Assembly (NCBI RefSeq): GCF_004766125.1
Contig: NZ_SJSA01000001.1
Coordinates: 124,001-188,000 of the forward strand
Direction of reading: 5' to 3'
Length of the DNA stretch: 64,000 bases
Source: Duncaniella freteri
GTDB lineage: Bacteria > Bacteroidota > Bacteroidia > Bacteroidales > Muribaculaceae
Shown here piece by piece: positions 1 through 64,000 of the stretch. Under the pieces are notes generated by a model that saw only the letters and a list, made by a program, of their open reading frames with translations, was not told the origin of the DNA and searched no databases. Numbering within the stretch: position 1 is the first letter of the stretch; the number at the start of each line of letters is the position of its first letter. The position numbers and the translations under genes are program-made.

Positions 1-111
1 GGCTATTCAATCAAAGAGATTGCCGAAATTCAGGAAACATCACAAGACGCAGTGAAACAACATATTTCGCGAGGCCGCAACCATTTGCGCGGTTTGTTAT
101 CCACCAATTAA
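1..111 (+). CDS. ECF-type RNA polymerase sigma factor, C-terminal end only
   Basis: The window opens inside a reading frame that ends with TAA at 109-111. The 36 residues seen (starting GYSIKEIAEIQETSQDAVKQ, then HISRGRNHLR) read as the helix-turn-helix of sigma region 4, which contacts the -35/-33 promoter element. The frame has no start in the window, so the gene begins upstream. The next gene, 11 bases downstream, encodes a small membrane protein, the usual place for an anti-sigma factor. The family call rests on this short stretch only. Confidence 0.6.
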   Translation, partial: GYSIKEIAEIQETSQDAVKQHISRGRNHLRGLLSTN

Positions 112-122
112 TCCAAGACGAT

Positions 123-521
123 ATGGAAGATGATAAATTAAAATCCTTATTCTCAAACTTTGAGCCGGAACTTTCTTCTGACTTCCTGTTTATGAATAAA
201 CTCCAACGGAATCTAAATTCCGTTGAATTAATAAAACAACATACCGCCGAAGTCCGCTCGCGAAGCCGTAAAGCCGTCGCCATTGCCGCCATTGTCGGCT
301 TCATTGTTGGCTTCTTATTCTCGCTGTCATTGCCATATTTGACCGATGCCATTTCAAATTGGCAACTGACTCTACCAAGTGAATCTGTAATGAATGTTTT
401 TGCTAATAATTTCACAATTATTGCATGGCTCGTTATTGGCGGCACATCGGTATTTGCAGCTCTCAATTCCTATGAAGTATCACTATCTCTACTGAGACCA
501 AAAGAGGCGAATGCCATTTAA
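123..521 (+). CDS. Small membrane protein after sigma factor, putative anti-sigma factor
   Basis: This 132-residue protein has a polar N-terminal half (about residues 1-48) and two hydrophobic segments, about residues 50-73 and 93-113, so it should sit in the inner membrane with a cytoplasmic N-terminus. It follows the sigma factor by 11 bases, which suggests co-transcription and a role in holding or releasing that factor. No zinc-binding anti-sigma motif (HxxxCxxC) is visible, so the role is inferred from position. A strong terminator follows. Confidence 0.55.
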   Translation: MEDDKLKSLFSNFEPELSSDFLFMNKLQRNLNSVELIKQHTAEVRSRSRKAVAIAAIVGFIVGFLFSLSLPYLTDAISNWQLTLPSESVMNVFANNFTIIAWLVIGGTSVFAALNSYEVSLSLLRPKEANAI

Positions 522-549
522 GGCTATTAGTATTGTCTTTTCCGCATAG

Positions 550-590
550 AGTGCTTTACCGTACTTTCGCAGTACGTTAAAGCACTTTTT
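550..590 (+). terminator. Intrinsic terminator after the sigma/membrane-protein pair
   Basis: A 16-base arm (550-565) pairs with 571-586 with one mismatch around a 5-base loop and runs into a T tract. An outer pair, GCATAG at 544-549 and CTATGC at 591-596, extends the inverted repeat. It lies 28 bases after the preceding stop. Confidence 0.75.
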
Positions 591-592
591 CT

Positions 593-730
593 ATGCAGAC
601 AATCTCCATTAACTTCATCGTGGCGCAGGGCTGGCACGAGCTTTCCGATAAACAGCTTCGCTATGTTTATCAACTCATTGCATCCGAGTATGCCACGGAT
701 GAAATCAAAACCTTATGCTTGCTCCAGTGA
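593..730 (+). pseudogene. Truncated remnant of a conserved hypothetical gene
   Basis: An ATG at 593 opens 45 residues containing WHELSDKQLRYVYQLIASEY and TDEIKTLCLLQ, a well-formed protein-like segment, then meets TGA at 728. The next codons (AGC GGC) would continue as SG if TGA were TGG, and reading frames break up soon after. I read it as the surviving 5' end of a longer gene. The start overlaps the outer arm of the terminator just upstream, so expression is doubtful. I cannot name the family. Confidence 0.3.
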
Positions 731-1103
731 AGCGGCCTGCGACGATAACGGTAGTGCTCGCGCCAATAAGCTGTGTAAGGCATTGTGGCTTGTTAAAGTA
801 GACTTTCTTCTCGCTCATCTGTAATTTTTTGCGTATATTCGCGTCTAATAGGAAAACTTCAAAATCAAAAGGCTATGCTTAAACATTGGTATGTCTACAT
901 AATAATTGCAGTTGTAGCGGAGCTTCTGCTGTTGGTTTGCGACAAATACAAAATCATAAAGTCGAAGCCTCTACGATATTTTATCGTACACAGGTTATCA
1001 ATGGGGGGCAATTTTTGAGAATATCCACCCCCTTGGATAATTTGCTTTGTACAGTAAATCATCCAAGGGGGGTGACTATAAGATTAATCCGAGGTCCTTT
1101 CAG
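731..1103. other. Intergenic region with a G-tract inverted repeat and a doubtful small ORF
   Basis: No confident gene is present. An ATG at 875 opens a 47-codon frame (to 1018) with a hydrophobic stretch near its start (YVYIIIAVVAELLLLV); it ends just after a run of six G (1003-1008). An inverted repeat follows: CACCCCCTTGGAT ending at 1038 against ATCCAAGGGGGGTG at 1061-1074, with a 22-base loop, C5 on one arm and G6 on the other. The right arm lies 30 bases from the 3' end of the converging mutarotase gene, so it may act as a terminator, although it has no T tract. Confidence 0.35.
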
Positions 1104-1505
1104 TTAGTCGTAGAGATAGAACATACGTTCCATCAGTTGCCATTTCTGATCGGATGTGGCATCAGGATCGCAACCCTGAAACATTGATACATACTTTTCC
1201 CACTCAGCTTGGCGCGGAAGAGTGGCAAGTTTTGCCATTGCCTCATCCCACTGAAAATCAAGAGGAGTTTCAACTATCATAAAAACCTTGTTGCCAAGTA
1301 TATACATTTCCATTTCAAGAATCCCGACTTCACGTATGCCGTCAAGAATCTCGCGCCATGCCTTTGAACGACTGTGACATTCACGATAAGCCGAGATCAG
1401 CTTATCATCGTCAGTGATGTCCATAGTCTGGCAATAACGCTTCACCGGCTGTGAGTACTGCCTTACAGGATAGCCGTTCCGGTCCATCTCAGTCGAATTT
1501 TGCAA
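1104..1505 (-). CDS. L-rhamnose/L-fucose mutarotase-like protein (RhaM/DUF718 family)
   Basis: The protein resembles the RhaM-type mutarotases, small ferredoxin-fold enzymes that interconvert alpha and beta anomers of 6-deoxyhexoses. The family core is visible from KRYCQTMDI (about residue 23) through GIREVGILEMEMY and WDEAMAKLATLPRQAEW to the C-terminus. Family members normally begin near that KRY motif, so the first 20 or so residues, which overlap the dehydrogenase gene by 17 bases, are probably not all native; a later Met (M7 or the MDI Met) may be the start. It is last in a four-gene sugar oxidation operon and would supply the right anomer to the first enzyme. L-fucose and L-rhamnose cannot be told apart from sequence. 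Confidence 0.8.
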   Translation of the reverse strand: MQNSTEMDRNGYPVRQYSQPVKRYCQTMDITDDDKLISAYRECHSRSKAWREILDGIREVGILEMEMYILGNKVFMIVETPLDFQWDEAMAKLATLPRQAEWEKYVSMFQGCDPDATSDQKWQLMERMFYLYD

Positions 1506-2511
1506 GAATACGAAATACCTTGCCTGGATTTTCCGACCAATACTGAAGGGTTTCCGACACCTCTTCAGGCTTGATTATACGGCTGATAAGTTCTTCCATA
1601 GGACAGTTACCACGCGAAAGATAACGTATCACGGCATTGAAATCGGATGGCATGGCGTTACGTGAGCCACGGATATCAAGCTCCTTCTGCACAAACAGTT
1701 TGGTGTGGAAAGAAACATCCGATTTGGCATATCCAATGCACACCACACGTCCGGCAAAAGCGACCTCATCTACCGCAAGGACATAAGTGACAGGAGAGCC
1801 CACAGCCTCTACCACTACGTCAGGGCCACATCCTCCGGTAAGAGCCATAAGCTCCTCATGGAAATTGGCAGACTTTGAGTTCAGAGCATGCGCAGCCCCA
1901 AGTCTTTTTGCAAGGTCAAGCTTTTCTTCATCAAGGTCGACGGCTATGACTGTAGCTCCTCTCATTGAGGCTCTAACCACCGCACCAAGGCCGATCATTC
2001 CGCAACCGATCACCATGACAGTATCAATATCGCTTACTGCACCACGGTCTACAGCATGAAACCCAACACTCATCGGCTCTATAAGAGCACAGTCGCGCGG
2101 AGAAATGCCGGGAGCCGGAATCACTTTGCCCCAAGGCACAGCGATATAGTCGCTCATCGCACCGTTACGCTGCACACCAAGTGTCTGATTATGCTCACAA
2201 GCATTCGGGCGGCCCTTACGGCATGATGAACATTTGCCGCATGCGGTGTAAGGGTTGACCGTGACACTCATGCCCTCTGCGAAAAGTCCAGCAGGGACAT
2301 CCTTACCAACGGCCTCAACCGTACCTCCTATCTCATGACCGGGAATCACCGGCGAGATAGCCAACGGATTACGACCGAGATAAGTGTTCAAGTCCGATCC
2401 GCAGAACCCGACATAATGTATCCTTATAAGCACCTGATCAGAAAGAAGTATAGGCTTCTCCTGTTCCACCAATTCAACTTTACCTGGAGAGGAAATCTGA
2501 ATAGATAACAT
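1489..2511 (-). CDS. Zinc-dependent alcohol dehydrogenase (MDR family)
   Basis: This is a medium-chain zinc dehydrogenase. It shows the catalytic-zinc Cys in GFCGSDL and the GHE motif (IPGHEIGGTVEAVG), the four-Cys structural zinc lobe (CGKCSSCRKGRPNACEH), and a Rossmann glycine motif (VIGCGMIGLGAV) for NAD(P). The frame is open further upstream, but the family start is MLSIQISSPG, which places the ATG at 2511; the upstream extension is basic and unrelated. It lies third in the operon, 28 bases after the amidohydrolase stop. In this setting it probably oxidises a downstream hydroxy-acid intermediate of 6-deoxyhexose breakdown; the substrate is inferred. Confidence 0.85.
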   Translation of the reverse strand: MLSIQISSPGKVELVEQEKPILLSDQVLIRIHYVGFCGSDLNTYLGRNPLAISPVIPGHEIGGTVEAVGKDVPAGLFAEGMSVTVNPYTACGKCSSCRKGRPNACEHNQTLGVQRNGAMSDYIAVPWGKVIPAPGISPRDCALIEPMSVGFHAVDRGAVSDIDTVMVIGCGMIGLGAVVRASMRGATVIAVDLDEEKLDLAKRLGAAHALNSKSANFHEELMALTGGCGPDVVVEAVGSPVTYVLAVDEVAFAGRVVCIGYAKSDVSFHTKLFVQKELDIRGSRNAMPSDFNAVIRYLSRGNCPMEELISRIIKPEEVSETLQYWSENPGKVFRILAKFD

Positions 2512-2539
2512 ATCTGTAATTATTATATATTTGTAATTT

Positions 2540-3457
2540 TCATTCCGACATATTCTTAATATATGGAAGATCGACAAGCTCCTTGAACCCATAGAATCTG
2601 CGAGCATTCTCTCCGAGGAACAGTCTCTTCTCCTCATCGCTCAGCTCTGCGGATTTCAGCACAAAGTCATATGACATCCTGTATGTTATAGCCGTAATGG
2701 TACGAGGATAATCCGACCCCCACATAAGCTTGTCGAAACCAACCTCATCGGCAGCAGTACGGATAGCCTTTATAGCACTCGGGTACGGATAGAACTCAGA
2801 ATTAAAAAGCCAAGTGATGCCTCCCGATTCAACCGACACATTTTCATGACGCGCAAGCTTTATCTGTTCAAGCCATCCGGGCACAGTGACCATACCGAAA
2901 TGACCTACAGCAATCTTCAAGTCGGGACACTCAGCTATGACTTCCTCCATTTCCGCCACCTGGACATCACCATCGGCAAGCGTGACAGAGAGTATCATAC
3001 CATTACGTTCCATATATTTGAACATTGCCATCATCTCGTCCGATGTGAGCCACACCCTGCCTTCAGGAAGAAACAGGCGATGACCGGGGACAGCTATCGC
3101 CTTGAACCCACGGCTACAAAGCTCCTCAACCTGAGGATAGAAACCAGGATGACGCACATCACAGAAACCGCATACAAAAAATCTGTCGGGGTAACTGCGA
3201 GCCACCTCTTCAAGATAATCATTCTGATTACCATCAATAAATTCCTGAACCACAACCGCAGCCGAAACCTGGGCATAATTCATATTGGAAAGAAAAACTT
3301 CAGCACTATTCTTGCCGTCGATCATAAACGGCGGCAACATCTGCCTCTCCTCACCCATAAAGTCTGCACGTCCGTCAGGGAGCGGACGTATCGGCAGCCC
3401 ATTCACCACTGTGTCCTGCCTGAGCCACAGATGAGAGTGCGTGTCAATGATATACAT
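2540..3457 (-). CDS. Amidohydrolase-family sugar lactonase (fucono/rhamnono-lactonase type)
   Basis: A 305-residue TIM-barrel metal hydrolase of the amidohydrolase-2 group. The metal motif DTHSHLW is at residues 5-11, a conserved His falls in VGHFG, and the catalytic Asp in WGSDYPRT near the C-terminus. Relatives hydrolyse sugar-1,4- or 1,5-lactones such as L-fucono- or L-rhamnono-lactone. The gene before it encodes an aldo/keto reductase able to make such a lactone, and the gene after it a dehydrogenase, so the order fits oxidation, lactone opening, then further oxidation. A decarboxylase role (ACMSD-like members of the same fold) is less likely here. Confidence 0.75.
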   Translation of the reverse strand: MYIIDTHSHLWLRQDTVVNGLPIRPLPDGRADFMGEERQMLPPFMIDGKNSAEVFLSNMNYAQVSAAVVVQEFIDGNQNDYLEEVARSYPDRFFVCGFCDVRHPGFYPQVEELCSRGFKAIAVPGHRLFLPEGRVWLTSDEMMAMFKYMERNGMILSVTLADGDVQVAEMEEVIAECPDLKIAVGHFGMVTVPGWLEQIKLARHENVSVESGGITWLFNSEFYPYPSAIKAIRTAADEVGFDKLMWGSDYPRTITAITYRMSYDFVLKSAELSDEEKRLFLGENARRFYGFKELVDLPYIKNMSE

Positions 3458-3505
3458 AACCAGTCTGAATTTAAGTTTAGCGGGCTATTTGTCCTAATTT
3501 TAAAA

Positions 3506-4438
3506 TCACGAATTAGCCCAGCTTACACGTTTCTGATCGCCGATAATCTCACGCACCTCCTCTACGAGCTGCATATCCACCGGCTCACTGATGAAATCAA
3601 TATTTCTTGCCACATTGTCAGGATTGGCAGAGCTGAACAGAGTGGTTGCAATCCTCGGATTGGCAACAGAGTACTGCATGGCAAGCTTTTCAATCGGATA
3701 ACCCTTCGCCGCGCAATGCTGCACCGCCTTGCGGCAAGCCTCCACCAACGGTTTAGGTGCAGGATGCCATGCCGGCACGCCTCGCTGTGACAACAGCCCC
3801 ATTGACAGAGGAGAAGCATTTATCACTCCTACCCCATTCTCCTCAAAGAAATCGAGGAAATCAACCAACTTATCGTCATTAAGAGCATAGTGACAGAAAC
3901 TCAACACACTCTCCACCGATCCGGGAGCTGCATGCTCTATGACCCACTTAAGGTTCTCAAGCTGCAGATCGGTCACTCCAACATGCCCTACAACACCCTT
4001 GTCCCTAAGCTCTACAAGAGTTGGCAGAGTCTCTTCAACCACCTGGCTGAGATCGGCAAACTCCACATCGTGAACATTTATTATATCTATATAATCAATG
4101 CCAAGACGCTCCATGCTCTCATACACACTATCCTTGGCACGTTTGGCGGAATAATCCCACGTATTGACACCATCCTTGCCATAACGCCCCACCTTTGTCG
4201 ACAGATAGTAATCTGACCTGTCCAGATCCTTAAGAGCCTTCCCAAGTACCGTCTCCGCCTTGTAATGTCCGTAATACGGTGATACATCAATGAAATTCAT
4301 ACCTCTCTCAACAGCAGTGTGTACCGCCTTTATAGCCACGCGGTCGTCAGTCTCGTGAAACACACTTCCAAGTGACGATGCACCATAGCTAAGCCGGGAC
4401 ACCTTCAGCCCCGTCTTGCCTATCTCTCTGTATTCCAT
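3506..4438 (-). CDS. Aldo/keto reductase, probable aldose 1-dehydrogenase
   Basis: This 310-residue (beta/alpha)8 NAD(P)H enzyme shows the catalytic tetrad of aldo/keto reductases: Asp and Tyr in FIDVSPYYG, Lys in YLSTKVGRYG, His in INVHDVE. The closest functional group by sequence style is the D-threo-aldose / L-galactose / L-fucose 1-dehydrogenases, which oxidise the sugar to its lactone. It is the first gene of a four-gene minus-strand operon (reductase, lactonase, dehydrogenase, mutarotase) with its own promoter in the divergent region. The exact sugar is not proven; L-fucose or L-rhamnose fits the mutarotase neighbour. Confidence 0.85.
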   Translation of the reverse strand: MEYREIGKTGLKVSRLSYGASSLGSVFHETDDRVAIKAVHTAVERGMNFIDVSPYYGHYKAETVLGKALKDLDRSDYYLSTKVGRYGKDGVNTWDYSAKRAKDSVYESMERLGIDYIDIINVHDVEFADLSQVVEETLPTLVELRDKGVVGHVGVTDLQLENLKWVIEHAAPGSVESVLSFCHYALNDDKLVDFLDFFEENGVGVINASPLSMGLLSQRGVPAWHPAPKPLVEACRKAVQHCAAKGYPIEKLAMQYSVANPRIATTLFSSANPDNVARNIDFISEPVDMQLVEEVREIIGDQKRVSWANS

Positions 4439-4480
4439 ATTTTATTTCGTCTCGATATTAGAAATTCGGTGATTATTTTG

Positions 4481-4488
4481 CAAATTTA
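4481..4488 (-). promoter_or_regulatory. Putative -7 box for the aldo/keto reductase operon
   Basis: TAAATTTG on the minus strand fits the Bacteroides -7 consensus TAnnTTTG, 43 bases before the start codon. No clean TTTG -33 box is seen at the usual spacing. Confidence 0.4.
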
Positions 4489-4538
4489 CGCAAAACCTGC
4501 GAGAATTTGCATCGACAAGATAAAAATTTAGAAACCGA

Positions 4539-4571
4539 ATTGCGTAATGTGCAAGAAATGTAGTAATTTTG
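4539..4571 (+). promoter_or_regulatory. Bacteroides-type promoter for pgpA
   Basis: ATTG (4539-4542) is followed after 21 bases by TAATTTTG (4564-4571), matching the -33/-7 arrangement. The expected transcript start, about 4578, lies after an upstream in-frame ATG at 4547, which argues that pgpA starts at the later ATG, 4595. Confidence 0.55.
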
Positions 4572-4594
4572 CAATTCAAGTTGAGTTTTCACAT

Positions 4595-5101
4595 ATGAGC
4601 GACAACAATTATAGGAAACTTGGGGTCGCACCCCGCTTTCACGAGATTCTATCTACAGGCTTCTATACAGGGCTTCTTCCAGGAGCCCCCGGCACCTATG
4701 CAGCATTCACCGCATTGATAATATGGTATGTGCTGTACCTGCTGCTTTCACCTCTTGCACTCACACTCTCCACGATAGCACTGATAGTAGTTACCACTGT
4801 CACAGGCGCATGGACATCTTCAGTGATGGAACGATACTGGGGTCCCGATCCTCGTGCAGTAGTAATCGACGAATACGTGGGCTGCTGGATACCATTGCTT
4901 GTAGCTCCATGCGGAGAATACACGTGGTTATTTGCGCTGCTCGGCTTCGGTCTGTTCCGGCTCATAGACATAACCAAGCCATTAGGCTGCCGAAAAATAG
5001 AAGAATTATGCCCCGGTGGATGTGGAGTAATGATGGATGATGTTCTCGCCGGAACTTATGCACTCATCATCGTATATATACTCAAACTGATAATATTTTA
5101 A
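4595..5101 (+). CDS. pgpA: Phosphatidylglycerophosphatase A
   Basis: PgpA removes phosphate from phosphatidylglycerophosphate at the inner membrane, the last step of phosphatidylglycerol synthesis. The 168-residue protein carries the family motifs LLPGAPGTYAA near the N-terminus and VIDEYVGCW in the middle, with several hydrophobic segments, and ends with a conserved MMDDVLAG region before a last membrane helix. I prefer ATG 4595 (MSDNNYRKLG) over an upstream in-frame ATG at 4547 because the promoter lies between them and the extra residues look non-native. glnS follows after 21 bases, so the two are probably co-transcribed. Confidence 0.88.
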   Translation: MSDNNYRKLGVAPRFHEILSTGFYTGLLPGAPGTYAAFTALIIWYVLYLLLSPLALTLSTIALIVVTTVTGAWTSSVMERYWGPDPRAVVIDEYVGCWIPLLVAPCGEYTWLFALLGFGLFRLIDITKPLGCRKIEELCPGGCGVMMDDVLAGTYALIIVYILKLIIF

Positions 5102-5122
5102 TCATCGATACATTCTCACATA

Positions 5123-6820
5123 ATGGATAGTAACGAAAATATCATGCCGGAGGCCAAGGGCCTCAATTTCGTAGAAGAGATCGTGAACAACGACCTCAAG
5201 GATGGCAAGAACGGAGGACGCCTCAACACTCGTTTCCCACCAGAGCCTAACGGCTATCTCCATATCGGACACGCCAAAGCCATATGTATGGACTTCGGCA
5301 TTGCTGAGAAGTTCGGAGGCACATGCAACCTGCGTTTCGATGACACCAACCCCGTCAAAGAGGATGTCGAGTATGTCGACTCCATACGCGAAGACATAAA
5401 ATGGCTCGGTTTCGACTGGGGAGACAGAGAATATTATGCTTCCGACTATTTTCCGCAGCTTTTTGAGCTTGCAGTGCGCCTCATAAAAGAGGGCAAGGCA
5501 TATGTCGATGATCAGACATCCGAGCAGATCGCATCACAGAAGGGCACCCCGACACAACCCGGCACAGAGAGCCCTTACCGCAGCCGCAGCGTCGAGGAGA
5601 ATCTGGACCTGTTCATGCGCATGAATGCAGGTGAATTCGAGGAAGGATCAAGAGTGCTCCGCGCCAAGATCGATATGGCTAACTCCAATATGCATTTCCG
5701 TGATCCGATTATGTATCGCATCATAAAGACCCCTCATCACCGCACAGGCACCACATGGAAAGTATACCCCATGTACGACTTCGCCCATGGCCAAAGCGAT
5801 TATTTTGAAGGAGTCACCCACTCGATATGCACACTTGAATTTGTGCCTCACCGCCCCCTCTATGAATATTTCGTAAAGGAGCTCGCCGATGAGACTTATT
5901 GCCCCCGACAGATTGAGTTCAATCGTCTCAACCTCACATACACAGTAATGTCGAAACGCAAGCTCCTCCAACTTGTCAAAGAAGGACTCGTGGCAGGATG
6001 GGACGACCCTCGTATGCCGACCATATCCGGGCTTCGCCGTCGAGGTTTCACACCTCGTTCGATACGTAATTTCATTGATGCCATAGGGTATACAAAATAC
6101 GAAGCACTCAACTCGATCTCCCTGCTTGAACATGCCGTGCGTGACGACCTAAACAAAATTTCGACCAGAGGAATGGCTGTCATCAACCCTGTAAAGGTGG
6201 TGATCACAAACTACCCCGAAGGACAGACCGAAATGGTAGAGATGGAGAACAATCCCGAAGACACTGAATCAGGTGTGCATCAGATGCCATTCTCGCGTGA
6301 GATATACATTGAGCGTGACGACTTCATGGAGAATCCCCCCAAGAAATTCTTCCGACTCGCCCCCGATGGAGAGGTACGTCTCAAAGGCGCGTACATAGTG
6401 AAGTGCACAGGTGTCAAGAAAGATGCTGACGGAAACATCGAAGAGATCTACTGCACCTACGACCCCGACACACGTAGCGGCCTGCCCGGAGCATCCCGAA
6501 AAGTCAAAGGCACATTGCATTGGGTTTCAGCACCGACAGCCGTCAATGCCACAGCAAGAATATACGACCGCCTGTTCTGCGTAGAGAATCCTGCCGCCGA
6601 GACAGAGCGCGACTTCCGTGAAATGCTCAACCCCGACTCCCTAAAAGTGGCGGAAGGAATCAAGGTGGAGCCATATCTTGCTGAAATATCCAGTCCCGGT
6701 GTGCCTCTACAGTTCCAGCGTATAGGATATTTCACTCTCGACAAGGATTCTACCCCCGGCAATCTCATCTTCAACCGCACGATAGCCCTCAAGGACTCCT
6801 GGGAGAAGATCAATAAATAA
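5123..6820 (+). CDS. glnS: Glutaminyl-tRNA synthetase
   Basis: A class I aminoacyl-tRNA synthetase of 565 residues, close to the E. coli length. The ATP-binding HIGH motif is at residues 47-50 (PNGYLHIGHAKAI) and the KMSKS-like loop, VMSKRKL, is near residue 275. The catalytic core with TRFPPEPNG and the LRFDDTNP motif is typical of the GlnRS/GluRS group, and the long C-terminal beta-barrel region (about 345-565) marks it as GlnRS. It charges tRNA-Gln directly, so this organism need not rely on the transamidation route for glutamine. It follows pgpA closely. Confidence 0.95.
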   Translation: MDSNENIMPEAKGLNFVEEIVNNDLKDGKNGGRLNTRFPPEPNGYLHIGHAKAICMDFGIAEKFGGTCNLRFDDTNPVKEDVEYVDSIREDIKWLGFDWGDREYYASDYFPQLFELAVRLIKEGKAYVDDQTSEQIASQKGTPTQPGTESPYRSRSVEENLDLFMRMNAGEFEEGSRVLRAKIDMANSNMHFRDPIMYRIIKTPHHRTGTTWKVYPMYDFAHGQSDYFEGVTHSICTLEFVPHRPLYEYFVKELADETYCPRQIEFNRLNLTYTVMSKRKLLQLVKEGLVAGWDDPRMPTISGLRRRGFTPRSIRNFIDAIGYTKYEALNSISLLEHAVRDDLNKISTRGMAVINPVKVVITNYPEGQTEMVEMENNPEDTESGVHQMPFSREIYIERDDFMENPPKKFFRLAPDGEVRLKGAYIVKCTGVKKDADGNIEEIYCTYDPDTRSGLPGASRKVKGTLHWVSAPTAVNATARIYDRLFCVENPAAETERDFREMLNPDSLKVAEGIKVEPYLAEISSPGVPLQFQRIGYFTLDKDSTPGNLIFNRTIALKDSWEKINK

Positions 6821-6841
6821 TCCGTATCTTCGCAAACATCT

Positions 6842-6938
6842 ACCAAAGGTTAATGGTTAGAGGTTAAAAAAGATTATGTCCTTTAACTTTGTCAAAGGAC
6901 TTGGATCAATCTACAGCCCCTGATCCTTAACCTTTGGT
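6842..6938. other. Nested inverted repeats that could fold into a three-way junction
   Basis: Between glnS and the next gene, a perfect 12-base stem (ACCAAAGGTTAA at 6842-6853 with its complement at 6927-6938) encloses two further hairpins: GTCCTTT/AAAGGAC (6878-6884 with 6894-6900) and GGATCA/TGATCC (6903-6908 with 6921-6926). There is no T tract, so a simple terminator is unlikely. It ends 24 bases before the next start codon and could be a structured 5' leader, a processing site or a small repeat element. Confidence 0.45.
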
Positions 6939-6962
6939 GTAAACTCGCGAAAACTCTATAAA

Positions 6963-8438
6963 ATGCAAGACAACAACGACGACACCCGGCAGGGTCTTTA
7001 CAACGAATTCGAGTCCGAGATAGTCAAGGCAGGCAATCCGGAGGCATACTTCGACGAGAACGACCTTGTCGAGATATTCGACTATGCATCGGATATGGAC
7101 AACTACATCGTCAAGATGGAAGTCCTTCTCTACGGAGCACGCCACTATCCCGCAAGCGAAGCCCTCGCCACACGTCGGGCATGGTTCTATTCATCATTCG
7201 GTGAAATGGAGGCTGCCGCCGATGTCAACAACCGTGTGAGCAACGGAGGATTCCTCAACCGGCTTCTGACCCTTCGTGCAGAAGGAGCTTCCGACTCCCC
7301 TGACACACGCTCACGACTTGATGAAATCGTTGATGCCACATCAGAGTTTGGAGATGAGGATGTGATACAGCTCGTTGACTTTTGCGCTGAGAACAGTATG
7401 CTCGATTGGGTAGAGGAAAACCGCTCCCGAATAGAAGCGAAATGCTCATACACCCCTACCTTCATATATGAATACGCCGACCGAGCCGAAGAGATCAGCG
7501 ACCTGCCTACAGCCCATCGATTGTTTGAAGAGCTGACCATGATGGAACCGTTCACTGTCGACTTCTGGGTAAGGCTCGCTAACGTACAGATGCTTGAGGG
7601 ATTCTATGAGGATGCCTTGGGGTCTGCCGATTATGCACTTGCAATTGACAGCAACTACGTCGAGGCTCTACGTCTTAAGGGACGCTTGATGTACCGTCTC
7701 AACCATCAGCGCGAAAAGATAGCGGAAGTGTTCCGGTCCGTGCTTGACCATCCCGATGCCAACGATTCCGATGCTGCCGCCTACGCTGCCACCATCGTGG
7801 AACTCGGACTGACCGACGAAGCCGTCAGACTGCTTGAAGAGACCATCTCGCGCTATCCGCTTTCGCAGATCCCCATAGACCTGTTGATGAACATCGATTT
7901 CCAACGCGCCACACCGTTCATTCTTCAGATAGCCGAACGCACATCCTTCACCCGCGACACATTGGTGGCATGGGCAAGAGAACATATGGCTAACGGACGC
8001 ATCGACATCGCGGCTGAACTCCTTAGACTGTTTAGAGACCGTTTCGTCAGTGCACCTGAACTGAACTTCCTGACCGAACTATGGTACTTCAACAAAATGT
8101 ACCGCGAAGTCATCGATATCATCGAGGAATCAATCAACGGACTATCCGAGTTAAGAATGCCGACTCCAGGGCTGACATTCCCCTACCTCATGAGCCTCAT
8201 AAGGATAGGAGAGACAGACAAGGCCATATCGGAAGCCCGCACCCATCTCAAGGATATGGACACTCTCATGCAGATGCCTCGTCCTAACCGACCCGACAGC
8301 ATACTTCGCAACGACATGTCACCTTCAGGTGCTGCCTGTCTCGACATAGGCTACGCCGCTATGCTTCGAAACATCATCAACGCCATCTCTGCCAACCCTC
8401 AGCTGCCTGCCGATTCATTCGACCCGATGCTGTTCTGA
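6963..8438 (+). CDS. Tetratricopeptide-repeat protein
   Basis: A 491-residue soluble acidic protein with no signal peptide. It consists of helical repeats with TPR character, clearest around residues 168-250 (ADRAEEISDLPTAHRLFEEL, then FWVRLANVQMLEGFYEDAL and YVEALRLKGRLMYRL) and again about 385-430. Such proteins are scaffolds for protein contacts; no catalytic domain is seen. The first 70 residues are strongly acidic. It is preceded by a structured intergenic element and closed by a 38-base perfect palindromic terminator, so it is probably transcribed on its own or from glnS. The precise function is unknown. Confidence 0.75.
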   Translation: MQDNNDDTRQGLYNEFESEIVKAGNPEAYFDENDLVEIFDYASDMDNYIVKMEVLLYGARHYPASEALATRRAWFYSSFGEMEAAADVNNRVSNGGFLNRLLTLRAEGASDSPDTRSRLDEIVDATSEFGDEDVIQLVDFCAENSMLDWVEENRSRIEAKCSYTPTFIYEYADRAEEISDLPTAHRLFEELTMMEPFTVDFWVRLANVQMLEGFYEDALGSADYALAIDSNYVEALRLKGRLMYRLNHQREKIAEVFRSVLDHPDANDSDAAAYAATIVELGLTDEAVRLLEETISRYPLSQIPIDLLMNIDFQRATPFILQIAERTSFTRDTLVAWAREHMANGRIDIAAELLRLFRDRFVSAPELNFLTELWYFNKMYREVIDIIEESINGLSELRMPTPGLTFPYLMSLIRIGETDKAISEARTHLKDMDTLMQMPRPNRPDSILRNDMSPSGAACLDIGYAAMLRNIINAISANPQLPADSFDPMLF

Positions 8439-8508
8439 GAGCATATCAGGCACATGGATAATACATCCGCCCACCACAACTGAATAAACACATATGAAAC
8501 TATGATTA

Positions 8509-8554
8509 AGTAGTGTGATTTACAGCATGCTGTAAATCACACTACTTCGTTTTT
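8509..8554 (+). terminator. Perfect 38-base palindromic terminator
   Basis: 8509-8546 is a perfect palindrome (19-base arms, no spacer; the RNA would close with a CATG loop), followed by TCG and five T. It lies 71 bases after the TPR gene. Confidence 0.7.
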
Positions 8555-8653
8555 AACCTGATGGACCGGCGGACCTTAATCCCCAATGAAACCATAGGTA
8601 TTAAAGTTGTATAATTTTACACATTTGAGTGGCGTAGTGTCATATGTTTTTTG

Positions 8654-8661
8654 TACCTTTG
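8654..8661 (+). promoter_or_regulatory. Putative -7 box for valS
   Basis: TACCTTTG fits TAnnTTTG and lies 40 bases before the valS start. A TTTG at 8624-8627 is present but the 26-base spacing is longer than usual. Confidence 0.45.
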
Positions 8662-8701
8662 CACTTTAAAACCAATGAACTGATAAAACCAACATCACCT
8701 C

Positions 8702-11317
8702 ATGGAAGAAATTGCCTCAAAATACGATCCTCGTGCCGTTGAGGACCGCTGGTATGCCTACTGGATGGAACATCGTCTGTTTCACTCCGAGCCTGACGCT
8801 CGCGAACCGTTCACAATAGTGATACCCCCACCCAACGTCACCGGTATCCTTCACATGGGGCATATGCTCAACAACACTATACAGGACATCCTTGTGCGCC
8901 GGGCTCGCCTCATGGGCAAAAACGCACTGTGGGTGCCAGGCACTGACCACGCCGCCATCGCGACAGAAGCCAAAGTGGTAAACAAACTCGCACAGGAAGG
9001 CATCAGAAAAAGCGACCTGACTCGTGAAGAGTTCCTGAAGCACGCATGGGAGTGGAAAGAGAAGCACGGCGGCATTATCCTCGAACAGCTCAAGAAACTC
9101 GGCGCATCGTGCGACTGGGAACGCACTGCGTTCACAATGGATGAAATACGTTCTAAAAGCGTCATCCATGTGTTCGTTGATCTTTACCGCAAAGGGCTAA
9201 TATATCGCGGAAAACGTATGGTCAACTGGGACCCTAAGGCCAAGACAGCACTATCCGACATAGAGGTAGTGTACAAGGAGGAGCATTCCAAACTCTACTA
9301 TCTCCGTTACAAGATCGTTGGAGAAGAAGGGTATGCAATCGTTGCAACAACACGCCCCGAAACCATCATGGGCGACACTGCAATGTGTATCAATCCTGAT
9401 GACCCGAAGAACCAGCATCTCAGAGGGAAACGCGTGATAGTTCCACTCGTGAACCGTGAGATCCCGGTCATCGAGGACACTTATGTTGACATCAATTTCG
9501 GTACCGGATGCCTCAAAGTAACACCGGCACATGATATGAACGACAATATGCTCGGTGAGAAGCATGGACTTGAAACCATCGACATATTCAACGATGATGC
9601 CACAATAAGCGAAGCAGCCGGCATGTATGTCGGCATGGACCGCTTCGCCTGCCGTGAGCAGATTGCACAAGACTTGCAGGCTGCCGGTCTCATCGAGAAG
9701 ATTGAGGAATACGAAAACAAGGTTGGATACTCCGAGCGCAACCAGGACACTGTTACCGAACCGCGCCTGAGCGACCAGTGGTTCCTAAAGATGCAGCACC
9801 TTGCAGATCCGGCACTCGCATCAGTCGAGGATGGTGTGATAAAATTTGTCCCGGAGAAATTCAAGACAACATACCGCCGCTGGCTAACCGACATACGCGA
9901 CTGGTGTATCTCTCGTCAGCTGTGGTGGGGTCACCGTGTCCCGGCCTATTATCTGCCTGACGGATCGTTCATAGTGGCTGAGACCGCGGAAGAAGCATTG
10001 AAGCTTGCACAGGAACAGACTCCAGGCCTGACTGCCGCAGATCTGCATCAGGACGAGGATTGTCTCGACACATGGTTCTCTTCATGGCTTTGGCCTATCT
10101 CTCTCTTCAACGGCATCCTCGATCCTGACAATGAAGAGATAAAGTATTACTATCCCACTTCCGACCTCGTGACCGGACCGGACATTATATTCTTCTGGGT
10201 GGCACGAATGATAATGGCAGGATACGAATACATGGGCAAACAGCCTTTCAACAATGTGTACTTCACTGGTATCGTTCGTGATGAGATAGGACGTAAGATG
10301 TCAAAACAGCTCGGCAACTCCCCTGACCCACTGGAACTAATAGCCGACTACGGAGCTGACGGCGTACGTATGGGAATCATGCTGTCCGCACCCGCAGGAA
10401 ACGATATATTCTTTGATAAGAAACTCTGTGAGAACGGACGTAACTTCTGCAACAAGGTATGGAACGCTTTCCGCCTTGTGAAAGGTTGGGAGATCGACGA
10501 CAATATAGCACAGCCGTCAAGTTCGGATACAGCCATCAAGTGGTTCGAGAGTATGCTAAGCAAATCCATAGCCGAAATCAACGACCTGTTTGACAAATTC
10601 CGCATCTCCGAAGCCCTGATGAGCGTCTATCGCCTGTTCCGCGACGAATTCTCTTCCTGGTATCTCGAAATGGTGAAACCTGAATACCAGAAGCCTATTG
10701 ACCGCGCCACATATAACGCCACTATCGGATTCTTCGACTCGTTACTGCGCATGCTTCACCCATTCATGCCATTCATTACAGAGGAATTGTGGCAACACAT
10801 CGGTAACCGTGCCGAAGGTGAGTCAATAATGTATGCATCAATGCCGGCAGCAGGTGAAACCGACAATGAATTGCTCGCAGCCATAGAGAGAGCAAAAGAG
10901 ATAGTCAACGGTGTGCGTGGAGTGCGTGCACAGCGCAACATACCTAACCGAGAGCTCCTTACCCTACTCGCTATCAATGAAAACATTGAACTGGCTGATG
11001 TGATAAGCAAACTCGCTCTTCTCGACAAGGTCGGTTCGACAGCTGAAAAGGATCCGGCTGCGGCATCATTCCTCGTAGGCACAACCGAATTCAATATCCC
11101 ACTGCTCAATAACATTGACGTGGAAGCAGAGAAGGCTAAAATAGCCAAGGAAATTGAATACTACGAAGGATTCAAAAAATCAGTTGAGAAAAAGCTCTCT
11201 AACGAACGCTTTGTATCCAATGCCCCTGCTGCCGTTGTAGAAGGTGAGCGCAAGAAACTTGCGGATGCCGACACCAAGCTCGCCACACTCCGCACAACCC
11301 TTGCAGCACTATCGTAA
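8702..11317 (+). CDS. valS: Valyl-tRNA synthetase
   Basis: A class I synthetase of 871 residues that charges tRNA-Val and edits mischarged threonine. The HIGH motif appears as HMGH at residues 51-54 ([13 protein letters not shown]), the KMSKS loop as [11 protein letters not shown] near residue 531, and the editing-domain motif [12 protein letters not shown] near residue 218. The C-terminal 60 residues ([20 protein letters not shown] and onward) form the coiled coil typical of ValRS. A single start fits, with a -7 box 40 bases upstream. A stem-loop follows and cvpA lies downstream. Confidence 0.96.
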
Positions 11318-11337
11318 AAACAGAGGATGTGTAAGAT

Positions 11338-11402
11338 ATCAAAATTCAAATTAGTAAAACACTCTACAGCGAGTAAACAGGACTACTAATTTGAATTTTG
11401 AT
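11338..11402. other. Long inverted repeat between valS and cvpA
   Basis: Perfect 19-base arms (11338-11356 and 11384-11402) surround a 27-base spacer. The arms are A+T rich, there is no T tract, and the repeat ends 21 bases before the cvpA start. It could end valS transcription or shape the cvpA leader. Confidence 0.5.
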
Positions 11403-11423
11403 GCCTAATAAACACAATAAGAA

Positions 11424-11936
11424 ATGCCGACTATCGATATAATAATCCTCATAGTGTTTGCCGTATCAGCGGTAATGGGATTCCGTAAAGGGCTCATTAC
11501 CCAGGTAGGCTCTGTTGCCGCAATAATAATAGGCATCATAGCCTGCCGCATGTTCGGCTCACAGGTCGCCGGAATGATTACACCATCAGGAGGACCGGAG
11601 GTCAACTTCATGTCGAATTACGGAGCATCAATACTTGCCTGCTGCATAATATATATAGTGGCATATTATTGTGTTATAATCGTGGCAAAATTCCTCAAAC
11701 TTGTGACACACACTCTGCTACTCGGACCACTCGACCATATAGCCGGTGCAGTGGTGAACATTCTGAAATGGTTCATGGTTATGAGTGTGGCACTGAACCT
11801 TTACATGGTGGTGTTCTCAGGCACTGACATCAACAAAGCGTCACGCTTGGGTGACGGTCGCCTGGTGACATGGATTATCGATCTCGCACCCTCCGTATGG
11901 GGTGCCCTAAACAATGACAATGGAAATGAACAATAA
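11424..11936 (+). CDS. CvpA family membrane protein
   Basis: A 170-residue inner-membrane protein with four hydrophobic segments (about residues 3-17, 26-48, 65-88 and 105-132). The N-terminal pattern [20 protein letters not shown] followed by GLITQVGS is the CvpA (colicin V production) signature. E. coli CvpA affects colicin V secretion and envelope stress tolerance; the biochemical role is not settled. The sufB start lies inside its last codons (23-base overlap), so the two are translationally linked. Confidence 0.82.
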
Positions 11937-13416
11937 CACATCCGCTCCCGAAAGAACTCCGGTCAATACAGGAGAGTCCAATGACGATCTGCTGAACAGA
12001 GCCACTTCGGGGGAATACAAATACGGCTTTACCTCCGACATAGACACCCACATCATACCAAAAGGTCTTAATGAAGATGTGGTAAGGCTTATCTCTTCCA
12101 AGAAAGGAGAACCCGAGTGGCTCCTTGAATTCCGCCTCAAAGCCTTCCGCTACTGGCAGACTCTCAAAGCTCCCGACTGGGCATACCTCAAGATTCCTGA
12201 AATAGACTTTCAGGACATAAGCTATTATGCCGAGCCTGTAAAGAAAGATGGACCGAAGAGTCTCGATGAAGTAGATCCGCAGTTGCTTGACACATTCAAC
12301 CGGCTGGGCATACCTCTTGAGGAGCAGAAAGCTCTGTCTGGTATGGCAGTCGATGCCGTCATGGACTCCGTGAGTGTAAAGACCACTCATCGAGAGAAGC
12401 TTGCAGAGAAAGGGATTATATTCTGTTCAATTTCCGAAGCTGTCAAAGATTATCCTGACCTGGTGAAGAAATATCTCGGCTCAGTTGTCCCCTATCGCGA
12501 CAACTTCTATGCCGCTCTGAACTCTGCCGTGTTCTCCGACGGATCATTTGTTTACATCCCAAAAGGGGTAAGATGCCCGATGGAGCTGTCGACCTATTTC
12601 CGTATCAACGCATCCGGCACAGGACAGTTCGAACGAACTCTCATAGTTGCCGACGACGATGCCTACGTCAGCTATCTCGAAGGCTGCACCGCTCCGATGC
12701 GCGACGAGAATCAACTTCATGCTGCCATCGTGGAAATCATCGTCGAGGACCGAGCAGAGGTAAAATACTCGACCGTACAGAACTGGTATGCAGGAGATGC
12801 CGAAGGACGCGGAGGCGTATACAACTTCGTGACAAAACGCGGACTATGCCGAGGCGACCACTCCAAACTGTCATGGACACAGGTGGAGACAGGCTCAGCC
12901 ATCACCTGGAAATATCCGTCATGCATACTCAAAGGCGACTATTCGCGCGGAGAGTTCTACTCGGTAGCTGTGACACGCAATCACCAGCAGGCCGACACCG
13001 GCACCAAGATGATACATCTCGGGAAGAACTCCACCTCCTACATAGTATCAAAAGGCATATCGGCAGGATACTCCGAAAACTCTTACCGAGGGCTCGTCAA
13101 AGTCGCTCCAGAGGCATCGGGATGCCGCAACTACACACAATGCGACTCCCTACTTATGGGAAGCCATTGCGGGGCCCATACATTCCCTTACATCGACATA
13201 CACAATGACACTGCAATAGTCGAACATGAAGCTACAACATCCAAGATATCCGAGGATCAGTTATTCTATTGCAATCAACGAGGAATACCCACCGAAGAGG
13301 CTGTGGCTCTCATCGTCAACGGCTATGCCCGCGAAGTTATGAACAAACTTCCAATGGAATTCGCAGTCGAAGCACAGAAGCTGCTTCAGATATCCCTTGA
13401 AGGTTCCGTCGGCTAA
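11914..13416 (+). CDS. sufB: Fe-S cluster assembly protein SufB
   Basis: SufB is the scaffold of the SUF system, on which iron-sulfur clusters are built together with SufC and SufD. The 500-residue length and the beta-helix core fit, with family segments [37 protein letters not shown] and the conserved Cys in [19 protein letters not shown] near the C-terminus. Two other ATG codons (11920, 11926) are possible starts; the N-terminal 20 residues are polar and variable. sufC and sufD, usually adjacent, do not follow here; the next gene is a methyltransferase. They must lie elsewhere if the system is functional. Confidence 0.93.
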
Positions 13417-13468
13417 GACTACTATAAAATCAACCATCTGATAACTGCGACACATATAAACTGAAAAT

Positions 13469-14176
13469 ATGCTCCAGCCTGCCCTCTACTTGCTCCCATC
13501 CACAATGAGTGATGCTCCGGTGGACTCTGTGCTGCCCCGCACCAATATTGAAATGGTAAGGGAGATAAAGCATTATGTGGTAGAGAATGTGCGCACAGCA
13601 AGAAGATTCCTGAAACGGTGTGACCGAGAAATCGACATTGACTCAATCACATTCACCACACTTGACGAACATACACGTCCTGAAGATGTCCCGGCAATGC
13701 TTGACCCAATATCTCAGGGACATCCTATAGGAGTCATCTCGGAAGCAGGTTGTCCGGCTGTGGCTGATCCCGGAGCCGACCTCGTAGCTGTAGCCCAGCA
13801 GAAAGGAATAACCGTTATCCCGATGGTGGGTCCGTCAAGCATTATCATGTCATTAATGGCATCGGGGTTCAACGGTCAGACATTCGCTTTCAACGGCTAT
13901 CTTCCATACGAATCAAAAGCGCGTGCAGAGAAGCTCAAAGAGATGGAACGACTCATACGCACCCGCCGACAGACTCAGATATTCATTGAGACCCCCTACC
14001 GGAACAACCGTCTGATCGCCGAGCTGGCATCATCGCTGCCATCCGGCATACGGCTCTGCGTGGCATCCGACATCACCGGTCCCAATCAAGAAATAGTCAC
14101 TCTACCACTCTCCAAATGGGCAAAGCGCGCTTACAACTACGACAAAGTCCCAACAATCTTTCTCCTCTACAACTAA
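13469..14176 (+). CDS. RsmI-like SAM-dependent methyltransferase (tetrapyrrole methylase fold)
   Basis: The 235-residue protein belongs to the group that includes RsmI, the 16S rRNA ribose 2'-O-methyltransferase. Visible landmarks are GVISEAGCPAVADPGADLV (SAM site), MVGPSSIIMSLMASGF and FIETPYRNNRL. Many Bacteroidota carry this shorter RsmI paralogue in addition to a full-length one, so the rRNA target is an inference. It follows sufB by 52 bases and precedes the MBL gene by 31, so the set may be one transcript. Confidence 0.8.
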   Translation: MLQPALYLLPSTMSDAPVDSVLPRTNIEMVREIKHYVVENVRTARRFLKRCDREIDIDSITFTTLDEHTRPEDVPAMLDPISQGHPIGVISEAGCPAVADPGADLVAVAQQKGITVIPMVGPSSIIMSLMASGFNGQTFAFNGYLPYESKARAEKLKEMERLIRTRRQTQIFIETPYRNNRLIAELASSLPSGIRLCVASDITGPNQEIVTLPLSKWAKRAYNYDKVPTIFLLYN

Positions 14177-14207
14177 CACACCTTTTTCACTAACCGCCTC
14201 TACTACC

Positions 14208-15200
14208 ATGCGTCGCAAATACAGCCCTCCACATCATCCGCAACCAGGACTATTCGACGGACTCGATGACTTCAACGAACGTCTCGACCGAGGATTTGAA
14301 ATCATCCCTCCGGAGAGGATGGCTGATATAGCACGCTCTCATGCACAGAAACCGGAAATAGATGAACTGCCTCCGCTACAAGCATCCGACCGAGTATTCT
14401 TCATGAGTTTCGGCAGCGGAAGCAGCGGCAATTGCGCTTATATAGGTGACCGTAACAGCGGATTTCTTGTCGATGCAGGAATTGATGCAAAGAAAGTGAC
14501 CTCGACTTTACAGGCCAACGGTATAACAATGGACCGCATCCAAGGCATAATCCTGACCCACGATCACCACGACCACATATCCCAGGCATACGCCATACTG
14601 CGTGCCAACCGTCATATAAGACTGTACTGCACACCTCGCACATTCAATGGCATACTACGCCGCCACAATGTGTCACGCCGCATAAAGGACTACCACCAGC
14701 CTATATATAAGGAGTTCACCTTCAAGCTTGGCAATTTCGAGGTCACACCGTTTGAAGTGCTGCACGATGGGGCAGATAATGCCGGATTCTTCATAACCCA
14801 TACATCCGGACACACTATGGCAGTCGCTACCGATCTGGGCTGCATATCCCCACGAGTGGACTTCTACATGCGTCAGGCTGATTCAATCGTAATAGAGGCA
14901 AACTACGATCCACATATGTTGGCGACAGGTTCATATCCTGAATATCTGAAAGCAAGAATCGCTGCCGACAACGGTCATCTTGACAACAATGTAACCGCCG
15001 CATTCATATCCGAAATCATATCTCCTCGTCTGCGCAACCTATATCTGTGCCATCTATCTCATGACAACAATCTGCCACAGATAGCACTGCACACAATTGA
15101 AGAAGCAATATCACAACGCGACGACGCTCTCATTCTCCTCCAAGGGCTACGCCTCGTTGCGCTCCCACGCTACGCCGCCACTCCGCTCTACACTCTTTAA
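14208..15200 (+). CDS. WalJ/YycJ-like metallo-beta-lactamase-fold hydrolase
   Basis: A 330-residue cytoplasmic enzyme. After a proline-rich N-terminal extension of about 65 residues it shows SFGSGSSGNCAYIG, then the two-metal motif LTHDHHDHIS, a further metal-ligand region SGHTMAVATDLG, and LCHLSHDNN. This is the pattern of the WalJ/YycJ exonuclease-like family tied to DNA repair or the WalRK pathway in Firmicutes. The extension is unusual relative to the compact family members and its role is unknown. The gene ends at a terminator shared with the convergent SusD gene. Confidence 0.8.
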   Translation: MRRKYSPPHHPQPGLFDGLDDFNERLDRGFEIIPPERMADIARSHAQKPEIDELPPLQASDRVFFMSFGSGSSGNCAYIGDRNSGFLVDAGIDAKKVTSTLQANGITMDRIQGIILTHDHHDHISQAYAILRANRHIRLYCTPRTFNGILRRHNVSRRIKDYHQPIYKEFTFKLGNFEVTPFEVLHDGADNAGFFITHTSGHTMAVATDLGCISPRVDFYMRQADSIVIEANYDPHMLATGSYPEYLKARIAADNGHLDNNVTAAFISEIISPRLRNLYLCHLSHDNNLPQIALHTIEEAISQRDDALILLQGLRLVALPRYAATPLYTL

Positions 15201-15227
15201 GTTCAACGAAATTATAGAATAAAACAA

Positions 15228-15260
15228 CTGGGCTTGCCGATATCAATCAGGCAAGCCCAG
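15228..15260. terminator. Bidirectional terminator between the MBL gene and SusD
   Basis: CTGGGCTTGCC (15228-15238) pairs perfectly with 15250-15260 around an 11-base loop. It sits between two converging genes; an A-rich stretch before it gives the T tract for the minus strand. Confidence 0.75.
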
Positions 15261-15282
15261 AGTGTCTTATATGAGATTGTAT

Positions 15283-17076
15283 TTATCTGTAATTCTGGAA
15301 AAGTCCTCCGGTCGTGATCACATCGGTATAAGTCGACGGTATAGGACGAAGAGCATATTCCGGCTTAAAGTACTGAGCGAGCTCCGGGAATGTGGATTGC
15401 AGATAAGTCGCATCCTTCAGCATTCCTGTACGTTTAAGGTCATAGAAACGTGTGAACTCACCACATAGCTCGCGGGCACGTTCGTCAAGGACTGTACGGA
15501 TATCAGCCGCTCCTGTAAGAGCATTGGCTCCGGCACGTTGACGCACCTTATTGATATATCCCATAGCCTGACCTCCGCCATTCATAACGATATCGTATTC
15601 AGCAGCGATCAGATACACCTCTGCCATACGCATAGGTATCACACTGTTGAGATTGGCAAAACGGCTTTTGCTGTAATTGGCGTCAAAATAATTGGAGCTT
15701 GCGTGCTTATTGAGTGAAGGATAGAAATATCGATAATGATTTTCGCCGCTACCGTCCTTCATAATGATTGACTTTGCAGCATCATCATACACATCATTAT
15801 AATCAATCAACAGATAGTTGGAGTTAGCTTTCCCGGCTACTTCATCTGCATAATTGTCATCCTGCGGCATCACAAAACGGATAGCTAAATCTCCGACATT
15901 AACTTTTGTCCCCTCCATTGAGGCATCCTTCCCATAATTCTTCACATCGCCCTCGGTCCAGCTATATGCCTGATTGGCTTTCCACTCTGTGATAAACAGA
16001 TTATGGAAGCGAGGATCAAGAGAGCCATCCTGCTGGATGTAAAGACTGAGAAGATGCTGAGTAGGCATAAAGTCGCCCTGCACACCTCCGTCCCATGCCT
16101 TACGGGATTCCTGATTATCCTTTCGTGCTCCAAAATGGTTAAGCTGACATAGGAAATGCTCATCATTACGATTGGTACGATAGTTTCCGTTGCTTGAACC
16201 GTGAGCGTCAGAACCGGCATACACTGAATATTTCCAAAGAGCCTCCTTATTTGCCTTATTGTTTACCTCAGCAAACACATCCTCGAAATCGGGATACATA
16301 TATGCATTATAGGCAGACCCTCCAGCCTCACAATCGGAAATGAGCTTTTTAGCTGCATCAAAACCTATCTGAAGGAAATCGGTAGTATCATACTGACGTG
16401 TTGCAAGGCAAGCCTTTGCAAGATATCCGAGAGCAGCTTTCCGGGCAGGATGCCCATCAAAGGAATCATCACCCTTAGGCAACCATTTGGCAGCAAAATC
16501 AAGGTCAGGTATAATTATATCACGATAGATCTCAAGAGGTTCGGTGCGGACAGGAGAATAATTATTTTCTTTCTGTACCTCAGTGAGCTTAACCACACCG
16601 CCGAACATCTCGACAAGATTGTAATAATACACAGCACGGAGGAAACGCGCTTCCGCAACTTTTGCATTCCGTTGCTCCTCGGTTGAGAACGAACAGCCCG
16701 CCCCGGCTTCAATAGCCATATTGCATGCACCAATACCATCGTAAGCGGCATTCCATATTGAGCCGGTAAAAGTAAGGTTCGGAGAAGCGTTTGCAAAGAA
16801 TTTGAACATATTGTCATTCACCCCCGGCTGGTTGGTCTTTGATGTCCACAGGTCGGTGTTGCCCTCCATGAAACCCATAAAGTCAATGCCATTATAGAAC
16901 TGACGCTCCAGGCCGAAATAGCATTGGTTGAGCAACTTTTCATACCCCTGAGGAGTGGAGCCAAGCACTTCGAGCGAGAATTCACCAGGATTCACCTCTT
17001 CAAGCGAACAAGACTGCATCATAAGAGTAGCTCCCACTCCGCAAGCCCATAGTATATTATATATATTTCGTTTCAT
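15283..17076 (-). CDS. SusD/RagB family glycan-binding lipoprotein
   Basis: SusD-type proteins are surface lipoproteins that capture glycans and lid the partner SusC channel. The 597-residue product starts with a lipoprotein signal (lipobox near MMQSCSLEE, Cys at about 23), and has the family's helical TPR core with ARFLRAVYYYNLVEMFGGV and the C-terminal SusD segment RMAEVYLIAAE and YINKVRQRAG. It lies 20 bases behind its SusC, so both are made from one message. The nearby GH28, GH105 and GH106 genes point to rhamnogalacturonan-derived oligosaccharides as ligand. Confidence 0.93.
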   Translation of the reverse strand: MKRNIYNILWACGVGATLMMQSCSLEEVNPGEFSLEVLGSTPQGYEKLLNQCYFGLERQFYNGIDFMGFMEGNTDLWTSKTNQPGVNDNMFKFFANASPNLTFTGSIWNAAYDGIGACNMAIEAGAGCSFSTEEQRNAKVAEARFLRAVYYYNLVEMFGGVVKLTEVQKENNYSPVRTEPLEIYRDIIIPDLDFAAKWLPKGDDSFDGHPARKAALGYLAKACLATRQYDTTDFLQIGFDAAKKLISDCEAGGSAYNAYMYPDFEDVFAEVNNKANKEALWKYSVYAGSDAHGSSNGNYRTNRNDEHFLCQLNHFGARKDNQESRKAWDGGVQGDFMPTQHLLSLYIQQDGSLDPRFHNLFITEWKANQAYSWTEGDVKNYGKDASMEGTKVNVGDLAIRFVMPQDDNYADEVAGKANSNYLLIDYNDVYDDAAKSIIMKDGSGENHYRYFYPSLNKHASSNYFDANYSKSRFANLNSVIPMRMAEVYLIAAEYDIVMNGGGQAMGYINKVRQRAGANALTGAADIRTVLDERARELCGEFTRFYDLKRTGMLKDATYLQSTFPELAQYFKPEYALRPIPSTYTDVITTGGLFQNYR

Positions 17077-17096
17077 TATTAAAATCGAATTAAGTA

Positions 17097-20000
17097 TTAG
17101 AGTGTGAGATTGATACCGAAAACAAACTGCTTATAGGTAGGGAATGCGTCAGAACCGCCGGTCTCCGGATCAATACCGTCAAGTTTGCTGTCATTCATAA
17201 TGATCCAGGGATTGTAAGCGGTAAAGTAGAGGCGCATACGCTCAACAAGAGCTTTCTGAGTAAGTTTGCCAGGGAGGGTGTAACCGAAGGTCACATTCTT
17301 GATCTTGGCAAACGATCCGTCAACAACACGAAGCGAAGGCATCACCTTGCTCTGCTTGTCACCTGTACCGGGACGCGGATAATATGCACCCTGGTTATCC
17401 TCTGTCCAGTAGTCCACACCTGAAATCTGGTTAGTGGTACGTGAATTCTTGGCATCATAGTATCCAAGCAGGTTGCTTTGAATAGTCTGACCGAAACGTC
17501 CCATCATGAATACGGATAGGTCAAAATCCCTATATTTGAATGTGTTGTTAAGACCAAGTATCCAGTTGGGATTCTGATGTCCGAGAATCATACGGTCATT
17601 GTCACCATATGCATGAACACCGCCATCACCATTATTTTCTATTGTCTCAATCTTGATGTAGCCAGGCTCTACCTTATATTTCTTCATCAGTTCAGCGTCA
17701 TCGTCAGTCCCCCAGATGCCGGCATACTTCCATCCATATATCGACTTTATAGGAGCACCTACGAAAAGGCTCTCGCTGATAAGATTACCACCGGGAAGTT
17801 CCTTGATCCTTTCCTTGCTCCATGTGGCGGTAAGAGTTGTGGACCAGTTGAAGTCCTTGCTTACAATGTTACGGCTGTTGATAGTGAATTCAAAACCATG
17901 ATTCTCCGTCCTGGCGAGATTTTCCCAACGTGAAAGCGGGCTACCCCATCCAGTCACACCGTCTGTGATGGGCACAGTACGTTTGTAAAGAAGACCTTTG
18001 GTCTCTGTCCTGAACCATTCGATAGATCCGTCAATACGATTGTTAAGCACACCGAAATCAAGACCGACATTCCAGTTGTAAGATTTCTCCCATCCGAGCG
18101 TGCTGCCGGCATAAGTGCCTGTGTACTGAGCGAACTGTACAGGCTTCCCACCTACCGTCACACCACCATTGGGATAGAGATATGCCTGGGTCTGAGTAAC
18201 ATAAGCACCTGTGCCACCTGAGTTACCAGTGATACCGTAGCTGACACGGAGCTTTGCATTGCTGAGCCAGTTGCGTGTGCTTTCCATAAACTCCTCATCG
18301 GAAAGACGCCATGCCACAGCTCCTGCCGGGAACGAATCCCACTTGCTGCCCTCGGAGAACCAGCTCACACCGTCCCAACGATTTGAGAACGTGAGCAGAT
18401 AACGCCCCTTATAATTATAATTCACACGGAATGCATATGACATCTTCTGAGTGCGAGAATAGTCAGAATAGGTGTACTGACTTCCTGAGCCTGAAAGAAG
18501 ACGATGGAACTGCCAGGTGTCAACATCAAATCCGCCGCTACCGGCAATAGTCTGTTCGTTAGTGTTCTTGTTATACGATGTGATGAACTGCGCACCGAAA
18601 GAATGGTCCTTTATGTCAGCATTATAAGAGAGTATATTTTCCCAGGTATATGCCCAATTATTATTGTGGGTTTTCTGAGCGAAAGGACTCTTGGCATACG
18701 AAGGCTGATTGGCTGTAGCCTGAGCTCCCCAGTACTGTCCTAAACGACTGTTTGACAGGATCGCACTGATCTGGCTACGGAACTTGAATCCCTTGAACGG
18801 AGTTATATCCAGATAACCTATTGAATTGATATAGGTCGACTTGGTGTTGTTGGCAAATTGATTTTCAATAAAGTCACCGAGAGGAGAATCCTGATTATCA
18901 ATAAAACGATGATTGAGATTGCCATCCTCATCGAAAGCATCTCCGAGAGGGAAAGCCGTAAGAGATTTAGTGAATGTGTTCTTGACACCACGGTCATGAT
19001 CGGAATAAGTAAGGTTGCTTGTAAAACCGATAGTCGCATACTTATTGATCTCCATATCCGCATTCAGGCGAAGAGTGTAACGGTCAAGCTCGTCATTAGG
19101 AAGGAGACCTTCCTCCTTAGAATATGATGTAGATGCGAAAATGCGAGCCTTCTGTGTACCGCCGCTCACAGAAAGAGCATACTTCTGAGTGGTGGCACGC
19201 CGACCTGATGCAAGATCAACCCAGTCAATCCACTTTCCCTCTTCAAGAGCAGAGGTATATTCTGGGTTCCCCATAAGTGTAGCATTGTCGGTTGGATAAT
19301 CACCGTTAATATATTTGTATGCTTCACGATGATAAGCCAGCCACTCGTCGCCGAGCATACCATGCTTATAGTTGACATCGCCGCTGAAGCCGTAGTAGGC
19401 ATCAAAATTCACAATCGCCTTGCCCTCCTCTCCACGCTTGGTGGTAATGATCACAACGCCATTGGCTCCGGCTGAACCATATATAGCAGTCGAGGATGCA
19501 TCCTTCAGGACATCGATCGATTCGATATCACTGGGATTGACCTGGCTGTAGCTACCAGGAATACCGTCAATGATAAAAAGAGGCTCATTGCTTCCATAAA
19601 TTGAACGTGAACCACGAAGCAGAATATTGACATCGCTTCCGGTCTCACCGCTTGACTTGGTGATGTCCATACCGGCAATCTTGCCTTGAAGAGCTTCCAT
19701 CACATTGTTGGTCGGAGCGACAACAACATCGGAATTCTTCATAGAGGAAACCGCACCGGTCAAATCGCGACGACGCACGGTTCCGTAACCCACAACCACT
19801 ACCTCATCGAGCAATTCGCGGCTCTCCTTAAGGGTGACATCAATCACGTTACGCCCACCCACAGGAATTTCCTGAGTGGTGTAACCTACATAACTAAATA
19901 CTAAAGTAGCTGAGGGGGGGGTAGTTAGCGCATACTTGCCATCAATATCGGTAGCAGTCCCATTCTTGGTCCCTTTTACCATTACAGTTGCGCCAATGAC

Positions 20001-20162
20001 GGGCTCGCCCGTCTCATCAATCACTGTTCCGCTAACGGACTTGTCCTGTGCAGATGCCATAATGGCAAACACAGCAAAAAGCACCGAGAAGCAGATACGC
20101 CCAAAGCGAGAACAAAGCTCACTTCGAGAACTCTTGATTTTAAGAGATTTCTCGTTTCTCAT
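17097..20162 (-). CDS. SusC/RagA family TonB-dependent outer-membrane transporter
   Basis: A 1021-residue SusC protein. In order: signal peptide ending MASAQ (about residue 39), a carboxypeptidase-regulatory-like domain (SGTVIDETGEPVIGATVMVK), the TonB box region ELLDEVVVVGYG, a plug domain with the SusC signature VLKDASSTAIYGSAGANGV, and a long beta-barrel ending in LTL. It imports glycan oligosaccharides with energy from TonB and pairs with the SusD downstream. An in-frame run of eight C codes for Thr-Pro-Pro within the first domain (19914-19921 on the plus strand). The leader carries a tandem 10-base repeat, and a good promoter is present. Confidence 0.95.
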   Translation of the reverse strand: MRNEKSLKIKSSRSELCSRFGRICFSVLFAVFAIMASAQDKSVSGTVIDETGEPVIGATVMVKGTKNGTATDIDGKYALTTPPSATLVFSYVGYTTQEIPVGGRNVIDVTLKESRELLDEVVVVGYGTVRRRDLTGAVSSMKNSDVVVAPTNNVMEALQGKIAGMDITKSSGETGSDVNILLRGSRSIYGSNEPLFIIDGIPGSYSQVNPSDIESIDVLKDASSTAIYGSAGANGVVIITTKRGEEGKAIVNFDAYYGFSGDVNYKHGMLGDEWLAYHREAYKYINGDYPTDNATLMGNPEYTSALEEGKWIDWVDLASGRRATTQKYALSVSGGTQKARIFASTSYSKEEGLLPNDELDRYTLRLNADMEINKYATIGFTSNLTYSDHDRGVKNTFTKSLTAFPLGDAFDEDGNLNHRFIDNQDSPLGDFIENQFANNTKSTYINSIGYLDITPFKGFKFRSQISAILSNSRLGQYWGAQATANQPSYAKSPFAQKTHNNNWAYTWENILSYNADIKDHSFGAQFITSYNKNTNEQTIAGSGGFDVDTWQFHRLLSGSGSQYTYSDYSRTQKMSYAFRVNYNYKGRYLLTFSNRWDGVSWFSEGSKWDSFPAGAVAWRLSDEEFMESTRNWLSNAKLRVSYGITGNSGGTGAYVTQTQAYLYPNGGVTVGGKPVQFAQYTGTYAGSTLGWEKSYNWNVGLDFGVLNNRIDGSIEWFRTETKGLLYKRTVPITDGVTGWGSPLSRWENLARTENHGFEFTINSRNIVSKDFNWSTTLTATWSKERIKELPGGNLISESLFVGAPIKSIYGWKYAGIWGTDDDAELMKKYKVEPGYIKIETIENNGDGGVHAYGDNDRMILGHQNPNWILGLNNTFKYRDFDLSVFMMGRFGQTIQSNLLGYYDAKNSRTTNQISGVDYWTEDNQGAYYPRPGTGDKQSKVMPSLRVVDGSFAKIKNVTFGYTLPGKLTQKALVERMRLYFTAYNPWIIMNDSKLDGIDPETGGSDAFPTYKQFVFGINLTL
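19914..19921 (-). repeat. Run of eight C in the SusC coding strand
   Basis: Eight consecutive C (G on the plus strand) encode part of Thr-Thr-Pro-Pro-Ser about 80 residues into SusC. The frame is open as read. A change of one C would stop the protein early, so the tract is a possible slippage site. Confidence 0.8.
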
Positions 20163-20190
20163 TGTTGAAATTTAAGGTTTATATATATTA

Positions 20191-20217
20191 CTCTAAGTTG
20201 CAGATTTCTCTAAGTTG
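20191..20217 (-). repeat. Tandem 10-base repeat in the SusC leader
   Basis: CTCTAAGTTG occurs at 20191-20200 and again at 20208-20217, 17 bases apart. Both copies fall in the predicted 5' untranslated region of the SusC message, just after the -7 box. They could be a regulator or RNA-binding site; no partner is known. Confidence 0.6.
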
Positions 20218-20221
20218 GGCA

Positions 20222-20255
20222 CAAAGTTAATATATTTTATCCTAATGTTTGCAAA
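20222..20255 (-). promoter_or_regulatory. Bacteroides-type promoter for susC/susD
   Basis: On the minus strand TTTG (20252-20255) precedes TAACTTTG (20222-20229) by 22 bases. The start codon is 60 bases downstream. Confidence 0.6.
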
Positions 20256-20304
20256 AAATACGAAAAATTTATGTGTTAAAATTTAATGCAGCGATTTTAA
20301 ATTG

Positions 20305-20312
20305 TAATTTTG
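20305..20312 (+). promoter_or_regulatory. Putative -7 box for the GH28 gene
   Basis: TAATTTTG fits the -7 consensus and lies 50 bases before the GH28 start, divergent from the SusC promoter. No exact TTTG -33 box is seen. Confidence 0.45.
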
Positions 20313-20362
20313 TAGCCGATTATTAAAATATTACAATTACTTATCACCTTAAATAAAGAAGC

Positions 20363-21766
20363 ATGAGAAAATTTTTACTGCCATTGGTGGCATTAGGGCT
20401 TTCCATGAGTGTGAGTGCCGCCCCACTGACACCAAAAGAAGCTTGGGAGAAAATCTATCCTGAAGTAGAAGCCCAGATAAAAGCCCCTACATTCCGTGAC
20501 CGAGATTATAACCTGCTCGACTACGGAAAAAGATCCGAAACTCCCGGATTCCTATATACCGAGATGATCAACTCACTCATTGACCGCTGCTCCAAGGAAG
20601 GGGGCGGCAGGGTGATTATCCCGGCAGGGTCATGGCTCACAGGTCCTATAACTCTTAAAAGCAATGTGAATCTGCACCTTGAGGCAGGAGCGACACTTCT
20701 ATTCACATCCGACCTGAAAGAATATCCCTTGGTGCTCACACGCTGGGAGGGAGTGGACTGCTATAACTATCAGCCCATGATCTATGCCTATGAGCAGACC
20801 AATATCGCAATCACAGGTCACGGCGTGATTGATGGCGGAGCCGACAGGACAAACTGGTGGGCAATGTGTGGAGCTCACCATTTCGGCTATCAAGAAGGCA
20901 TGGTGTCACAGCGCATAGGCCGCCCGCTGCTTCTCGAATGGAATGAAAAAGAGATCCCTGTCGAAAAGCGCATACTCGGTGACGGCTATGGCATGCGTGT
21001 GCAGCTCGTCAATCCTGTGAAATGCAAGAACGTTCTCATAGAGGGTGTCACAATGCTTCGTGCACCATTCTGGGTGATGCACCCATTGCTCTGTGAGAAC
21101 CTTACGGTAAGAGGAGTACATGTACAGAACGACGGACCAAACGGAGACGGCTGCGATCCCGAATCATGCAAGAATGTACTGATTGAGGGATGCTTCTTCG
21201 ACACCGGTGATGACTGCATTGCAATCAAGAGCGGACGTAACCGTGACGGACGTCGCTGGAACATACCGACCGAGAATGTGATCGTGCGCCACTGCCGTAT
21301 GGAGAACGGCCACGGCGGAGTGGTGGTAGGCAGCGAAATATCAGGAGGATTCAAAAACCTGTTTGTAGAGGACTGCATCATGGATTCACCCGAGCTTGAC
21401 CGAGTGATACGCATAAAGACAAATTCTTGTCGCGGAGGTGTGATCGAGGACATTTTCGTAAGGAATGTACAGGTGGGCCAGTGCAATGAAGCTGTGCTTA
21501 AAATCAATCTTGTATACGACAAAAAAGAGATCTGCCAACGCGATTTCTATCCTGTAGTAAAAAATGTGTTCCTCGAAAATGTCACCTGCAATAAGAGCAA
21601 ATTCGGTGTGAAAATAGAGGGTTTCGAGGACAGATGCAATATCAACAATATTATTGTCAAGGACTGCACATTTAACGGTGTGACAACGGATTCCAATTCT
21701 ATAATCGGCAAGACCGAAGGCGTAAAGTTCATCAACCTCAAACTCAACGGTAAAGTGGTGAAATAA
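20363..21766 (+). CDS. GH28 polygalacturonase / rhamnogalacturonan hydrolase
   Basis: A secreted 467-residue right-handed beta-helix pectinase with a signal peptide cut near VSAAP (about residue 20). The GH28 catalytic signatures are present: NGDGCDPES (the NxD motif), GDDCIAIKSG with the paired Asp near residue 282, GHGGVVVGSE, and RIKT. These residues hydrolyse galacturonosyl bonds with inversion. With GH105 and GH106 nearby it probably cleaves GalA from rhamnogalacturonan-I fragments, although homogalacturonan cannot be excluded. It is the only locus enzyme on the plus strand and has its own promoter. Confidence 0.92.
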   Translation: MRKFLLPLVALGLSMSVSAAPLTPKEAWEKIYPEVEAQIKAPTFRDRDYNLLDYGKRSETPGFLYTEMINSLIDRCSKEGGGRVIIPAGSWLTGPITLKSNVNLHLEAGATLLFTSDLKEYPLVLTRWEGVDCYNYQPMIYAYEQTNIAITGHGVIDGGADRTNWWAMCGAHHFGYQEGMVSQRIGRPLLLEWNEKEIPVEKRILGDGYGMRVQLVNPVKCKNVLIEGVTMLRAPFWVMHPLLCENLTVRGVHVQNDGPNGDGCDPESCKNVLIEGCFFDTGDDCIAIKSGRNRDGRRWNIPTENVIVRHCRMENGHGGVVVGSEISGGFKNLFVEDCIMDSPELDRVIRIKTNSCRGGVIEDIFVRNVQVGQCNEAVLKINLVYDKKEICQRDFYPVVKNVFLENVTCNKSKFGVKIEGFEDRCNINNIIVKDCTFNGVTTDSNSIIGKTEGVKFINLKLNGKVVK

Positions 21767-21794
21767 AACCAGCGATAAAATATCAAATACACTA

Positions 21795-21860
21795 AGAACT
21801 TTTTAGACCAAAGGACCATAGATAATGTAGAATCTATGGTCCTTTGGTCTAAAAAGTTCT
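21795..21860. terminator. Bidirectional terminator with a perfect 29-base stem
   Basis: Arms 21795-21823 and 21832-21860 pair without mismatch around an 8-base loop. Runs of five T and five A near the outer ends serve both converging genes (GH28 and GH105). Confidence 0.8.
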
Positions 21861-21875
21861 ACAGTAATAGAATAT

Positions 21876-23021
21876 TTAAAGCTTGTACACCTCCGTACCG
21901 GCAAGCAGGAAACACCCTGTGCCATAGTCATCAAAATCGGGCTTTGAATCATAAGCCACAGGTTGCCCATCCTTTGGCTCCTTGCCTGTGCCCTGAACAT
22001 ACCCAAGGTAACCGTTGTCATGGACCGCATCATTTACCATAGCATTCCATGCCTTGACAATAACAGGCATATATTTATCTCTGTCAAGAAGTCCGTTGCG
22101 AACTCCCCATGCCATACCATATACGAAAAGAGAAGTTCCTGTCAGCTCCTTTCCACCGAAATTCGAGGCATCATGCAGACTTACGTTCCAGAATCCGTCC
22201 TCTCGCTGGCACTTCACAAGCGCGGCGCACATGTCCTTAAGATCCCGCTCATACTCCGACCTGTGAGGGGCATCGGCCGGTAGTTCGTCAAGGACCCTAA
22301 CAAGAGCTGCCACCACCCAACCGTTGCCTCGTGACCAATAACAGTCCCTGCCATTCGGCTCCTTATAGGGAGGCACAAAATCCGCATCGCGCCACCACAA
22401 CGCATCCTTGCTGTTGTAAAGTCCGCCGGCAAGGACATTACGGGTCCAGGTATACATATCATAAGCCTTTTCCGCATATCTGGCATCACCTGTAGTGATC
22501 GACAGTTTCACAAGCGCAGGCATACCCATCTGGATAGCATCAATCCAGGTCCAGTCATCTATCTGAGGCGTATTAACAAGCATGTTCATGATAGCCTTTG
22601 TCTTTGTGAGCATTTCAGGACGCGGCGTAAGACGATACAGATCTATATATACCTGTGTGGCACAATAGTTGTCGGCATTGCGGGTGGTAGTGTCATCGCG
22701 ACGCATCCCCCATTTAAAACCGTCAGCCCATTTATATGCATAGTCATAATACCTGTTTGCAGGATATATGGAATGGAGAGCCATCAGTCCCTCAAAATAC
22801 ACAGCACGAGTCCATATGTTAGCCTCATACACTTTCTTTCGTGAATAATACGGGATTCCAAGAAGTGGGTCAGGATGCTTTCTGAGATAATGGTCATTGA
22901 CTTTCATAAGAGTCTTCAGCACCTCATCCCGCGGCTGTAGATTTTCTGCCGCTCCGGCAGAAAGAGCCCCAAAAGATACCGCCAGAATAACGATACCCAG
23001 GATAATAACATTTCTATTCAT
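21876..23021 (-). CDS. GH105 unsaturated rhamnogalacturonyl hydrolase
   Basis: A 381-residue secreted (alpha/alpha)6-barrel enzyme with a signal peptide ending near AGAAE. The GH105 core is seen in NIWTRAVYFEGLMAL, DDWTWIDAIQMGMPALVKL and CYWSRGNGWVVAALVRVL. Family members remove the 4,5-unsaturated galacturonic acid left by pectate or rhamnogalacturonan lyases. Its ATG overlaps the stop of the GH106 gene by 8 bases, giving translational coupling, so it is the last gene of the four-enzyme operon. The matching lyases (PL9, PL11) are not in this window. Confidence 0.92.
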   Translation of the reverse strand: MNRNVIILGIVILAVSFGALSAGAAENLQPRDEVLKTLMKVNDHYLRKHPDPLLGIPYYSRKKVYEANIWTRAVYFEGLMALHSIYPANRYYDYAYKWADGFKWGMRRDDTTTRNADNYCATQVYIDLYRLTPRPEMLTKTKAIMNMLVNTPQIDDWTWIDAIQMGMPALVKLSITTGDARYAEKAYDMYTWTRNVLAGGLYNSKDALWWRDADFVPPYKEPNGRDCYWSRGNGWVVAALVRVLDELPADAPHRSEYERDLKDMCAALVKCQREDGFWNVSLHDASNFGGKELTGTSLFVYGMAWGVRNGLLDRDKYMPVIVKAWNAMVNDAVHDNGYLGYVQGTGKEPKDGQPVAYDSKPDFDDYGTGCFLLAGTEVYKL

Positions 23022-25659
23022 ATATTACAGGTATTAATTTCACTTTCGAATTAAGTCCGCTCGGCACCACCTCCCAATCTCCGAAACTGAACTTCTTGGC
23101 ATTGGTCACGCTGGCTATGTTGGCATCCTTGAAGATACGCCATTCCACACCTCTGCGCTCGTAATCAGCAATACGATTGGCAGGAAGGTTTGTGACGTCA
23201 ATCACCAGTTCGTTCTCTCCCGAATGCAACAGACATCCGACATCAAGAACCATAGGGACCGACCATACGCATCCAGCCTCCTTGCCATTAACCGTAACGC
23301 ATGCACTCTCACGCACATCTCCGAGATCAAGGAGCCAGGAATCTGACACAGAAACATCAGGTATACTGACATTCACCCTATATCGGGCAATGCCGCTATT
23401 GACTCGTACACGAGGATCGGGTAGGCTCGTCCATTCAGCGAGGGTGTCAGTCGTAAAGACTCCATCAATTTGAGGGTCACTCTTAAGGAACTCTATGCTC
23501 CACCCATTCACTATATCCACCGGAGTACCACGCTTAGCCACGTATCTCCATGAGGCGACATCCACATCATAAGGAAACGTCTTTAACAGAAGTGATTCTC
23601 CTGGGGCAAGCTGAAGCTTCACCTCAATATTCCCATCGATCCCGATTCGCGAACAGGCAAGCCCTTTTCTACCGGTCAAAGGATCAAAAATCATAACACT
23701 ACGCGCATTGACTGCCAAGGGCACCCAGCCGTCAATAACACTGTCACGCAGCATTGAAATAAAATAATTATGTCCTCCCGCTTCATTGAGACGTCTTATC
23801 ATCGATACGCCTGAACGCCGCAGATGCTCTGACGGAACCCCGAGCGATCCGACAGCGGATGAAATATCATCTGAAAATACCACATTAGCACCCATGTCAC
23901 TAAGTTTTCCAAGCTTATCAAGAGTCAAATCCGGAATATAATCGACACGAGGCACTATGATTGCCCGGTAACTATTGCCTCCACGCGACAGCAACCGACG
24001 ATCGGTTGTGACAGTCAGAGAGTCTATGAGACGGTCCGACAGATAATCCACATCATATCCTGCTTCCATTATGTCAGCTACCCACTGCTTAACATCGGGC
24101 ATCACACGATCCATCTTATGGATATCAAACATGAGATAGTGCCCACCTCCATGACGTGTGATTATCTCCTCATAAGGGAAATAAAGGAGTATATCATTGT
24201 CAGGCTTACCTGCCGATAAAAAAGACTGCACGCGGGTTATGTACCTGAACAAACCGTCAGCATCCTCCCACAGCGATGCCGTAGGCGACATGTTGACAGA
24301 TGCATAGAAAAGCCATCCAGGAAACGTAGCATCCTTCGGAGAATATGGTGCACCATGAAAATACACATGATTTACACCGGAACACAGCATCTGGTCTATT
24401 TCAGGCTTGCATCGTGCCAAAGAGGTGTGGAAATGCTCGGTGAGCCAGGTAAGAGTCTCAGCCGAAATCATAGGCTTACCTGCAAGATGAGCCGCCGATG
24501 ATGCGAATTTCAGCACCGACGGTGCAGCATCACTCGGACGTGACGGCCCGGAAGAATGAAGCCCTGGGATATCAAAATCCGTCTGTCCGAACGACTCACA
24601 TTCAGGAATATCAACGGCTGCATATATATCCAGGATATTAGCCGGAGATCCATGCGACTGATTACGTATACGCGCATTATGTGAATGAGCCCATTCCGTC
24701 CATACTCGTGTGAAATTTTCTTCAAGAATACGCGCAAGAGTCATACGGTAATCATGTAGCAAACGCTTTCTCTCAGGACTATTGCCATTGTCGCCAAGAA
24801 ACTCATGGATACCTGAAGCCAGATCATATCCGTGATCCCTCTGGAACTCGTCAAAAAGGTTATCGCTCCAATCGGACCCATATACCTCATAGGAATCATT
24901 AAAGAATGAGTCAGGAATCATCCATTCACGGCCTTCAAATGCCTCATCAAAGCGGGCAAGATACTTTCTGACTGCAATACTGTCATAATGGTTGAGCACA
25001 AGCCCGGCTCCTCCAGGAGCAGCACGCTTGACTTTCTGATATGTTCTTCCTGAATATATGGCATACACCCTCCAAGGTCCGCCCTCAGGAGCCTTCCATT
25101 TCAGCGAACCGTCCTTTAACACTCTGTCAGTAATATCAATAGTCCGGGAGCGGGATACAGCAATTGCACGCTGAAAAGTTGCATCAGGCTGCTTCATCTC
25201 AGACGGAAGAGGAAACATCGGTTCATCTATGACATGACTCTCCGGCACCTCCCATCGACGTGTCACAAGTTTGCGTGCACTCATCGAAGGCGAGACGTTA
25301 GGGCCACCGAACGGCCAGCCTGTGCCGTTGTTCATATCAACCCTCAGTCCAAGGCGGTTAGCCTCACTGACAGTATGACCGAGCATATCCATCCATTTTT
25401 CAGATAGGTAAGGGATATCATTAGCCTCATTACCTTTTACACCATAAATCGGGGTGACCTCAACCCCACCTATGCCTTGGCGGGCAAATTCTTCAAGATT
25501 GTATGTCAGACCGACGGAATCCACAGCACTTCCATGCCACCACCATCGCACAAAAGGACGGTTCTCCACCTTTTCAGCATACCAGTCGACAGGAGCCTGC
25601 GCCCAAGCAGCCGTAAAAGCAGCAAAATTAGACAGTAATACAAATATAAGGAACTTCAT
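23014..25659 (-). CDS. GH106 alpha-L-rhamnosidase
   Basis: An 881-residue secreted enzyme (signal peptide to about AAWAQ, residue 21). The N-terminal GH106 signature is clear: RPFVRWWWHGSAVDS, then EEFARQGIGGVEVTPIYGV, MNNGTGWPFGGPNVS, and ISAETLTW near the middle of the barrel. The C-terminal beta-sandwich ends with VNGKEAGCVW and VTNLPANRI, typical of the family. It would release terminal L-rhamnose from rhamnogalacturonan fragments after GH105 removes unsaturated GalA. The genes on both sides are 8 bases overlapping and 12 bases apart, so it belongs to the same operon. Confidence 0.92.
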   Translation of the reverse strand: MKFLIFVLLSNFAAFTAAWAQAPVDWYAEKVENRPFVRWWWHGSAVDSVGLTYNLEEFARQGIGGVEVTPIYGVKGNEANDIPYLSEKWMDMLGHTVSEANRLGLRVDMNNGTGWPFGGPNVSPSMSARKLVTRRWEVPESHVIDEPMFPLPSEMKQPDATFQRAIAVSRSRTIDITDRVLKDGSLKWKAPEGGPWRVYAIYSGRTYQKVKRAAPGGAGLVLNHYDSIAVRKYLARFDEAFEGREWMIPDSFFNDSYEVYGSDWSDNLFDEFQRDHGYDLASGIHEFLGDNGNSPERKRLLHDYRMTLARILEENFTRVWTEWAHSHNARIRNQSHGSPANILDIYAAVDIPECESFGQTDFDIPGLHSSGPSRPSDAAPSVLKFASSAAHLAGKPMISAETLTWLTEHFHTSLARCKPEIDQMLCSGVNHVYFHGAPYSPKDATFPGWLFYASVNMSPTASLWEDADGLFRYITRVQSFLSAGKPDNDILLYFPYEEIITRHGGGHYLMFDIHKMDRVMPDVKQWVADIMEAGYDVDYLSDRLIDSLTVTTDRRLLSRGGNSYRAIIVPRVDYIPDLTLDKLGKLSDMGANVVFSDDISSAVGSLGVPSEHLRRSGVSMIRRLNEAGGHNYFISMLRDSVIDGWVPLAVNARSVMIFDPLTGRKGLACSRIGIDGNIEVKLQLAPGESLLLKTFPYDVDVASWRYVAKRGTPVDIVNGWSIEFLKSDPQIDGVFTTDTLAEWTSLPDPRVRVNSGIARYRVNVSIPDVSVSDSWLLDLGDVRESACVTVNGKEAGCVWSVPMVLDVGCLLHSGENELVIDVTNLPANRIADYERRGVEWRIFKDANIASVTNAKKFSFGDWEVVPSGLNSKVKLIPVIYE

Positions 25660-25671
25660 ATGATTGTCAAT

Positions 25672-28600
25672 TTATGGACGCTGTATAGTAATACCCATAA
25701 TCCCTGCAACAACATCCTTAGAAACAGTCTCAAGATGTAACGACTCAAGACCACGTGACATATCCAATGGAATATTCAACAGCACACCGGCACCTGACGG
25801 AATATAACGGTCAGCAGGACCTTCAAGCCCGAGACTTGCTCCGAGAGAACGTGACACCTCCCCTGAAAGGAGATGTACGCGCATGGGTGGTTCTGTTCCG
25901 AGAGGCTGACTGAATGCATGCTCATCAGTATAGAAATCCTGCTCGACAGGAGCCCAGTTCACAGGATTGATCAACGGAAAAGATGTCGTATCACCATCCG
26001 AATATCTTACTGTCACACGCGCATTCTCCATCCCCCACTGCATATGGTTGGTGCTACCTGCCATCAAGATGTATATACTGGTCGCCTTGCCCTTAAGAGG
26101 GATTGAAACGTGAGCAGGATAGTTATCCCACCGACTTGTATATACGATATTACGACCATTAGATGGAATCTGAAATGGGATATTTAACAAATGTACCGTA
26201 CCATTTCCATCAGCAGAAAGTCGGCGCAAACCTGTGTCATCAATATCGGCTGTAAGTTGAGGATGGCACCACTCCCCTATCCCTTGAACCGGTATCTGCA
26301 AAGTTGTCACATCCGGACGCGGCGATTCATAACGATTACGGAATATATTGGATACGGAATCATTATAGAATGCTGCAATATCGACAGGAACACATTTCGA
26401 AGGCTTTATGTCAGCAAAACGACTGGTAATAGCGGCTTTCGAAATATTAGTATCTTGCTCTTCAACACCAGCATCCGATGGTTGCCACCATTTAAGCATA
26501 CCGGACTCCATCTGAGTGAACAGGACTGGTCCCACCGTCCTGACAGCCCCTGTCGGCACATATTCACGAGACGCATCACGGATAATTTCCACAACGTTTT
26601 TTTTACCGCTACACAACTTAACATTAATCAACGGTCGAGAGATTGCCATATCGACCGCACTCCAGTCAGAAGACCCTCCATCGACCCTTACCTCTCTAAG
26701 TCCGAGAGCCGACACACATAACTCCAAAGATGTCCCAGACGGATAACGACCCTCTATAATATAGGTATCTACCTGTCCTTCCCGCTTAAAACTATAAGTG
26801 ATATCCTGCATCGAGACTGACGCGCAATCCCAACCTTCAGGAAATCCGGGACGTATCACCACACGCTTATTATCACCAATCAGGCAAGGACGTATGCCAT
26901 ACAGCCCCTCAGTGAGAGCACGGCTCCACACACCGATAGGATCTGCAAAATCCCTGTAACATTCACCCCGGGCGGCATCGTACTGACTTATCTGACCGAA
27001 ATTCAACGGTGAGGCTCCTGAATACATGTTATCCATTATCACCCCCTTCATTATCGCATAGGCATCATCCGGACGGTCAGCCTGCCAATAAGCCAAGGCC
27101 GTATGCATCACCTCGGCAATGGCAACATTGTTGATGCTCCATGAATAAGGCTTCCAATTGGTAGTGGAAAGAGTGTACAGGGAAGTATCACAATTTAAGG
27201 GGATGTGAGGAATCTCCCTATCGATGTAACGTGTGGCTGTGTACCATTTGAATTCATTACCTACACGTGAATCTATGGCATGATATATGGTCCATAATGC
27301 CGGGAAAGGGTGCAAACGACCGTCGGTCTCTCTGAATTCAGCCCAACATCCACGGTCTGGCATCCATAATTTAGAATCTATGGCATTATTTATCCCTATG
27401 GCATCCCAGATGAATTGCCATGAGTTCTCACCTATGGCCCTTGCCACTTCAACGGCAAGCTTATTAGCAAAGTAATTATACGCAGAGGAGTGTGTGACGG
27501 CTCCACCGCTATAATACAGAGCATCGCTTGCCCAAATGCAACAATAAGCGTCATACAGATAATCTCCATCCGGATCGAAATTGAGTCTCTCCCATTCGAG
27601 ATGACGCTTCAAGACCGGGAAAAGCCTGCGCATGGCGGCAGTATCTCCTGTATGCATAAAATGACGCAACATTGCATCTATATACACGAGATTCATATCG
27701 TAATGCGACATCTCAGTCTTTTTGCCGGGACGTCGACATATATATCCATTGCTATACATAGGAGTCCCCCACTTTTTCTCTGCGCGAGCCATATTCTGCT
27801 TATGATCCTGACGTGGATGAGAATATACAGGCGGAATATCTGTGATCTGATTGGCGGCATAGGTCTCAAAATGTTTTAAAGCACGATCATGCCATCCGAG
27901 AGCATCTCCGCAATAAGCACCACGCCAACCGAGATGCGGAGTGCGCCAACCGATGGCACCATGCAACCATGCCCTACCGCCCCATATACCGTCAGCTGCC
28001 ACAGCAAGAGCTGCACCGACAGGGTTCAGCCATTCATCCGGGGTTGATATCTCCATGGCTGAAGCCAGAGTGGATCTCTCATCCTCCGCCTGAACCATAA
28101 GCGATTCAAGACTCGATAAAGGGATATCTCCATCAGGGAAATACGCAATAATCTTACTCTCACCTGGATTCAGCTTGACAGCACCTTCATATATATTATC
28201 ATGTGTCACAGATCGCTTATATGCCGGAATAATGAGGCAGATCTCTTTTCGCTCTTTCACTCCATACCAAACAGTGACACTATCACCGCTAAATGAGTAC
28301 TTATTCCCTTTGCAATACTCAGGCTTGAGAGAAAAACAGTCGGCAGGGTCAACCCCAAGATCTCCGTTGCGGGAAAACTTTTTGCCGGAAACACCTCCGA
28401 AAAACACAGGAACGGACACTTCATTACTATTATTATTGGTGAGCCGCCATAAGGCACAATCGAAAGAGCGCATCACCTGAACCTCAATAGTCACGCCACC
28501 TTTTTCGTAGTCCATACGGCCTGGTGTATAATGAGCCACACACTTCCCCTCGGGAAGTATAAAACTCATATTCCCGCCCATACCTGGAAGATAGACCCCA

Positions 28601-28803
28601 AACACAGGTATGTCACTACACTCAATACGGAATCCTGAATGAGCACCATAGAGAGCTCGGTTATACATGTGCTTACAATCAACACACACAGCCGAGATAC
28701 CGTCAGGGCGATAGTGCATCCCTTTGTAAGCCAAGACCGGAAAAATGGTCATGGATAGAAATACACTCAACACCGACCACCTCAATTGTACAATCCTATT
28801 CAT
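25672..28803 (-). CDS. DUF4450 (six-hairpin glycosidase-like) secreted protein
   Basis: A 1043-residue secreted protein (signal peptide ending about FPVLA). The start, YKGMHYRPDGISAVCVD then NRALYGAHSGFRIE, matches the DUF4450 proteins found in Bacteroidota polysaccharide loci. Residues about 265-620 look like an (alpha/alpha)6 barrel with DGIWGGRAWLHGAIGWRTPH and SHYDMNLVYIDAMLRHFM; the C-terminal third is beta-rich and may bind carbohydrate. The activity of the family is not established to my knowledge. It lies in a tight operon with GH106 and GH105, so a role on pectin side chains is likely. Confidence 0.78.
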   Translation of the reverse strand: MNRIVQLRWSVLSVFLSMTIFPVLAYKGMHYRPDGISAVCVDCKHMYNRALYGAHSGFRIECSDIPVFGVYLPGMGGNMSFILPEGKCVAHYTPGRMDYEKGGVTIEVQVMRSFDCALWRLTNNNSNEVSVPVFFGGVSGKKFSRNGDLGVDPADCFSLKPEYCKGNKYSFSGDSVTVWYGVKERKEICLIIPAYKRSVTHDNIYEGAVKLNPGESKIIAYFPDGDIPLSSLESLMVQAEDERSTLASAMEISTPDEWLNPVGAALAVAADGIWGGRAWLHGAIGWRTPHLGWRGAYCGDALGWHDRALKHFETYAANQITDIPPVYSHPRQDHKQNMARAEKKWGTPMYSNGYICRRPGKKTEMSHYDMNLVYIDAMLRHFMHTGDTAAMRRLFPVLKRHLEWERLNFDPDGDYLYDAYCCIWASDALYYSGGAVTHSSAYNYFANKLAVEVARAIGENSWQFIWDAIGINNAIDSKLWMPDRGCWAEFRETDGRLHPFPALWTIYHAIDSRVGNEFKWYTATRYIDREIPHIPLNCDTSLYTLSTTNWKPYSWSINNVAIAEVMHTALAYWQADRPDDAYAIMKGVIMDNMYSGASPLNFGQISQYDAARGECYRDFADPIGVWSRALTEGLYGIRPCLIGDNKRVVIRPGFPEGWDCASVSMQDITYSFKREGQVDTYIIEGRYPSGTSLELCVSALGLREVRVDGGSSDWSAVDMAISRPLINVKLCSGKKNVVEIIRDASREYVPTGAVRTVGPVLFTQMESGMLKWWQPSDAGVEEQDTNISKAAITSRFADIKPSKCVPVDIAAFYNDSVSNIFRNRYESPRPDVTTLQIPVQGIGEWCHPQLTADIDDTGLRRLSADGNGTVHLLNIPFQIPSNGRNIVYTSRWDNYPAHVSIPLKGKATSIYILMAGSTNHMQWGMENARVTVRYSDGDTTSFPLINPVNWAPVEQDFYTDEHAFSQPLGTEPPMRVHLLSGEVSRSLGASLGLEGPADRYIPSGAGVLLNIPLDMSRGLESLHLETVSKDVVAGIMGITIQRP

Positions 28804-28806
28804 ATG

Positions 28807-30909
28807 CTATGGCAATGGTTTTATACCTTCCCAACGCACATTCCAGGTTCCGTCCTTAGGAAAACCCGGATTCCTTACATCACAACCATCCCAGCCGGCA
28901 GTCATCAGAGCAATAGCAGTAAGCAGTCCGCCATTGCCGGGAAGATAGCAACGCAGACGGTCGTCCTGATAGTTATGACCGTTGGGAAGATATGTATTGG
29001 TACGTTTATCCATCATAAGCGCGTTCACTGCCTTCTCAGGCTCACCGAGACGAGTGGCACACATTGCAGTAGTGGGATAATCCCATCCCCATGTCTTATT
29101 CCAGTTCCAGTTGCTGTAGATCCAGTCAAAAGTTGAATTCATGATATCCAACTCCAGAAGAGGCGACTGCGGAAGGATGCCGAGAGCACCGAGCACAGCC
29201 ATATGATCAGATGTGAAACGTATGTCGCTATATGTCTGAGGTGCCGTTTCTGCTGCAAGATACAATGAATCTTTGGATGACAGATGCGAAAGTGACGATG
29301 CTATCTCATCCCACTTTTCATCACGAGGCAGCCCGCGACGTTCACGCCACTTATTCGCCGTAAGAAGCCCGAAATGCCAATAGGACAGTTCGAAAGGAGG
29401 ATTCACTGTCTCAGCAGCCCTGAGGGTTTCCTGAGCAGGAATAATGCCTTTAAGCGTGTAGCGTCCTTTCACCGGATCATATGATACGAATGATGCCATG
29501 AAACGCGCGGTCTCCTCAACCTGATCCGCATACTTTTCAATCACAGCTCCATTAGGATTGGCTCGGTGAAGCAACTCTGCAAGATATATTATATGAGGCT
29601 GCTGCCATATGAGAAATGAGCCCACCTTGGATGGAGCCTCGACACCTGAGGGATCGGTCATCTTCATCCATCTCACTCCATCAAATCCCTGTCGATGAGC
29701 TATCTCACGAGCCAACGGCAACACCGACTCATACCAAGGCAGAGTGCGTGCCAACAGATTGTCATGACCATACAGAGCAAATTGAGCCTGATGCCACCAT
29801 ATCATTTCAAGATGGAACTTCCCGAACCAAGAGTTATAAGTCAGTCCAGTCTCCTGTGGAGGAGTGGAACCAGCGCACTGGACGGCAAGAAGGTATTGCG
29901 ACAGGACAACCCTGCGTTCAAGTTCTTGGGCACGAGGGTCGGTGCACTCGCTGAAATCGACAACTCCTCCCGATCTCCAGAAATAGTCCCAATAACGTGA
30001 TGCTTCGGAACGGACCTCCAAGGCATTAGCCTCATAGACACCTGTATCTAACGGGGAAAATTCAGCCGTAAAGCTCCATGAATCACTCAAAGGGGTCAAT
30101 CTGAACTCATTTCTCCCAGTCATGGATGGGATCACATCTCCATCCCAACTTACACTGATATAGTAGGACGTATCATCAAGTGTGTGACTAAGCATAACAT
30201 TATTTTCTCCCGATGATACAATCCTGGTTGCATGTAACGAATCGCATGACCAATCACAAGCATCATCAGCATGAGCACCAGTAGGATACGGAAAACGGAA
30301 TGCCACAGGAAGCTTAAGTGAAGTGTTGATCTCAGCTGAAACCATGTCACGATCAGGATGACAGGATGTAAGCACACTGACAGGCTTGCCATCCACCTTA
30401 TAGTTCGAGCGTATCACACCATTCCACATATCAAGCACCTGATCTATATCAGTCACCTGTCGAGGTGATATGTCAGCTATGCCTATACATCCCAGATGTA
30501 ATCTATGAGGATTGACCCTAAACCATTCACAAGCAGCCTTACCCCTCTCAGGCTCTTTAAGCTGTGTAGAATAAAGTTCTGTATGCCCATGCCCGAAATC
30601 ATACTCCTTGAGAGTCTCGGAATGAGTATAACTCTCCGCGTTAGGAAAAGAATGCCATCCCCACTGGCTCTGAGTACCCAATGGCACACCTTTCCGATAA
30701 TATTCCGGGAAAGTCTGCAAACCTGTGGCATCAACGGTAAACGCAAACTCACCATTGCCAACCGTGAGTGACGACAATGTGTCAATCTGTGTCACACGAG
30801 GGTTATTACGAGCCACAAGAGATCCTCTGTCAATAAGCTGCGCATCAACAGAAAATGCACATACAATTATTAAAGCACTTGACAGTAGTGCTGATAAACG
30901 TATTTTCAA
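28807..30909 (-). CDS. Secreted six-hairpin glycosidase-like protein (GH65-like), substrate unknown
   Basis: A 700-residue secreted protein with a signal peptide to about SVDAQ. The N-terminal beta domain has TLTVGNGEFAFTVD-like spacing (SSLTVGNGEFAFTVDATGLQ), and residues about 340-690 form an (alpha/alpha)6 barrel with WFGKFHLEMIWWHQAQFALY, typical of GH65/GH63-type helical-barrel enzymes. The Glu in KFHLEMIWW is a candidate acid. I cannot assign a numbered family. It is the first gene of the four-gene enzyme operon, 3 bases before DUF4450, so its dose sets the operon. Confidence 0.7.
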   Translation of the reverse strand: MKIRLSALLSSALIIVCAFSVDAQLIDRGSLVARNNPRVTQIDTLSSLTVGNGEFAFTVDATGLQTFPEYYRKGVPLGTQSQWGWHSFPNAESYTHSETLKEYDFGHGHTELYSTQLKEPERGKAACEWFRVNPHRLHLGCIGIADISPRQVTDIDQVLDMWNGVIRSNYKVDGKPVSVLTSCHPDRDMVSAEINTSLKLPVAFRFPYPTGAHADDACDWSCDSLHATRIVSSGENNVMLSHTLDDTSYYISVSWDGDVIPSMTGRNEFRLTPLSDSWSFTAEFSPLDTGVYEANALEVRSEASRYWDYFWRSGGVVDFSECTDPRAQELERRVVLSQYLLAVQCAGSTPPQETGLTYNSWFGKFHLEMIWWHQAQFALYGHDNLLARTLPWYESVLPLAREIAHRQGFDGVRWMKMTDPSGVEAPSKVGSFLIWQQPHIIYLAELLHRANPNGAVIEKYADQVEETARFMASFVSYDPVKGRYTLKGIIPAQETLRAAETVNPPFELSYWHFGLLTANKWRERRGLPRDEKWDEIASSLSHLSSKDSLYLAAETAPQTYSDIRFTSDHMAVLGALGILPQSPLLELDIMNSTFDWIYSNWNWNKTWGWDYPTTAMCATRLGEPEKAVNALMMDKRTNTYLPNGHNYQDDRLRCYLPGNGGLLTAIALMTAGWDGCDVRNPGFPKDGTWNVRWEGIKPLP

Positions 30910-30956
30910 GACATATTAGTTAAGGTGATTTATAATCCAGCAAATATTTCTGAGTA

Positions 30957-30972
30957 CAAATTTACAAAATTA
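30957..30972 (-). promoter_or_regulatory. Two overlapping-spaced -7 boxes before the pectin enzyme operon
   Basis: On the minus strand TAATTTTG (30965-30972) and TAAATTTG (30957-30964) both fit TAnnTTTG, 48-63 bases before the start codon. The IS ends only about 28 bases further upstream, so the -33 region lies at or in the insertion site (ATTG is part of the duplicated target). Confidence 0.4.
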
Positions 30973-30999
30973 CCTAAAAATATAAAGCCTATATACAAT

Positions 31000-32422
31000 T
31001 ATTACTGTCCGCTAAACTTTTTTAGTAGCGGTTGAAAATTAGGGCTGGCACCTATTGCAGGAGTCAGCCCTAAATGGTTATTTTGATGTCGCCAAACTAT
31101 CTTAAATAACCATGAGTAAAAGTAGTAATTTCTTCGGACAGCCGACATATGGTCAGCTGATAAAATCACTTGATCGTGAAAAAATAGTTGAAATCAGCCG
31201 AAAACACGGCGGAGAGAAATATGTCAAGAGCTTTGACGGCTATACGCATTTGCTTACGATGCTATATGCTGTCATACAGCGCTTCGATTCATTGCGTGAG
31301 ATAGAGACTTCTATGACAGCCGAGGTACGCAAACTCCATCATGTAGGCATTGACACTGTGCCCAGGCGGAGCACCTTGTCGGATGCAAATGCCAGACGTT
31401 CAGAGAAGTTCTTTGAAGATGTATACCGCGACTTGTATGCAGCCAATAAAGACATTCTTTCCTCGGACAGCCGACGCAATGGCACGGAAGAGTGGATAAG
31501 ACGGCTTAGAATCATCGATTCCACTACAATCACGTTGTTCTCCAATGCTATTTTCAAGGGTGTTGGCCGTCATCCGAAGACGGGAAAGAAGAAAGGCGGC
31601 ATCAAGGTACACTCGGTCATACATGCCAACGAGGGCGTTCACTGCGACGTACAGTTCACTTCGGCAGCGACCAATGACTCCTTCATGCTTGCACCGAGCC
31701 ATTACAGCCACAACGAGATAGTAGCACTTGACCGTGCATATATCAACTATGCCAAATTCGAGGAACTGACGGATCGAGGGGTGGTATATGTAACCAAAAT
31801 GAAGAAAAACCTCAGTTATGAAATACTTGTGGACTGTATGCACCAGAATCCGCAGGGACTGATGGAGTACCGTGAACAGGTCGTAGTGTTCCGTAAAGAC
31901 GGCATCAACCACATTGCAAGAATAATCACATACGTTGACATTAAGAAAGGCAAGAAGCCAAAACTTATATCGCTTCTCACCAATGACTTCGACATGCCTC
32001 TGGAGACAATCGTGGCCACCTACCGTCGCCGATGGCAGATTGAGTCGCTTTTCAAGCAGATAAAGCAGAACTTCCCTTTGCGATACTTCTATGGCGAAAG
32101 TGCCAATGCCATAAAAATACAGATTTGGGTAACGCTCATAGCTAATCTGTTGCTCTCGGTCTTACAAAGCACCTTGCAAAGGCGTTGGAGCTTTTCTGGA
32201 CTGGCTACAATCGTCAGAATTGTACTGATGTATTATCTGAATCTCGAAAAGTTCCTAAATCAGCCCGACGCTGACTTGAAAATCATGCTCGCAGAGGCCT
32301 CGGAATCCCCTCCTGAAGATCCCGAAAACTGCTGAGGGGGCTTGTCAAATACAAAAAGTAAGCCCAACTTATGCTGTTCAAGAAGTTGGACTCACCCTTT
32401 TATGGTTTAGCGGACAGTAAAA
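31000..32422 (+). mobile_element. IS4-family insertion sequence with 9-bp target duplication
   Basis: The element is 1423 bases long. Its ends are inverted repeats, TTACTGTCCGCTAAAC on the left from 31002 and the complement at 32405-32420 on the right; the outermost two to three bases differ slightly. The 9-base sequence ATATACAAT stands directly outside both ends (30991-30999 and 32423-32431), a clean target duplication showing one intact insertion. A hairpin at 31039-31073 lies between the left end and the transposase start and would limit read-through into it. The element separates the pectin enzyme operon from the small-RNA unit and regulator upstream. Confidence 0.88.
31112..32335 (+). 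CDS. IS4-family transposase (DUF4372 + DDE domain)
   Basis: A 407-residue DDE transposase. The N-terminal 75 residues match the DUF4372 leader domain of IS4-type enzymes ([20 protein letters not shown]). The catalytic core shows the first Asp in [13 protein letters not shown], the second in [11 protein letters not shown], and the Glu in the YREK-type signature [16 protein letters not shown]. It appears intact, with the stop 87 bases before the right end of the element. It is transcribed opposite to the surrounding locus. Confidence 0.92.
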
Positions 32423-32431
32423 ATATACAAT

Positions 32432-32608
32432 AAAAAAGAGCCACCATCATCACGAAGGCCGCTCCAAACAGAATCTAACGTAGTGAAAACTTTTATCTAA
32501 CAAAAACTAATCTTGTTACCTAATCTTTTTACCTTAAACTCAACCTATTTTACCATGATACAATCTCTATTATAAAAATGGTGTTGTCTGTAATTTTTAT
32601 CACATCGC
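32432..32608 (-). ncRNA. Putative structured RNA or leader, long relative of the MVLDLR small-RNA unit
   Basis: On the minus strand a TAACTTTG box (32608-32615, with TTG about 20 bases further upstream) starts a unit of roughly 170 bases. It shares the landmarks of the two short units elsewhere: AACTTTGC, then TCATGGTA (ATG at 32556), then TTTAAGGTAAAAAGATTA. Here the ATG opens only M-V-K-stop. It ends at a terminator (32432-32464: GAGC and CC pair with GG and GCTC around the loop, then six T). Before the IS arrived, the end of this unit was about 90 bases from the promoter region of the enzyme operon, so it could be an attenuating leader or a separate small RNA. Confidence 0.45.
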
Positions 32609-32615
32609 AAAGTTA

Positions 32616-32901
32616 AAGGGTTATTTCTTGCGAAACAACCCCTTGACAAAGCTATCAAAATCGTATTTAATAAAATCTAAACATATGGCAACTGGTAATC
32701 AATATATTAGCTTGTCAATTACTAATATTTATCTAAACGTAATAGTTCGGTAAAATTTGCATATTCAATTGAATATCAATAAGATGCAACAACAATTCAA
32801 TATCAATGCAAACTATTGTGTATCAGTGCGATACAGCTATGCCTGCTCAAAAATTACCGAACTGTTGTAAACGGTAATCAAATAAATATACACATAAAGC
32901 C
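32616..32901. other. A+T-rich intergenic region with a weak inverted repeat
   Basis: No gene is seen. GTTCGGTAA (32745-32753) and its complement TTACCGAAC (32854-32862) form a distant inverted repeat, and short palindromes such as TATTCAATTGAATA lie between. It separates the regulator's 3' end from the small-RNA unit. Confidence 0.4.
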
Positions 32902-33087
32902 TCAGAAAGCCCCTATTTTCTTTGCATCCTCCTCAAAAGAAGCTCTATCCACTGCACGAGTACGAAGCTTGTTTCTATAAGTATATATAGTGTTAGTAGA
33001 GATCCCGAGAAACCGTGCAATGACAGCAGCATCGTCGATACCAAGACGACTCAAGGCAAGCACCCTTAACTCCGTAGTAAGAATCCC
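32902..33087 (-). pseudogene. Detached C-terminal HTH region of the DUF6377 regulator
   Basis: Read one base out of phase with the gene before it, this stretch encodes GILTTELRVLALSRLGIDDA, AVIARFLGISTNTIYTYRNK and LRTRAVDRASFEEDAKKIGA, then TGA. That is the LuxR-like helix-turn-helix with which DUF6377 proteins normally end. There is no start codon of its own at the right place. One more C in the CCCC run at 33088-33091 would join it to the upstream frame. Confidence 0.75.
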
Positions 33088-34544
33088 GGGGAAGAAAGCA
33101 CTATCTGTTTGTCCGGCTGCAATAGCTTATTAACATCTTCTATATATGTAGGGAAAATATGAAGCAACGCTTCATCGAAAACCTCATAGAACTTGCGACG
33201 CTGCTCGTCAATGATACGACCCGACTTAATATAGGCAAGAAGCTCTTCAGCCTGTCCGGCTGTTATCTTTCGTCGGCTCAATCTATTATAATCCTCCAGG
33301 CTCTCAATATACGATGAACAAAGCCCCATGAACTCAGTTATGTAAGTCTCCTTAGCAAGATTCGCCCTGGCAAGACGCTCTTCGACAACCCTAAGTTTCT
33401 TAACCTCCTTGCGTTTATTAACAATCATTTTTGCCACCAACACAAGTAACATGATGAGCACTACCACCAATCCCGAAAGAATGGCAAGCTTATGATGTCT
33501 ATCCTTGTCAATATCCGATGAAACATCCATAAATGCTTCATTCAATCTCATAAGGTTGAATTTCATGTCGCCTTGAAGAGCCTGGTCAAGAGATACTGCA
33601 AGATAATTATACGCACGCGACTTATCGTTAGTGAGCGAAAGCATCTCTCCGAGCCGCATAAGTGCCACCCCACTAAGATTAGCCGACCTGATATTTGCTA
33701 TAGCTCCTTTGGAATAATAGTAGACTGACTCATCATAGTTGCCTGTCTCCCAAAAATATTCACCCAAAATGGTATTGACAAAAGGATAATTCTCATCTGA
33801 TTCATCTGCTATCTCCAACATTTTCTTAAGGCTGGTAACCATCATCCGCTTCTTGCCATCAACCATATTGATCAGAGCATCACAATACAGGTATGCACTG
33901 CTGTCATTCCCTACGTATCTTTTTTCAGCCTCAAGATGTTTACGCCCATGCACAAAATAATTGGTCCACTGGTCTCTATGTTCATAAAATGCGCCCAAGG
34001 TAACATATGTGGCAAAACCTACGTAATGAAACCGTCGTTCCACACCTGGCATCACACCTGATTTCTCTACATGATTAAGGTCATCTATACAATCATGCAC
34101 ACGCCCCCTGTTGAAGAATGCAAAAGCTCTCTCCACTAAGAAAAGCTGCATATACAGAGAATCCGACTCAAGCGCACTCAGATGCAAACCTCGGTTGCAT
34201 ACATTAATGGTAGAATCGGTAGATATATCTGACCACAGACGAGCCTGCTCAAGATAAAGCGACAATTGCCGCCCCTTATCCATTGTCTCATTTATGAGCA
34301 CCTCTACCGAATCAGCCTTAGCCCGCCGCTGATCCATATAGATCTTACGATCGGCTATGAGCTCGTCAAGCTGCTCCAACAAATCTTCATTGCCGGACGC
34401 ATTGTAGGATAATGCATTTATATGTGATGATAATATTACATTAAGCACTATAATTAGGAAAATGGAGAGAGCGATTTTCATGAGAGGGTTGAATGTGTTA
34501 ATGCGTGGTATGAGAGAGGATGTGTTCTTGAATTTGTTAAACAT
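33066..34544 (-). CDS. DUF6377 membrane regulator, C-terminus lost by frameshift
   Basis: DUF6377 proteins are one-piece membrane regulators of Bacteroidota: a periplasmic TPR sensor, one membrane helix, and a cytoplasmic part ending in a DNA-binding HTH. Here residues about 22-45 are a signal or anchor segment, 80-370 the helical repeats (for example YPFVNTILGEYFWETGNYDE), 375-395 a membrane helix (LAILSGLVVVLIMLLVLVAK), and then a coiled linker. The probable start is ATG 34481 (MKIALSIFLI), not the first in-frame ATG at 34544. The frame ends at QIVLSSPGFLLRS, where relatives continue into the HTH; that part is present in another frame just downstream. It most likely controlled the adjacent pectin locus. 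Confidence 0.8.
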   Translation of the reverse strand: MFNKFKNTSSLIPRINTFNPLMKIALSIFLIIVLNVILSSHINALSYNASGNEDLLEQLDELIADRKIYMDQRRAKADSVEVLINETMDKGRQLSLYLEQARLWSDISTDSTINVCNRGLHLSALESDSLYMQLFLVERAFAFFNRGRVHDCIDDLNHVEKSGVMPGVERRFHYVGFATYVTLGAFYEHRDQWTNYFVHGRKHLEAEKRYVGNDSSAYLYCDALINMVDGKKRMMVTSLKKMLEIADESDENYPFVNTILGEYFWETGNYDESVYYYSKGAIANIRSANLSGVALMRLGEMLSLTNDKSRAYNYLAVSLDQALQGDMKFNLMRLNEAFMDVSSDIDKDRHHKLAILSGLVVVLIMLLVLVAKMIVNKRKEVKKLRVVEERLARANLAKETYITEFMGLCSSYIESLEDYNRLSRRKITAGQAEELLAYIKSGRIIDEQRRKFYEVFDEALLHIFPTYIEDVNKLLQPDKQIVLSSPGFLLRS

Positions 34545-34609
34545 TGATTTGAATTACTGACTTACGTTAAGCAATAATTTATTTTTTCGTACTATTTCGC
34601 TCTGTATTG

Positions 34610-34617
34610 CAAAGATA
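34610..34617 (-). promoter_or_regulatory. Putative -7 box for the DUF6377 gene
   Basis: TATCTTTG on the minus strand matches TAnnTTTG. It lies 66 bases before the ATG at 34544 and about 130 before the favoured ATG at 34481. No clean -33 box. Confidence 0.4.
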
Positions 34618-34769
34618 GGAACAAAAAATGGTAGCAGAAAGAAATCACGGCTCTCTTTTTCATTAAAAAAGGTTAAGATAATCGTTGTCAATGTTATAAT
34701 ATCGTGATAAAGATCGAACAGGATATTTAGTTAAATTTTATTAATCAGCACGATATTTTGGCAAAAACA

Positions 34770-34801
34770 TTTGTTTATATTAAAGTACTAATATAACTTT
34801 G
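34770..34801 (+). promoter_or_regulatory. Promoter of small-RNA unit, copy A
   Basis: TTTG (34770-34773), a 20-base spacer, and TAACTTTG (34794-34801) form a full Bacteroides promoter. Confidence 0.65.
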
Positions 34802-34807
34802 CTAAAT

Positions 34808-34873
34808 AAGTTTTTCATGGTATTAGATTTAAGGTAAGAAAGTTATTCGTCGTGATGACGAGTAATTTTTTTT
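34808..34873 (+). ncRNA. Putative small RNA with six-codon ORF (MVLDLR), copy A
   Basis: About 66 bases from the predicted start to the end of an intrinsic terminator. It contains ATG GTA TTA GAT TTA AGG TAA (34817-34837), encoding MVLDLR. The terminator is TTATTCGTC (34843-34851), a 5-base loop, its complement with one wobble (34857-34865), and eight T. Nearly the same unit, including the peptide, lies at 49100-49198 on the other strand. It is in the gap between the DUF6377 and gdhA promoters and points toward gdhA, whose own promoter is 155 bases further on. It could be a small regulatory RNA, a leader peptide, or both. Confidence 0.6.
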
Positions 34874-35027
34874 GCTTTTAATTGTCTTTATCCCTATACA
34901 CACAACCCAAAGTTTCAATTGTATCATATGAGTCCATACCGAGCTAGGTGTGGACTCACATTGCTATAACCAAACATCAATGACAATATAAACAATCACA
35001 TATTTTGTTATTTTTCATTGCAAATAT

Positions 35028-35058
35028 TTTGAAATTAACCATAATTTATATAACTTTG
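35028..35058 (+). promoter_or_regulatory. Bacteroides-type promoter for gdhA
   Basis: TTTG (35028-35031), a 19-base spacer and TAACTTTG (35051-35058). The leader to the ATG is about 100 bases. Confidence 0.7.
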
Positions 35059-35166
35059 TCGCAAAAATAAAACAGCATATAACATTTTGACATTCCAGAC
35101 CGATATAACAGGACAACAAACAACGATATAAAATAAAACGAATCTCAGATTCCAATTTCCTAAGGT

Positions 35167-36504
35167 ATGAAAGCAACAGAAGTTATTGACGACCTGAAGC
35201 GTCGTTTCCCGAACGAGCCTGAATATATACAGGCTGTAGAAGAAGTTCTCACCACAATCGAAGATGTGTACAACGAAAATCCGGAATTTGAACGTTACAA
35301 TCTTGTCGAACGTCTGTGCATTCCCGATCGGATTTTCTCGTTCCGTGTATCATGGGTCGATGACAAAGGGAAAGTACACAATAATATGGGATACCGTGTA
35401 CAGCACAACAACGCCATCGGTCCATACAAGGGAGGGATACGTTTTCATTCGTCAGTCAACCTATCCATACTTAAATTCCTTGCTTTCGAGCAGACTTTCA
35501 AGAACTCACTCACCACTCTTGCAATGGGTGGAGCAAAAGGAGGAAGCGACTTCTCTCCCCGCGGCAAGAGCGACATGGAAGTGATGCGTTTCTGCCAGGC
35601 CTTTATATCAGAACTGTGGCGACAGATCGGACCTGACACAGATGTACCTGCCGGCGATATAGGAGTAGGAGGCAGAGAGGTCGGATACATGTTCGGTCAG
35701 TACAAAAAGATGGCTCGTGAATTCACCGGAACATTCACAGGGAAAGGACTTGAATTCGGAGGCTCCAAAATACGCCCTGAGGCTACCGGATATGGCAATG
35801 TATACTTTCTTCTCGAAATGTTGCGCACACGCGGCATTGACATTGCCGGCAAACGGGTAGCCATATCGGGATCAGGAAATGTGGCAACCTATACCGCCGA
35901 GAAGCTGCTAAGCCTTGGAGCAAAAGTGGTGTCAATGAGCGACTCTGACGGCACAATCCATGTTCCAGAAGGACTATCACGCGAACAACTTGACTACATA
36001 TTCAAACTCAAAAACATATACCGTGGCAGAATCCGCGAATTTGCCGAAGAATATGAATGTGAATACTATGAGGGCGAGCGTCCATGGCAGCGTGTGGCAT
36101 GTGACATCGCAATGCCATCAGCCACACAGAACGAAATTGATGGCGATGATGCAAACGCACTCATAGCCAACGGATGCATCGCAGTAAGCGAGGGTGCCAA
36201 CATGCCATCAACACCTGAAGCGATACGCGAATTCCAAAAAGCACATATCCTGTATGCACCTGGCAAGGCTGCAAATGCCGGCGGTGTATCGGTATCAGGG
36301 CTGGAAATGTCACAGAATTCTCAGAAACTCTCATGGAGTGAAGAGGAAGTTGATGCCAAACTTCAACAGATAATGACCGAAATACATAACCAATGTGTGA
36401 AATACGGCAAAGAAGAGGACGGTTACATCAACTATGTCAAAGGAGCAAACGTGGCTGGCTTCATGAAAGTCGCACGCGCAATGATGGCACAGGGAATTTT
36501 ATAA
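35167..36504 (+). CDS. gdhA: NADP-type glutamate dehydrogenase
   Basis: The enzyme joins ammonia to 2-oxoglutarate, the main nitrogen entry point in gut Bacteroidales. At 445 residues it has the normal hexameric GDH length. Substrate-binding lysines are seen in PYKGGIRFH (K88) and the catalytic Lys in MGGAKGGSDF (K124); the nucleotide domain has VAISGSGNVATYTAEKL, and the conserved VSEGANMPSTPEA and GKAANAGGVSVSGLEMSQN follow. It stands alone with its own promoter and a terminator behind it. Copy A of the small-RNA unit lies in its upstream region. Confidence 0.95.
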   Translation: MKATEVIDDLKRRFPNEPEYIQAVEEVLTTIEDVYNENPEFERYNLVERLCIPDRIFSFRVSWVDDKGKVHNNMGYRVQHNNAIGPYKGGIRFHSSVNLSILKFLAFEQTFKNSLTTLAMGGAKGGSDFSPRGKSDMEVMRFCQAFISELWRQIGPDTDVPAGDIGVGGREVGYMFGQYKKMAREFTGTFTGKGLEFGGSKIRPEATGYGNVYFLLEMLRTRGIDIAGKRVAISGSGNVATYTAEKLLSLGAKVVSMSDSDGTIHVPEGLSREQLDYIFKLKNIYRGRIREFAEEYECEYYEGERPWQRVACDIAMPSATQNEIDGDDANALIANGCIAVSEGANMPSTPEAIREFQKAHILYAPGKAANAGGVSVSGLEMSQNSQKLSWSEEEVDAKLQQIMTEIHNQCVKYGKEEDGYINYVKGANVAGFMKVARAMMAQGIL

Positions 36505-36565
36505 TTAAATATACACTCTATCAAGCTAACAACCAACTACATCCCTAAATAGACACTGTCCCGGG

Positions 36566-36600
36566 CCTCCGTACAAGTGATTGTGCGGAGGTCTATTTTT
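36566..36600 (+). terminator. Terminator of gdhA
   Basis: CCTCCGTACAA (36566-36576) pairs with TTGTGCGGAGG (36581-36591) with one wobble, followed by TCTATTTTT. Confidence 0.75.
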
Positions 36601-36629
36601 ATATGAAATACGATATTAACGGACACATA

Positions 36630-36696
36630 GCAAGCGGCATGCACAACAGATGATGCGAAGTAACGAGCACCAAACATGCTGCGGCATGCCGCTTGC
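36630..36696. other. Inverted repeat between gdhA and the convergent gene
   Basis: GCAAGCGGCATGC (36630-36642) and its exact complement (36684-36696) flank 41 bases. A T6 run follows on the plus strand. It may end transcription of the converging gene or back up the gdhA terminator. Confidence 0.5.
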
Positions 36697-36712
36697 ATAT
36701 AGATTTTTTCAG

Positions 36713-37756
36713 TTACAGTCCGAGAGTGAGAGTAGTAAGGAAACGGCCTGCACTTCCTGAACCGAACGACAATGTTATATATCCCCTATTTCCGCCAAAC
36801 CAAGTCGATGTCAACAAGCCTCCTGCATTATTGACCGAGACAGGCACACCATAAGTGCTGACAAGATCCGAATATACGGAATTGTAACGAGACATATCAT
36901 AGACAGATGTAGAGTAATAGAAACTTGAAGCATCCAATCCTCGACTGCCGTAGTAGAGTGCCGCATCAGTCCAAACATAATTCAGAGCAGGAACATTTCG
37001 CAGATATACTATATCATTGGCATACCCATCTACAGAATATCCCGAATTATAGAGATAATCCAAGGAAGTTCCTATCGCAACTCCGAACGACAACCCGAGT
37101 ATACCACGTATGACAGGGACTCCGCGATGAGGACGCCATGCCGGAGGTGGCACCGGACGATAATGCGGACGAACCATCACAGGCCGGTGAGGACGATGTG
37201 GCGGACGAATCATTGGCGGACGCGGGGCTGGATGACCTCCTGGACGCAATCCATGGTTTGGACGATGAGATCCACCAGGACGGACACCGGGATTCGGGCG
37301 ACTGTTTCCAGGACGATTGCCCACATTAGGTCGGTCACCATGATCCGGTCGATGATTATTCCCATTTCCAGGGCGAACACCTGGATTCGGACGATTGCTT
37401 CCTGGGCGATTGCCAACGTTAGGTCGATCGCCATGATCCGGTCGATTATTCACAGGACGATTCCCGACATTAGGACGACTGTTATTGCCTGCTCCATTAT
37501 TAGGACGCGATGCGGTACCCTTATTGCTCTGGGAACGGCGTCCGCCATTTTGAGGACCCACGCCTGACGGACGACGCGCCTGAGTGTTCCCGCTGCGCAC
37601 CTTATCACCTGATTGACGAGAAGACCGCCCGGAATGCTCAGTGCGGGATTTATTTTCTTTAGCTCCGTTATGACGCTGTGCATCAGCTGACGGAACACAC
37701 ATAGACACCAAAGCTATGGCTAAAATGAGGTTTTTTAGAACTCTTCTCATAACCAT
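36713..37756 (-). CDS. Secreted Arg/Pro/Asn-rich repeat protein with a conserved C-terminal domain
   Basis: A 347-residue exported protein of unknown function. A signal peptide ends about PSADAQ (residue 27); the ATG two codons downstream of the first is an equally good start. Residues about 28-205 are low complexity, very basic, with repeats of the type NRPDHGDRPNVGNRPG in two to three near-copies, then PRPP/HRPH segments. Residues about 210-347 form a folded-looking domain with GILGLSFGVAIGTSLDYLYN, paired Tyr-rich strands and a C-terminus in LTTLTLGL. The basic tract could bind the cell surface or nucleic acid; this is speculation. It converges with gdhA. Confidence 0.7.
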   Translation of the reverse strand: MVMRRVLKNLILAIALVSMCVPSADAQRHNGAKENKSRTEHSGRSSRQSGDKVRSGNTQARRPSGVGPQNGGRRSQSNKGTASRPNNGAGNNSRPNVGNRPVNNRPDHGDRPNVGNRPGSNRPNPGVRPGNGNNHRPDHGDRPNVGNRPGNSRPNPGVRPGGSHRPNHGLRPGGHPAPRPPMIRPPHRPHRPVMVRPHYRPVPPPAWRPHRGVPVIRGILGLSFGVAIGTSLDYLYNSGYSVDGYANDIVYLRNVPALNYVWTDAALYYGSRGLDASSFYYSTSVYDMSRYNSVYSDLVSTYGVPVSVNNAGGLLTSTWFGGNRGYITLSFGSGSAGRFLTTLTLGL

Positions 37757-37868
37757 AAATGTTTAGAGCGTTAACAGTGTTGCATTTATTTATTAGAACA
37801 CCCTCACGTCAAAAAGTTTAGCCTGGGACAGACAATATATGTTAATTCAGAAGAAAAATCATCAACAT

Positions 37869-38885
37869 CTATTTCAAAGGATTCCATCCCTGAGCCTGAA
37901 GAGGTATCTCCGCCCCATCCCTGGTGACCATTGCGCATCCAAGTTCAGGCTTGGTTATATGGCCTATCACCTTTACTCCGGGAAGATCCTTTACCTTATC
38001 ATGGCTATGCAGAGGCACGGTGAACAGCAATTCATAATCCTCACCGCCATTCAATGCCGCAGTAATAACATTCATGTCAATCTCCTCGGCCATGATTGCG
38101 GTCTGATAGTCTATAGGGATACGCTCTTCAAACACTCTGCACCCTACCCCGCTGTCATTACATATGTGCATAAGTTCCGAACTCAGACCATCACTCACAT
38201 CCATCATTGCGGTAGGGACAATCCCGGCCTGAGCAAGCTCTCGCACTATATCCTTACGAGCTTCAGGCTTAAGCTGACGCTCCACAAGATACTCTTTTCC
38301 AGCAAAATTTGGCTCAAAATCTTTCTGACCTACCGATGCCACCTTCTCACGTTCAAGAAGCTGAAGCCCCATATAAGCAGCACCAAGATCTCCCGACACA
38401 CAGATGAGATCGGTATCCTTAGCTCCTGAACGTGTAACGATCTTATCGGGATCGGCCTCTCCGATGCATGTTATAGAAATCACAAGCCCCTGACGTGACG
38501 ACGTTGTGTCACCACCTACAAGATCTACACCATATATTTCACAAGCCAAACGGATGCCGCTGTACAACTCTTCGATATGCTCTACTGTAAAACGCTTCGA
38601 AATGCCCAACGACACAGTGATCTGCTTAGGAGTTCCGTTCATGGCGTATACATCAGAGAAATTCACGATAGCCGATTTGTAGCCAAGATGCTTGAGTGGC
38701 ACATAGGTCAGATCGAAATGCACACCTTCAAGCAGCAGGTCGGTTGTGACAAGCATATCAGTATCATGATTGCGTATCACAGCACAGTCATCCCCAACAC
38801 CCCGTATGGTGGAGGGGTTGACTGTGGGAAGTCCTTGTGTCAAACGGTCAATAAGGCCGAATTCTCCAAGCTGAGAAATCTCCAT
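37869..38885 (-). CDS. thiL: Thiamine-monophosphate kinase
   Basis: ThiL phosphorylates thiamine phosphate to the active diphosphate with ATP. The 338-residue protein has the AIR-synthase-like fold with GVGDDCAVI near residue 30, TTDLLLEGVHFDLTY, NFSDVYAMNGTP, DLVGGDTT and the C-terminal MDVSDGLSSEL and GGEDYELLF motifs. It is last in the operon sppA-lpxK-punA-thiL, 17 bases after punA. No thiamine riboswitch is seen in front of the operon. Confidence 0.94.
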   Translation of the reverse strand: MEISQLGEFGLIDRLTQGLPTVNPSTIRGVGDDCAVIRNHDTDMLVTTDLLLEGVHFDLTYVPLKHLGYKSAIVNFSDVYAMNGTPKQITVSLGISKRFTVEHIEELYSGIRLACEIYGVDLVGGDTTSSRQGLVISITCIGEADPDKIVTRSGAKDTDLICVSGDLGAAYMGLQLLEREKVASVGQKDFEPNFAGKEYLVERQLKPEARKDIVRELAQAGIVPTAMMDVSDGLSSELMHICNDSGVGCRVFEERIPIDYQTAIMAEEIDMNVITAALNGGEDYELLFTVPLHSHDKVKDLPGVKVIGHITKPELGCAMVTRDGAEIPLQAQGWNPLK

Positions 38886-38902
38886 AATCTATCAGAAGCT
38901 CT

Positions 38903-39715
38903 TTAGCAACGGTTCACAAGCTCTTTCATGATCTCAAGGCACTTGGGTTGTGCTATCACAGCTGCCTGCTGTACCTCCTCGTGAGTCGGCACCTGCTTTA
39001 CATCCTTACCGCCAAGATCAGTAATGACAGAGATGCCATACACACGCATACCTGCGTGATTAGCAACGATCACTTCAGGCACAGTAGACATACCTACACA
39101 ATCTCCACCTATCACACGATAGAACTCATACTCTGCCGGAGTCTCAAAGGTAGGACCTGTAACACCCACATATACACCATGCATCAGACGGATACCTTTC
39201 TCATTGGCTATCTCATCAGCAAGCCTTATAAGCTCAGGGTCATAAGCATAAGTCATCGCCGGGAAACGAGTCCCGAGCTCAGGATAGTTCTTACCGCGAA
39301 GAGGGTGCTCCGGAAAGAGGTTTATGTGATCGGTAATTGTCATCACATCACCCACTACAAATTCCTTGTTCATACCACCGGATGCATTGGATACGAACAA
39401 TGTATCCACTCCAAGAGCCTTAAACACCCTGACTGGGAATGTCACAGTCTTCATATCATACCCCTCATAATAGTGGAAGCGGCCCTGCATTGCAATGACA
39501 GGTTTCTCACCAAGCTTTCCGAAGATAAGGTTACCGCTATGACCCTCTACCGTTGAAACGGGGAAATTGGGGATCTCACTATAAGGGATAAACTGTTTGT
39601 CGGTTATATGGTCAACGAGCGGTCCAAGACCTGTGCCGAGGATTATAGCTGTGGCAGGCATATCGGACACGCGTGAACGCAGATATTCTGCTGTCTGATT
39701 AATTTTTTCCAGCAT
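38903..39715 (-). CDS. punA: Purine nucleoside phosphorylase (PNP-I, trimeric type)
   Basis: It cleaves guanosine and inosine with phosphate for purine salvage. The 270-residue length and motifs AIILGTGLGPL, STVEGHSGNLIFG, MQGRFHYYEGY, VSNASGGMN and the substrate-binding GPTFETPAEYEFYR with GMSTVPEVIVANH are those of the trimeric PNP family. It sits between lpxK (57 bases before) and thiL (17 bases after) in one minus-strand operon. Confidence 0.94.
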   Translation of the reverse strand: MLEKINQTAEYLRSRVSDMPATAIILGTGLGPLVDHITDKQFIPYSEIPNFPVSTVEGHSGNLIFGKLGEKPVIAMQGRFHYYEGYDMKTVTFPVRVFKALGVDTLFVSNASGGMNKEFVVGDVMTITDHINLFPEHPLRGKNYPELGTRFPAMTYAYDPELIRLADEIANEKGIRLMHGVYVGVTGPTFETPAEYEFYRVIGGDCVGMSTVPEVIVANHAGMRVYGISVITDLGGKDVKQVPTHEEVQQAAVIAQPKCLEIMKELVNRC

Positions 39716-39772
39716 AGTAGAAGTATATATTATTATAACTTGAAAATTAGAATAGCTTCCAAAAGGACACTT

Positions 39773-40870
39773 TCATTTGAACAATCTCGAATCACGTATG
39801 GTTTTCTCAATGGTCTGCTCCAAAGGCATCTCGTGAGAACGGTCTATGAAATCGACCTTGATAGGCACATAGAAAATCCTGGACTTCAAGGCATGAGGGA
39901 AATACGGATTGTTAAACAACCTCACAGCGTCCTTCTCTGTAGTCACGATGAACTTATCTTCACCGGAAAGTTCATTGAACTCCTTTTCTATCTCAACCAT
40001 ATCAGAGGAAGAGAAATTATGATGATCGCCAAAACGTTTAAGTTTCACTTTGGCCTTTCTTCGGCGCAGATACCTCACAAACGGTTTTGGGTTTGCCACA
40101 CCAGTCACCACAAGCAATGGTGTCCCTGGATCCAACGAATCGAATGAAGGTACATTTTCGACGGCATCGGGAAAAACAGGTACCAGATGCCCATAATTGT
40201 ATCGAGAAAAATAGAGTTTCTGAAATGGGAATAGGTTAAGATTCTCTTCAAAAATACGATACTGCATAGGCTTCATATCGGGCGGACACTTGGTCACAAT
40301 CACGATATCGGCACGATTTAGCGCGCCCCTCGATTCACGCAACCGCCCATAAGGCAACAGGCTATCCTTAAATACAGGACGATTATGCTCAGTGAGAACT
40401 ATAGACACCGATGGCTTGACATACCGATGCTGGAAAGCATCATCAAGAAGGATAAGATTGATCTTAGGGTTTATCTCAAGCATTCGGTTTATACCGTCAA
40501 CACGCTTCTCACATACAGCCACCGTAATTTCCGGACCGAACTTACGATATATCTGATACGACTCATCACCAATGTCCTCCGGCCGTGATTGTTGAGACGC
40601 AAGGACAAAACCTTTCGTGGACCGTTTGTAGCCACGCGAAAGCACCCCGATATTATATTTCTCCATCAGAGCCTCAACAATATACTCTACATGAGGAGTC
40701 TTGCCGGTTCCTCCCATAGCTATATTGCCGACAACGACTACCGGCACACTAAATTCCTGTTGCTTTAATATACCCTGTTCGAAAAGCTTGTTACGCACAG
40801 CAACTCCCAGGCCATAAAGGCGTGAGACCGGATAAAGCAACAGTGCTGAAAGCAATCGATTCCGAGGCAT
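39773..40870 (-). CDS. lpxK: Tetraacyldisaccharide 4'-kinase
   Basis: LpxK adds the 4'-phosphate to the lipid A disaccharide at the inner-membrane face. A hydrophobic N-terminus (residues about 7-25) precedes a Walker A, GGTGKT at residues 53-58, followed by LSRGYKRSTKGFV and LLDDAFQHR, both family signatures. The 365-residue length is normal. It lies 29 bases after sppA and before punA. Its presence indicates a lipid A-containing outer membrane. Confidence 0.93.
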   Translation of the reverse strand: MPRNRLLSALLLYPVSRLYGLGVAVRNKLFEQGILKQQEFSVPVVVVGNIAMGGTGKTPHVEYIVEALMEKYNIGVLSRGYKRSTKGFVLASQQSRPEDIGDESYQIYRKFGPEITVAVCEKRVDGINRMLEINPKINLILLDDAFQHRYVKPSVSIVLTEHNRPVFKDSLLPYGRLRESRGALNRADIVIVTKCPPDMKPMQYRIFEENLNLFPFQKLYFSRYNYGHLVPVFPDAVENVPSFDSLDPGTPLLVVTGVANPKPFVRYLRRRKAKVKLKRFGDHHNFSSSDMVEIEKEFNELSGEDKFIVTTEKDAVRLFNNPYFPHALKSRIFYVPIKVDFIDRSHEMPLEQTIEKTIRDSRLFK

Positions 40871-40899
40871 ATCGTATATATTATTTTAAAGTGTTTGTC

Positions 40900-42681
40900 T
40901 TAGAGATTCACATCCATGGCCTCCATTCTGGCCTGAAGGGTTGACATACCCTTGATACTATTGAGTGTATCATAAAGCGAAGCCATCTCTCCAAGCTCAT
41001 CACGTACAATATCGGCTTTTATGTCCGCACCTGCCTCAACAAGCAGATCGTACCATTTTTCTTTCCTCTCCGGGTAATTTCGTACAGTCCACGATGTGGC
41101 ATCAAGCCTTTTAGCCATACCTTGAATCGCTGCATCAAGTCCTCCTATCTCATCAACAAGACCAAGCTTGAGAGCCTCGGAGCCATCCCACACACGACCT
41201 TCGGCGATCATTTTTAATGAATCCTGGCTCAGGCCTCTGCCCTGTGCACAACGCGCGGTGAACAATTCATATCCACGATCGACATATGCCTGCATAGATG
41301 CTTGCTGAGCAGGACTCATCGGCTGCAACAATGATGGCATAGCACCATTAGGATTGGTTGCCACTGTAGAGGTGGTAATACCAAACTTCCCGGAGATCAA
41401 CCCCTTAAGATCTGGTATCAGTCCAAATATTCCAATGGACCCAGTGAGCGTGGTGGGCTGAGCATAAATCCTGTCGGCTCCACATGATATGTAATACCCA
41501 CCTGATGCGGCATAATCAGCCATAGAAACGAAGAACGGCTTGCCGGTCAACGACTTCCATTGCTCCAACGCCTCCCATATCTGTTCAGAAGCAAAAGCGG
41601 AACCACCTCCCGAATTGACATACATTATCAATCCATCAATACTCTTATCATCGGCAAGGCTGAGGATCTGAGGCACCATGGTCCGTGCAACAATGCCCTC
41701 ACCGGTTTCATCCGTGATATCGCCACAGGCATAAAGCACCGCTATATTCGCGCTACCTCCATCACCTTTCCTAAACACATCATTTACCTGACAATACTCA
41801 GCCGGAGTCACAGGATTCAGATCGTTCACATCTCCTACTCCTGTCGCATAGGCTACAATGGAATCAAACTCATGGCGATACACCATACGGTCAGCAATAT
41901 GCATCTTCACATAATCCTCCGTAGGGGCGGCATATATTGATCCGTTTGCCCAATGATTGACAGTATCAGCCGACACCTTGCGAGCCTCAGCAATCTCTCC
42001 GGCAATATTTTCCCATATATTTGACAGGAACAGTTCCTCCTGTTCGCGAGCCGGAGCACTCATACCATCAAGAATATAAGGCTCCACCGCGCTCTTGTAA
42101 GTACCGACCTTGACCACCTGCACATCTACCCCAAGCTTGTCAAGAAGATTCTTGAAATAATATCTTGTACTTGATAGTCCATGAATATCAATCTGCCCGA
42201 TAGGGTTTATGAAAATAGAATCGGCTGCTGTAGCCACATAATAATCACCTTGGGTGTATATATCTCCATAAGCATATATCCATTTTTCCGGAGCAGCATC
42301 CTTAAAGCGTTTCAATGCCTCCACGATAGCCTGACGCTTGGCGAGCCCTGCGGAAGAGCCTCGGCAATCTATCACAATGCCGTCAATACGGTCATCACCA
42401 GCAGATGCATCAATAGAACCGACAATCTCGTTGACACCCTGGGTTACCGTTTTGTCACCCCGCATCACTGCTATAGGGTCCAACTGTCCCGGACGGTCGG
42501 AAAGCTCCCCTGCAAGCACAAGTTTCAGATAGCTATGGTCATTAACCTGCACGACCTTACTTCTGCCAAGAGACGACACTCCGGCAGCGGCTATGATTAG
42601 AAGCAACCCGAAAAAAGCGATGAATAATGAAAACCATATCCCGGCCAAAGTGCCAAGAAAAGCCATTAAAAACTTCTTCAT
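40900..42681 (-). CDS. sppA: Signal peptide peptidase SppA, long (67K) type
   Basis: SppA is a membrane Ser/Lys protease that degrades released signal peptides. The 593-residue protein has an N-terminal membrane anchor (about 5-40) and two tandem SppA domains. The catalytic Lys falls in VGTYKSAVEPYI (about residue 198) and the Ser in VNSGGGSAFASE (about residue 357), followed by ADYAASGGYYISC, as in the long tetrameric type. It heads a four-gene operon with lpxK, punA and thiL and has a well-spaced promoter. Confidence 0.92.
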   Translation of the reverse strand: MKKFLMAFLGTLAGIWFSLFIAFFGLLLIIAAAGVSSLGRSKVVQVNDHSYLKLVLAGELSDRPGQLDPIAVMRGDKTVTQGVNEIVGSIDASAGDDRIDGIVIDCRGSSAGLAKRQAIVEALKRFKDAAPEKWIYAYGDIYTQGDYYVATAADSIFINPIGQIDIHGLSSTRYYFKNLLDKLGVDVQVVKVGTYKSAVEPYILDGMSAPAREQEELFLSNIWENIAGEIAEARKVSADTVNHWANGSIYAAPTEDYVKMHIADRMVYRHEFDSIVAYATGVGDVNDLNPVTPAEYCQVNDVFRKGDGGSANIAVLYACGDITDETGEGIVARTMVPQILSLADDKSIDGLIMYVNSGGGSAFASEQIWEALEQWKSLTGKPFFVSMADYAASGGYYISCGADRIYAQPTTLTGSIGIFGLIPDLKGLISGKFGITTSTVATNPNGAMPSLLQPMSPAQQASMQAYVDRGYELFTARCAQGRGLSQDSLKMIAEGRVWDGSEALKLGLVDEIGGLDAAIQGMAKRLDATSWTVRNYPERKEKWYDLLVEAGADIKADIVRDELGEMASLYDTLNSIKGMSTLQARMEAMDVNL

Positions 42682-42709
42682 ATTGAGAATATCAGCTGTA
42701 TTTCAGCTA

Positions 42710-42741
42710 CAAAAGTAACACAACTATCTCTCAAAAACAAA
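42710..42741 (-). promoter_or_regulatory. Bacteroides-type promoter for the sppA operon
   Basis: On the minus strand TTTG (42738-42741), a 20-base spacer and TACTTTTG (42710-42717), 29 bases before the sppA start. Confidence 0.65.
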
Positions 42742-43022
42742 TTATTGATACATTAATTTATATAGCATTCAAAAAACAGCACACCTCTGTAACGGCACTC
42801 AACAACCCATAATGCGCTAATAACTATTACCCCTACACCCCCAAAACATAATGTCCAGATGACACTTCCCCTAACCATAAACCAATTGCTTTTAGATACA
42901 TTATGTATCATTGACAATTAGTCCTAACGATAAAACACCGCCTAATGGAGAGTCATATGTATCCATAAATATAATCCAATCTTTATTTTCGACTACAAAG
43001 CCATAAATTCATGAATTCTTCC
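42742..43022. other. Divergent intergenic region, nothing further recognised
   Basis: A+T-rich sequence between the sppA promoter and the mazG promoter. GATACATTATGTATC (42896-42910) could form a small hairpin; no gene or longer repeat is seen. Confidence 0.5.
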
Positions 43023-43030
43023 TACCTTTG
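43023..43030 (+). promoter_or_regulatory. Putative -7 box for mazG
   Basis: TACCTTTG, 21 bases before the mazG start; the leader would be very short. No clear -33 box. Confidence 0.45.
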
Positions 43031-43051
43031 TACAAAAATTAGCCTATCATC

Positions 43052-43846
43052 ATGCATAACAGACAAGAAAAGTTAGAAGCTCTCGGAAGAGTAATAGACA
43101 CACTTGACATACTGAGAGTAAAATGCCCTTGGGATGCCAAACAGACAAACGAATCACTGCGCCCCAACACCATAGAAGAGGTATATGAACTATGCGATGC
43201 ACTCATAAAGGAAGATGATCAAAACATACGCAAAGAGCTGGGCGATGTATTGCTCCACGTGCTCTTCTATGCGAAAATAGGGGAAGAGAAAGGGGAGTTC
43301 GATATCACAGACGTATGTGACGCACTTAACACCAAGCTCATCTACAGGCATCCTCACGTGTTCGGATCTACCCATGTGGATTCGACCGATGATGTGCTTA
43401 AGAACTGGGAAGAGCTGAAATTAAAGGAAAAGGGTGGCAACAAGACAGTGCTTTCAGGAGTACCCTCAGCCCTACCAGCCATGATCAAGGCGGAACGCAT
43501 CACAGAAAAAGCCGCTAATGTGGGGTTCGACTGGCAGAAACGCGAAGACGTATGGAGCAAAGTCAGCGAAGAGATAGCCGAATTTGCCGAAGCTGCCGAA
43601 TCAATGGGCGAAAAAGAGCGCGAAGCCGAAATGGGAGATGTCCTGTTCGCCATAATAAACGCATCAAGACTATATGGCATCAACTCCGAAAATGCCCTCG
43701 AAAAGACCAACGCCAAATTCATACGCCGCTTCAATCACATAGAACGCCGCGCTGCCGAAATGGGCAAACATCTCAAAGAAATGACTCTTGCCGAAATGGA
43801 CCAACTTTGGGACGAGGCTAAATCCATCGAACGCGAAAAGGCATAA
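43052..43846 (+). CDS. mazG: Nucleoside triphosphate pyrophosphohydrolase MazG
   Basis: MazG hydrolyses (d)NTPs to monophosphates and pyrophosphate, cleaning the nucleotide pool. The 264-residue protein has the two tandem all-alpha domains of the full-length form. Metal-binding acidic clusters are seen in EEVYELCDAL and KELGDVLLHVLFY in the first domain and EEIAEFAEAAE and EMGDVLFAIIN in the second. The signature CPWDAKQTNESLRPNTIEEV is near residue 25. A PD-(D/E)XK nuclease gene follows after 9 bases. Confidence 0.94.
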   Translation: MHNRQEKLEALGRVIDTLDILRVKCPWDAKQTNESLRPNTIEEVYELCDALIKEDDQNIRKELGDVLLHVLFYAKIGEEKGEFDITDVCDALNTKLIYRHPHVFGSTHVDSTDDVLKNWEELKLKEKGGNKTVLSGVPSALPAMIKAERITEKAANVGFDWQKREDVWSKVSEEIAEFAEAAESMGEKEREAEMGDVLFAIINASRLYGINSENALEKTNAKFIRRFNHIERRAAEMGKHLKEMTLAEMDQLWDEAKSIEREKA

Positions 43847-43855
43847 AACAGACGG

Positions 43856-44608
43856 ATGACCTACAACGACCTGAACATTCACCCACGAGACGCGCACCTG
43901 TCATTCGACCCTGACACACATTCATACCATTTTGACGGACGCGAAATGACCTCGGTCACTACTCTTGTAGAGGATTGCTTCCCTAAATTTGACAAGAATT
44001 ATTGGGCCGCACGCAAAGCCTTGCAGGAAGGAGTGGATCCTGATATGATTCTCGACCGCTGGGATCGTGAGGCACAACACGCCCGCGACCTCGGCACAAT
44101 GATGCATGACAAGATAGAACACTACTATCTTGGAGAAGACCAGGGCGATGACACGGATGCATACAGGCTGTTCCGGCTGTTCGCTGCAAACAACCGCCTG
44201 CATCCTTACCGTACAGAATGGCGAATATATCACGAAGATTTTGATCTCGCAGGCACTCTTGACTTCATAGAATGCACCCCGCAAGGCAAGTTCAACATTT
44301 ACGACTGGAAACGCTCAAAAAAACTAATCGACCCGACAGGAAGGATACTGACAGAATCCCGCTATCGGGCCACAGGGCTTCATCCAGTAAATCATCTTCC
44401 CGACACATCCTATTGGCATTACGCCCTTCAGGTGAGCATATACCGCTTTATCCTTGAAGAGAAATACGGAATATCAGTCTCTAAGATGCGCCTGGGTGTG
44501 TTCCATCCGTCCTACCATACACCATGGATTGTAGAACTACCATATCTGCACAACGAGGTCCGCTCTATCCTAAGTCATAAGCTCTCACATTCAGCAATCG
44601 CATTCTGA
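43856..44608 (+). CDS. PD-(D/E)XK superfamily nuclease-like protein
   Basis: A 250-residue cytoplasmic protein. The catalytic pattern of RecB/Cas4-like nucleases is visible: a Glu in YRTEWRIYHEDF, Asp in LAGTLDFIE, and Asp-x-Lys in FNIYDWKRSKK, followed by a Gln/Tyr helix (HYALQVSIYRFILEEKYG). An N-terminal segment SYHFDGREMTSVTTLVEDCF resembles the phage-type exonucleases of this group. No Cas genes are nearby. It lies 9 bases behind mazG, suggesting one transcript and a nucleic-acid upkeep role. Confidence 0.75.
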   Translation: MTYNDLNIHPRDAHLSFDPDTHSYHFDGREMTSVTTLVEDCFPKFDKNYWAARKALQEGVDPDMILDRWDREAQHARDLGTMMHDKIEHYYLGEDQGDDTDAYRLFRLFAANNRLHPYRTEWRIYHEDFDLAGTLDFIECTPQGKFNIYDWKRSKKLIDPTGRILTESRYRATGLHPVNHLPDTSYWHYALQVSIYRFILEEKYGISVSKMRLGVFHPSYHTPWIVELPYLHNEVRSILSHKLSHSAIAF

Positions 44609-44631
44609 CAATCAGCAACAGCAAACATAAT

Positions 44632-45084
44632 TCACAAATCCCATTCATCACCGGTGAAGATATCACCGGTGATGGAAACCACATGCTCCAAAGGAATCCT
44701 ATGGACTGCCACTGGACGAGTTCCGGCTGAACTGTCATGCAGTATAATGCATGAGTCCACCTCATCAACTCGCTTTATCCATCCGGAAACAGTAACATAT
44801 TCCCCGCCATCCTTGGCAAGATCCGGGCAGAAATAACCGACAGTGATTTTCGCGCCATCAATATTGAGTGCATGACGGAGCCTACGCGTCAGCCGATCCT
44901 GCTCGTCGGCAGAAAGCTCAATCCTGCCACCAGTCAGACGAGCAGTCTCCCTTATAGCATCCTCATGACCAGTCAAGGCAGCAAAAGGGGCAAACTGCGC
45001 TGCACGATTAGCCAGCGGCATAGGACTGCGTGTCGCCGACACGTGATGTGGGAGATTGATTATATCGTCATATCTGCTACTCAT
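44632..45084 (-). CDS. YolD-like protein paired with a Y-family polymerase
   Basis: A 150-residue protein whose start, YDDIINLPHHVSATRSPMPL then NRAAQFAPFAALTGHEDAI, matches the YolD-like family. These proteins are usually encoded directly after UV-damage Y-family polymerases in Firmicutes, often under SOS control, and are thought to assist them. The arrangement is the same here: its ATG overlaps the polymerase stop by 8 bases. The C-terminal half is beta-rich with acidic residues. No enzymatic motif is seen. Confidence 0.75.
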   Translation of the reverse strand: MSSRYDDIINLPHHVSATRSPMPLANRAAQFAPFAALTGHEDAIRETARLTGGRIELSADEQDRLTRRLRHALNIDGAKITVGYFCPDLAKDGGEYVTVSGWIKRVDEVDSCIILHDSSAGTRPVAVHRIPLEHVVSITGDIFTGDEWDL

Positions 45085-46600
45085 GATGCCCTCCTATCAG
45101 TCGGTTACGTGTTCGCTGAGTGGCTCCATCGGCAAAATTCAAACCTTTTAATATCGAATTTTTACCGAACGACTTCTTGATGTTGAGAATCGTCTCCTGT
45201 AGGCGTCTTTCCTTGCGTAACATGGACTCCTCTATCTCTGCTCGGACACGCAATGCCTCGTAATCAGTAAATAGGTCAAGCTGAACCGGCTTCCTATGTG
45301 ACATTACATCTGACTCATGTATGACATGATTGACTGAAAGCGTGATACGGCGAATCAGCAAGACAGGGTTTACCGTCCGGTCAAACAGCTCGACAACCGC
45401 ATCAGATATAATACGTGACGACGAAGTGAACCGCTTGAGATTGGCTGTGCCATGTGCATGAGCAGGCACCATCCTGCCATAATGGTCTACCGATATCTTG
45501 CCATGATATTGCGAAGATATCTCAGGGTCAGACAATGACTCCACGTCATATCCCACCTCAAGAATCAGCTGGTCAGCAACAAGACTCTTCTCAAGCAGAT
45601 CGAGTGCGACACCGTCAGCCATCTCCTGCACCACCACACGCGCCTTTTCAAATGTATATGCACAGGAAAGGACCTGACCGCTGCACATCGAGTGCGACTC
45701 CGGACGATATGCTTTTACAAGATCCATAGTCACAGGCTCCCATCCCCAGGCATGGTCAATCAACAGTTCGGCATTGACTCCGAAAAGCTTATACAGAAGA
45801 GCCTCATTGTTAATGGAACAGCGTGCAATATCACCCATGGTACGGATACCATAAGGCACAAGTCGTTTCAATATGCCGCGCCCCACCCGCCAAAAATCAG
45901 TCAACGGCTCATGCTCCCAAAGTTGGCGGCGATAGCTCGCCTCATCAAGCTCAGCTATCCGCATCCCATCCTTGTCAGGACTCATCTTTTTCGCCACAAT
46001 ATCCATCGCTACCTTACAGAGATACAGATTTGTCCCGATACCGGCTGTCGCAGTGATACCAGTCTCACGCAGCACATCCAATATGATATTTCTGGCGAGC
46101 TCATGGGCAGAAAGCTTGTAGGAGCCAAGATAGGATGTCGCATCAATGAAAACCTCATCAATAGAATATACATGGATATCTTCAGGTGCTATATATCGTA
46201 GATACACCCTATAGACACGTGTGCTGTACTCGATATAATAAGCCATTCTGGGCTTTGCTATGAGGTAACCCACTTCCAGGGATGAATCCGAATCAAGCTC
46301 ATGCTTGAAATGAGATATCCTGGTAAGACTCCGCAAAGGGGACGACCACCGTCGCTGATTATTGACATCGCGCAGACGCTGCTCCACTTCAAACAGGCGC
46401 GGTCTTCCACCAAGCCCATAGGACTTAAGTGATGGCGACACAGCCAGGCAGATGGTCTTTTCGGTGCGGCTCGCATCAGCCACAACCATATTGGTGTCGA
46501 GAGGGTCAAGCCCCCTTTCGACACACTCCACCGAAGCATAGAACGACTTCAGGTCAATGGCTATATACTGTCGCTGCTGCTCCATCTCATTAACTATCAA
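45077..46600 (-). CDS. Y-family translesion DNA polymerase (DinB/UmuC-like)
   Basis: A 507-residue error-prone polymerase of the kind that copies past damaged bases. The palm motif is YIAIDLKSFYASVECVERGL near the N-terminus and the second catalytic site is YSIDEVFIDATSY. GITATAGIGTNLYLCKVAMD is the usual following motif. QLDLF near residue 440 is a good beta-clamp binding peptide, and the tail KKSFGKNSILKGLNF with RNRLIGGHHE is the signature of the YolD-partnered group. ATG 46585 (MEQQRQ) may be the true start. It overlaps mtgA by 4 bases upstream and the YolD-like gene downstream, forming a three-gene operon. Confidence 0.9.
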   Translation of the reverse strand: MIVNEMEQQRQYIAIDLKSFYASVECVERGLDPLDTNMVVADASRTEKTICLAVSPSLKSYGLGGRPRLFEVEQRLRDVNNQRRWSSPLRSLTRISHFKHELDSDSSLEVGYLIAKPRMAYYIEYSTRVYRVYLRYIAPEDIHVYSIDEVFIDATSYLGSYKLSAHELARNIILDVLRETGITATAGIGTNLYLCKVAMDIVAKKMSPDKDGMRIAELDEASYRRQLWEHEPLTDFWRVGRGILKRLVPYGIRTMGDIARCSINNEALLYKLFGVNAELLIDHAWGWEPVTMDLVKAYRPESHSMCSGQVLSCAYTFEKARVVVQEMADGVALDLLEKSLVADQLILEVGYDVESLSDPEISSQYHGKISVDHYGRMVPAHAHGTANLKRFTSSSRIISDAVVELFDRTVNPVLLIRRITLSVNHVIHESDVMSHRKPVQLDLFTDYEALRVRAEIEESMLRKERRLQETILNIKKSFGKNSILKGLNFADGATQRTRNRLIGGHHE

Positions 46601-47265
46601 ATATATTTGCTTATTGTACGGACCCGGCGTTGTATGTATCTCGAAGGGTTAGCTGGATCAAACCTTAGAGGAGCAGGAAGGCTCACAGCTATAAGTATGC
46701 TCTGACGCTTGGATAACTTGGAAGCGGATGTATTGAAATAATAACGTGCAGCCGCCTCTACACCGTATATACCAGCACCCATCTCTATACTGTTGAGATA
46801 CACCTCCATAATACGGTCCTTAGACCAGAAAAGCTCTATAAGAACTGTAAAATATGCTTCAAGCCCCTTGCGCAACCAACTGTGACCCGGCCATAGGAAC
46901 ACATTTTTAGCTGTCTGTTGAGATATTGTGCTCGCACCCCTCTGCCGTTTACCATTACGGTTTTCATCAATCGCCTTCCTGATCTCCTTGAAATCAAATC
47001 CGGAATGACTGTAGAAATTGGCATCCTCCGAGGCAACTACAGCCTTTGACATCCATGGAGAGATGTCATCACCGCTCACCCAGTGATGATGCCAGTGACG
47101 TTCACGCTCCATCTGCCTCTCGGTACCTTCAGGACTCAAAGCCCTTATCACCATAAGCGGTGTCACAAAAACCGGGACATAACGGAATACCACCACCGAT
47201 AACACTGTGCTGCCAAAGAAGAATATCATCAGCCATATCACGAACTTGCGGACCCTTTTTATCAT
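46597..47265 (-). CDS. mtgA: Monofunctional biosynthetic peptidoglycan transglycosylase
   Basis: A 222-residue GT51 enzyme that polymerises lipid II glycan strands. An N-terminal membrane anchor (about 8-30) leads to the GT51 motifs: VVASEDANFYSHSGFD with the catalytic Glu, the GASTISQQTAKNVFLW motif, the second catalytic region KDRIMEVYLNSIEMG and GIYGVEAAARYYF. There is no transpeptidase domain. It is first in the operon with the Y-family polymerase and YolD-like gene, an odd partnership. Confidence 0.92.
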   Translation of the reverse strand: MIKRVRKFVIWLMIFFFGSTVLSVVVFRYVPVFVTPLMVIRALSPEGTERQMERERHWHHHWVSGDDISPWMSKAVVASEDANFYSHSGFDFKEIRKAIDENRNGKRQRGASTISQQTAKNVFLWPGHSWLRKGLEAYFTVLIELFWSKDRIMEVYLNSIEMGAGIYGVEAAARYYFNTSASKLSKRQSILIAVSLPAPLRFDPANPSRYIQRRVRTISKYI

Positions 47266-47393
47266 AGCAATCTACTTTATAACCACCGTGATACAACTGT
47301 ACATCAATATATAAAACATGCAACAGAAACATACATTGGAACGAGACTTATTTTCTGAACACTACTGCACAGTCACAAGTATCCGGTTTTATA

Positions 47394-47401
47394 CAAAATT
47401 A
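47394..47401 (-). promoter_or_regulatory. Putative -7 box for the mtgA operon
   Basis: TAATTTTG on the minus strand, about 130 bases before the mtgA start; a TTG lies roughly 20 bases further upstream. Confidence 0.4.
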
Positions 47402-47751
47402 CTTTTTTCCGATGATTCATACAAGCGACAACAAACCTTTTTCATCTGGTCCGGAACATCTCACTCCCGCAAAACGCTGTCAAATAAAGTCCTATAGAAT
47501 GTTAAACTTAAAAAATATGAGAAAAACAGGAGCTACATTACATATTTTCTCAATTATTATTGCGATATTTGCGAGCATCAATTCATCAACATTATACCAC
47601 ATACCACCTACACATAGATATGACACGAGAAAAGCAGATATCAGCCACCGTTTCGCTGACAAGCTATGTGTCAGACTTATACCGGATTGACAATATAAAT
47701 ATAAGACTATTGTACCTTAAATTACGAACCAATTTCACAAAAACATTGACT
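47402..47751. other. Intergenic region with a doubtful small ORF
   Basis: An ATG at 47517 opens a 57-codon frame to 47690 with a hydrophobic N-terminus (LHIFSIIIAIFASINSS) that could be a signal or anchor, but codon use and the tail give little support. Nothing else is recognised. Confidence 0.3.
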
Positions 47752-47940
47752 ATGGAACACAAAGGCAAAACGTTCGTATCCGTTTTGATTATTATATCAT
47801 TCTTTTTCAGCTTTATATTCTGCTTCGACTCACCCAACATATTCACCAACATTATGCTCATAGGAGCTGATATCCTGTTTTGGGGAGGACTGCTTTGGCT
47901 ATTATGGTGGGAAGGAGGCAAAAACAACTCTTCAAATTAA
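47752..47940 (+). CDS. Small two-helix membrane protein, unknown
   Basis: The frame is open from 47560, but the convincing protein starts at ATG 47752 (MEHKGKTFVSVLIIISFFFS). The 62 residues hold two hydrophobic helices, about 7-25 and 33-54, ending in a Trp-rich segment (FWGGLLWLLWW) and a short polar tail. It lies 70 bases before fmt. I do not recognise a family. Confidence 0.4.
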   Translation: MEHKGKTFVSVLIIISFFFSFIFCFDSPNIFTNIMLIGADILFWGGLLWLLWWEGGKNNSSN

Positions 47941-48010
47941 GCATAAACCTCAGAAGTTGCAGGAGTGACCGGGTTTTATTAATTTTGCCTGATAAAACAA
48001 CTGCTGCAAA

Positions 48011-48973
48011 ATGACAAAGAAAGATCTCCGCATTGTGTTTCTCGGCACTCCAGAGTTTGCCGTGGAAAGCCTTGAGGCTATTATAAATAACGGTTACAAC
48101 GTTGTCGGCGTCGTGACAATGCCTGACAAACCAGCAGGCAGAGGACATAAGATGTACCAGTCTCCGGTAAAGGAATGCGCCATCAAGCACGGAATCAAGG
48201 TGATGCAACCTGTAAGACTAAAGGATCAGGTCTTCATTGACGAACTGCAAGCCCTGAAAGCCGACCTGTTTGTTGTGATAGCTTTCCGCATGCTTCCGGA
48301 AATAGTATGGTCCATGCCTCCGATGGGGACTTTCAACCTTCACGCGTCCCTCCTCCCTCGCTACAGAGGAGCCGCACCTATCAACAGGGCTGTAATGAAT
48401 GGGGACACAGAGACCGGCGTCACCACGTTCTTCCTGAAACACGAAATCGACACCGGCGACATAATCCAACAAGAACGCGTAGACATATTTCCGACCGACA
48501 ATGTTGGTGACGTACACGACCGTCTGATGCATCTTGGCGCACGGCTCACAGTCGAGACCATCGATGCCATTGTGTCAGGCACACTCACCACCATACCACA
48601 GGACCAACTCACAGGCGACACCGAACCGACTCCGGCACCCAAAATATTCAAAGAGGACTGCGAGATCCATTGGAACGAACCAGCCGAGAAGATTCATAAC
48701 CATGTGAGAGGACTCTCCCCTTACCCGGCTGCATGGAGCACTCTCATCTCAGACAGCAAAGAGGTCGGCGCAATAAAGATTTTCGAGACTCAGATACTGA
48801 ACGGCTCTGCCCCATCCTCTCCCGGAGAAATATCCATCGATGGGGACAGGCTCACAGTGGGAACCGGCACATGCAAAATAGAGATATTATCACTCCAGGC
48901 TCCCGGCAAACGACGCGTGACAACAGCCGAATACCTACGTGGAGCACACCTGTCCGACCCAAAATTCAAATAA
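48011..48973 (+). CDS. fmt: Methionyl-tRNA formyltransferase
   Basis: Fmt formylates initiator Met-tRNA using 10-formyl-tetrahydrofolate. The 320-residue length is normal. The N-terminal RIVFLGTPEFAVESLEAI is followed by the catalytic Asn-His motif FNLHASLLPRYRGAAPINRA and the Asp in LKHEIDTGDII; a C-terminal OB-fold-like domain (about 210-320) binds the tRNA. It appears monocistronic, with a hairpin terminator behind it. Confidence 0.95.
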   Translation: MTKKDLRIVFLGTPEFAVESLEAIINNGYNVVGVVTMPDKPAGRGHKMYQSPVKECAIKHGIKVMQPVRLKDQVFIDELQALKADLFVVIAFRMLPEIVWSMPPMGTFNLHASLLPRYRGAAPINRAVMNGDTETGVTTFFLKHEIDTGDIIQQERVDIFPTDNVGDVHDRLMHLGARLTVETIDAIVSGTLTTIPQDQLTGDTEPTPAPKIFKEDCEIHWNEPAEKIHNHVRGLSPYPAAWSTLISDSKEVGAIKIFETQILNGSAPSSPGEISIDGDRLTVGTGTCKIEILSLQAPGKRRVTTAEYLRGAHLSDPKFK

Positions 48974-49037
48974 TCAAGAATATCCGACATCGACCTGCGA
49001 CGATAATATCGCCAACACCATAACCACCATATCAAGC

Positions 49038-49083
49038 GCGCCATAATCATCATACATATCCGATGATTATGGCGCATATATTT
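49038..49083 (+). terminator. Terminator of fmt
   Basis: GCGCCATAATCATC (49038-49051) pairs exactly with 49062-49075 around a 10-base loop, followed by ATATATTTT. Confidence 0.7.
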
Positions 49084-49099
49084 TGTGCGGTATATATAC

Positions 49100-49160
49100 A
49101 AAAAAATTATCCGTCATCCCGACGAATAATCTTCTTACCTTAAATCTAATACCATGAAAA
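49100..49160 (-). ncRNA. Putative small RNA with six-codon ORF (MVLDLR), copy B
   Basis: This is the second copy of the unit at 34808-34873, on the opposite strand. The minus strand reads ATG GTA TTA GAT TTA AGG TAA (49155 down to 49135), the same MVLDLR peptide with the same codons. It ends in a terminator: a 10-base stem, arms 49121-49130 and 49106-49115, loop 49116-49120, then six T. It runs toward the 3' end of fmt and stops just short of the fmt terminator. The near-identity of two intergenic copies 14 kb apart, each with promoter and terminator, argues for a functional RNA family. Confidence 0.6.
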
Positions 49161-49167
49161 ACTGATG

Positions 49168-49198
49168 CAAAGTTAGGGAGAGTTTTACAAACTACAAA
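49168..49198 (-). promoter_or_regulatory. Promoter of small-RNA unit, copy B
   Basis: On the minus strand TTTG (49195-49198), a 19-base spacer and TAACTTTG (49168-49175): the same -7 octamer as copy A. Confidence 0.65.
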
Positions 49199-49301
49199 TT
49201 TTTATATCTAAAAGCAGCGTTGCGTTAACCTTATTTAACCATAAATATACAAATACTTAAAATTTTATTATGAAGATATAGGATATCTGCTAAAATTTGC
49301 T

Positions 49302-49309
49302 TACATTTG
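49302..49309 (+). promoter_or_regulatory. Putative -7 box for the zinc-binding lipoprotein gene
   Basis: TACATTTG, about 79 bases before the start codon. No exact -33 box; no clear Zur-type dyad was recognised. Confidence 0.35.
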
Positions 49310-49387
49310 CAAAAAATTTACAACACACGATCAACAATATTCTCTCCAATTGGTAATAATATATAACCCCTCCTCAAAGCAGTCCAA

Positions 49388-50296
49388 ATGAAATCCCATA
49401 ATTACATATTCTCATTGATAATAGCGATAATAACAGCAGCATGGATCGCCACAGGATGTGCCGGCGGACCTGCTGAACAACGCATTGTCACTGTAAGCAT
49501 AGAGCCACAGCGTTATATGCTTGAACAGATCACAGGAGACCGTGTGCAGGTGAGAAGCCTCCTTACCGAAGGCGCAAACCCTGAGACATACGATCCGTCC
49601 GTGACACATATGTTCAATCTTGGCAACTCACTCGGATACCTTAGGATAGGTAATATCGGATTTGAGGCGGCTATAATCGACAAGATAAGCGAGGCAAATC
49701 CCGATCTACCCATATTTGACACATCAGAAGGTGTCATCCCCATACTCGGAACCCATTCTCATGGCGGCCACAGCCATACGGTCGTGGATCCTCACACATG
49801 GTCGTCAGTCAAAAACGCCAAAATAATCGCACGCAACATGCTTGCCGCAATGGAGAAAATAGATCCGTCCAACAAGGCATATTACCGTCGAAACTATGAC
49901 AACTTCGCGGCGCGGCTCGACTCTATCGACAATGAGATAACAGCTCGACTCGCTCCACACAAGGGAGATTCTTTCATTGTATGGCATCCGTCACTAAGCT
50001 ATTTCGCACGCGATTACGGACTCAACCAGGTAGTAGTCGGAGGTTCCGAGCATAAAGAAAGCTCCATAGCCGACCTCAAGGAATCCATCGATACTGCACG
50101 CAAACGCGGAGCTTCTATATTTTTCTTCCAGAAAGATTTCGACAGCCGCCAGGTGTCAGCCATAAACTCGGAACTGGATGCCCACGAAGTCACCATCAAC
50201 CCAATGACGTATAATTGGGAGAATGAACTCCTTAAAATTGCCGATGCTATAGCTGAAGCTCCGACTGTAAGACACGAGGCATCTGCCGCACATTGA
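49388..50296 (+). CDS. znuA: Zinc/manganese ABC transporter substrate-binding lipoprotein (ZnuA-like)
   Basis: A 302-residue lipoprotein (signal to about AAWIATGCAG, Cys 24) of the cluster A-I metal-binding group. Metal ligands expected in this family are visible: His-rich loop GTHSHGGHSHTVVDPHTW, His in VWHPSLSYFARDYGL, and Asp/Glu in FFFQKDFD. The short His-rich loop points to zinc. An ATPase gene begins 6 bases downstream, but no membrane permease (ZnuB) follows in the window. The symbol is by family; manganese cannot be excluded. Confidence 0.85.
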   Translation: MKSHNYIFSLIIAIITAAWIATGCAGGPAEQRIVTVSIEPQRYMLEQITGDRVQVRSLLTEGANPETYDPSVTHMFNLGNSLGYLRIGNIGFEAAIIDKISEANPDLPIFDTSEGVIPILGTHSHGGHSHTVVDPHTWSSVKNAKIIARNMLAAMEKIDPSNKAYYRRNYDNFAARLDSIDNEITARLAPHKGDSFIVWHPSLSYFARDYGLNQVVVGGSEHKESSIADLKESIDTARKRGASIFFFQKDFDSRQVSAINSELDAHEVTINPMTYNWENELLKIADAIAEAPTVRHEASAAH

Positions 50297-50301
50297 TTAC
50301 C

Positions 50302-51013
50302 ATGACTACCATTCAGCCTGAAACCATAATATCGCTCCGCGACATATCTCAACGCTGGGACAACCGCACGGTGCTGGATAACATAAATTTCGATGTGCAT
50401 CAGGGTGATTTCATAGCTATAACAGGACCTAACGGTGGCGGAAAAAACCACACTGCTCCGCATCATACTGAAATTGCTAAAACCCACAGCAGGCACAGTC
50501 ACATATATGCACGATGGGGCACCTATAAAAAATCTTTCATTAGGCTACCTGCCACAGAAAAACATGATTGACTCACGGTTTCCCATAACCGTAGAGGAGG
50601 TAATCGCATCCGGACTGCTTGGCGACAGCATAAGAAAAGAAGATGCAAAAAAACGTATTGCCGATACCGTAAGGCTCATGGGGCTGGAACAACATACCTC
50701 AAAAAGCATCGGAGCACTCTCCGGAGGACAACAGCAACGCGCCTTACTTGGCAGAGCCATAATATCCCACCCGAGAGTGCTCGTACTTGATGAGCCGCTC
50801 AGCTATGTCGATAAAATATTTGAACAGTACATATATGACCTTGTGGCACAGCTCTCAGAATCGACCACCATACTGCTCGTGTCGCATGAGATGTCGACTA
50901 TTGCCGGGATGGCAAACCGACATCTGATAATAGACCATACACTTCACGAGTGTCATTCGTCCCATCATCACGTCCATTACGACTGTGACGATTGCCAAGC
51001 ACAATCAGAATGA
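50302..51013 (+). pseudogene. znuC: Zinc ABC transporter ATPase (ZnuC-like), frameshifted in Walker A
   Basis: The first frame runs from ATG 50302 through VLDNINFDVHQGDFIAITGP and breaks within the P-loop (GPNGGGKNHTA). Removing one A from the A6 run at 50442-50447 restores GPNGGGKTTLLRI and joins the second frame, which carries the Q loop (LGYLPQKN), signature SGGQQQRALLGRA, Walker B VLVLDEPLSY and the H loop VSHEM. The C-terminus is His/Cys rich (HECHSSHHHVHYDCDDC), probably metal binding. As read, no complete ATPase is made. An indel error in the sequence is the simplest alternative. Confidence 0.85.
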
Positions 51014-52321
51014 GAACTGACACATAGCCCCTATGCGGCGTGCCCATGCGTGATTTCCGTCAAAATTCTGCCTGCGGCCGAAATTAGCTTCTGCGCCTAC
51101 ACTTATACGCGGCGTAAAATAATAGAACACATTGGCTGCGCCATAAAGCCCATATTTATATCCGTCAGCCTCACGAGGCGCGGACGTCATATTGCGGGCC
51201 TGACCAAAAGTCACCGAAGCCATAAGCTTGTGAGAGAAATGATAACTGGCTCCTAAAAAATAGCTCCAGCTCGGCACTGTGCGAAGCCTGCCGGGAGCAT
51301 CAAGATTCTCCACAAGGTCATACTGCCCCATCAGAAAATCACCACCCACATTGGAATAGGAACGACCTATATTACCGATAGCATAAAGAGTCAATGGAGC
51401 CACAGGATTTCCCACAGCTGACAACTGTAGCCCAAAACCCATAGGAGAGTGATTGGTGCCGTTAACGAGATCCCTGTAAGGAAGCACCCGGGTTATAGCC
51501 GACAGACGAACATGCTGCTCACTTGCCCACTCATACTGCACCATGGCAGCAAGATTAGGGAATGTATTGGAACGAGATGCCACATTTTCATCAGTCTGGA
51601 TTGCCTGTTGCGGTGTCTCCACAGAAGCCGCTACGGTTATACCTGACTTCTTGAATGTATGCATCCATCTGACAAGCAGAGCTGAAAAATCCATGCTCAT
51701 GGTGGAACCGTTGGCATCGACAGTAGGTGCTATCGCCGAACCGTCAGAAAAAGTAGATGTAGCATATCCAACAGTCCAGTCATTCAAAGTTGCATAAGCC
51801 TTGCTGAGCTTGAAGTCACGCCCTTCATATCCATTGAATTTTGCCTGAATGTACAACTGATACGAGCCCACCTTAGTGTTTCTACCCAACACACGCAAAA
51901 AAAGGGATGTACCTGAAGGAGTAGTTCCGAAATGATTGCGATTAAGCGGCGTGTCACCCATAGGCACATTGTAAGGAGTGAACGCGGCTCCGGGCATCGA
52001 ATTGCCGGGATCATAATATGCCCTCATCCTGACTACTCCTCCCACACCCATTGCCATGTTTGCATCATGGCTCATAAAAAGGAAATAAGGCGCGGCAGGG
52101 TCCTGATAATTCTTGAACTGGTCATAATAGAAGTTCTCGATCATGGAACGGATGGAATCTCGCTTGAGCGTTTCGCGATCCTCACCCCCTATTACCATAA
52201 TGTGATGGTCAGCGACAAGCGAATCCCTCATCTCTTGACGCGATGACGGAGATGATGCCGAAACACCAAGAGCTGCAAGGCTGGCACCAAGCACTAAAAG
52301 CTGACGTTGTATTTGTCTCAT
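51005..52321 (-). CDS. DcaP-like outer-membrane porin
   Basis: A 438-residue outer-membrane protein with a signal peptide (to about VSASS), a short helical or coiled N-terminal part (residues about 27-70, many Arg/Asp/Glu), then alternating beta-strand pattern to a C-terminal Phe (MCQFSF), the sorting signal of beta-barrels. Segments such as GVGGVVRMRAYYD and LQLYIQAKFNGYEG-like strands (YQLYIQAKFNGYEGRDFKLS) match DcaP-family trimeric porins. The substrate is unknown. It converges with the zinc ATPase gene and overlaps its end by 9 bases. Confidence 0.72.
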   Translation of the reverse strand: MRQIQRQLLVLGASLAALGVSASSPSSRQEMRDSLVADHHIMVIGGEDRETLKRDSIRSMIENFYYDQFKNYQDPAAPYFLFMSHDANMAMGVGGVVRMRAYYDPGNSMPGAAFTPYNVPMGDTPLNRNHFGTTPSGTSLFLRVLGRNTKVGSYQLYIQAKFNGYEGRDFKLSKAYATLNDWTVGYATSTFSDGSAIAPTVDANGSTMSMDFSALLVRWMHTFKKSGITVAASVETPQQAIQTDENVASRSNTFPNLAAMVQYEWASEQHVRLSAITRVLPYRDLVNGTNHSPMGFGLQLSAVGNPVAPLTLYAIGNIGRSYSNVGGDFLMGQYDLVENLDAPGRLRTVPSWSYFLGASYHFSHKLMASVTFGQARNMTSAPREADGYKYGLYGAANVFYYFTPRISVGAEANFGRRQNFDGNHAWARRIGAMCQFSF

Positions 52322-52468
52322 AATGTCAGGATTTTTAAATTATTTTCAAAAGTTTTTATGAAATAGCAACAACCGGAACTGAAAAAATGTTGTCACTCAT
52401 TTAATTTTTGTAAAAAAATCTGTTGAAAACGTGTAACATTTCACATGATCATCCGTCTATATAATAGA

Positions 52469-52978
52469 ATGAACCGAAAAGAGTTTGAAGCGATAGCACC
52501 TTCAATAAGGGAAAGCATCATCAGAATGACCCGCAGGCTTGCTCCTGACAACACCGATACGGGTTTTCCTGACGATGTGGCTCAGGACACCCTTTTAAAG
52601 CTTTGGACCCAACGCGACCGTCTGGATTCATACCGAAGCATAGAGGCACTCGCCATGACAATCGCACGCAACCGTGCGATAGATCTGCTGAGAAGTGAAA
52701 AGAGCGGATATCACGTGAGCCTCGACGACTATGACTCCCCCGACAGCGGCCCATCCCCAGATGAATCGCTCGAAGCCACCGAGGCCGAGAACCGACTCAC
52801 ACATATAATGGCATCTCTTCCGTCAGCCCAACAAGCCCTCATAAGGATGAGGCACATCGAAGAGATGGATATAGATGACATCGCAAATGTAACAGGCTCG
52901 ACACCTGGGGCAATCAGAGTTGCACTATCTCGCGCACGAAATCACATAAAAGAATTATTTTTACAACAGGATATCTGA
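52469..52978 (+). CDS. ECF-type RNA polymerase sigma factor
   Basis: A 169-residue sigma-70 family protein with region 2 (FPDDVAQDTLLKLWTQRDRL, AMTIARNRAIDLLRSEK) and region 4 (LPSAQQALIRMRHIEEMDID and GSTPGAIRVALSRARNHIKE). I prefer ATG 52469 (MNRKEFEAI) over the upstream in-frame ATG at 52445 since region 2 normally begins within 20 residues. It heads a three-gene set with a single-pass membrane protein and a periplasmic protein, the standard arrangement of an ECF sigma with its anti-sigma. Confidence 0.9.
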   Translation: MNRKEFEAIAPSIRESIIRMTRRLAPDNTDTGFPDDVAQDTLLKLWTQRDRLDSYRSIEALAMTIARNRAIDLLRSEKSGYHVSLDDYDSPDSGPSPDESLEATEAENRLTHIMASLPSAQQALIRMRHIEEMDIDDIANVTGSTPGAIRVALSRARNHIKELFLQQDI

Positions 52979-52984
52979 CAAAAC

Positions 52985-53533
52985 ATGAACAACATAACTG
53001 ACAATAACTATAACGAGTGGGTTGACCGCTTCCTCAATGCCGAGACAAGCATGGATGAAGAGCGCGCACTATATGCCTACTTCTCACAGCGGCACCTGCC
53101 GCCGGAAGCGGAGAAGTACCGGCGCATGTTCGGATGGTACGACTCGATACGTCAATCTGACAATAAGGAGACCAACCGTAAATCATATAATCCACCCATC
53201 CGCGTCCTTCCACTCAAACTATGGCAATGGGCAGGAGCTGCCGCCGTCATCGCCATTCTTATCACAGTCGGTCTCAGCATGCGATCACACCGATACGATG
53301 ATGCCTATGCCTACTCCGGCAGCTACATAATACGGGACGGAGAAAAGATCACCGACCTTGAAATAGTACTTCCGGAAATAGAATTGGCAGAACGTAAAAT
53401 CGAGATGCGTCTGGCATCATTCAACAACGAATTCGACAGCTTCGACGAACGGTTCAACACATCTATGACATCCGATCTTGACATGGACAACCCCAATGTG
53501 CGCAACATCGTAGAAACAACCCTAAAATATTGA
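52985..53533 (+). CDS. Single-pass membrane protein, putative anti-sigma factor
   Basis: This 182-residue protein has a cytoplasmic-like N-terminal region (1-78) with helices (NEWVDRFLNAETSMDEERAL), one membrane helix (about 80-99, WQWAGAAAVIAILITVGLSM), and an acidic periplasmic tail. It begins 7 bases after the sigma stop. Topology and position are those of anti-sigma factors of ECF sigma in Bacteroidota, although no FecR domain or zinc motif is visible. Confidence 0.65.
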   Translation: MNNITDNNYNEWVDRFLNAETSMDEERALYAYFSQRHLPPEAEKYRRMFGWYDSIRQSDNKETNRKSYNPPIRVLPLKLWQWAGAAAVIAILITVGLSMRSHRYDDAYAYSGSYIIRDGEKITDLEIVLPEIELAERKIEMRLASFNNEFDSFDERFNTSMTSDLDMDNPNVRNIVETTLKY

Positions 53534-53540
53534 CCTCACC

Positions 53541-53969
53541 ATGACACGTACCCTCTTCATATCACTCATTCTCTGTCTCCTCGCACCTATTGCTTCCTAT
53601 GCCCAAGGCTCTATATCCAATATCGTAGAGTCAATTGAGGACAGCAATCAGGTGAGCAATGTCATGTATCGCGAAAAGCGCGACCCAAGAACGCGAAAAG
53701 TGGTCAGATCAACCCGCCTCATAGTGTTCTCGGACGCAAAACTTGCCAAACGCCTAATCTCAGCAATAAAAAAAGAACGCCCCAATGCTGTGAACTACCA
53801 GGCAAACAATGAAAGAAATTCTGCTGTGTACTGCATAGATTTCAACGACAACAAAGGCAACTTCTCACGCTACTCTCTGATTCAGGAAGGAGGGAAACGC
53901 TGGACCCTTTCAGTCGAGACCTCATATACCGATCCAAAACGCAATCGCAACCAGCAACGAAGACAATAA
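53541..53969 (+). CDS. Small exported protein downstream of sigma/anti-sigma, DUF5024-like
   Basis: A 142-residue protein with a signal peptide to about ASYAQ (residue 22). The mature part starts with SISNIVESIEDSNQVSN and has a basic KRDPRTRKVVRSTRL segment, then a mixed alpha/beta body and a basic tail. It resembles the small exported proteins often placed third in Bacteroidales sigma/anti-sigma operons. It may be a sensor partner or target; the function is unknown. Confidence 0.6.
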   Translation: MTRTLFISLILCLLAPIASYAQGSISNIVESIEDSNQVSNVMYREKRDPRTRKVVRSTRLIVFSDAKLAKRLISAIKKERPNAVNYQANNERNSAVYCIDFNDNKGNFSRYSLIQEGGKRWTLSVETSYTDPKRNRNQQRRQ

Positions 53970-53988
53970 TCCATCACATAAAATCCAC

Positions 53989-54037
53989 AAAACAGTCCGG
54001 GAGCTATGTTTTAAAACATAGCTCCCGGACTGTTTTT
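53989..54037. terminator. Perfect 48-base palindromic terminator
   Basis: 53989-54036 is its own reverse complement, with arms of 24 bases meeting at TTTTAAAA, flanked by A4 on one side and T5 on the other. It closes the sigma operon. Confidence 0.75.
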
Positions 54038-54210
54038 ATAAACATTTGCAGAAATACGCACTATAATTTGCATCTGTCACCAAAAAGTCATAAATTCGTG
54101 AATTTAAAAACCAAAACCACCTCTCTTCTTAATCTTTTCTCGCCTCATCGAATGTATACAGACCATAATCATAATTCTAACTGAAACTAATTATAAATCC
54201 ATAAATATAA

Positions 54211-56145
54211 ATGAGCTATCTTAAATTTGATAAGAACCTCATGATTAACCTGGAGCAATCCTTACCCAAGGAGATGCTTCGCACTAATCAAGCTGGAGCA
54301 TATCACTGCACAACGATAGTTGACTGCAACACCCGCAAACAGCACGGATTGCTTGTAGTGCCTATTCCTGAAATGGGCAATTCGTGGCATGTGATGTTGT
54401 CATCACTCGACGAGACAGTGTACCAGCATGGGGCCCCTTTCAACTTAGGGCTGCATCGCTACAGCGGTGGTGTCATGAGCCCCAACGGACACAAGTATAT
54501 AAGAGAATTTGACTGTGAGAGCGTACCACGGACCACATATCGCGTGGGCGGAGTGATTCTGACCAAAGAAAAGATCTTCATCTCCAATGAGAACCGCATT
54601 CTCATACGTTACACACTTGTAGAGGCACACTCAGCCACCACCCTGCGTTTCCGCCCTGTGCTTGCATTCCGTGAAGCAAACGAACTGTGCATAGCAAACG
54701 ACACACTCAACACAGAGATACCGGAAATCGACAATGGAGTGTCGGCATGCCTGTATAAAGGCTATCCGCGCCTGTTCATGCAGTTCTCCCATAAGCCGTC
54801 ATGGACCTATGATCCGCACTGGTACAATGGCTTCGAATATGTCAAGGACCTTGAACGCGGTGTGCCATACACCGAGGACCTTTGGGTGCCCGGATACTTC
54901 GAGGTTCCCATCAAGAAAGGAGAAAGCATCATCTTCTCAGCCGGGCTAAGCGAAGTATCCCCACGATCACTTGCCAGAATGTACGAAAAAGAGATCGCAC
55001 AGCGCACATGCCGCACCTCATTCTTCAACTGCCTTAAGAACGCAGTCAAGCAATGCTACCTCAAGGATCATGAAAGCATGTATCTGCTGTCAGGCTATCC
55101 ATGGGGGAAAACTCTCGCCCGCAACACATTTATGGCACTCCCCGGAGCCACTATCGCCATCAATCACCGCGAGGATTTCGAGAAAATCATGTCGACAGCG
55201 CTCAAGGCTCTCCGCAATTTCATGAAAACCGGCGAACTTGACCGGCGCATCATGGGGATCGACCTTCCTGACAACCCTTTATGGGCTGTGTGGGCTCTAC
55301 AGCAATACGCCAAGGCCTATTCTCGCGAAGAAGCTTCAGCAAAATATCTCAGCGACATCCGTGCGATACTCGACTATATACTTGCCAACAAGCATCCGCT
55401 CCTGCACATAGACTCCGACAACGGAATGGTGAGCACCGACGGCACCGTAAAGCCTATGTCGTGGATGAATGCCTCACTTGGAGGGCGTCCAATCATTCCT
55501 CGCACAGGATACCTTGTTGAATTCAACGCATTGTGGTACAATGCTCTCATCTTCGCCACACGACTCACCCAAGGTGACGAGCAAGCCAAGTATCAGGCAG
55601 CAGCCGACAAGATGGCAGAACCATTTGTCCACACATTTCTCAACGACTACGGATATCTGTACGACTATGTAAACGGCACATATGCCGATCCGTCAGTCCG
55701 TCCCAACATGGCTATCGCTATCGGACTCGACTACAGCCCGCTTGACCGCCGTCAGCGCAAGCGTATTCTCGACATTGTGACACGTGAGCTCCTCACTCCA
55801 AAAGGACTGCGCACCTTATCTCCAAAAAGCTTCGGCTATCGCCCCAACTACCTCGGTTCGCCTGAAGACCGCGAGATAGCCCTGCACAACGGACCGTCCC
55901 GTCCATGGCTCATCGGATTCTATTCCGATGCATACCTCAAAGTGTTTGGCATGAGTGGCGTAAGCTATATCGACCGTATGCTCATCGGCTTTGAGGACGA
56001 GATGACTCAAGGCTGTATCGGATCACTCTCCCAGCTCTATGACGCCAATCCTCCATACGTAGGACGCGGTGCCATAAGCCATGTGACCAATGTGGCAGAA
56101 GTGTTGCGCACGCTCACCACTCTCAAAAAATTCATAATGGACTAA
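54211..56145 (+). CDS. Glycogen debranching enzyme (amylo-alpha-1,6-glucosidase, GH133)
   Basis: A 644-residue cytoplasmic enzyme. The N-terminal beta domain contains LRTNQAGAYHCTTIVDCNTR and HGLLVVPIP, and the C-terminal (alpha/alpha)6 barrel has AGYPWF-like YPWGKTLARNTFMALPG, MSWMNASLGGRPIIPRTGYL and PNMAIAIGLDYSPL, as in bacterial debranching enzymes. It removes alpha-1,6 branch stubs from glycogen. It starts an operon with a GT4 glycogen synthase-like gene (15 bases on) and GH57, the common glycogen cluster of Bacteroidales. Confidence 0.92.
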   Translation: MSYLKFDKNLMINLEQSLPKEMLRTNQAGAYHCTTIVDCNTRKQHGLLVVPIPEMGNSWHVMLSSLDETVYQHGAPFNLGLHRYSGGVMSPNGHKYIREFDCESVPRTTYRVGGVILTKEKIFISNENRILIRYTLVEAHSATTLRFRPVLAFREANELCIANDTLNTEIPEIDNGVSACLYKGYPRLFMQFSHKPSWTYDPHWYNGFEYVKDLERGVPYTEDLWVPGYFEVPIKKGESIIFSAGLSEVSPRSLARMYEKEIAQRTCRTSFFNCLKNAVKQCYLKDHESMYLLSGYPWGKTLARNTFMALPGATIAINHREDFEKIMSTALKALRNFMKTGELDRRIMGIDLPDNPLWAVWALQQYAKAYSREEASAKYLSDIRAILDYILANKHPLLHIDSDNGMVSTDGTVKPMSWMNASLGGRPIIPRTGYLVEFNALWYNALIFATRLTQGDEQAKYQAAADKMAEPFVHTFLNDYGYLYDYVNGTYADPSVRPNMAIAIGLDYSPLDRRQRKRILDIVTRELLTPKGLRTLSPKSFGYRPNYLGSPEDREIALHNGPSRPWLIGFYSDAYLKVFGMSGVSYIDRMLIGFEDEMTQGCIGSLSQLYDANPPYVGRGAISHVTNVAEVLRTLTTLKKFIMD

Positions 56146-56160
56146 ACCACTCTCACACAC

Positions 56161-57420
56161 ATGAAAGCATTAATGTTCGGGTGGGAATTTCCACCTCACA
56201 TCCTCGGCGGTCTCGGCACCGCCAGCTACGGTCTCACTAAGGGCATGTGGGAGTGTGGCGACATGGATATCACCTTTGTCATACCCAAGCCCCACGGTGA
56301 CGAGGAGCGTCACTTCGCCAATATTATCGGAATGTCGCAAGTGCCCATATGCTGGCGCGACGTCAACCGTGAATATGTACAGGGACGCATCGGCAACGTC
56401 ATGGACCCGGATTTCTACTTCCGTCTGCGTGACCACATCTACGCCGACTTCAACTATATGCGCACCAACGATCTGGGATGCATCGAATTCTCAGGCCGCT
56501 ACCCCGACAACCTTGTAGAAGAGATCAACAACTACTCCATATGTGCAGGAGTCATAGCCCGCACCATCGACTATGACGTGATCCACTCTCACGACTGGCT
56601 CACATATCCCGCCGGAATCCATGCCAAGCAGGTATCGGGCAAGCCGCTTGTGATCCACGTCCATGCCACAGAATTTGACCGTTCACGAGGGAAACCCAAT
56701 CCCACCGTTTTCGGCATCGAGAAGGACGGCATGAACTATGCCGACCACATCATAACGGTAAGCAATCTTACCCGCGACACTGTGATTCACAACTACGGCA
56801 TCGACCCGGCAAAGGTAACGACCGTTCACAATGCCGTGACACCTCTTACCCCCGAGCAGCTCAATGTGCCGGAACACAAATCGAAGGACAAGGTGGTAAC
56901 GTTCCTCGGTCGCATCACCATGCAGAAAGGTCCGGAATATTTCGTGGAAGCTGCTGCAAAGGTGCTCAAGAACAATCCTAACGTCCGATTCGTGATGGCA
57001 GGAAGTGGCGATATGATGAACAAGATGATACTCCTTGCTGCTGAGCGAGGAATATCCGACCGCTTCCATTTCCCAGGATTCCAGAGAGGAAGCCAGGTGT
57101 ACGAAATGTTAAAAGCATCCGATGTATATGTGATGCCATCAGTGTCAGAACCTTTCGGCATATCACCCCTTGAGGCCATGCAGATGGGAGTGCCATCCAT
57201 CATCTCCAAACAGAGCGGATGTGCCGAAATCCTCACAAACGTCATCAAGACCGACTATTGGGATATCGACGCAATGGCTGACGCCATCAACTCTATCGTC
57301 ACATATCCGGCAATGTACACCCAGCTTCGAGAGGACGGACTCAACGAAGTCAACCAGATCACCTGGGATAAGGCAGGAAGGAAAGTGATAGATATATACA
57401 ACAAGGTGCTCGGTCGATGA
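56161..57420 (+). CDS. GT4 glycosyltransferase, glycogen synthase-like
   Basis: A 419-residue GT-B fold retaining glycosyltransferase. The N-terminal glycine motif is FPPHILGGLGTASYGLTKG, with the conserved DVIHSHDWLTYPAG, and the C-terminal nucleotide-sugar site shows VTFLGRITMQKGPEYFVEAA and the E-x7-E motif SEPFGISPLEAMQMG. Placed between debranching enzyme and GH57 it probably extends alpha-glucan chains for glycogen. The donor (ADP- or UDP-glucose) is not visible from sequence. Confidence 0.9.
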   Translation: MKALMFGWEFPPHILGGLGTASYGLTKGMWECGDMDITFVIPKPHGDEERHFANIIGMSQVPICWRDVNREYVQGRIGNVMDPDFYFRLRDHIYADFNYMRTNDLGCIEFSGRYPDNLVEEINNYSICAGVIARTIDYDVIHSHDWLTYPAGIHAKQVSGKPLVIHVHATEFDRSRGKPNPTVFGIEKDGMNYADHIITVSNLTRDTVIHNYGIDPAKVTTVHNAVTPLTPEQLNVPEHKSKDKVVTFLGRITMQKGPEYFVEAAAKVLKNNPNVRFVMAGSGDMMNKMILLAAERGISDRFHFPGFQRGSQVYEMLKASDVYVMPSVSEPFGISPLEAMQMGVPSIISKQSGCAEILTNVIKTDYWDIDAMADAINSIVTYPAMYTQLREDGLNEVNQITWDKAGRKVIDIYNKVLGR

Positions 57421-57464
57421 TGCACCTATCCCGAAACATTTAAATAACAAACACCCAACCATAT

Positions 57465-58910
57465 ATGAAAGCTATCTGCTTCTATTTTCAGATTCACCAG
57501 CCATTCCGTCTGAAGAGATACCGTTTCTTCGACATAGGCAACGACCACTATTACTATGATGACTTCGCCAACGACGATATCATCACCCGCATAGCCGAGC
57601 GCAGCTATATACCGGCAGCCCAAAGCCTGCTCAAGATGATTGAGACCACCAAAGGAGCATTCAAATGCGCAATCTCAATCACCGGCACAGCACTCGAACA
57701 ATTCGAGCTATACGTGCCCGAATTCATTGACTTACTCAAGAAACTCGCAGCCACAGGATGTGTGGAATTTCTCGCCGAGACCTATGCCCACTCACTCGCA
57801 TCACTCGCTGATCCTGAAGAGTTTGCCAATCAGGTAAAAGTTCATGACGACAAAATCAAAGAGCTTTTCGGACAGTCGCCTAAAGTGTTACGCAACACCG
57901 AGCTGATATATTGCGACGATCTCGCCCCTCAGATACTTGAGATGGGCTATAAAGGCGTGATCACCGAAGGAGCCAAGCACATACTTGGATGGAAGTCTCC
58001 CAACTATGTATATTCAGCGGCATCAGCCCCGAAACTGAAAATCATGCTGAAGAACGACAAGTTCTCAAGCGACATCTCCGACCGCTTCGCCAACACATCC
58101 TGGGACGAATATCCTCTGACTGCCGACAAATACATCTCATGGATAGCATCGACTCCGGAGGACCAACAGATCATCAACCTGTTCATGAATCTTGAAGTGT
58201 TCGGTGACTTCCAGCCACGCGAGACAGGAATATTCCAGTTCCTTGAAGCCCTCCCGCGCTTCGCTGCTGAAAAGGGCATCGAATTCTGGACCCCTTCTAC
58301 AGCAGTAAGCAAGCTCAAGGCTGTGGACTCTCTGCCGGTGCTCCACCCCATCAGCTGGGCTGACGAAGCACGCGATACCAGCGCATGGCTTGGAAACAAA
58401 CTTCAGAAAGAAGCTTTCGATAAACTCTACAGCGTAAGTGAGCGCGTGCGTCTATGCGAGGACCGCCGTCTGAAACAGGACTGGTATTATCTCCAGGCTG
58501 CCGATCATTTCTTCTACATGTCTACAAAAAACATGCATGACGGTTCGGTACATTCGCAATTCTCGCCATATGACACACCATTCGATGCATTCACCAACTA
58601 CATGAATGTGCTTGCCGACTTCATTGTTCGCGTAGAAGCCCAGTACCCCATGAGCATCGACAACGAAGAACTCTCCTCGCTCCTGACCACCATACGCAAT
58701 CAGGAGCGCGAGATTGAGACACTCAACAAGGAAGCAGAATCAATGCGCAAGAATATCGAGCACTTTAACGAGGAACACCTGCTCCGCGAAAAAGAGACCG
58801 AGAAACCCGCTGCGCCCAAGACGAGAAAAACAGCCTCAAAAACAAAAAAAGAGACTGAGCCCAAGAAAGTAACTGCAAAGAAAGCTACAGCAAAGAAAAA
58901 AGCTGAATAA
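57465..58910 (+). CDS. GH57 alpha-amylase/branching-type enzyme with a Lys/Ala-rich tail
   Basis: A 481-residue cytoplasmic protein. Residues 1 to about 390 are a GH57 catalytic domain with YFQIHQPFRLKRYRFFD, EFLAETYAHSLASLADPEE and NTELIYCDDLAPQILEMGYK (the nucleophile region differs in detail from GH57 alpha-glucanotransferases). The C-terminal part is unusual: a coiled coil (about 405-445) followed by a 35-residue tail of Lys, Ala, Thr and Pro (KKVTAKKATAKKKAE at the end) like a histone H1 tail. It is the third gene of the glycogen operon, after a 44-base gap, and ends at a strong terminator. Confidence 0.9.
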   Translation: MKAICFYFQIHQPFRLKRYRFFDIGNDHYYYDDFANDDIITRIAERSYIPAAQSLLKMIETTKGAFKCAISITGTALEQFELYVPEFIDLLKKLAATGCVEFLAETYAHSLASLADPEEFANQVKVHDDKIKELFGQSPKVLRNTELIYCDDLAPQILEMGYKGVITEGAKHILGWKSPNYVYSAASAPKLKIMLKNDKFSSDISDRFANTSWDEYPLTADKYISWIASTPEDQQIINLFMNLEVFGDFQPRETGIFQFLEALPRFAAEKGIEFWTPSTAVSKLKAVDSLPVLHPISWADEARDTSAWLGNKLQKEAFDKLYSVSERVRLCEDRRLKQDWYYLQAADHFFYMSTKNMHDGSVHSQFSPYDTPFDAFTNYMNVLADFIVRVEAQYPMSIDNEELSSLLTTIRNQEREIETLNKEAESMRKNIEHFNEEHLLREKETEKPAAPKTRKTASKTKKETEPKKVTAKKATAKKKAE

Positions 58911-58929
58911 CCCACTATTTACAGGACAT

Positions 58930-58996
58930 CAGTCTTAAATTCATGGAACCATAAGGGCATATCTGATACCCTTATGGTTCCATGAATTTAAGACTG
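58930..58996. terminator. Terminator with a perfect 28-base stem
   Basis: Arms 58930-58957 and 58969-58996 pair without mismatch around an 11-base loop. It lies between the glycogen operon and the SprT-like gene, which starts 32 bases later. No long T tract follows, so it might also shape the next message. Confidence 0.6.
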
Positions 58997-59028
58997 CTTA
59001 TGTGATACCATCATCCCAACCGACACCC

Positions 59029-59718
59029 ATGCGACCGACCATTGAGTATATTGAAAAACGGTTTGACGAATACAACAGCCAGATGTTCGGCGGACATCTC
59101 CCACGCATCCCGATAAAACTGAGTGACGCCAGGACCTTTCTTGGGCAATTTGTCTCCAAGATACGCACATTGCCTGACGGAAGTCGTGAATATTACGATT
59201 TCGAACTACGCATAAGCACACGTATCAGCCTTCCGCAAAGAACAATCGACGACACCATAATCCATGAGATGATACACTATTTCATCCACTACAACCACCT
59301 TCCTGACCGCACCCCGCATGGCCCGATATTCCGGTCAATAATGAACGGAATAAATGCTTCATACGGCAGGAACATAACCATCTCACACCGAATCACCCCA
59401 GAAGAAAAATCAGAGGCTATCTCTCGCCCGATATGGCATATAATAGCCGTGATGCATTTCAATAGTCCCACAAAAAAAATCGGAATAAAAGTGCTGCCAA
59501 GGAATGCTCAAAAAGTCATAGCATACTGCAACCATGTAAGTCGCTCCCCAGAAATAGACCGGATCGAATTATACCTACACAATGATCCGTATTTCAACCG
59601 ATATCCGACATCAGCCACCCTACGTTATCACGCGACCACCCATTCCGACCTAATGCCACACCTCTGCGGAGCACGCCTCCTCACAATACATGCCGACACA
59701 CTTGCTTATGCCAAATAG
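59029..59718 (+). CDS. SprT-like zinc metalloprotease domain protein
   Basis: A 229-residue protein with the zincin motif HEMIHYFIHYNH (HExxH at about residues 84-88) preceded by TIDDTI, as in SprT/Spartan-like domains, and the third His probably in PHGPIF. An in-frame GTG at 59002 exists, but it overlaps the preceding hairpin; ATG 59029 (MRPTIEYIEK) is preferred. SprT-like proteins act on DNA-protein crosslinks in eukaryotes; the bacterial role is poorly known. The C-terminal half has no recognised domain. Confidence 0.8.
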   Translation: MRPTIEYIEKRFDEYNSQMFGGHLPRIPIKLSDARTFLGQFVSKIRTLPDGSREYYDFELRISTRISLPQRTIDDTIIHEMIHYFIHYNHLPDRTPHGPIFRSIMNGINASYGRNITISHRITPEEKSEAISRPIWHIIAVMHFNSPTKKIGIKVLPRNAQKVIAYCNHVSRSPEIDRIELYLHNDPYFNRYPTSATLRYHATTHSDLMPHLCGARLLTIHADTLAYAK

Positions 59719-59792
59719 AACATTCAACCAATACTCAATACATTCCAGTGGTCAATACTTATAACATATTCTAATATAAGGCGCAAACCAAT

Positions 59793-59814
59793 AAGTGTCG
59801 TATTGACACTTTTT
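59793..59814 (+). terminator. Terminator after the SprT-like gene
   Basis: AAGTGTC (59793-59799), loop GTATT, GACACTT (59805-59811), then T to 59814. Confidence 0.65.
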
Positions 59815-60036
59815 ACCTAAAATCATTTTTTTCTTTCCGCTGTCGGATGTTTTAACAGATTTTTATTCCAAAAAATTCATACTATTCAAACTTTTTACAA
59901 CATTTTCTTGTTTTTTACATTTTTTATTCATTAATTTGCAATACAGATACCAAATCGTGTAATCGCAGTGTCTAACATATGAACCATATTTAGCCAATTT
60001 TCAACACATTATAAACCAATCCAAAAAATCACAAGC
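59815..60036 (+). promoter_or_regulatory. A+T-rich leader and promoter region of the second SusC
   Basis: Long T and A runs precede the gene. TTAATTTG at 59933-59940 is a near match to the -7 box. No exact promoter, operator or repeat is recognised. Confidence 0.35.
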
Positions 60037-63000
60037 ATGAGTAAAATCGGAATGCGGTTTGCAGCATCTTTAGCTGTTATATGCCTGTATATGGGGGGGT
60101 AAACCTCATTGATGCACAGACAGTTACAACAGCAGAAAGCACAAAAAACAATGTGTACCGCGGTGTCGTGATTGACGAAGAAGGAGAACCACTACCCGGA
60201 GTGTCAGTCATTGTTGTAGGGAAAAAAGCTATAGGCACAGCCACTGATGTAGACGGAAACTTCATATTCAACTATAGCGAACCTAAAGCCAGGCTAAAAT
60301 TCACATATGTGGGCATGAAGCCTCAGGAAATACGTGCCACAGCCGGCAACAAGGTGACAGTACGTCTTGAGAACGACGCAACCACCCTTGGTGAAACCGT
60401 TGTGAACGGCATATATACACGTAATATCGAGAGCTTTACAGGATCAGTCTCCACATTCCGTGGCGATGACCTCAAAGCTATAGCCCCACAGGGCATTCTT
60501 AAAAGTCTTGCCATACTCGACCCGTCGATCGTGATGACCGACAACACTCAGTTCGGCTCCAACCCGAACCAACTTGCCGACATATCCATTAACGGCAAAA
60601 TGAACGTACAGGCACTATCTGCCGAATATGAGACTGACCCCAACCAGCCTCTATTCATTCTTGACGGATTCGAATCAACACTACAGACTATCAGCGACCT
60701 CAATATGGACCGTGTAGAAAGCATCTCTGTATTAAAAGATGCCTCAGCAACGGCTATATACGGCTCCAAAGCAGCAAATGGTGTTATCGTAGTTGAGACA
60801 AAGAAACCATCGGCAGGACGTCTGCGCCTCACATACAACGGATCAATACAGGTGGGATGGGCTGACCTCAGTGACTACAATCTCATGGACGCCAATGACA
60901 AACTAAGATATGAGCTCCTTTCCGGCGAATATGACGGCGACAAAGGTCTTGATGAGAACGGACTCCCAATAGAAGAATACCAGCGAAGCAGATACTTTGA
61001 ACGTCTCCGCCTTGTTGAGTCAGGTCGTGACACATACTGGATGAACGAACCTCTGCGCACAGCATTCACCCAAAACCACAATGTATATATTGATGGTGGA
61101 GATTCTGCATTCCGCTATGGTGCCGGACTCTCCTACGGAAAAACACAAGGTGTCATGAAAAATTCTGACCGAGAAGTGATCAACGGCAACATCACTCTTT
61201 CTTATCGCGTGGAGAATTTTAATTTCACTAATCAGACAACGATCAACAACACTACTGCCAACAACGAAACCGTATCATTCAGCAACTTTGCCCGAATGAA
61301 CCCTTTCTACACAAAATACAATGAAAACGGAGAGATTCCCAAATACGTATTCAGTGAAGGTCTCGGTGCCACTCCGATATGGAATCCATTATGGGACTTC
61401 ATACAGAACAGCTTCAATAAAAGCTCCAATACAGGCATTACTGACAACTTCCAGTTCGAATGGCGAGCCACTAATCAACTGCGCCTGCGCGGCAGTTTCC
61501 AATATAGCCTGAATAAACTCAACACTGAGAGATTCATATCACCGAATGAGACCAGCCAGGCTACAAAATCCGAGCTGGACCGAGGACAATACACTGAAGG
61601 AAACACCACCAGTACAAGCTATAACGGCAGGATCAATGCAACATATGGCGCATTTTGGGGTGACCATACATTCAATGCTGTTGGTGGTATGCAATTCTCA
61701 CAAAACTCATCCAAGAACAGTACATTCTCAGCCAAAGGCTACCTGTCCGACAAGTTCTCCAACCCCAACTTCTCGGTAGGATATCCCGAAGGTGGCAAAC
61801 CATCGTCAGCCGATACAAAGAGCCGCAGTGTCAGCTTCTATGCCAACTTGAACTATGCCTACGCAATGCGCTACCTGCTCGATTTCAACCTGTCGCGCAA
61901 CGGAGCATCACAGTTTGGTATAGATGATCCGTTCACCAATACCTGGTCGGTGGGTTTAGGATGGAACGTCCACAATGAGAAATGGTTCCATAACAACAAG
62001 TACATCTCATACCTCAAACTGCATGCCTCGTATGGTAACCCTGGCAACCAGAACTATGACGCCAAACTCGCATCAAGCATATACAACTACACCAACGAAT
62101 ACATCAATCCATTCGGTCTTTCAGCACTTGTCAGCCAATGGGGCAACAACTGGCTCGAATGGCAGAAAACAAAGACATATAATATCGGTTTGACCACCAC
62201 CATGTTCGAGAACAAACTGTCGTTCAATATTGACTATCAGATACGCAAGTCAAATCCCATGCTCGTGAGAATTCAGCTCCCGAGTTCGACCGGCACAACC
62301 ACTGCTCCCATGAATATCGGAGGCACCGACAACCGTTCAGTCTCTGTGGCTGCCACATATTACATATTACGCAAAGGCGACCTCAACTGGTACGTAAGTG
62401 CAAACCTCAACCACAACACCACCGACTACTACAATATCGGTAAGACTCTTGAAAAATACAACAAGGACGGAAAGGATGAAGCAGGAAAGACTGAAGGAAG
62501 AAATCTCAGCAAGGCTCTCACACGAATGTACGACGGTGCAAGCACCACCGGACTCTATGCAGTGCGTTCGGCAGGCATCGACCCGGCAACAGGCAACGAG
62601 GTGTTCATACGCAAGGACGGCACTTACACATTTGAATGGGACCCCGAGGATGAAGTCCTGGTAGGAGACACCAACCCCAAATTTACCGGATCATTCAGCA
62701 CTTCGCTCCTATATAAAGGCTTCTCTTTCGGAGCAGCATTCACCTACCGTACAGGTGGAGACGTTGTCCTTTCCACACTTATGGATAAAGTCGAGAACAT
62801 AGGCAAAGACCAGATCAAACAGAACCAAGACCGCCGTGCCCTCACCGACCGATGGAAAAAGCCAGGTGACATAGCCAAATACAAGCGCATCGATGACCAC
62901 AGTGTATCTCATGCCAGCAGTCGATTCATTGCCACTGAACACACTATCGAATGCTCATCCATCAACATAGGATACCGCACCACTCAATGGCCGTTCCTGC

Positions 63001-63137
63001 GCACAATGGGTATGACATCAATCGACATCCGTGCTTACATGAACGACATATTCCGCATATCCAACATCAAAGAAGAGCGCGGCATCGACTACCCGTTCCA
63101 GCGTTCATTCTCTCTTTCCATCGGACTGGGCTTCTAA
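60037..63137 (+). CDS. SusC/RagA TonB-dependent transporter, off-frame at a poly-G tract
   Basis: From ATG 60037 the sequence encodes a classic signal peptide start (MSKIGMRFAASLAVICLYMG) that ends at TAA 60100 directly after a run of seven G. The long frame, open to 63137, begins only within the tract. With eight G the two join as CLYMGGVNLIDAQ, giving a signal peptide cut before QTVTTAES. Beyond it lie the regulatory-like domain (RGVVIDEEGEPLPGVSVIVV), the plug with ISVLKDASATAIYGSKAANG, and a beta-barrel ending LSIGLGF. An internal ATG at 60081 is in the long frame but gives no export signal. The SusD partner follows after 28 bases. I read it as a phase-variable transporter caught OFF. Confidence 0.88.
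60093..60099 (+). repeat. Seven-G tract inside the SusC signal-peptide coding region
   Basis: Seven consecutive G, 56 bases after the start codon. Addition of one G (or loss of two) restores the frame between signal peptide and transporter. Confidence 0.9.
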
Positions 63138-63165
63138 TTTCGTCATAATCTTAACAATATCAATC

Positions 63166-64000
63166 ATGAAAATGAAATTCAATATATTACCCATAGCCAT
63201 CACCGCTGTGCTCGGAGCCGGAATGTCATCATGCAACGACTGGCTCAGAGTAGATATGGAGGACAAAGTGATGGAAAAAACCATGTTTAGCGACTACAAA
63301 GGCTATTGCACCGCTCTCAACGGAATATATATCGGCATGAACGGCCTATACAGCAATCAGCTGTCAACAGGAGCAATTGATGTAATGGCACAATACTACA
63401 ACGTGACCGAAAACAACAGTCATTCCAAACGACTTTATGCCGGATACAAATATAACGATCCTTCAATAAAGACATCCATCGAAAACATCTGGCAGACACT
63501 GTATAACCTTATCGCTAACACAAACGTGGTGATAGAACACACCGAGACAGGAGATGTCCTGAATGAAAAACAGAGAGGCATCATACGCGGAGAAGCATTC
63601 GCCCTCAGAGCCTTCCTTCATTTCGACCTGTTACGCCTGTTCGGACCCATATACAGCACATCACCCGACCAGGTATGCATCCCATATCAGGAATCATCAC
63701 AACGCGTCATACAACCCCTCCTCCCTGCCAGTGAAGTACTCGGAAAAATCATCAATGACCTGAAAGAAGCAGAGTCATTGCTGTCACAGTATGACCCGAT
63801 CATCACGGAAGGTGTAGGCAACATTCTGACCAATGACGACGGCGTATCGACCTACGACACATCATTCCGACAGCTCCGCCTCAACTACTATGCGGTAGAG
63901 GCGATGCTCGCTCGTGCTTATCTGTGGAAAGGCGACAAAACCGAAGCATACAAATATGCCAAGACCAATGTCATTGACAAAGTAACCACCGAAGATCTTG
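63166..64000 (+). CDS. SusD/RagB family lipoprotein, 5' part
   Basis: The frame opens at ATG 63166 and is uninterrupted to the window end (278 codons seen). The start is a lipoprotein signal, with the Cys in GAGMSSCNDWL (about residue 23). The SusD N-terminal core follows: YCTALNGIYIGM, IENIWQTLYNLIANTNVVIE, EAFALRAFLHFDLLRLFGP and YYAVEAMLARAYLWKGD. It is the surface glycan-binding partner of the SusC just upstream. If that SusC is off, this gene may still be translated from its own start. Confidence 0.92.
   Translation, partial: MKMKFNILPIAITAVLGAGMSSCNDWLRVDMEDKVMEKTMFSDYKGYCTALNGIYIGMNGLYSNQLSTGAIDVMAQYYNVTENNSHSKRLYAGYKYNDPSIKTSIENIWQTLYNLIANTNVVIEHTETGDVLNEKQRGIIRGEAFALRAFLHFDLLRLFGPIYSTSPDQVCIPYQESSQRVIQPLLPASEVLGKIINDLKEAESLLSQYDPIITEGVGNILTNDDGVSTYDTSFRQLRLNYYAVEAMLARAYLWKGDKTEAYKYAKTNVIDKVTTEDL

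Follow-up and report, generated by a model that had tools for sequence, protein, structure and literature searches.

Poly-G tracts at the 5' ends of SusC genes in Duncaniella freteri as candidate switches of slipped-strand phase variation

A SusC gene split at a G7 tract

The window, by which we mean the whole 64-kb stretch of DNA analysed, spans positions 124001-188000 of contig C1 in a Duncaniella genome (G000; 3.55 Mb in 5 contigs, 99.93% complete). Towards its end lies a SusC gene whose signal peptide and body are read in different frames:

59908..59938, + strand: promoter-like element with no tract (TTG at 59908-59910, TTAATTTG at 59931-59938, spacer of 20), a putative promoter
60037..60102, + strand: signal-peptide reading frame, OFF as sequenced (ATG 60037-60039, 21 codons, TAA 60100-60102)
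60081..60083, + strand: internal ATG in the body frame, which would yield SusC without a signal peptide (ORF of 1018 aa)
60093..60099, + strand: G7 tract, the proposed slipped-strand switch, with the TAA at 60100 immediately 3'
60117..63137, + strand: frame of the SusC body, counted from the predicted mature Gln, with CarboxypepD_reg and Plug domains
63166..64000, + strand: SusD partner, running past the window end (L163, 667-2220), with SusD-like_3 and SusD_RagB matches

The peptide encoded from the ATG at 60037 begins MSKIGMRFAASLAVICLYMGG, and the product in this frame amounts to 21 residues. An earlier note on this DNA had described a signal peptide of 21 codons put out of frame by the G7 run and followed by a complete 1000-residue SusC, with the homopolymer as the only lesion. 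The description of the signal peptide and tract holds base for base; the body is indeed intact, its actual size being 1006 codons from the Gln at 60117. These codons run uninterrupted in the other frame until the stop at 63135-63137, and no lesion other than the tract was found among them. The proposal that eight G would fuse the frames was also reproduced: a script using fixed peptide anchors scores the gene as OFF and returns 5 or 8 as the tract lengths joining start and body. The cleavage site before the mature Gln was placed by eye.

The gene belongs to the SusC/RagA TonB-linked outer-membrane proteins, with a TIGR04056 score of 568 bits against a cut-off of 368 in a profile search, Plug and CarboxypepD_reg domains, and a SusD neighbour. 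Its closest solved chain is RagA (6sli, E 1.1e-60), and peptides are what RagA imports. The operon consists of SusC, SusD, DUF4843 and PKD_2 genes, with an MscS-like channel next, and the last three follow the paralog L028 in identical order. Upstream lie a SprT-like gene and, beyond it, a GH57 protein (57465-58910). A glycan substrate was considered and found unsupported, the four-gene operon containing no carbohydrate-active enzyme; the label 'nutrient transporter' would be a family-level prediction.

G or C runs of at least 7 occur only twice in the window, as this G7 and as a C8 in another SusC gene; among its 26 long ORFs, GGG accounts for 138 of 1102 glycine codons and GGGGGG for none of 81 Gly-Gly pairs. 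Given this rarity, the tract is more than a chance occurrence. Inverted repeats of 14 or more were sought between 59500 and 60400 and gave no pair, so that the flanking repeats of invertible DNA are missing at this locus. What is present is a homopolymer between a start and a body frame, where gain or loss of one unit would be predicted to change expression, as in a contingency locus.

In-frame counterparts and relatives

A protein search identified a near-identical counterpart in frame: P0001 has 1033 aa, the length expected of the joined frames, and is found on 7 contigs (the longest of 10,878 bases). It differs from the window SusC at one position of the 1006-residue body (D603Y) and at two in the signal peptide. 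A second pair involves L088, the SusC gene beside C1:335234, which is OFF at a G7; its counterpart P0121 is an in-frame protein of 1075 aa, encoded on a single contig of 4,400 bases, with 3 differences in 1031. At the protein level, both OFF and ON states thus exist among close strains, and the DNA behind P0001 and P0121 presumably carries G8.

A genome-contig scan retrieved 28 relatives, the best 70% identical, and none provided DNA of the same species; the comparison includes one genome per species and hence no tract variation within a species or clone. The earlier note had raised the possibility that orthologous SusC genes carry a G tract at the signal peptide. This is so for three of the eight relatives with at least 65% identity:

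L028: own paralog, 68% identity, G9, OFF
L006: G7, ON
L007: G7, ON

The D. freteri protein closest to L028 has 91.6% identity with it. The other five relatives (L002, L003, L004, L005 and L008) lack a tract, and their signal peptides are unbroken. A loose Gly-Gly pattern at the tract site fits 31 of the 120 database relatives listed. Elements resembling the promoter-like element at 59908..59938 also lie upstream of L028, L004, L005, L006 and L007.

Tracts throughout the genome

Genome G000 contains 21 distinct tracts of G≥8 (15 with eight bases and 6 with nine, the maximum), 33 tracts of exactly 7 G, and 29 SusC genes above the TIGR04056 cut-off. We defined linkage as a position from -450 to +250 around the start of a SusC HMM match, with a mirrored window at the 3' end as control. 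The association of tracts with SusC 5' ends is non-random: nine of the 21 G≥8 tracts are linked (expected 0.12, P 2e-15), as are 3 of the 33 G7 tracts (expected 0.19, P 9e-4), and the mirrored 3' windows contain no tract of either class. In all, 12 of the 29 SusC genes have a G/C tract of 7-9 at the 5' end, 7 coding and 5 upstream. The frame script assigns the coding tracts as follows:

OFF: window gene (G7), L028 (G9), L088 (G7), L048 (C8)
ON: L098 (G7), L050 (C9), L032 (C8)

Tract-free SusC genes behave differently. All 17 show an in-frame ATG and a hydrophobic stretch, and none is frameshifted at its start, against 4 of the 7 coding-tract genes (Fisher P 0.003), all four of which are broken at the tract.

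L032 is the second tract-bearing SusC gene of the window:

17097..20162, - strand: SusC gene L032, ON (domain and TIGR04056 matches, frame script)
19914..19921, - strand: C8 (coding strand), in frame, in the N-terminal CarboxypepD_reg domain of L032

The similar gene L048 (C1:1689376) is OFF at a C8 in the same place.

Three of the upstream tracts (C1:581300, C1:635664 and C1:1270452) lie in the spacer of a strict -33/-7 promoter. Another, the C8 at C1:1631848, was read by eye as a poly-C spacer, and a G9 some 350 bases ahead of a SusC gene, at C1:1343137, fits no clear promoter spacer.

Several other observations were made on these tracts. T[AG] directly follows 18 of the 21 G≥8 tracts on the G strand (16 times as a stop triplet), whether the tract lies in a promoter or in a gene on either strand, compared with 9 of the 30 G7 tracts examined. 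This may reflect a tight stop in the OFF state, a binding site or a mutational context. G8, C8 and C10 tracts also occur in genes that by eye resemble surface-polysaccharide enzymes (L031, L055, L056 and L057 in G000, L194 in the related genome G011), including glycosyltransferases, a NeuA-like cytidylyltransferase and acyltransferases, and these are possibly further switches. L049 (G000:C1:1913595) has an in-frame G8 just past the lipobox-like start of a lipoprotein. A SusC-like gene at G000:C1:2217314-2220507, with two matches split by a single TAG, is apparently a true pseudogene.

Coding tracts in other genomes

In five relatives, linkage was scored for G≥8 tracts only, from HMM match starts and among the SusC matches listed, with these numbers of SusC 5'-linked tracts:

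G002: at least 4 of 32
G003: at least 1 of 14
G011: at least 15 of 25
G025: at least 1 of 21
G026: at least 2 of 13

Among the same matches, control tracts at the 3' end numbered 0 in every one of the five genomes. Linkage in G003 and G025 is weak, at one tract or more apiece. For G011, 0.28 linked tracts were expected against the 15 or more found, which fall in 14 SusC genes, one having two; 14 of the 41 SusC genes listed for this genome therefore carry a G≥8 tract at their 5' end. Ten of the 14 have coding tracts, of which 9 are OFF and one is ON (L169); L007, with its G7, is also ON. Two of these genes, L167 and L168, are near-duplicates and not independent, and the frames of L167-L169 and L172 were anchored upstream on an N-terminal peptide instead of an ATG. 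Taking G000, G002, G011 and G026 together, 15 of 21 coding-tract SusC genes are OFF and 6 are ON.

All nine OFF tracts of G011 exceed an ON length by one base. Chance slippage in both directions would not predict such a one-sided deviation, which counts against slippage. A G≥8 search favours long tracts, and a G7 search in G011 added only one gene, which is ON. Mutation bias or consensus bias may lie behind the pattern.

Two sources of evidence were discarded. P0182, the sole near-identical match to L167, starts 3' of the tract, and its contig equals G011:C11 in size, so that it is uninformative on other strains. Gene-caller starts were not used as evidence of OFF states: those of P0063-P0068 fall after the signal peptide, as does that of P0070 (on a 455,146-base contig like that of L007), though L007 is in frame. 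The longest run that we read, a G12, lies about 300 bases 5' of a SusC gene in G011 (L177, G011:C15:464258).

A second form in promoters

Tracts in promoter spacers were surveyed with the strict pattern TTGGGGGGGN{9,15}TANNTTTG, using the reversed pattern as control. Within the genus, 12 of 27 genomes have it, at 27 places altogether, and the reversed pattern occurs at none. Across the family, 37 of 197 genomes, from 12 of 29 genera, contain it at a total of 63 places (2 places for the reversed pattern); the remaining 160 genomes lack it. A pattern for the whole order, GGGGGGGGTAA, present in 86 of 159 genomes and 9 times in G000 against once when reversed, was set aside as unspecific.

The distance from TTG to TANNTTTG is 19 or 20 at 47 of the 63 places. 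The G run measures 7 at 14 of them, 8 at 39, 9 at 8, and 10 and 11 at one each. Of the 27 genus loci, 24 could be parsed: nine lead into an ORF with a SusC-like N-terminus, as judged by eye; most of the remaining next ORFs look secreted, and three loci have no convincing gene. Orthologous genes from two species (L123 and L124, in G020 and G021) have near-identical promoters that differ as G7 versus G8. For sister genes of the window SusC, then, the tract appears to sit between the -33 and -7 elements at what would be a working spacing. By analogy with the -33/-7 promoter of Bacteroides (PMC12632263) and with a promoter homopolymer of Neisseria (PMC6389960), spacer length would be expected to set promoter strength.

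Competing explanations

Assembly or sequencing error, with the true tract in frame and the gene always on, was one of two alternatives named in the earlier note, and we regard it as unlikely. Homopolymers are error-prone, and the uniform +1 deviation of the nine OFF tracts in G011 is of the kind that an error would leave. Yet eight G8/C8 tracts in non-SusC genes of G000 (L031, L040, L046, L049, L054, L055, L056 and L057) fall within open frames of 203-706 aa, and the C8 of L192 in G011 within one of 393 aa. The OFF states of G000 occur at lengths 7, 8 and 9, deviating both ways, the absence of frameshifts in the 17 tract-free SusC genes points in the same direction, and error leaves the placement of tracts at SusC 5' ends unexplained.

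Recoding has still less in its favour. Ribosomal -1 slippage on G-GGG-GGG, or slippage of RNA polymerase, would supply some full protein from unchanged DNA, and the G7 does match a slippery heptamer in the start frame. Against this very improbable reading, downstream RNA structure is ordinary (z -0.42 and -0.54), the G9 of L028 would require the opposite shift, and the DNA-derived translations of P0001 and P0121 are already in frame.

Fixed loss of function, that is, a pseudogene broken by chance in a homopolymer, would account for a sequenced copy whose main start yields no exported protein. We give it hardly any weight: the fixed G7 with further disabling mutations that it calls for is contradicted by the unbroken body of 1006 codons and by the near-identical in-frame P0001, and three more SusC genes of G000 are broken at the tract only. 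Equally improbable is a G run acting mainly as a protein-binding or structural element whose length is not the signal, for although promoter flanks are conserved and T[AG] follows 18 of 21 G≥8 tracts across promoters and genes, coding tracts set the reading frame with all length classes present, and promoter tracts range from 7 to 11.

Discussion

The earlier note proposed slipped-strand phase variation as a candidate for one gene. Our results support the proposal and enlarge it, with many SusC genes involved and a second form in promoters. Weighing against it are the lack of a tract in five of the eight closest relatives, the 160 of 197 family genomes devoid of the promoter pattern, and the weak SusC linkage in G003 and G025. 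Under the mechanism we envisage, the G7 tract would be a contingency locus in which slipped-strand mispairing during replication adds or drops one G now and then, a change that should be reversible within a clone. With a tract of 8 (mod 3), reading would continue from the signal peptide into the body and give an exported transporter; with 7 or 9 G, translation would stop soon past the tract and exported SusC would be absent, the sequenced genome representing the OFF state. In this translational form the tract sits inside or just past the signal peptide, or within the N-terminal domain. In a probable transcriptional form it occupies the -33/-7 spacer, where length changes would shift the spacing. 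The design is repeated in many SusC genes, both in this Duncaniella and in some relatives, and its benefit may be bet-hedging, either in uptake or in how the surface is exposed to phages or antibodies.

We hold with considerable confidence that SusC genes here undergo multi-locus slipped-strand phase variation, translational and probably also transcriptional. With more reserve, we lean towards a broader picture, a SusC phasome in Duncaniella and some other Muribaculaceae, in which a large share of the transporter repertoire would be under independent slipped-strand control at two levels, promoter and coding, giving each cell a different random subset of transporters. Such control would take the place of the invertible promoters known from Bacteroides, or act alongside them. 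If so, each strain of a common mouse-gut genus would be a mixture of transporter subsets, which would bear on diet response, on phage and antibody sensitivity, and on how 'pseudogenes' from isolates and MAGs are interpreted.

DNA inversion is the form of phase variation usually attributed to gut Bacteroidales. A 2025 Bacteroidales review uses neither 'slipped' nor 'homopolymer', and the passages on Bacteroides consulted in a 2025 phase-variation review (12 of 16 places) concern inversion or mechanisms left unnamed. Among the open-access papers listed, judged by listing and abstract, none reports slipped-strand SusC control, or phase variation by homopolymers in Muribaculaceae or elsewhere in Bacteroidales. 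A poly-G promoter spacer is familiar from porA.

The Tsr0667 shufflons of Bacteroides fragilis (PMC4747536), which place SusC/SusD under invertible DNA, likewise phase-vary SusC-family proteins within Bacteroidales, but through site-specific inversion with inverted repeats, whereas inverted repeats of 14 or more are absent from the window locus. Meningococci switch two TonB-dependent receptor systems, HmbR and HpuAB, by poly-G tracts (PMC3786947). Those are Neisseria systems for iron/haem uptake at one or two loci, whereas here the proteins are SusC/RagA of Bacteroidales, many loci are involved, the signal peptide is a frequent site of the tract, and promoters carry a parallel form. In meningococcal nspA (PMC6389960), a poly-A tract likewise lies upstream of the core -10/-7 element and its length sets expression; our tracts consist of G, lie in the -33/-7 spacer of Bacteroidales promoters and occur genus-wide, with an effect on expression that we predict. 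The phasomes of Campylobacter jejuni and Helicobacter (PMC4965091, PMC2823697) similarly comprise many poly-G/C tracts of 7 or more in or before surface genes, whereas SusC transporters are the main class of genes at the tracts here and the host is a gut commensal. The mechanism is known in other phyla; what sets the present case apart is where it would operate, the family that it targets, its concentration on SusC and the two parallel placements of the tract.
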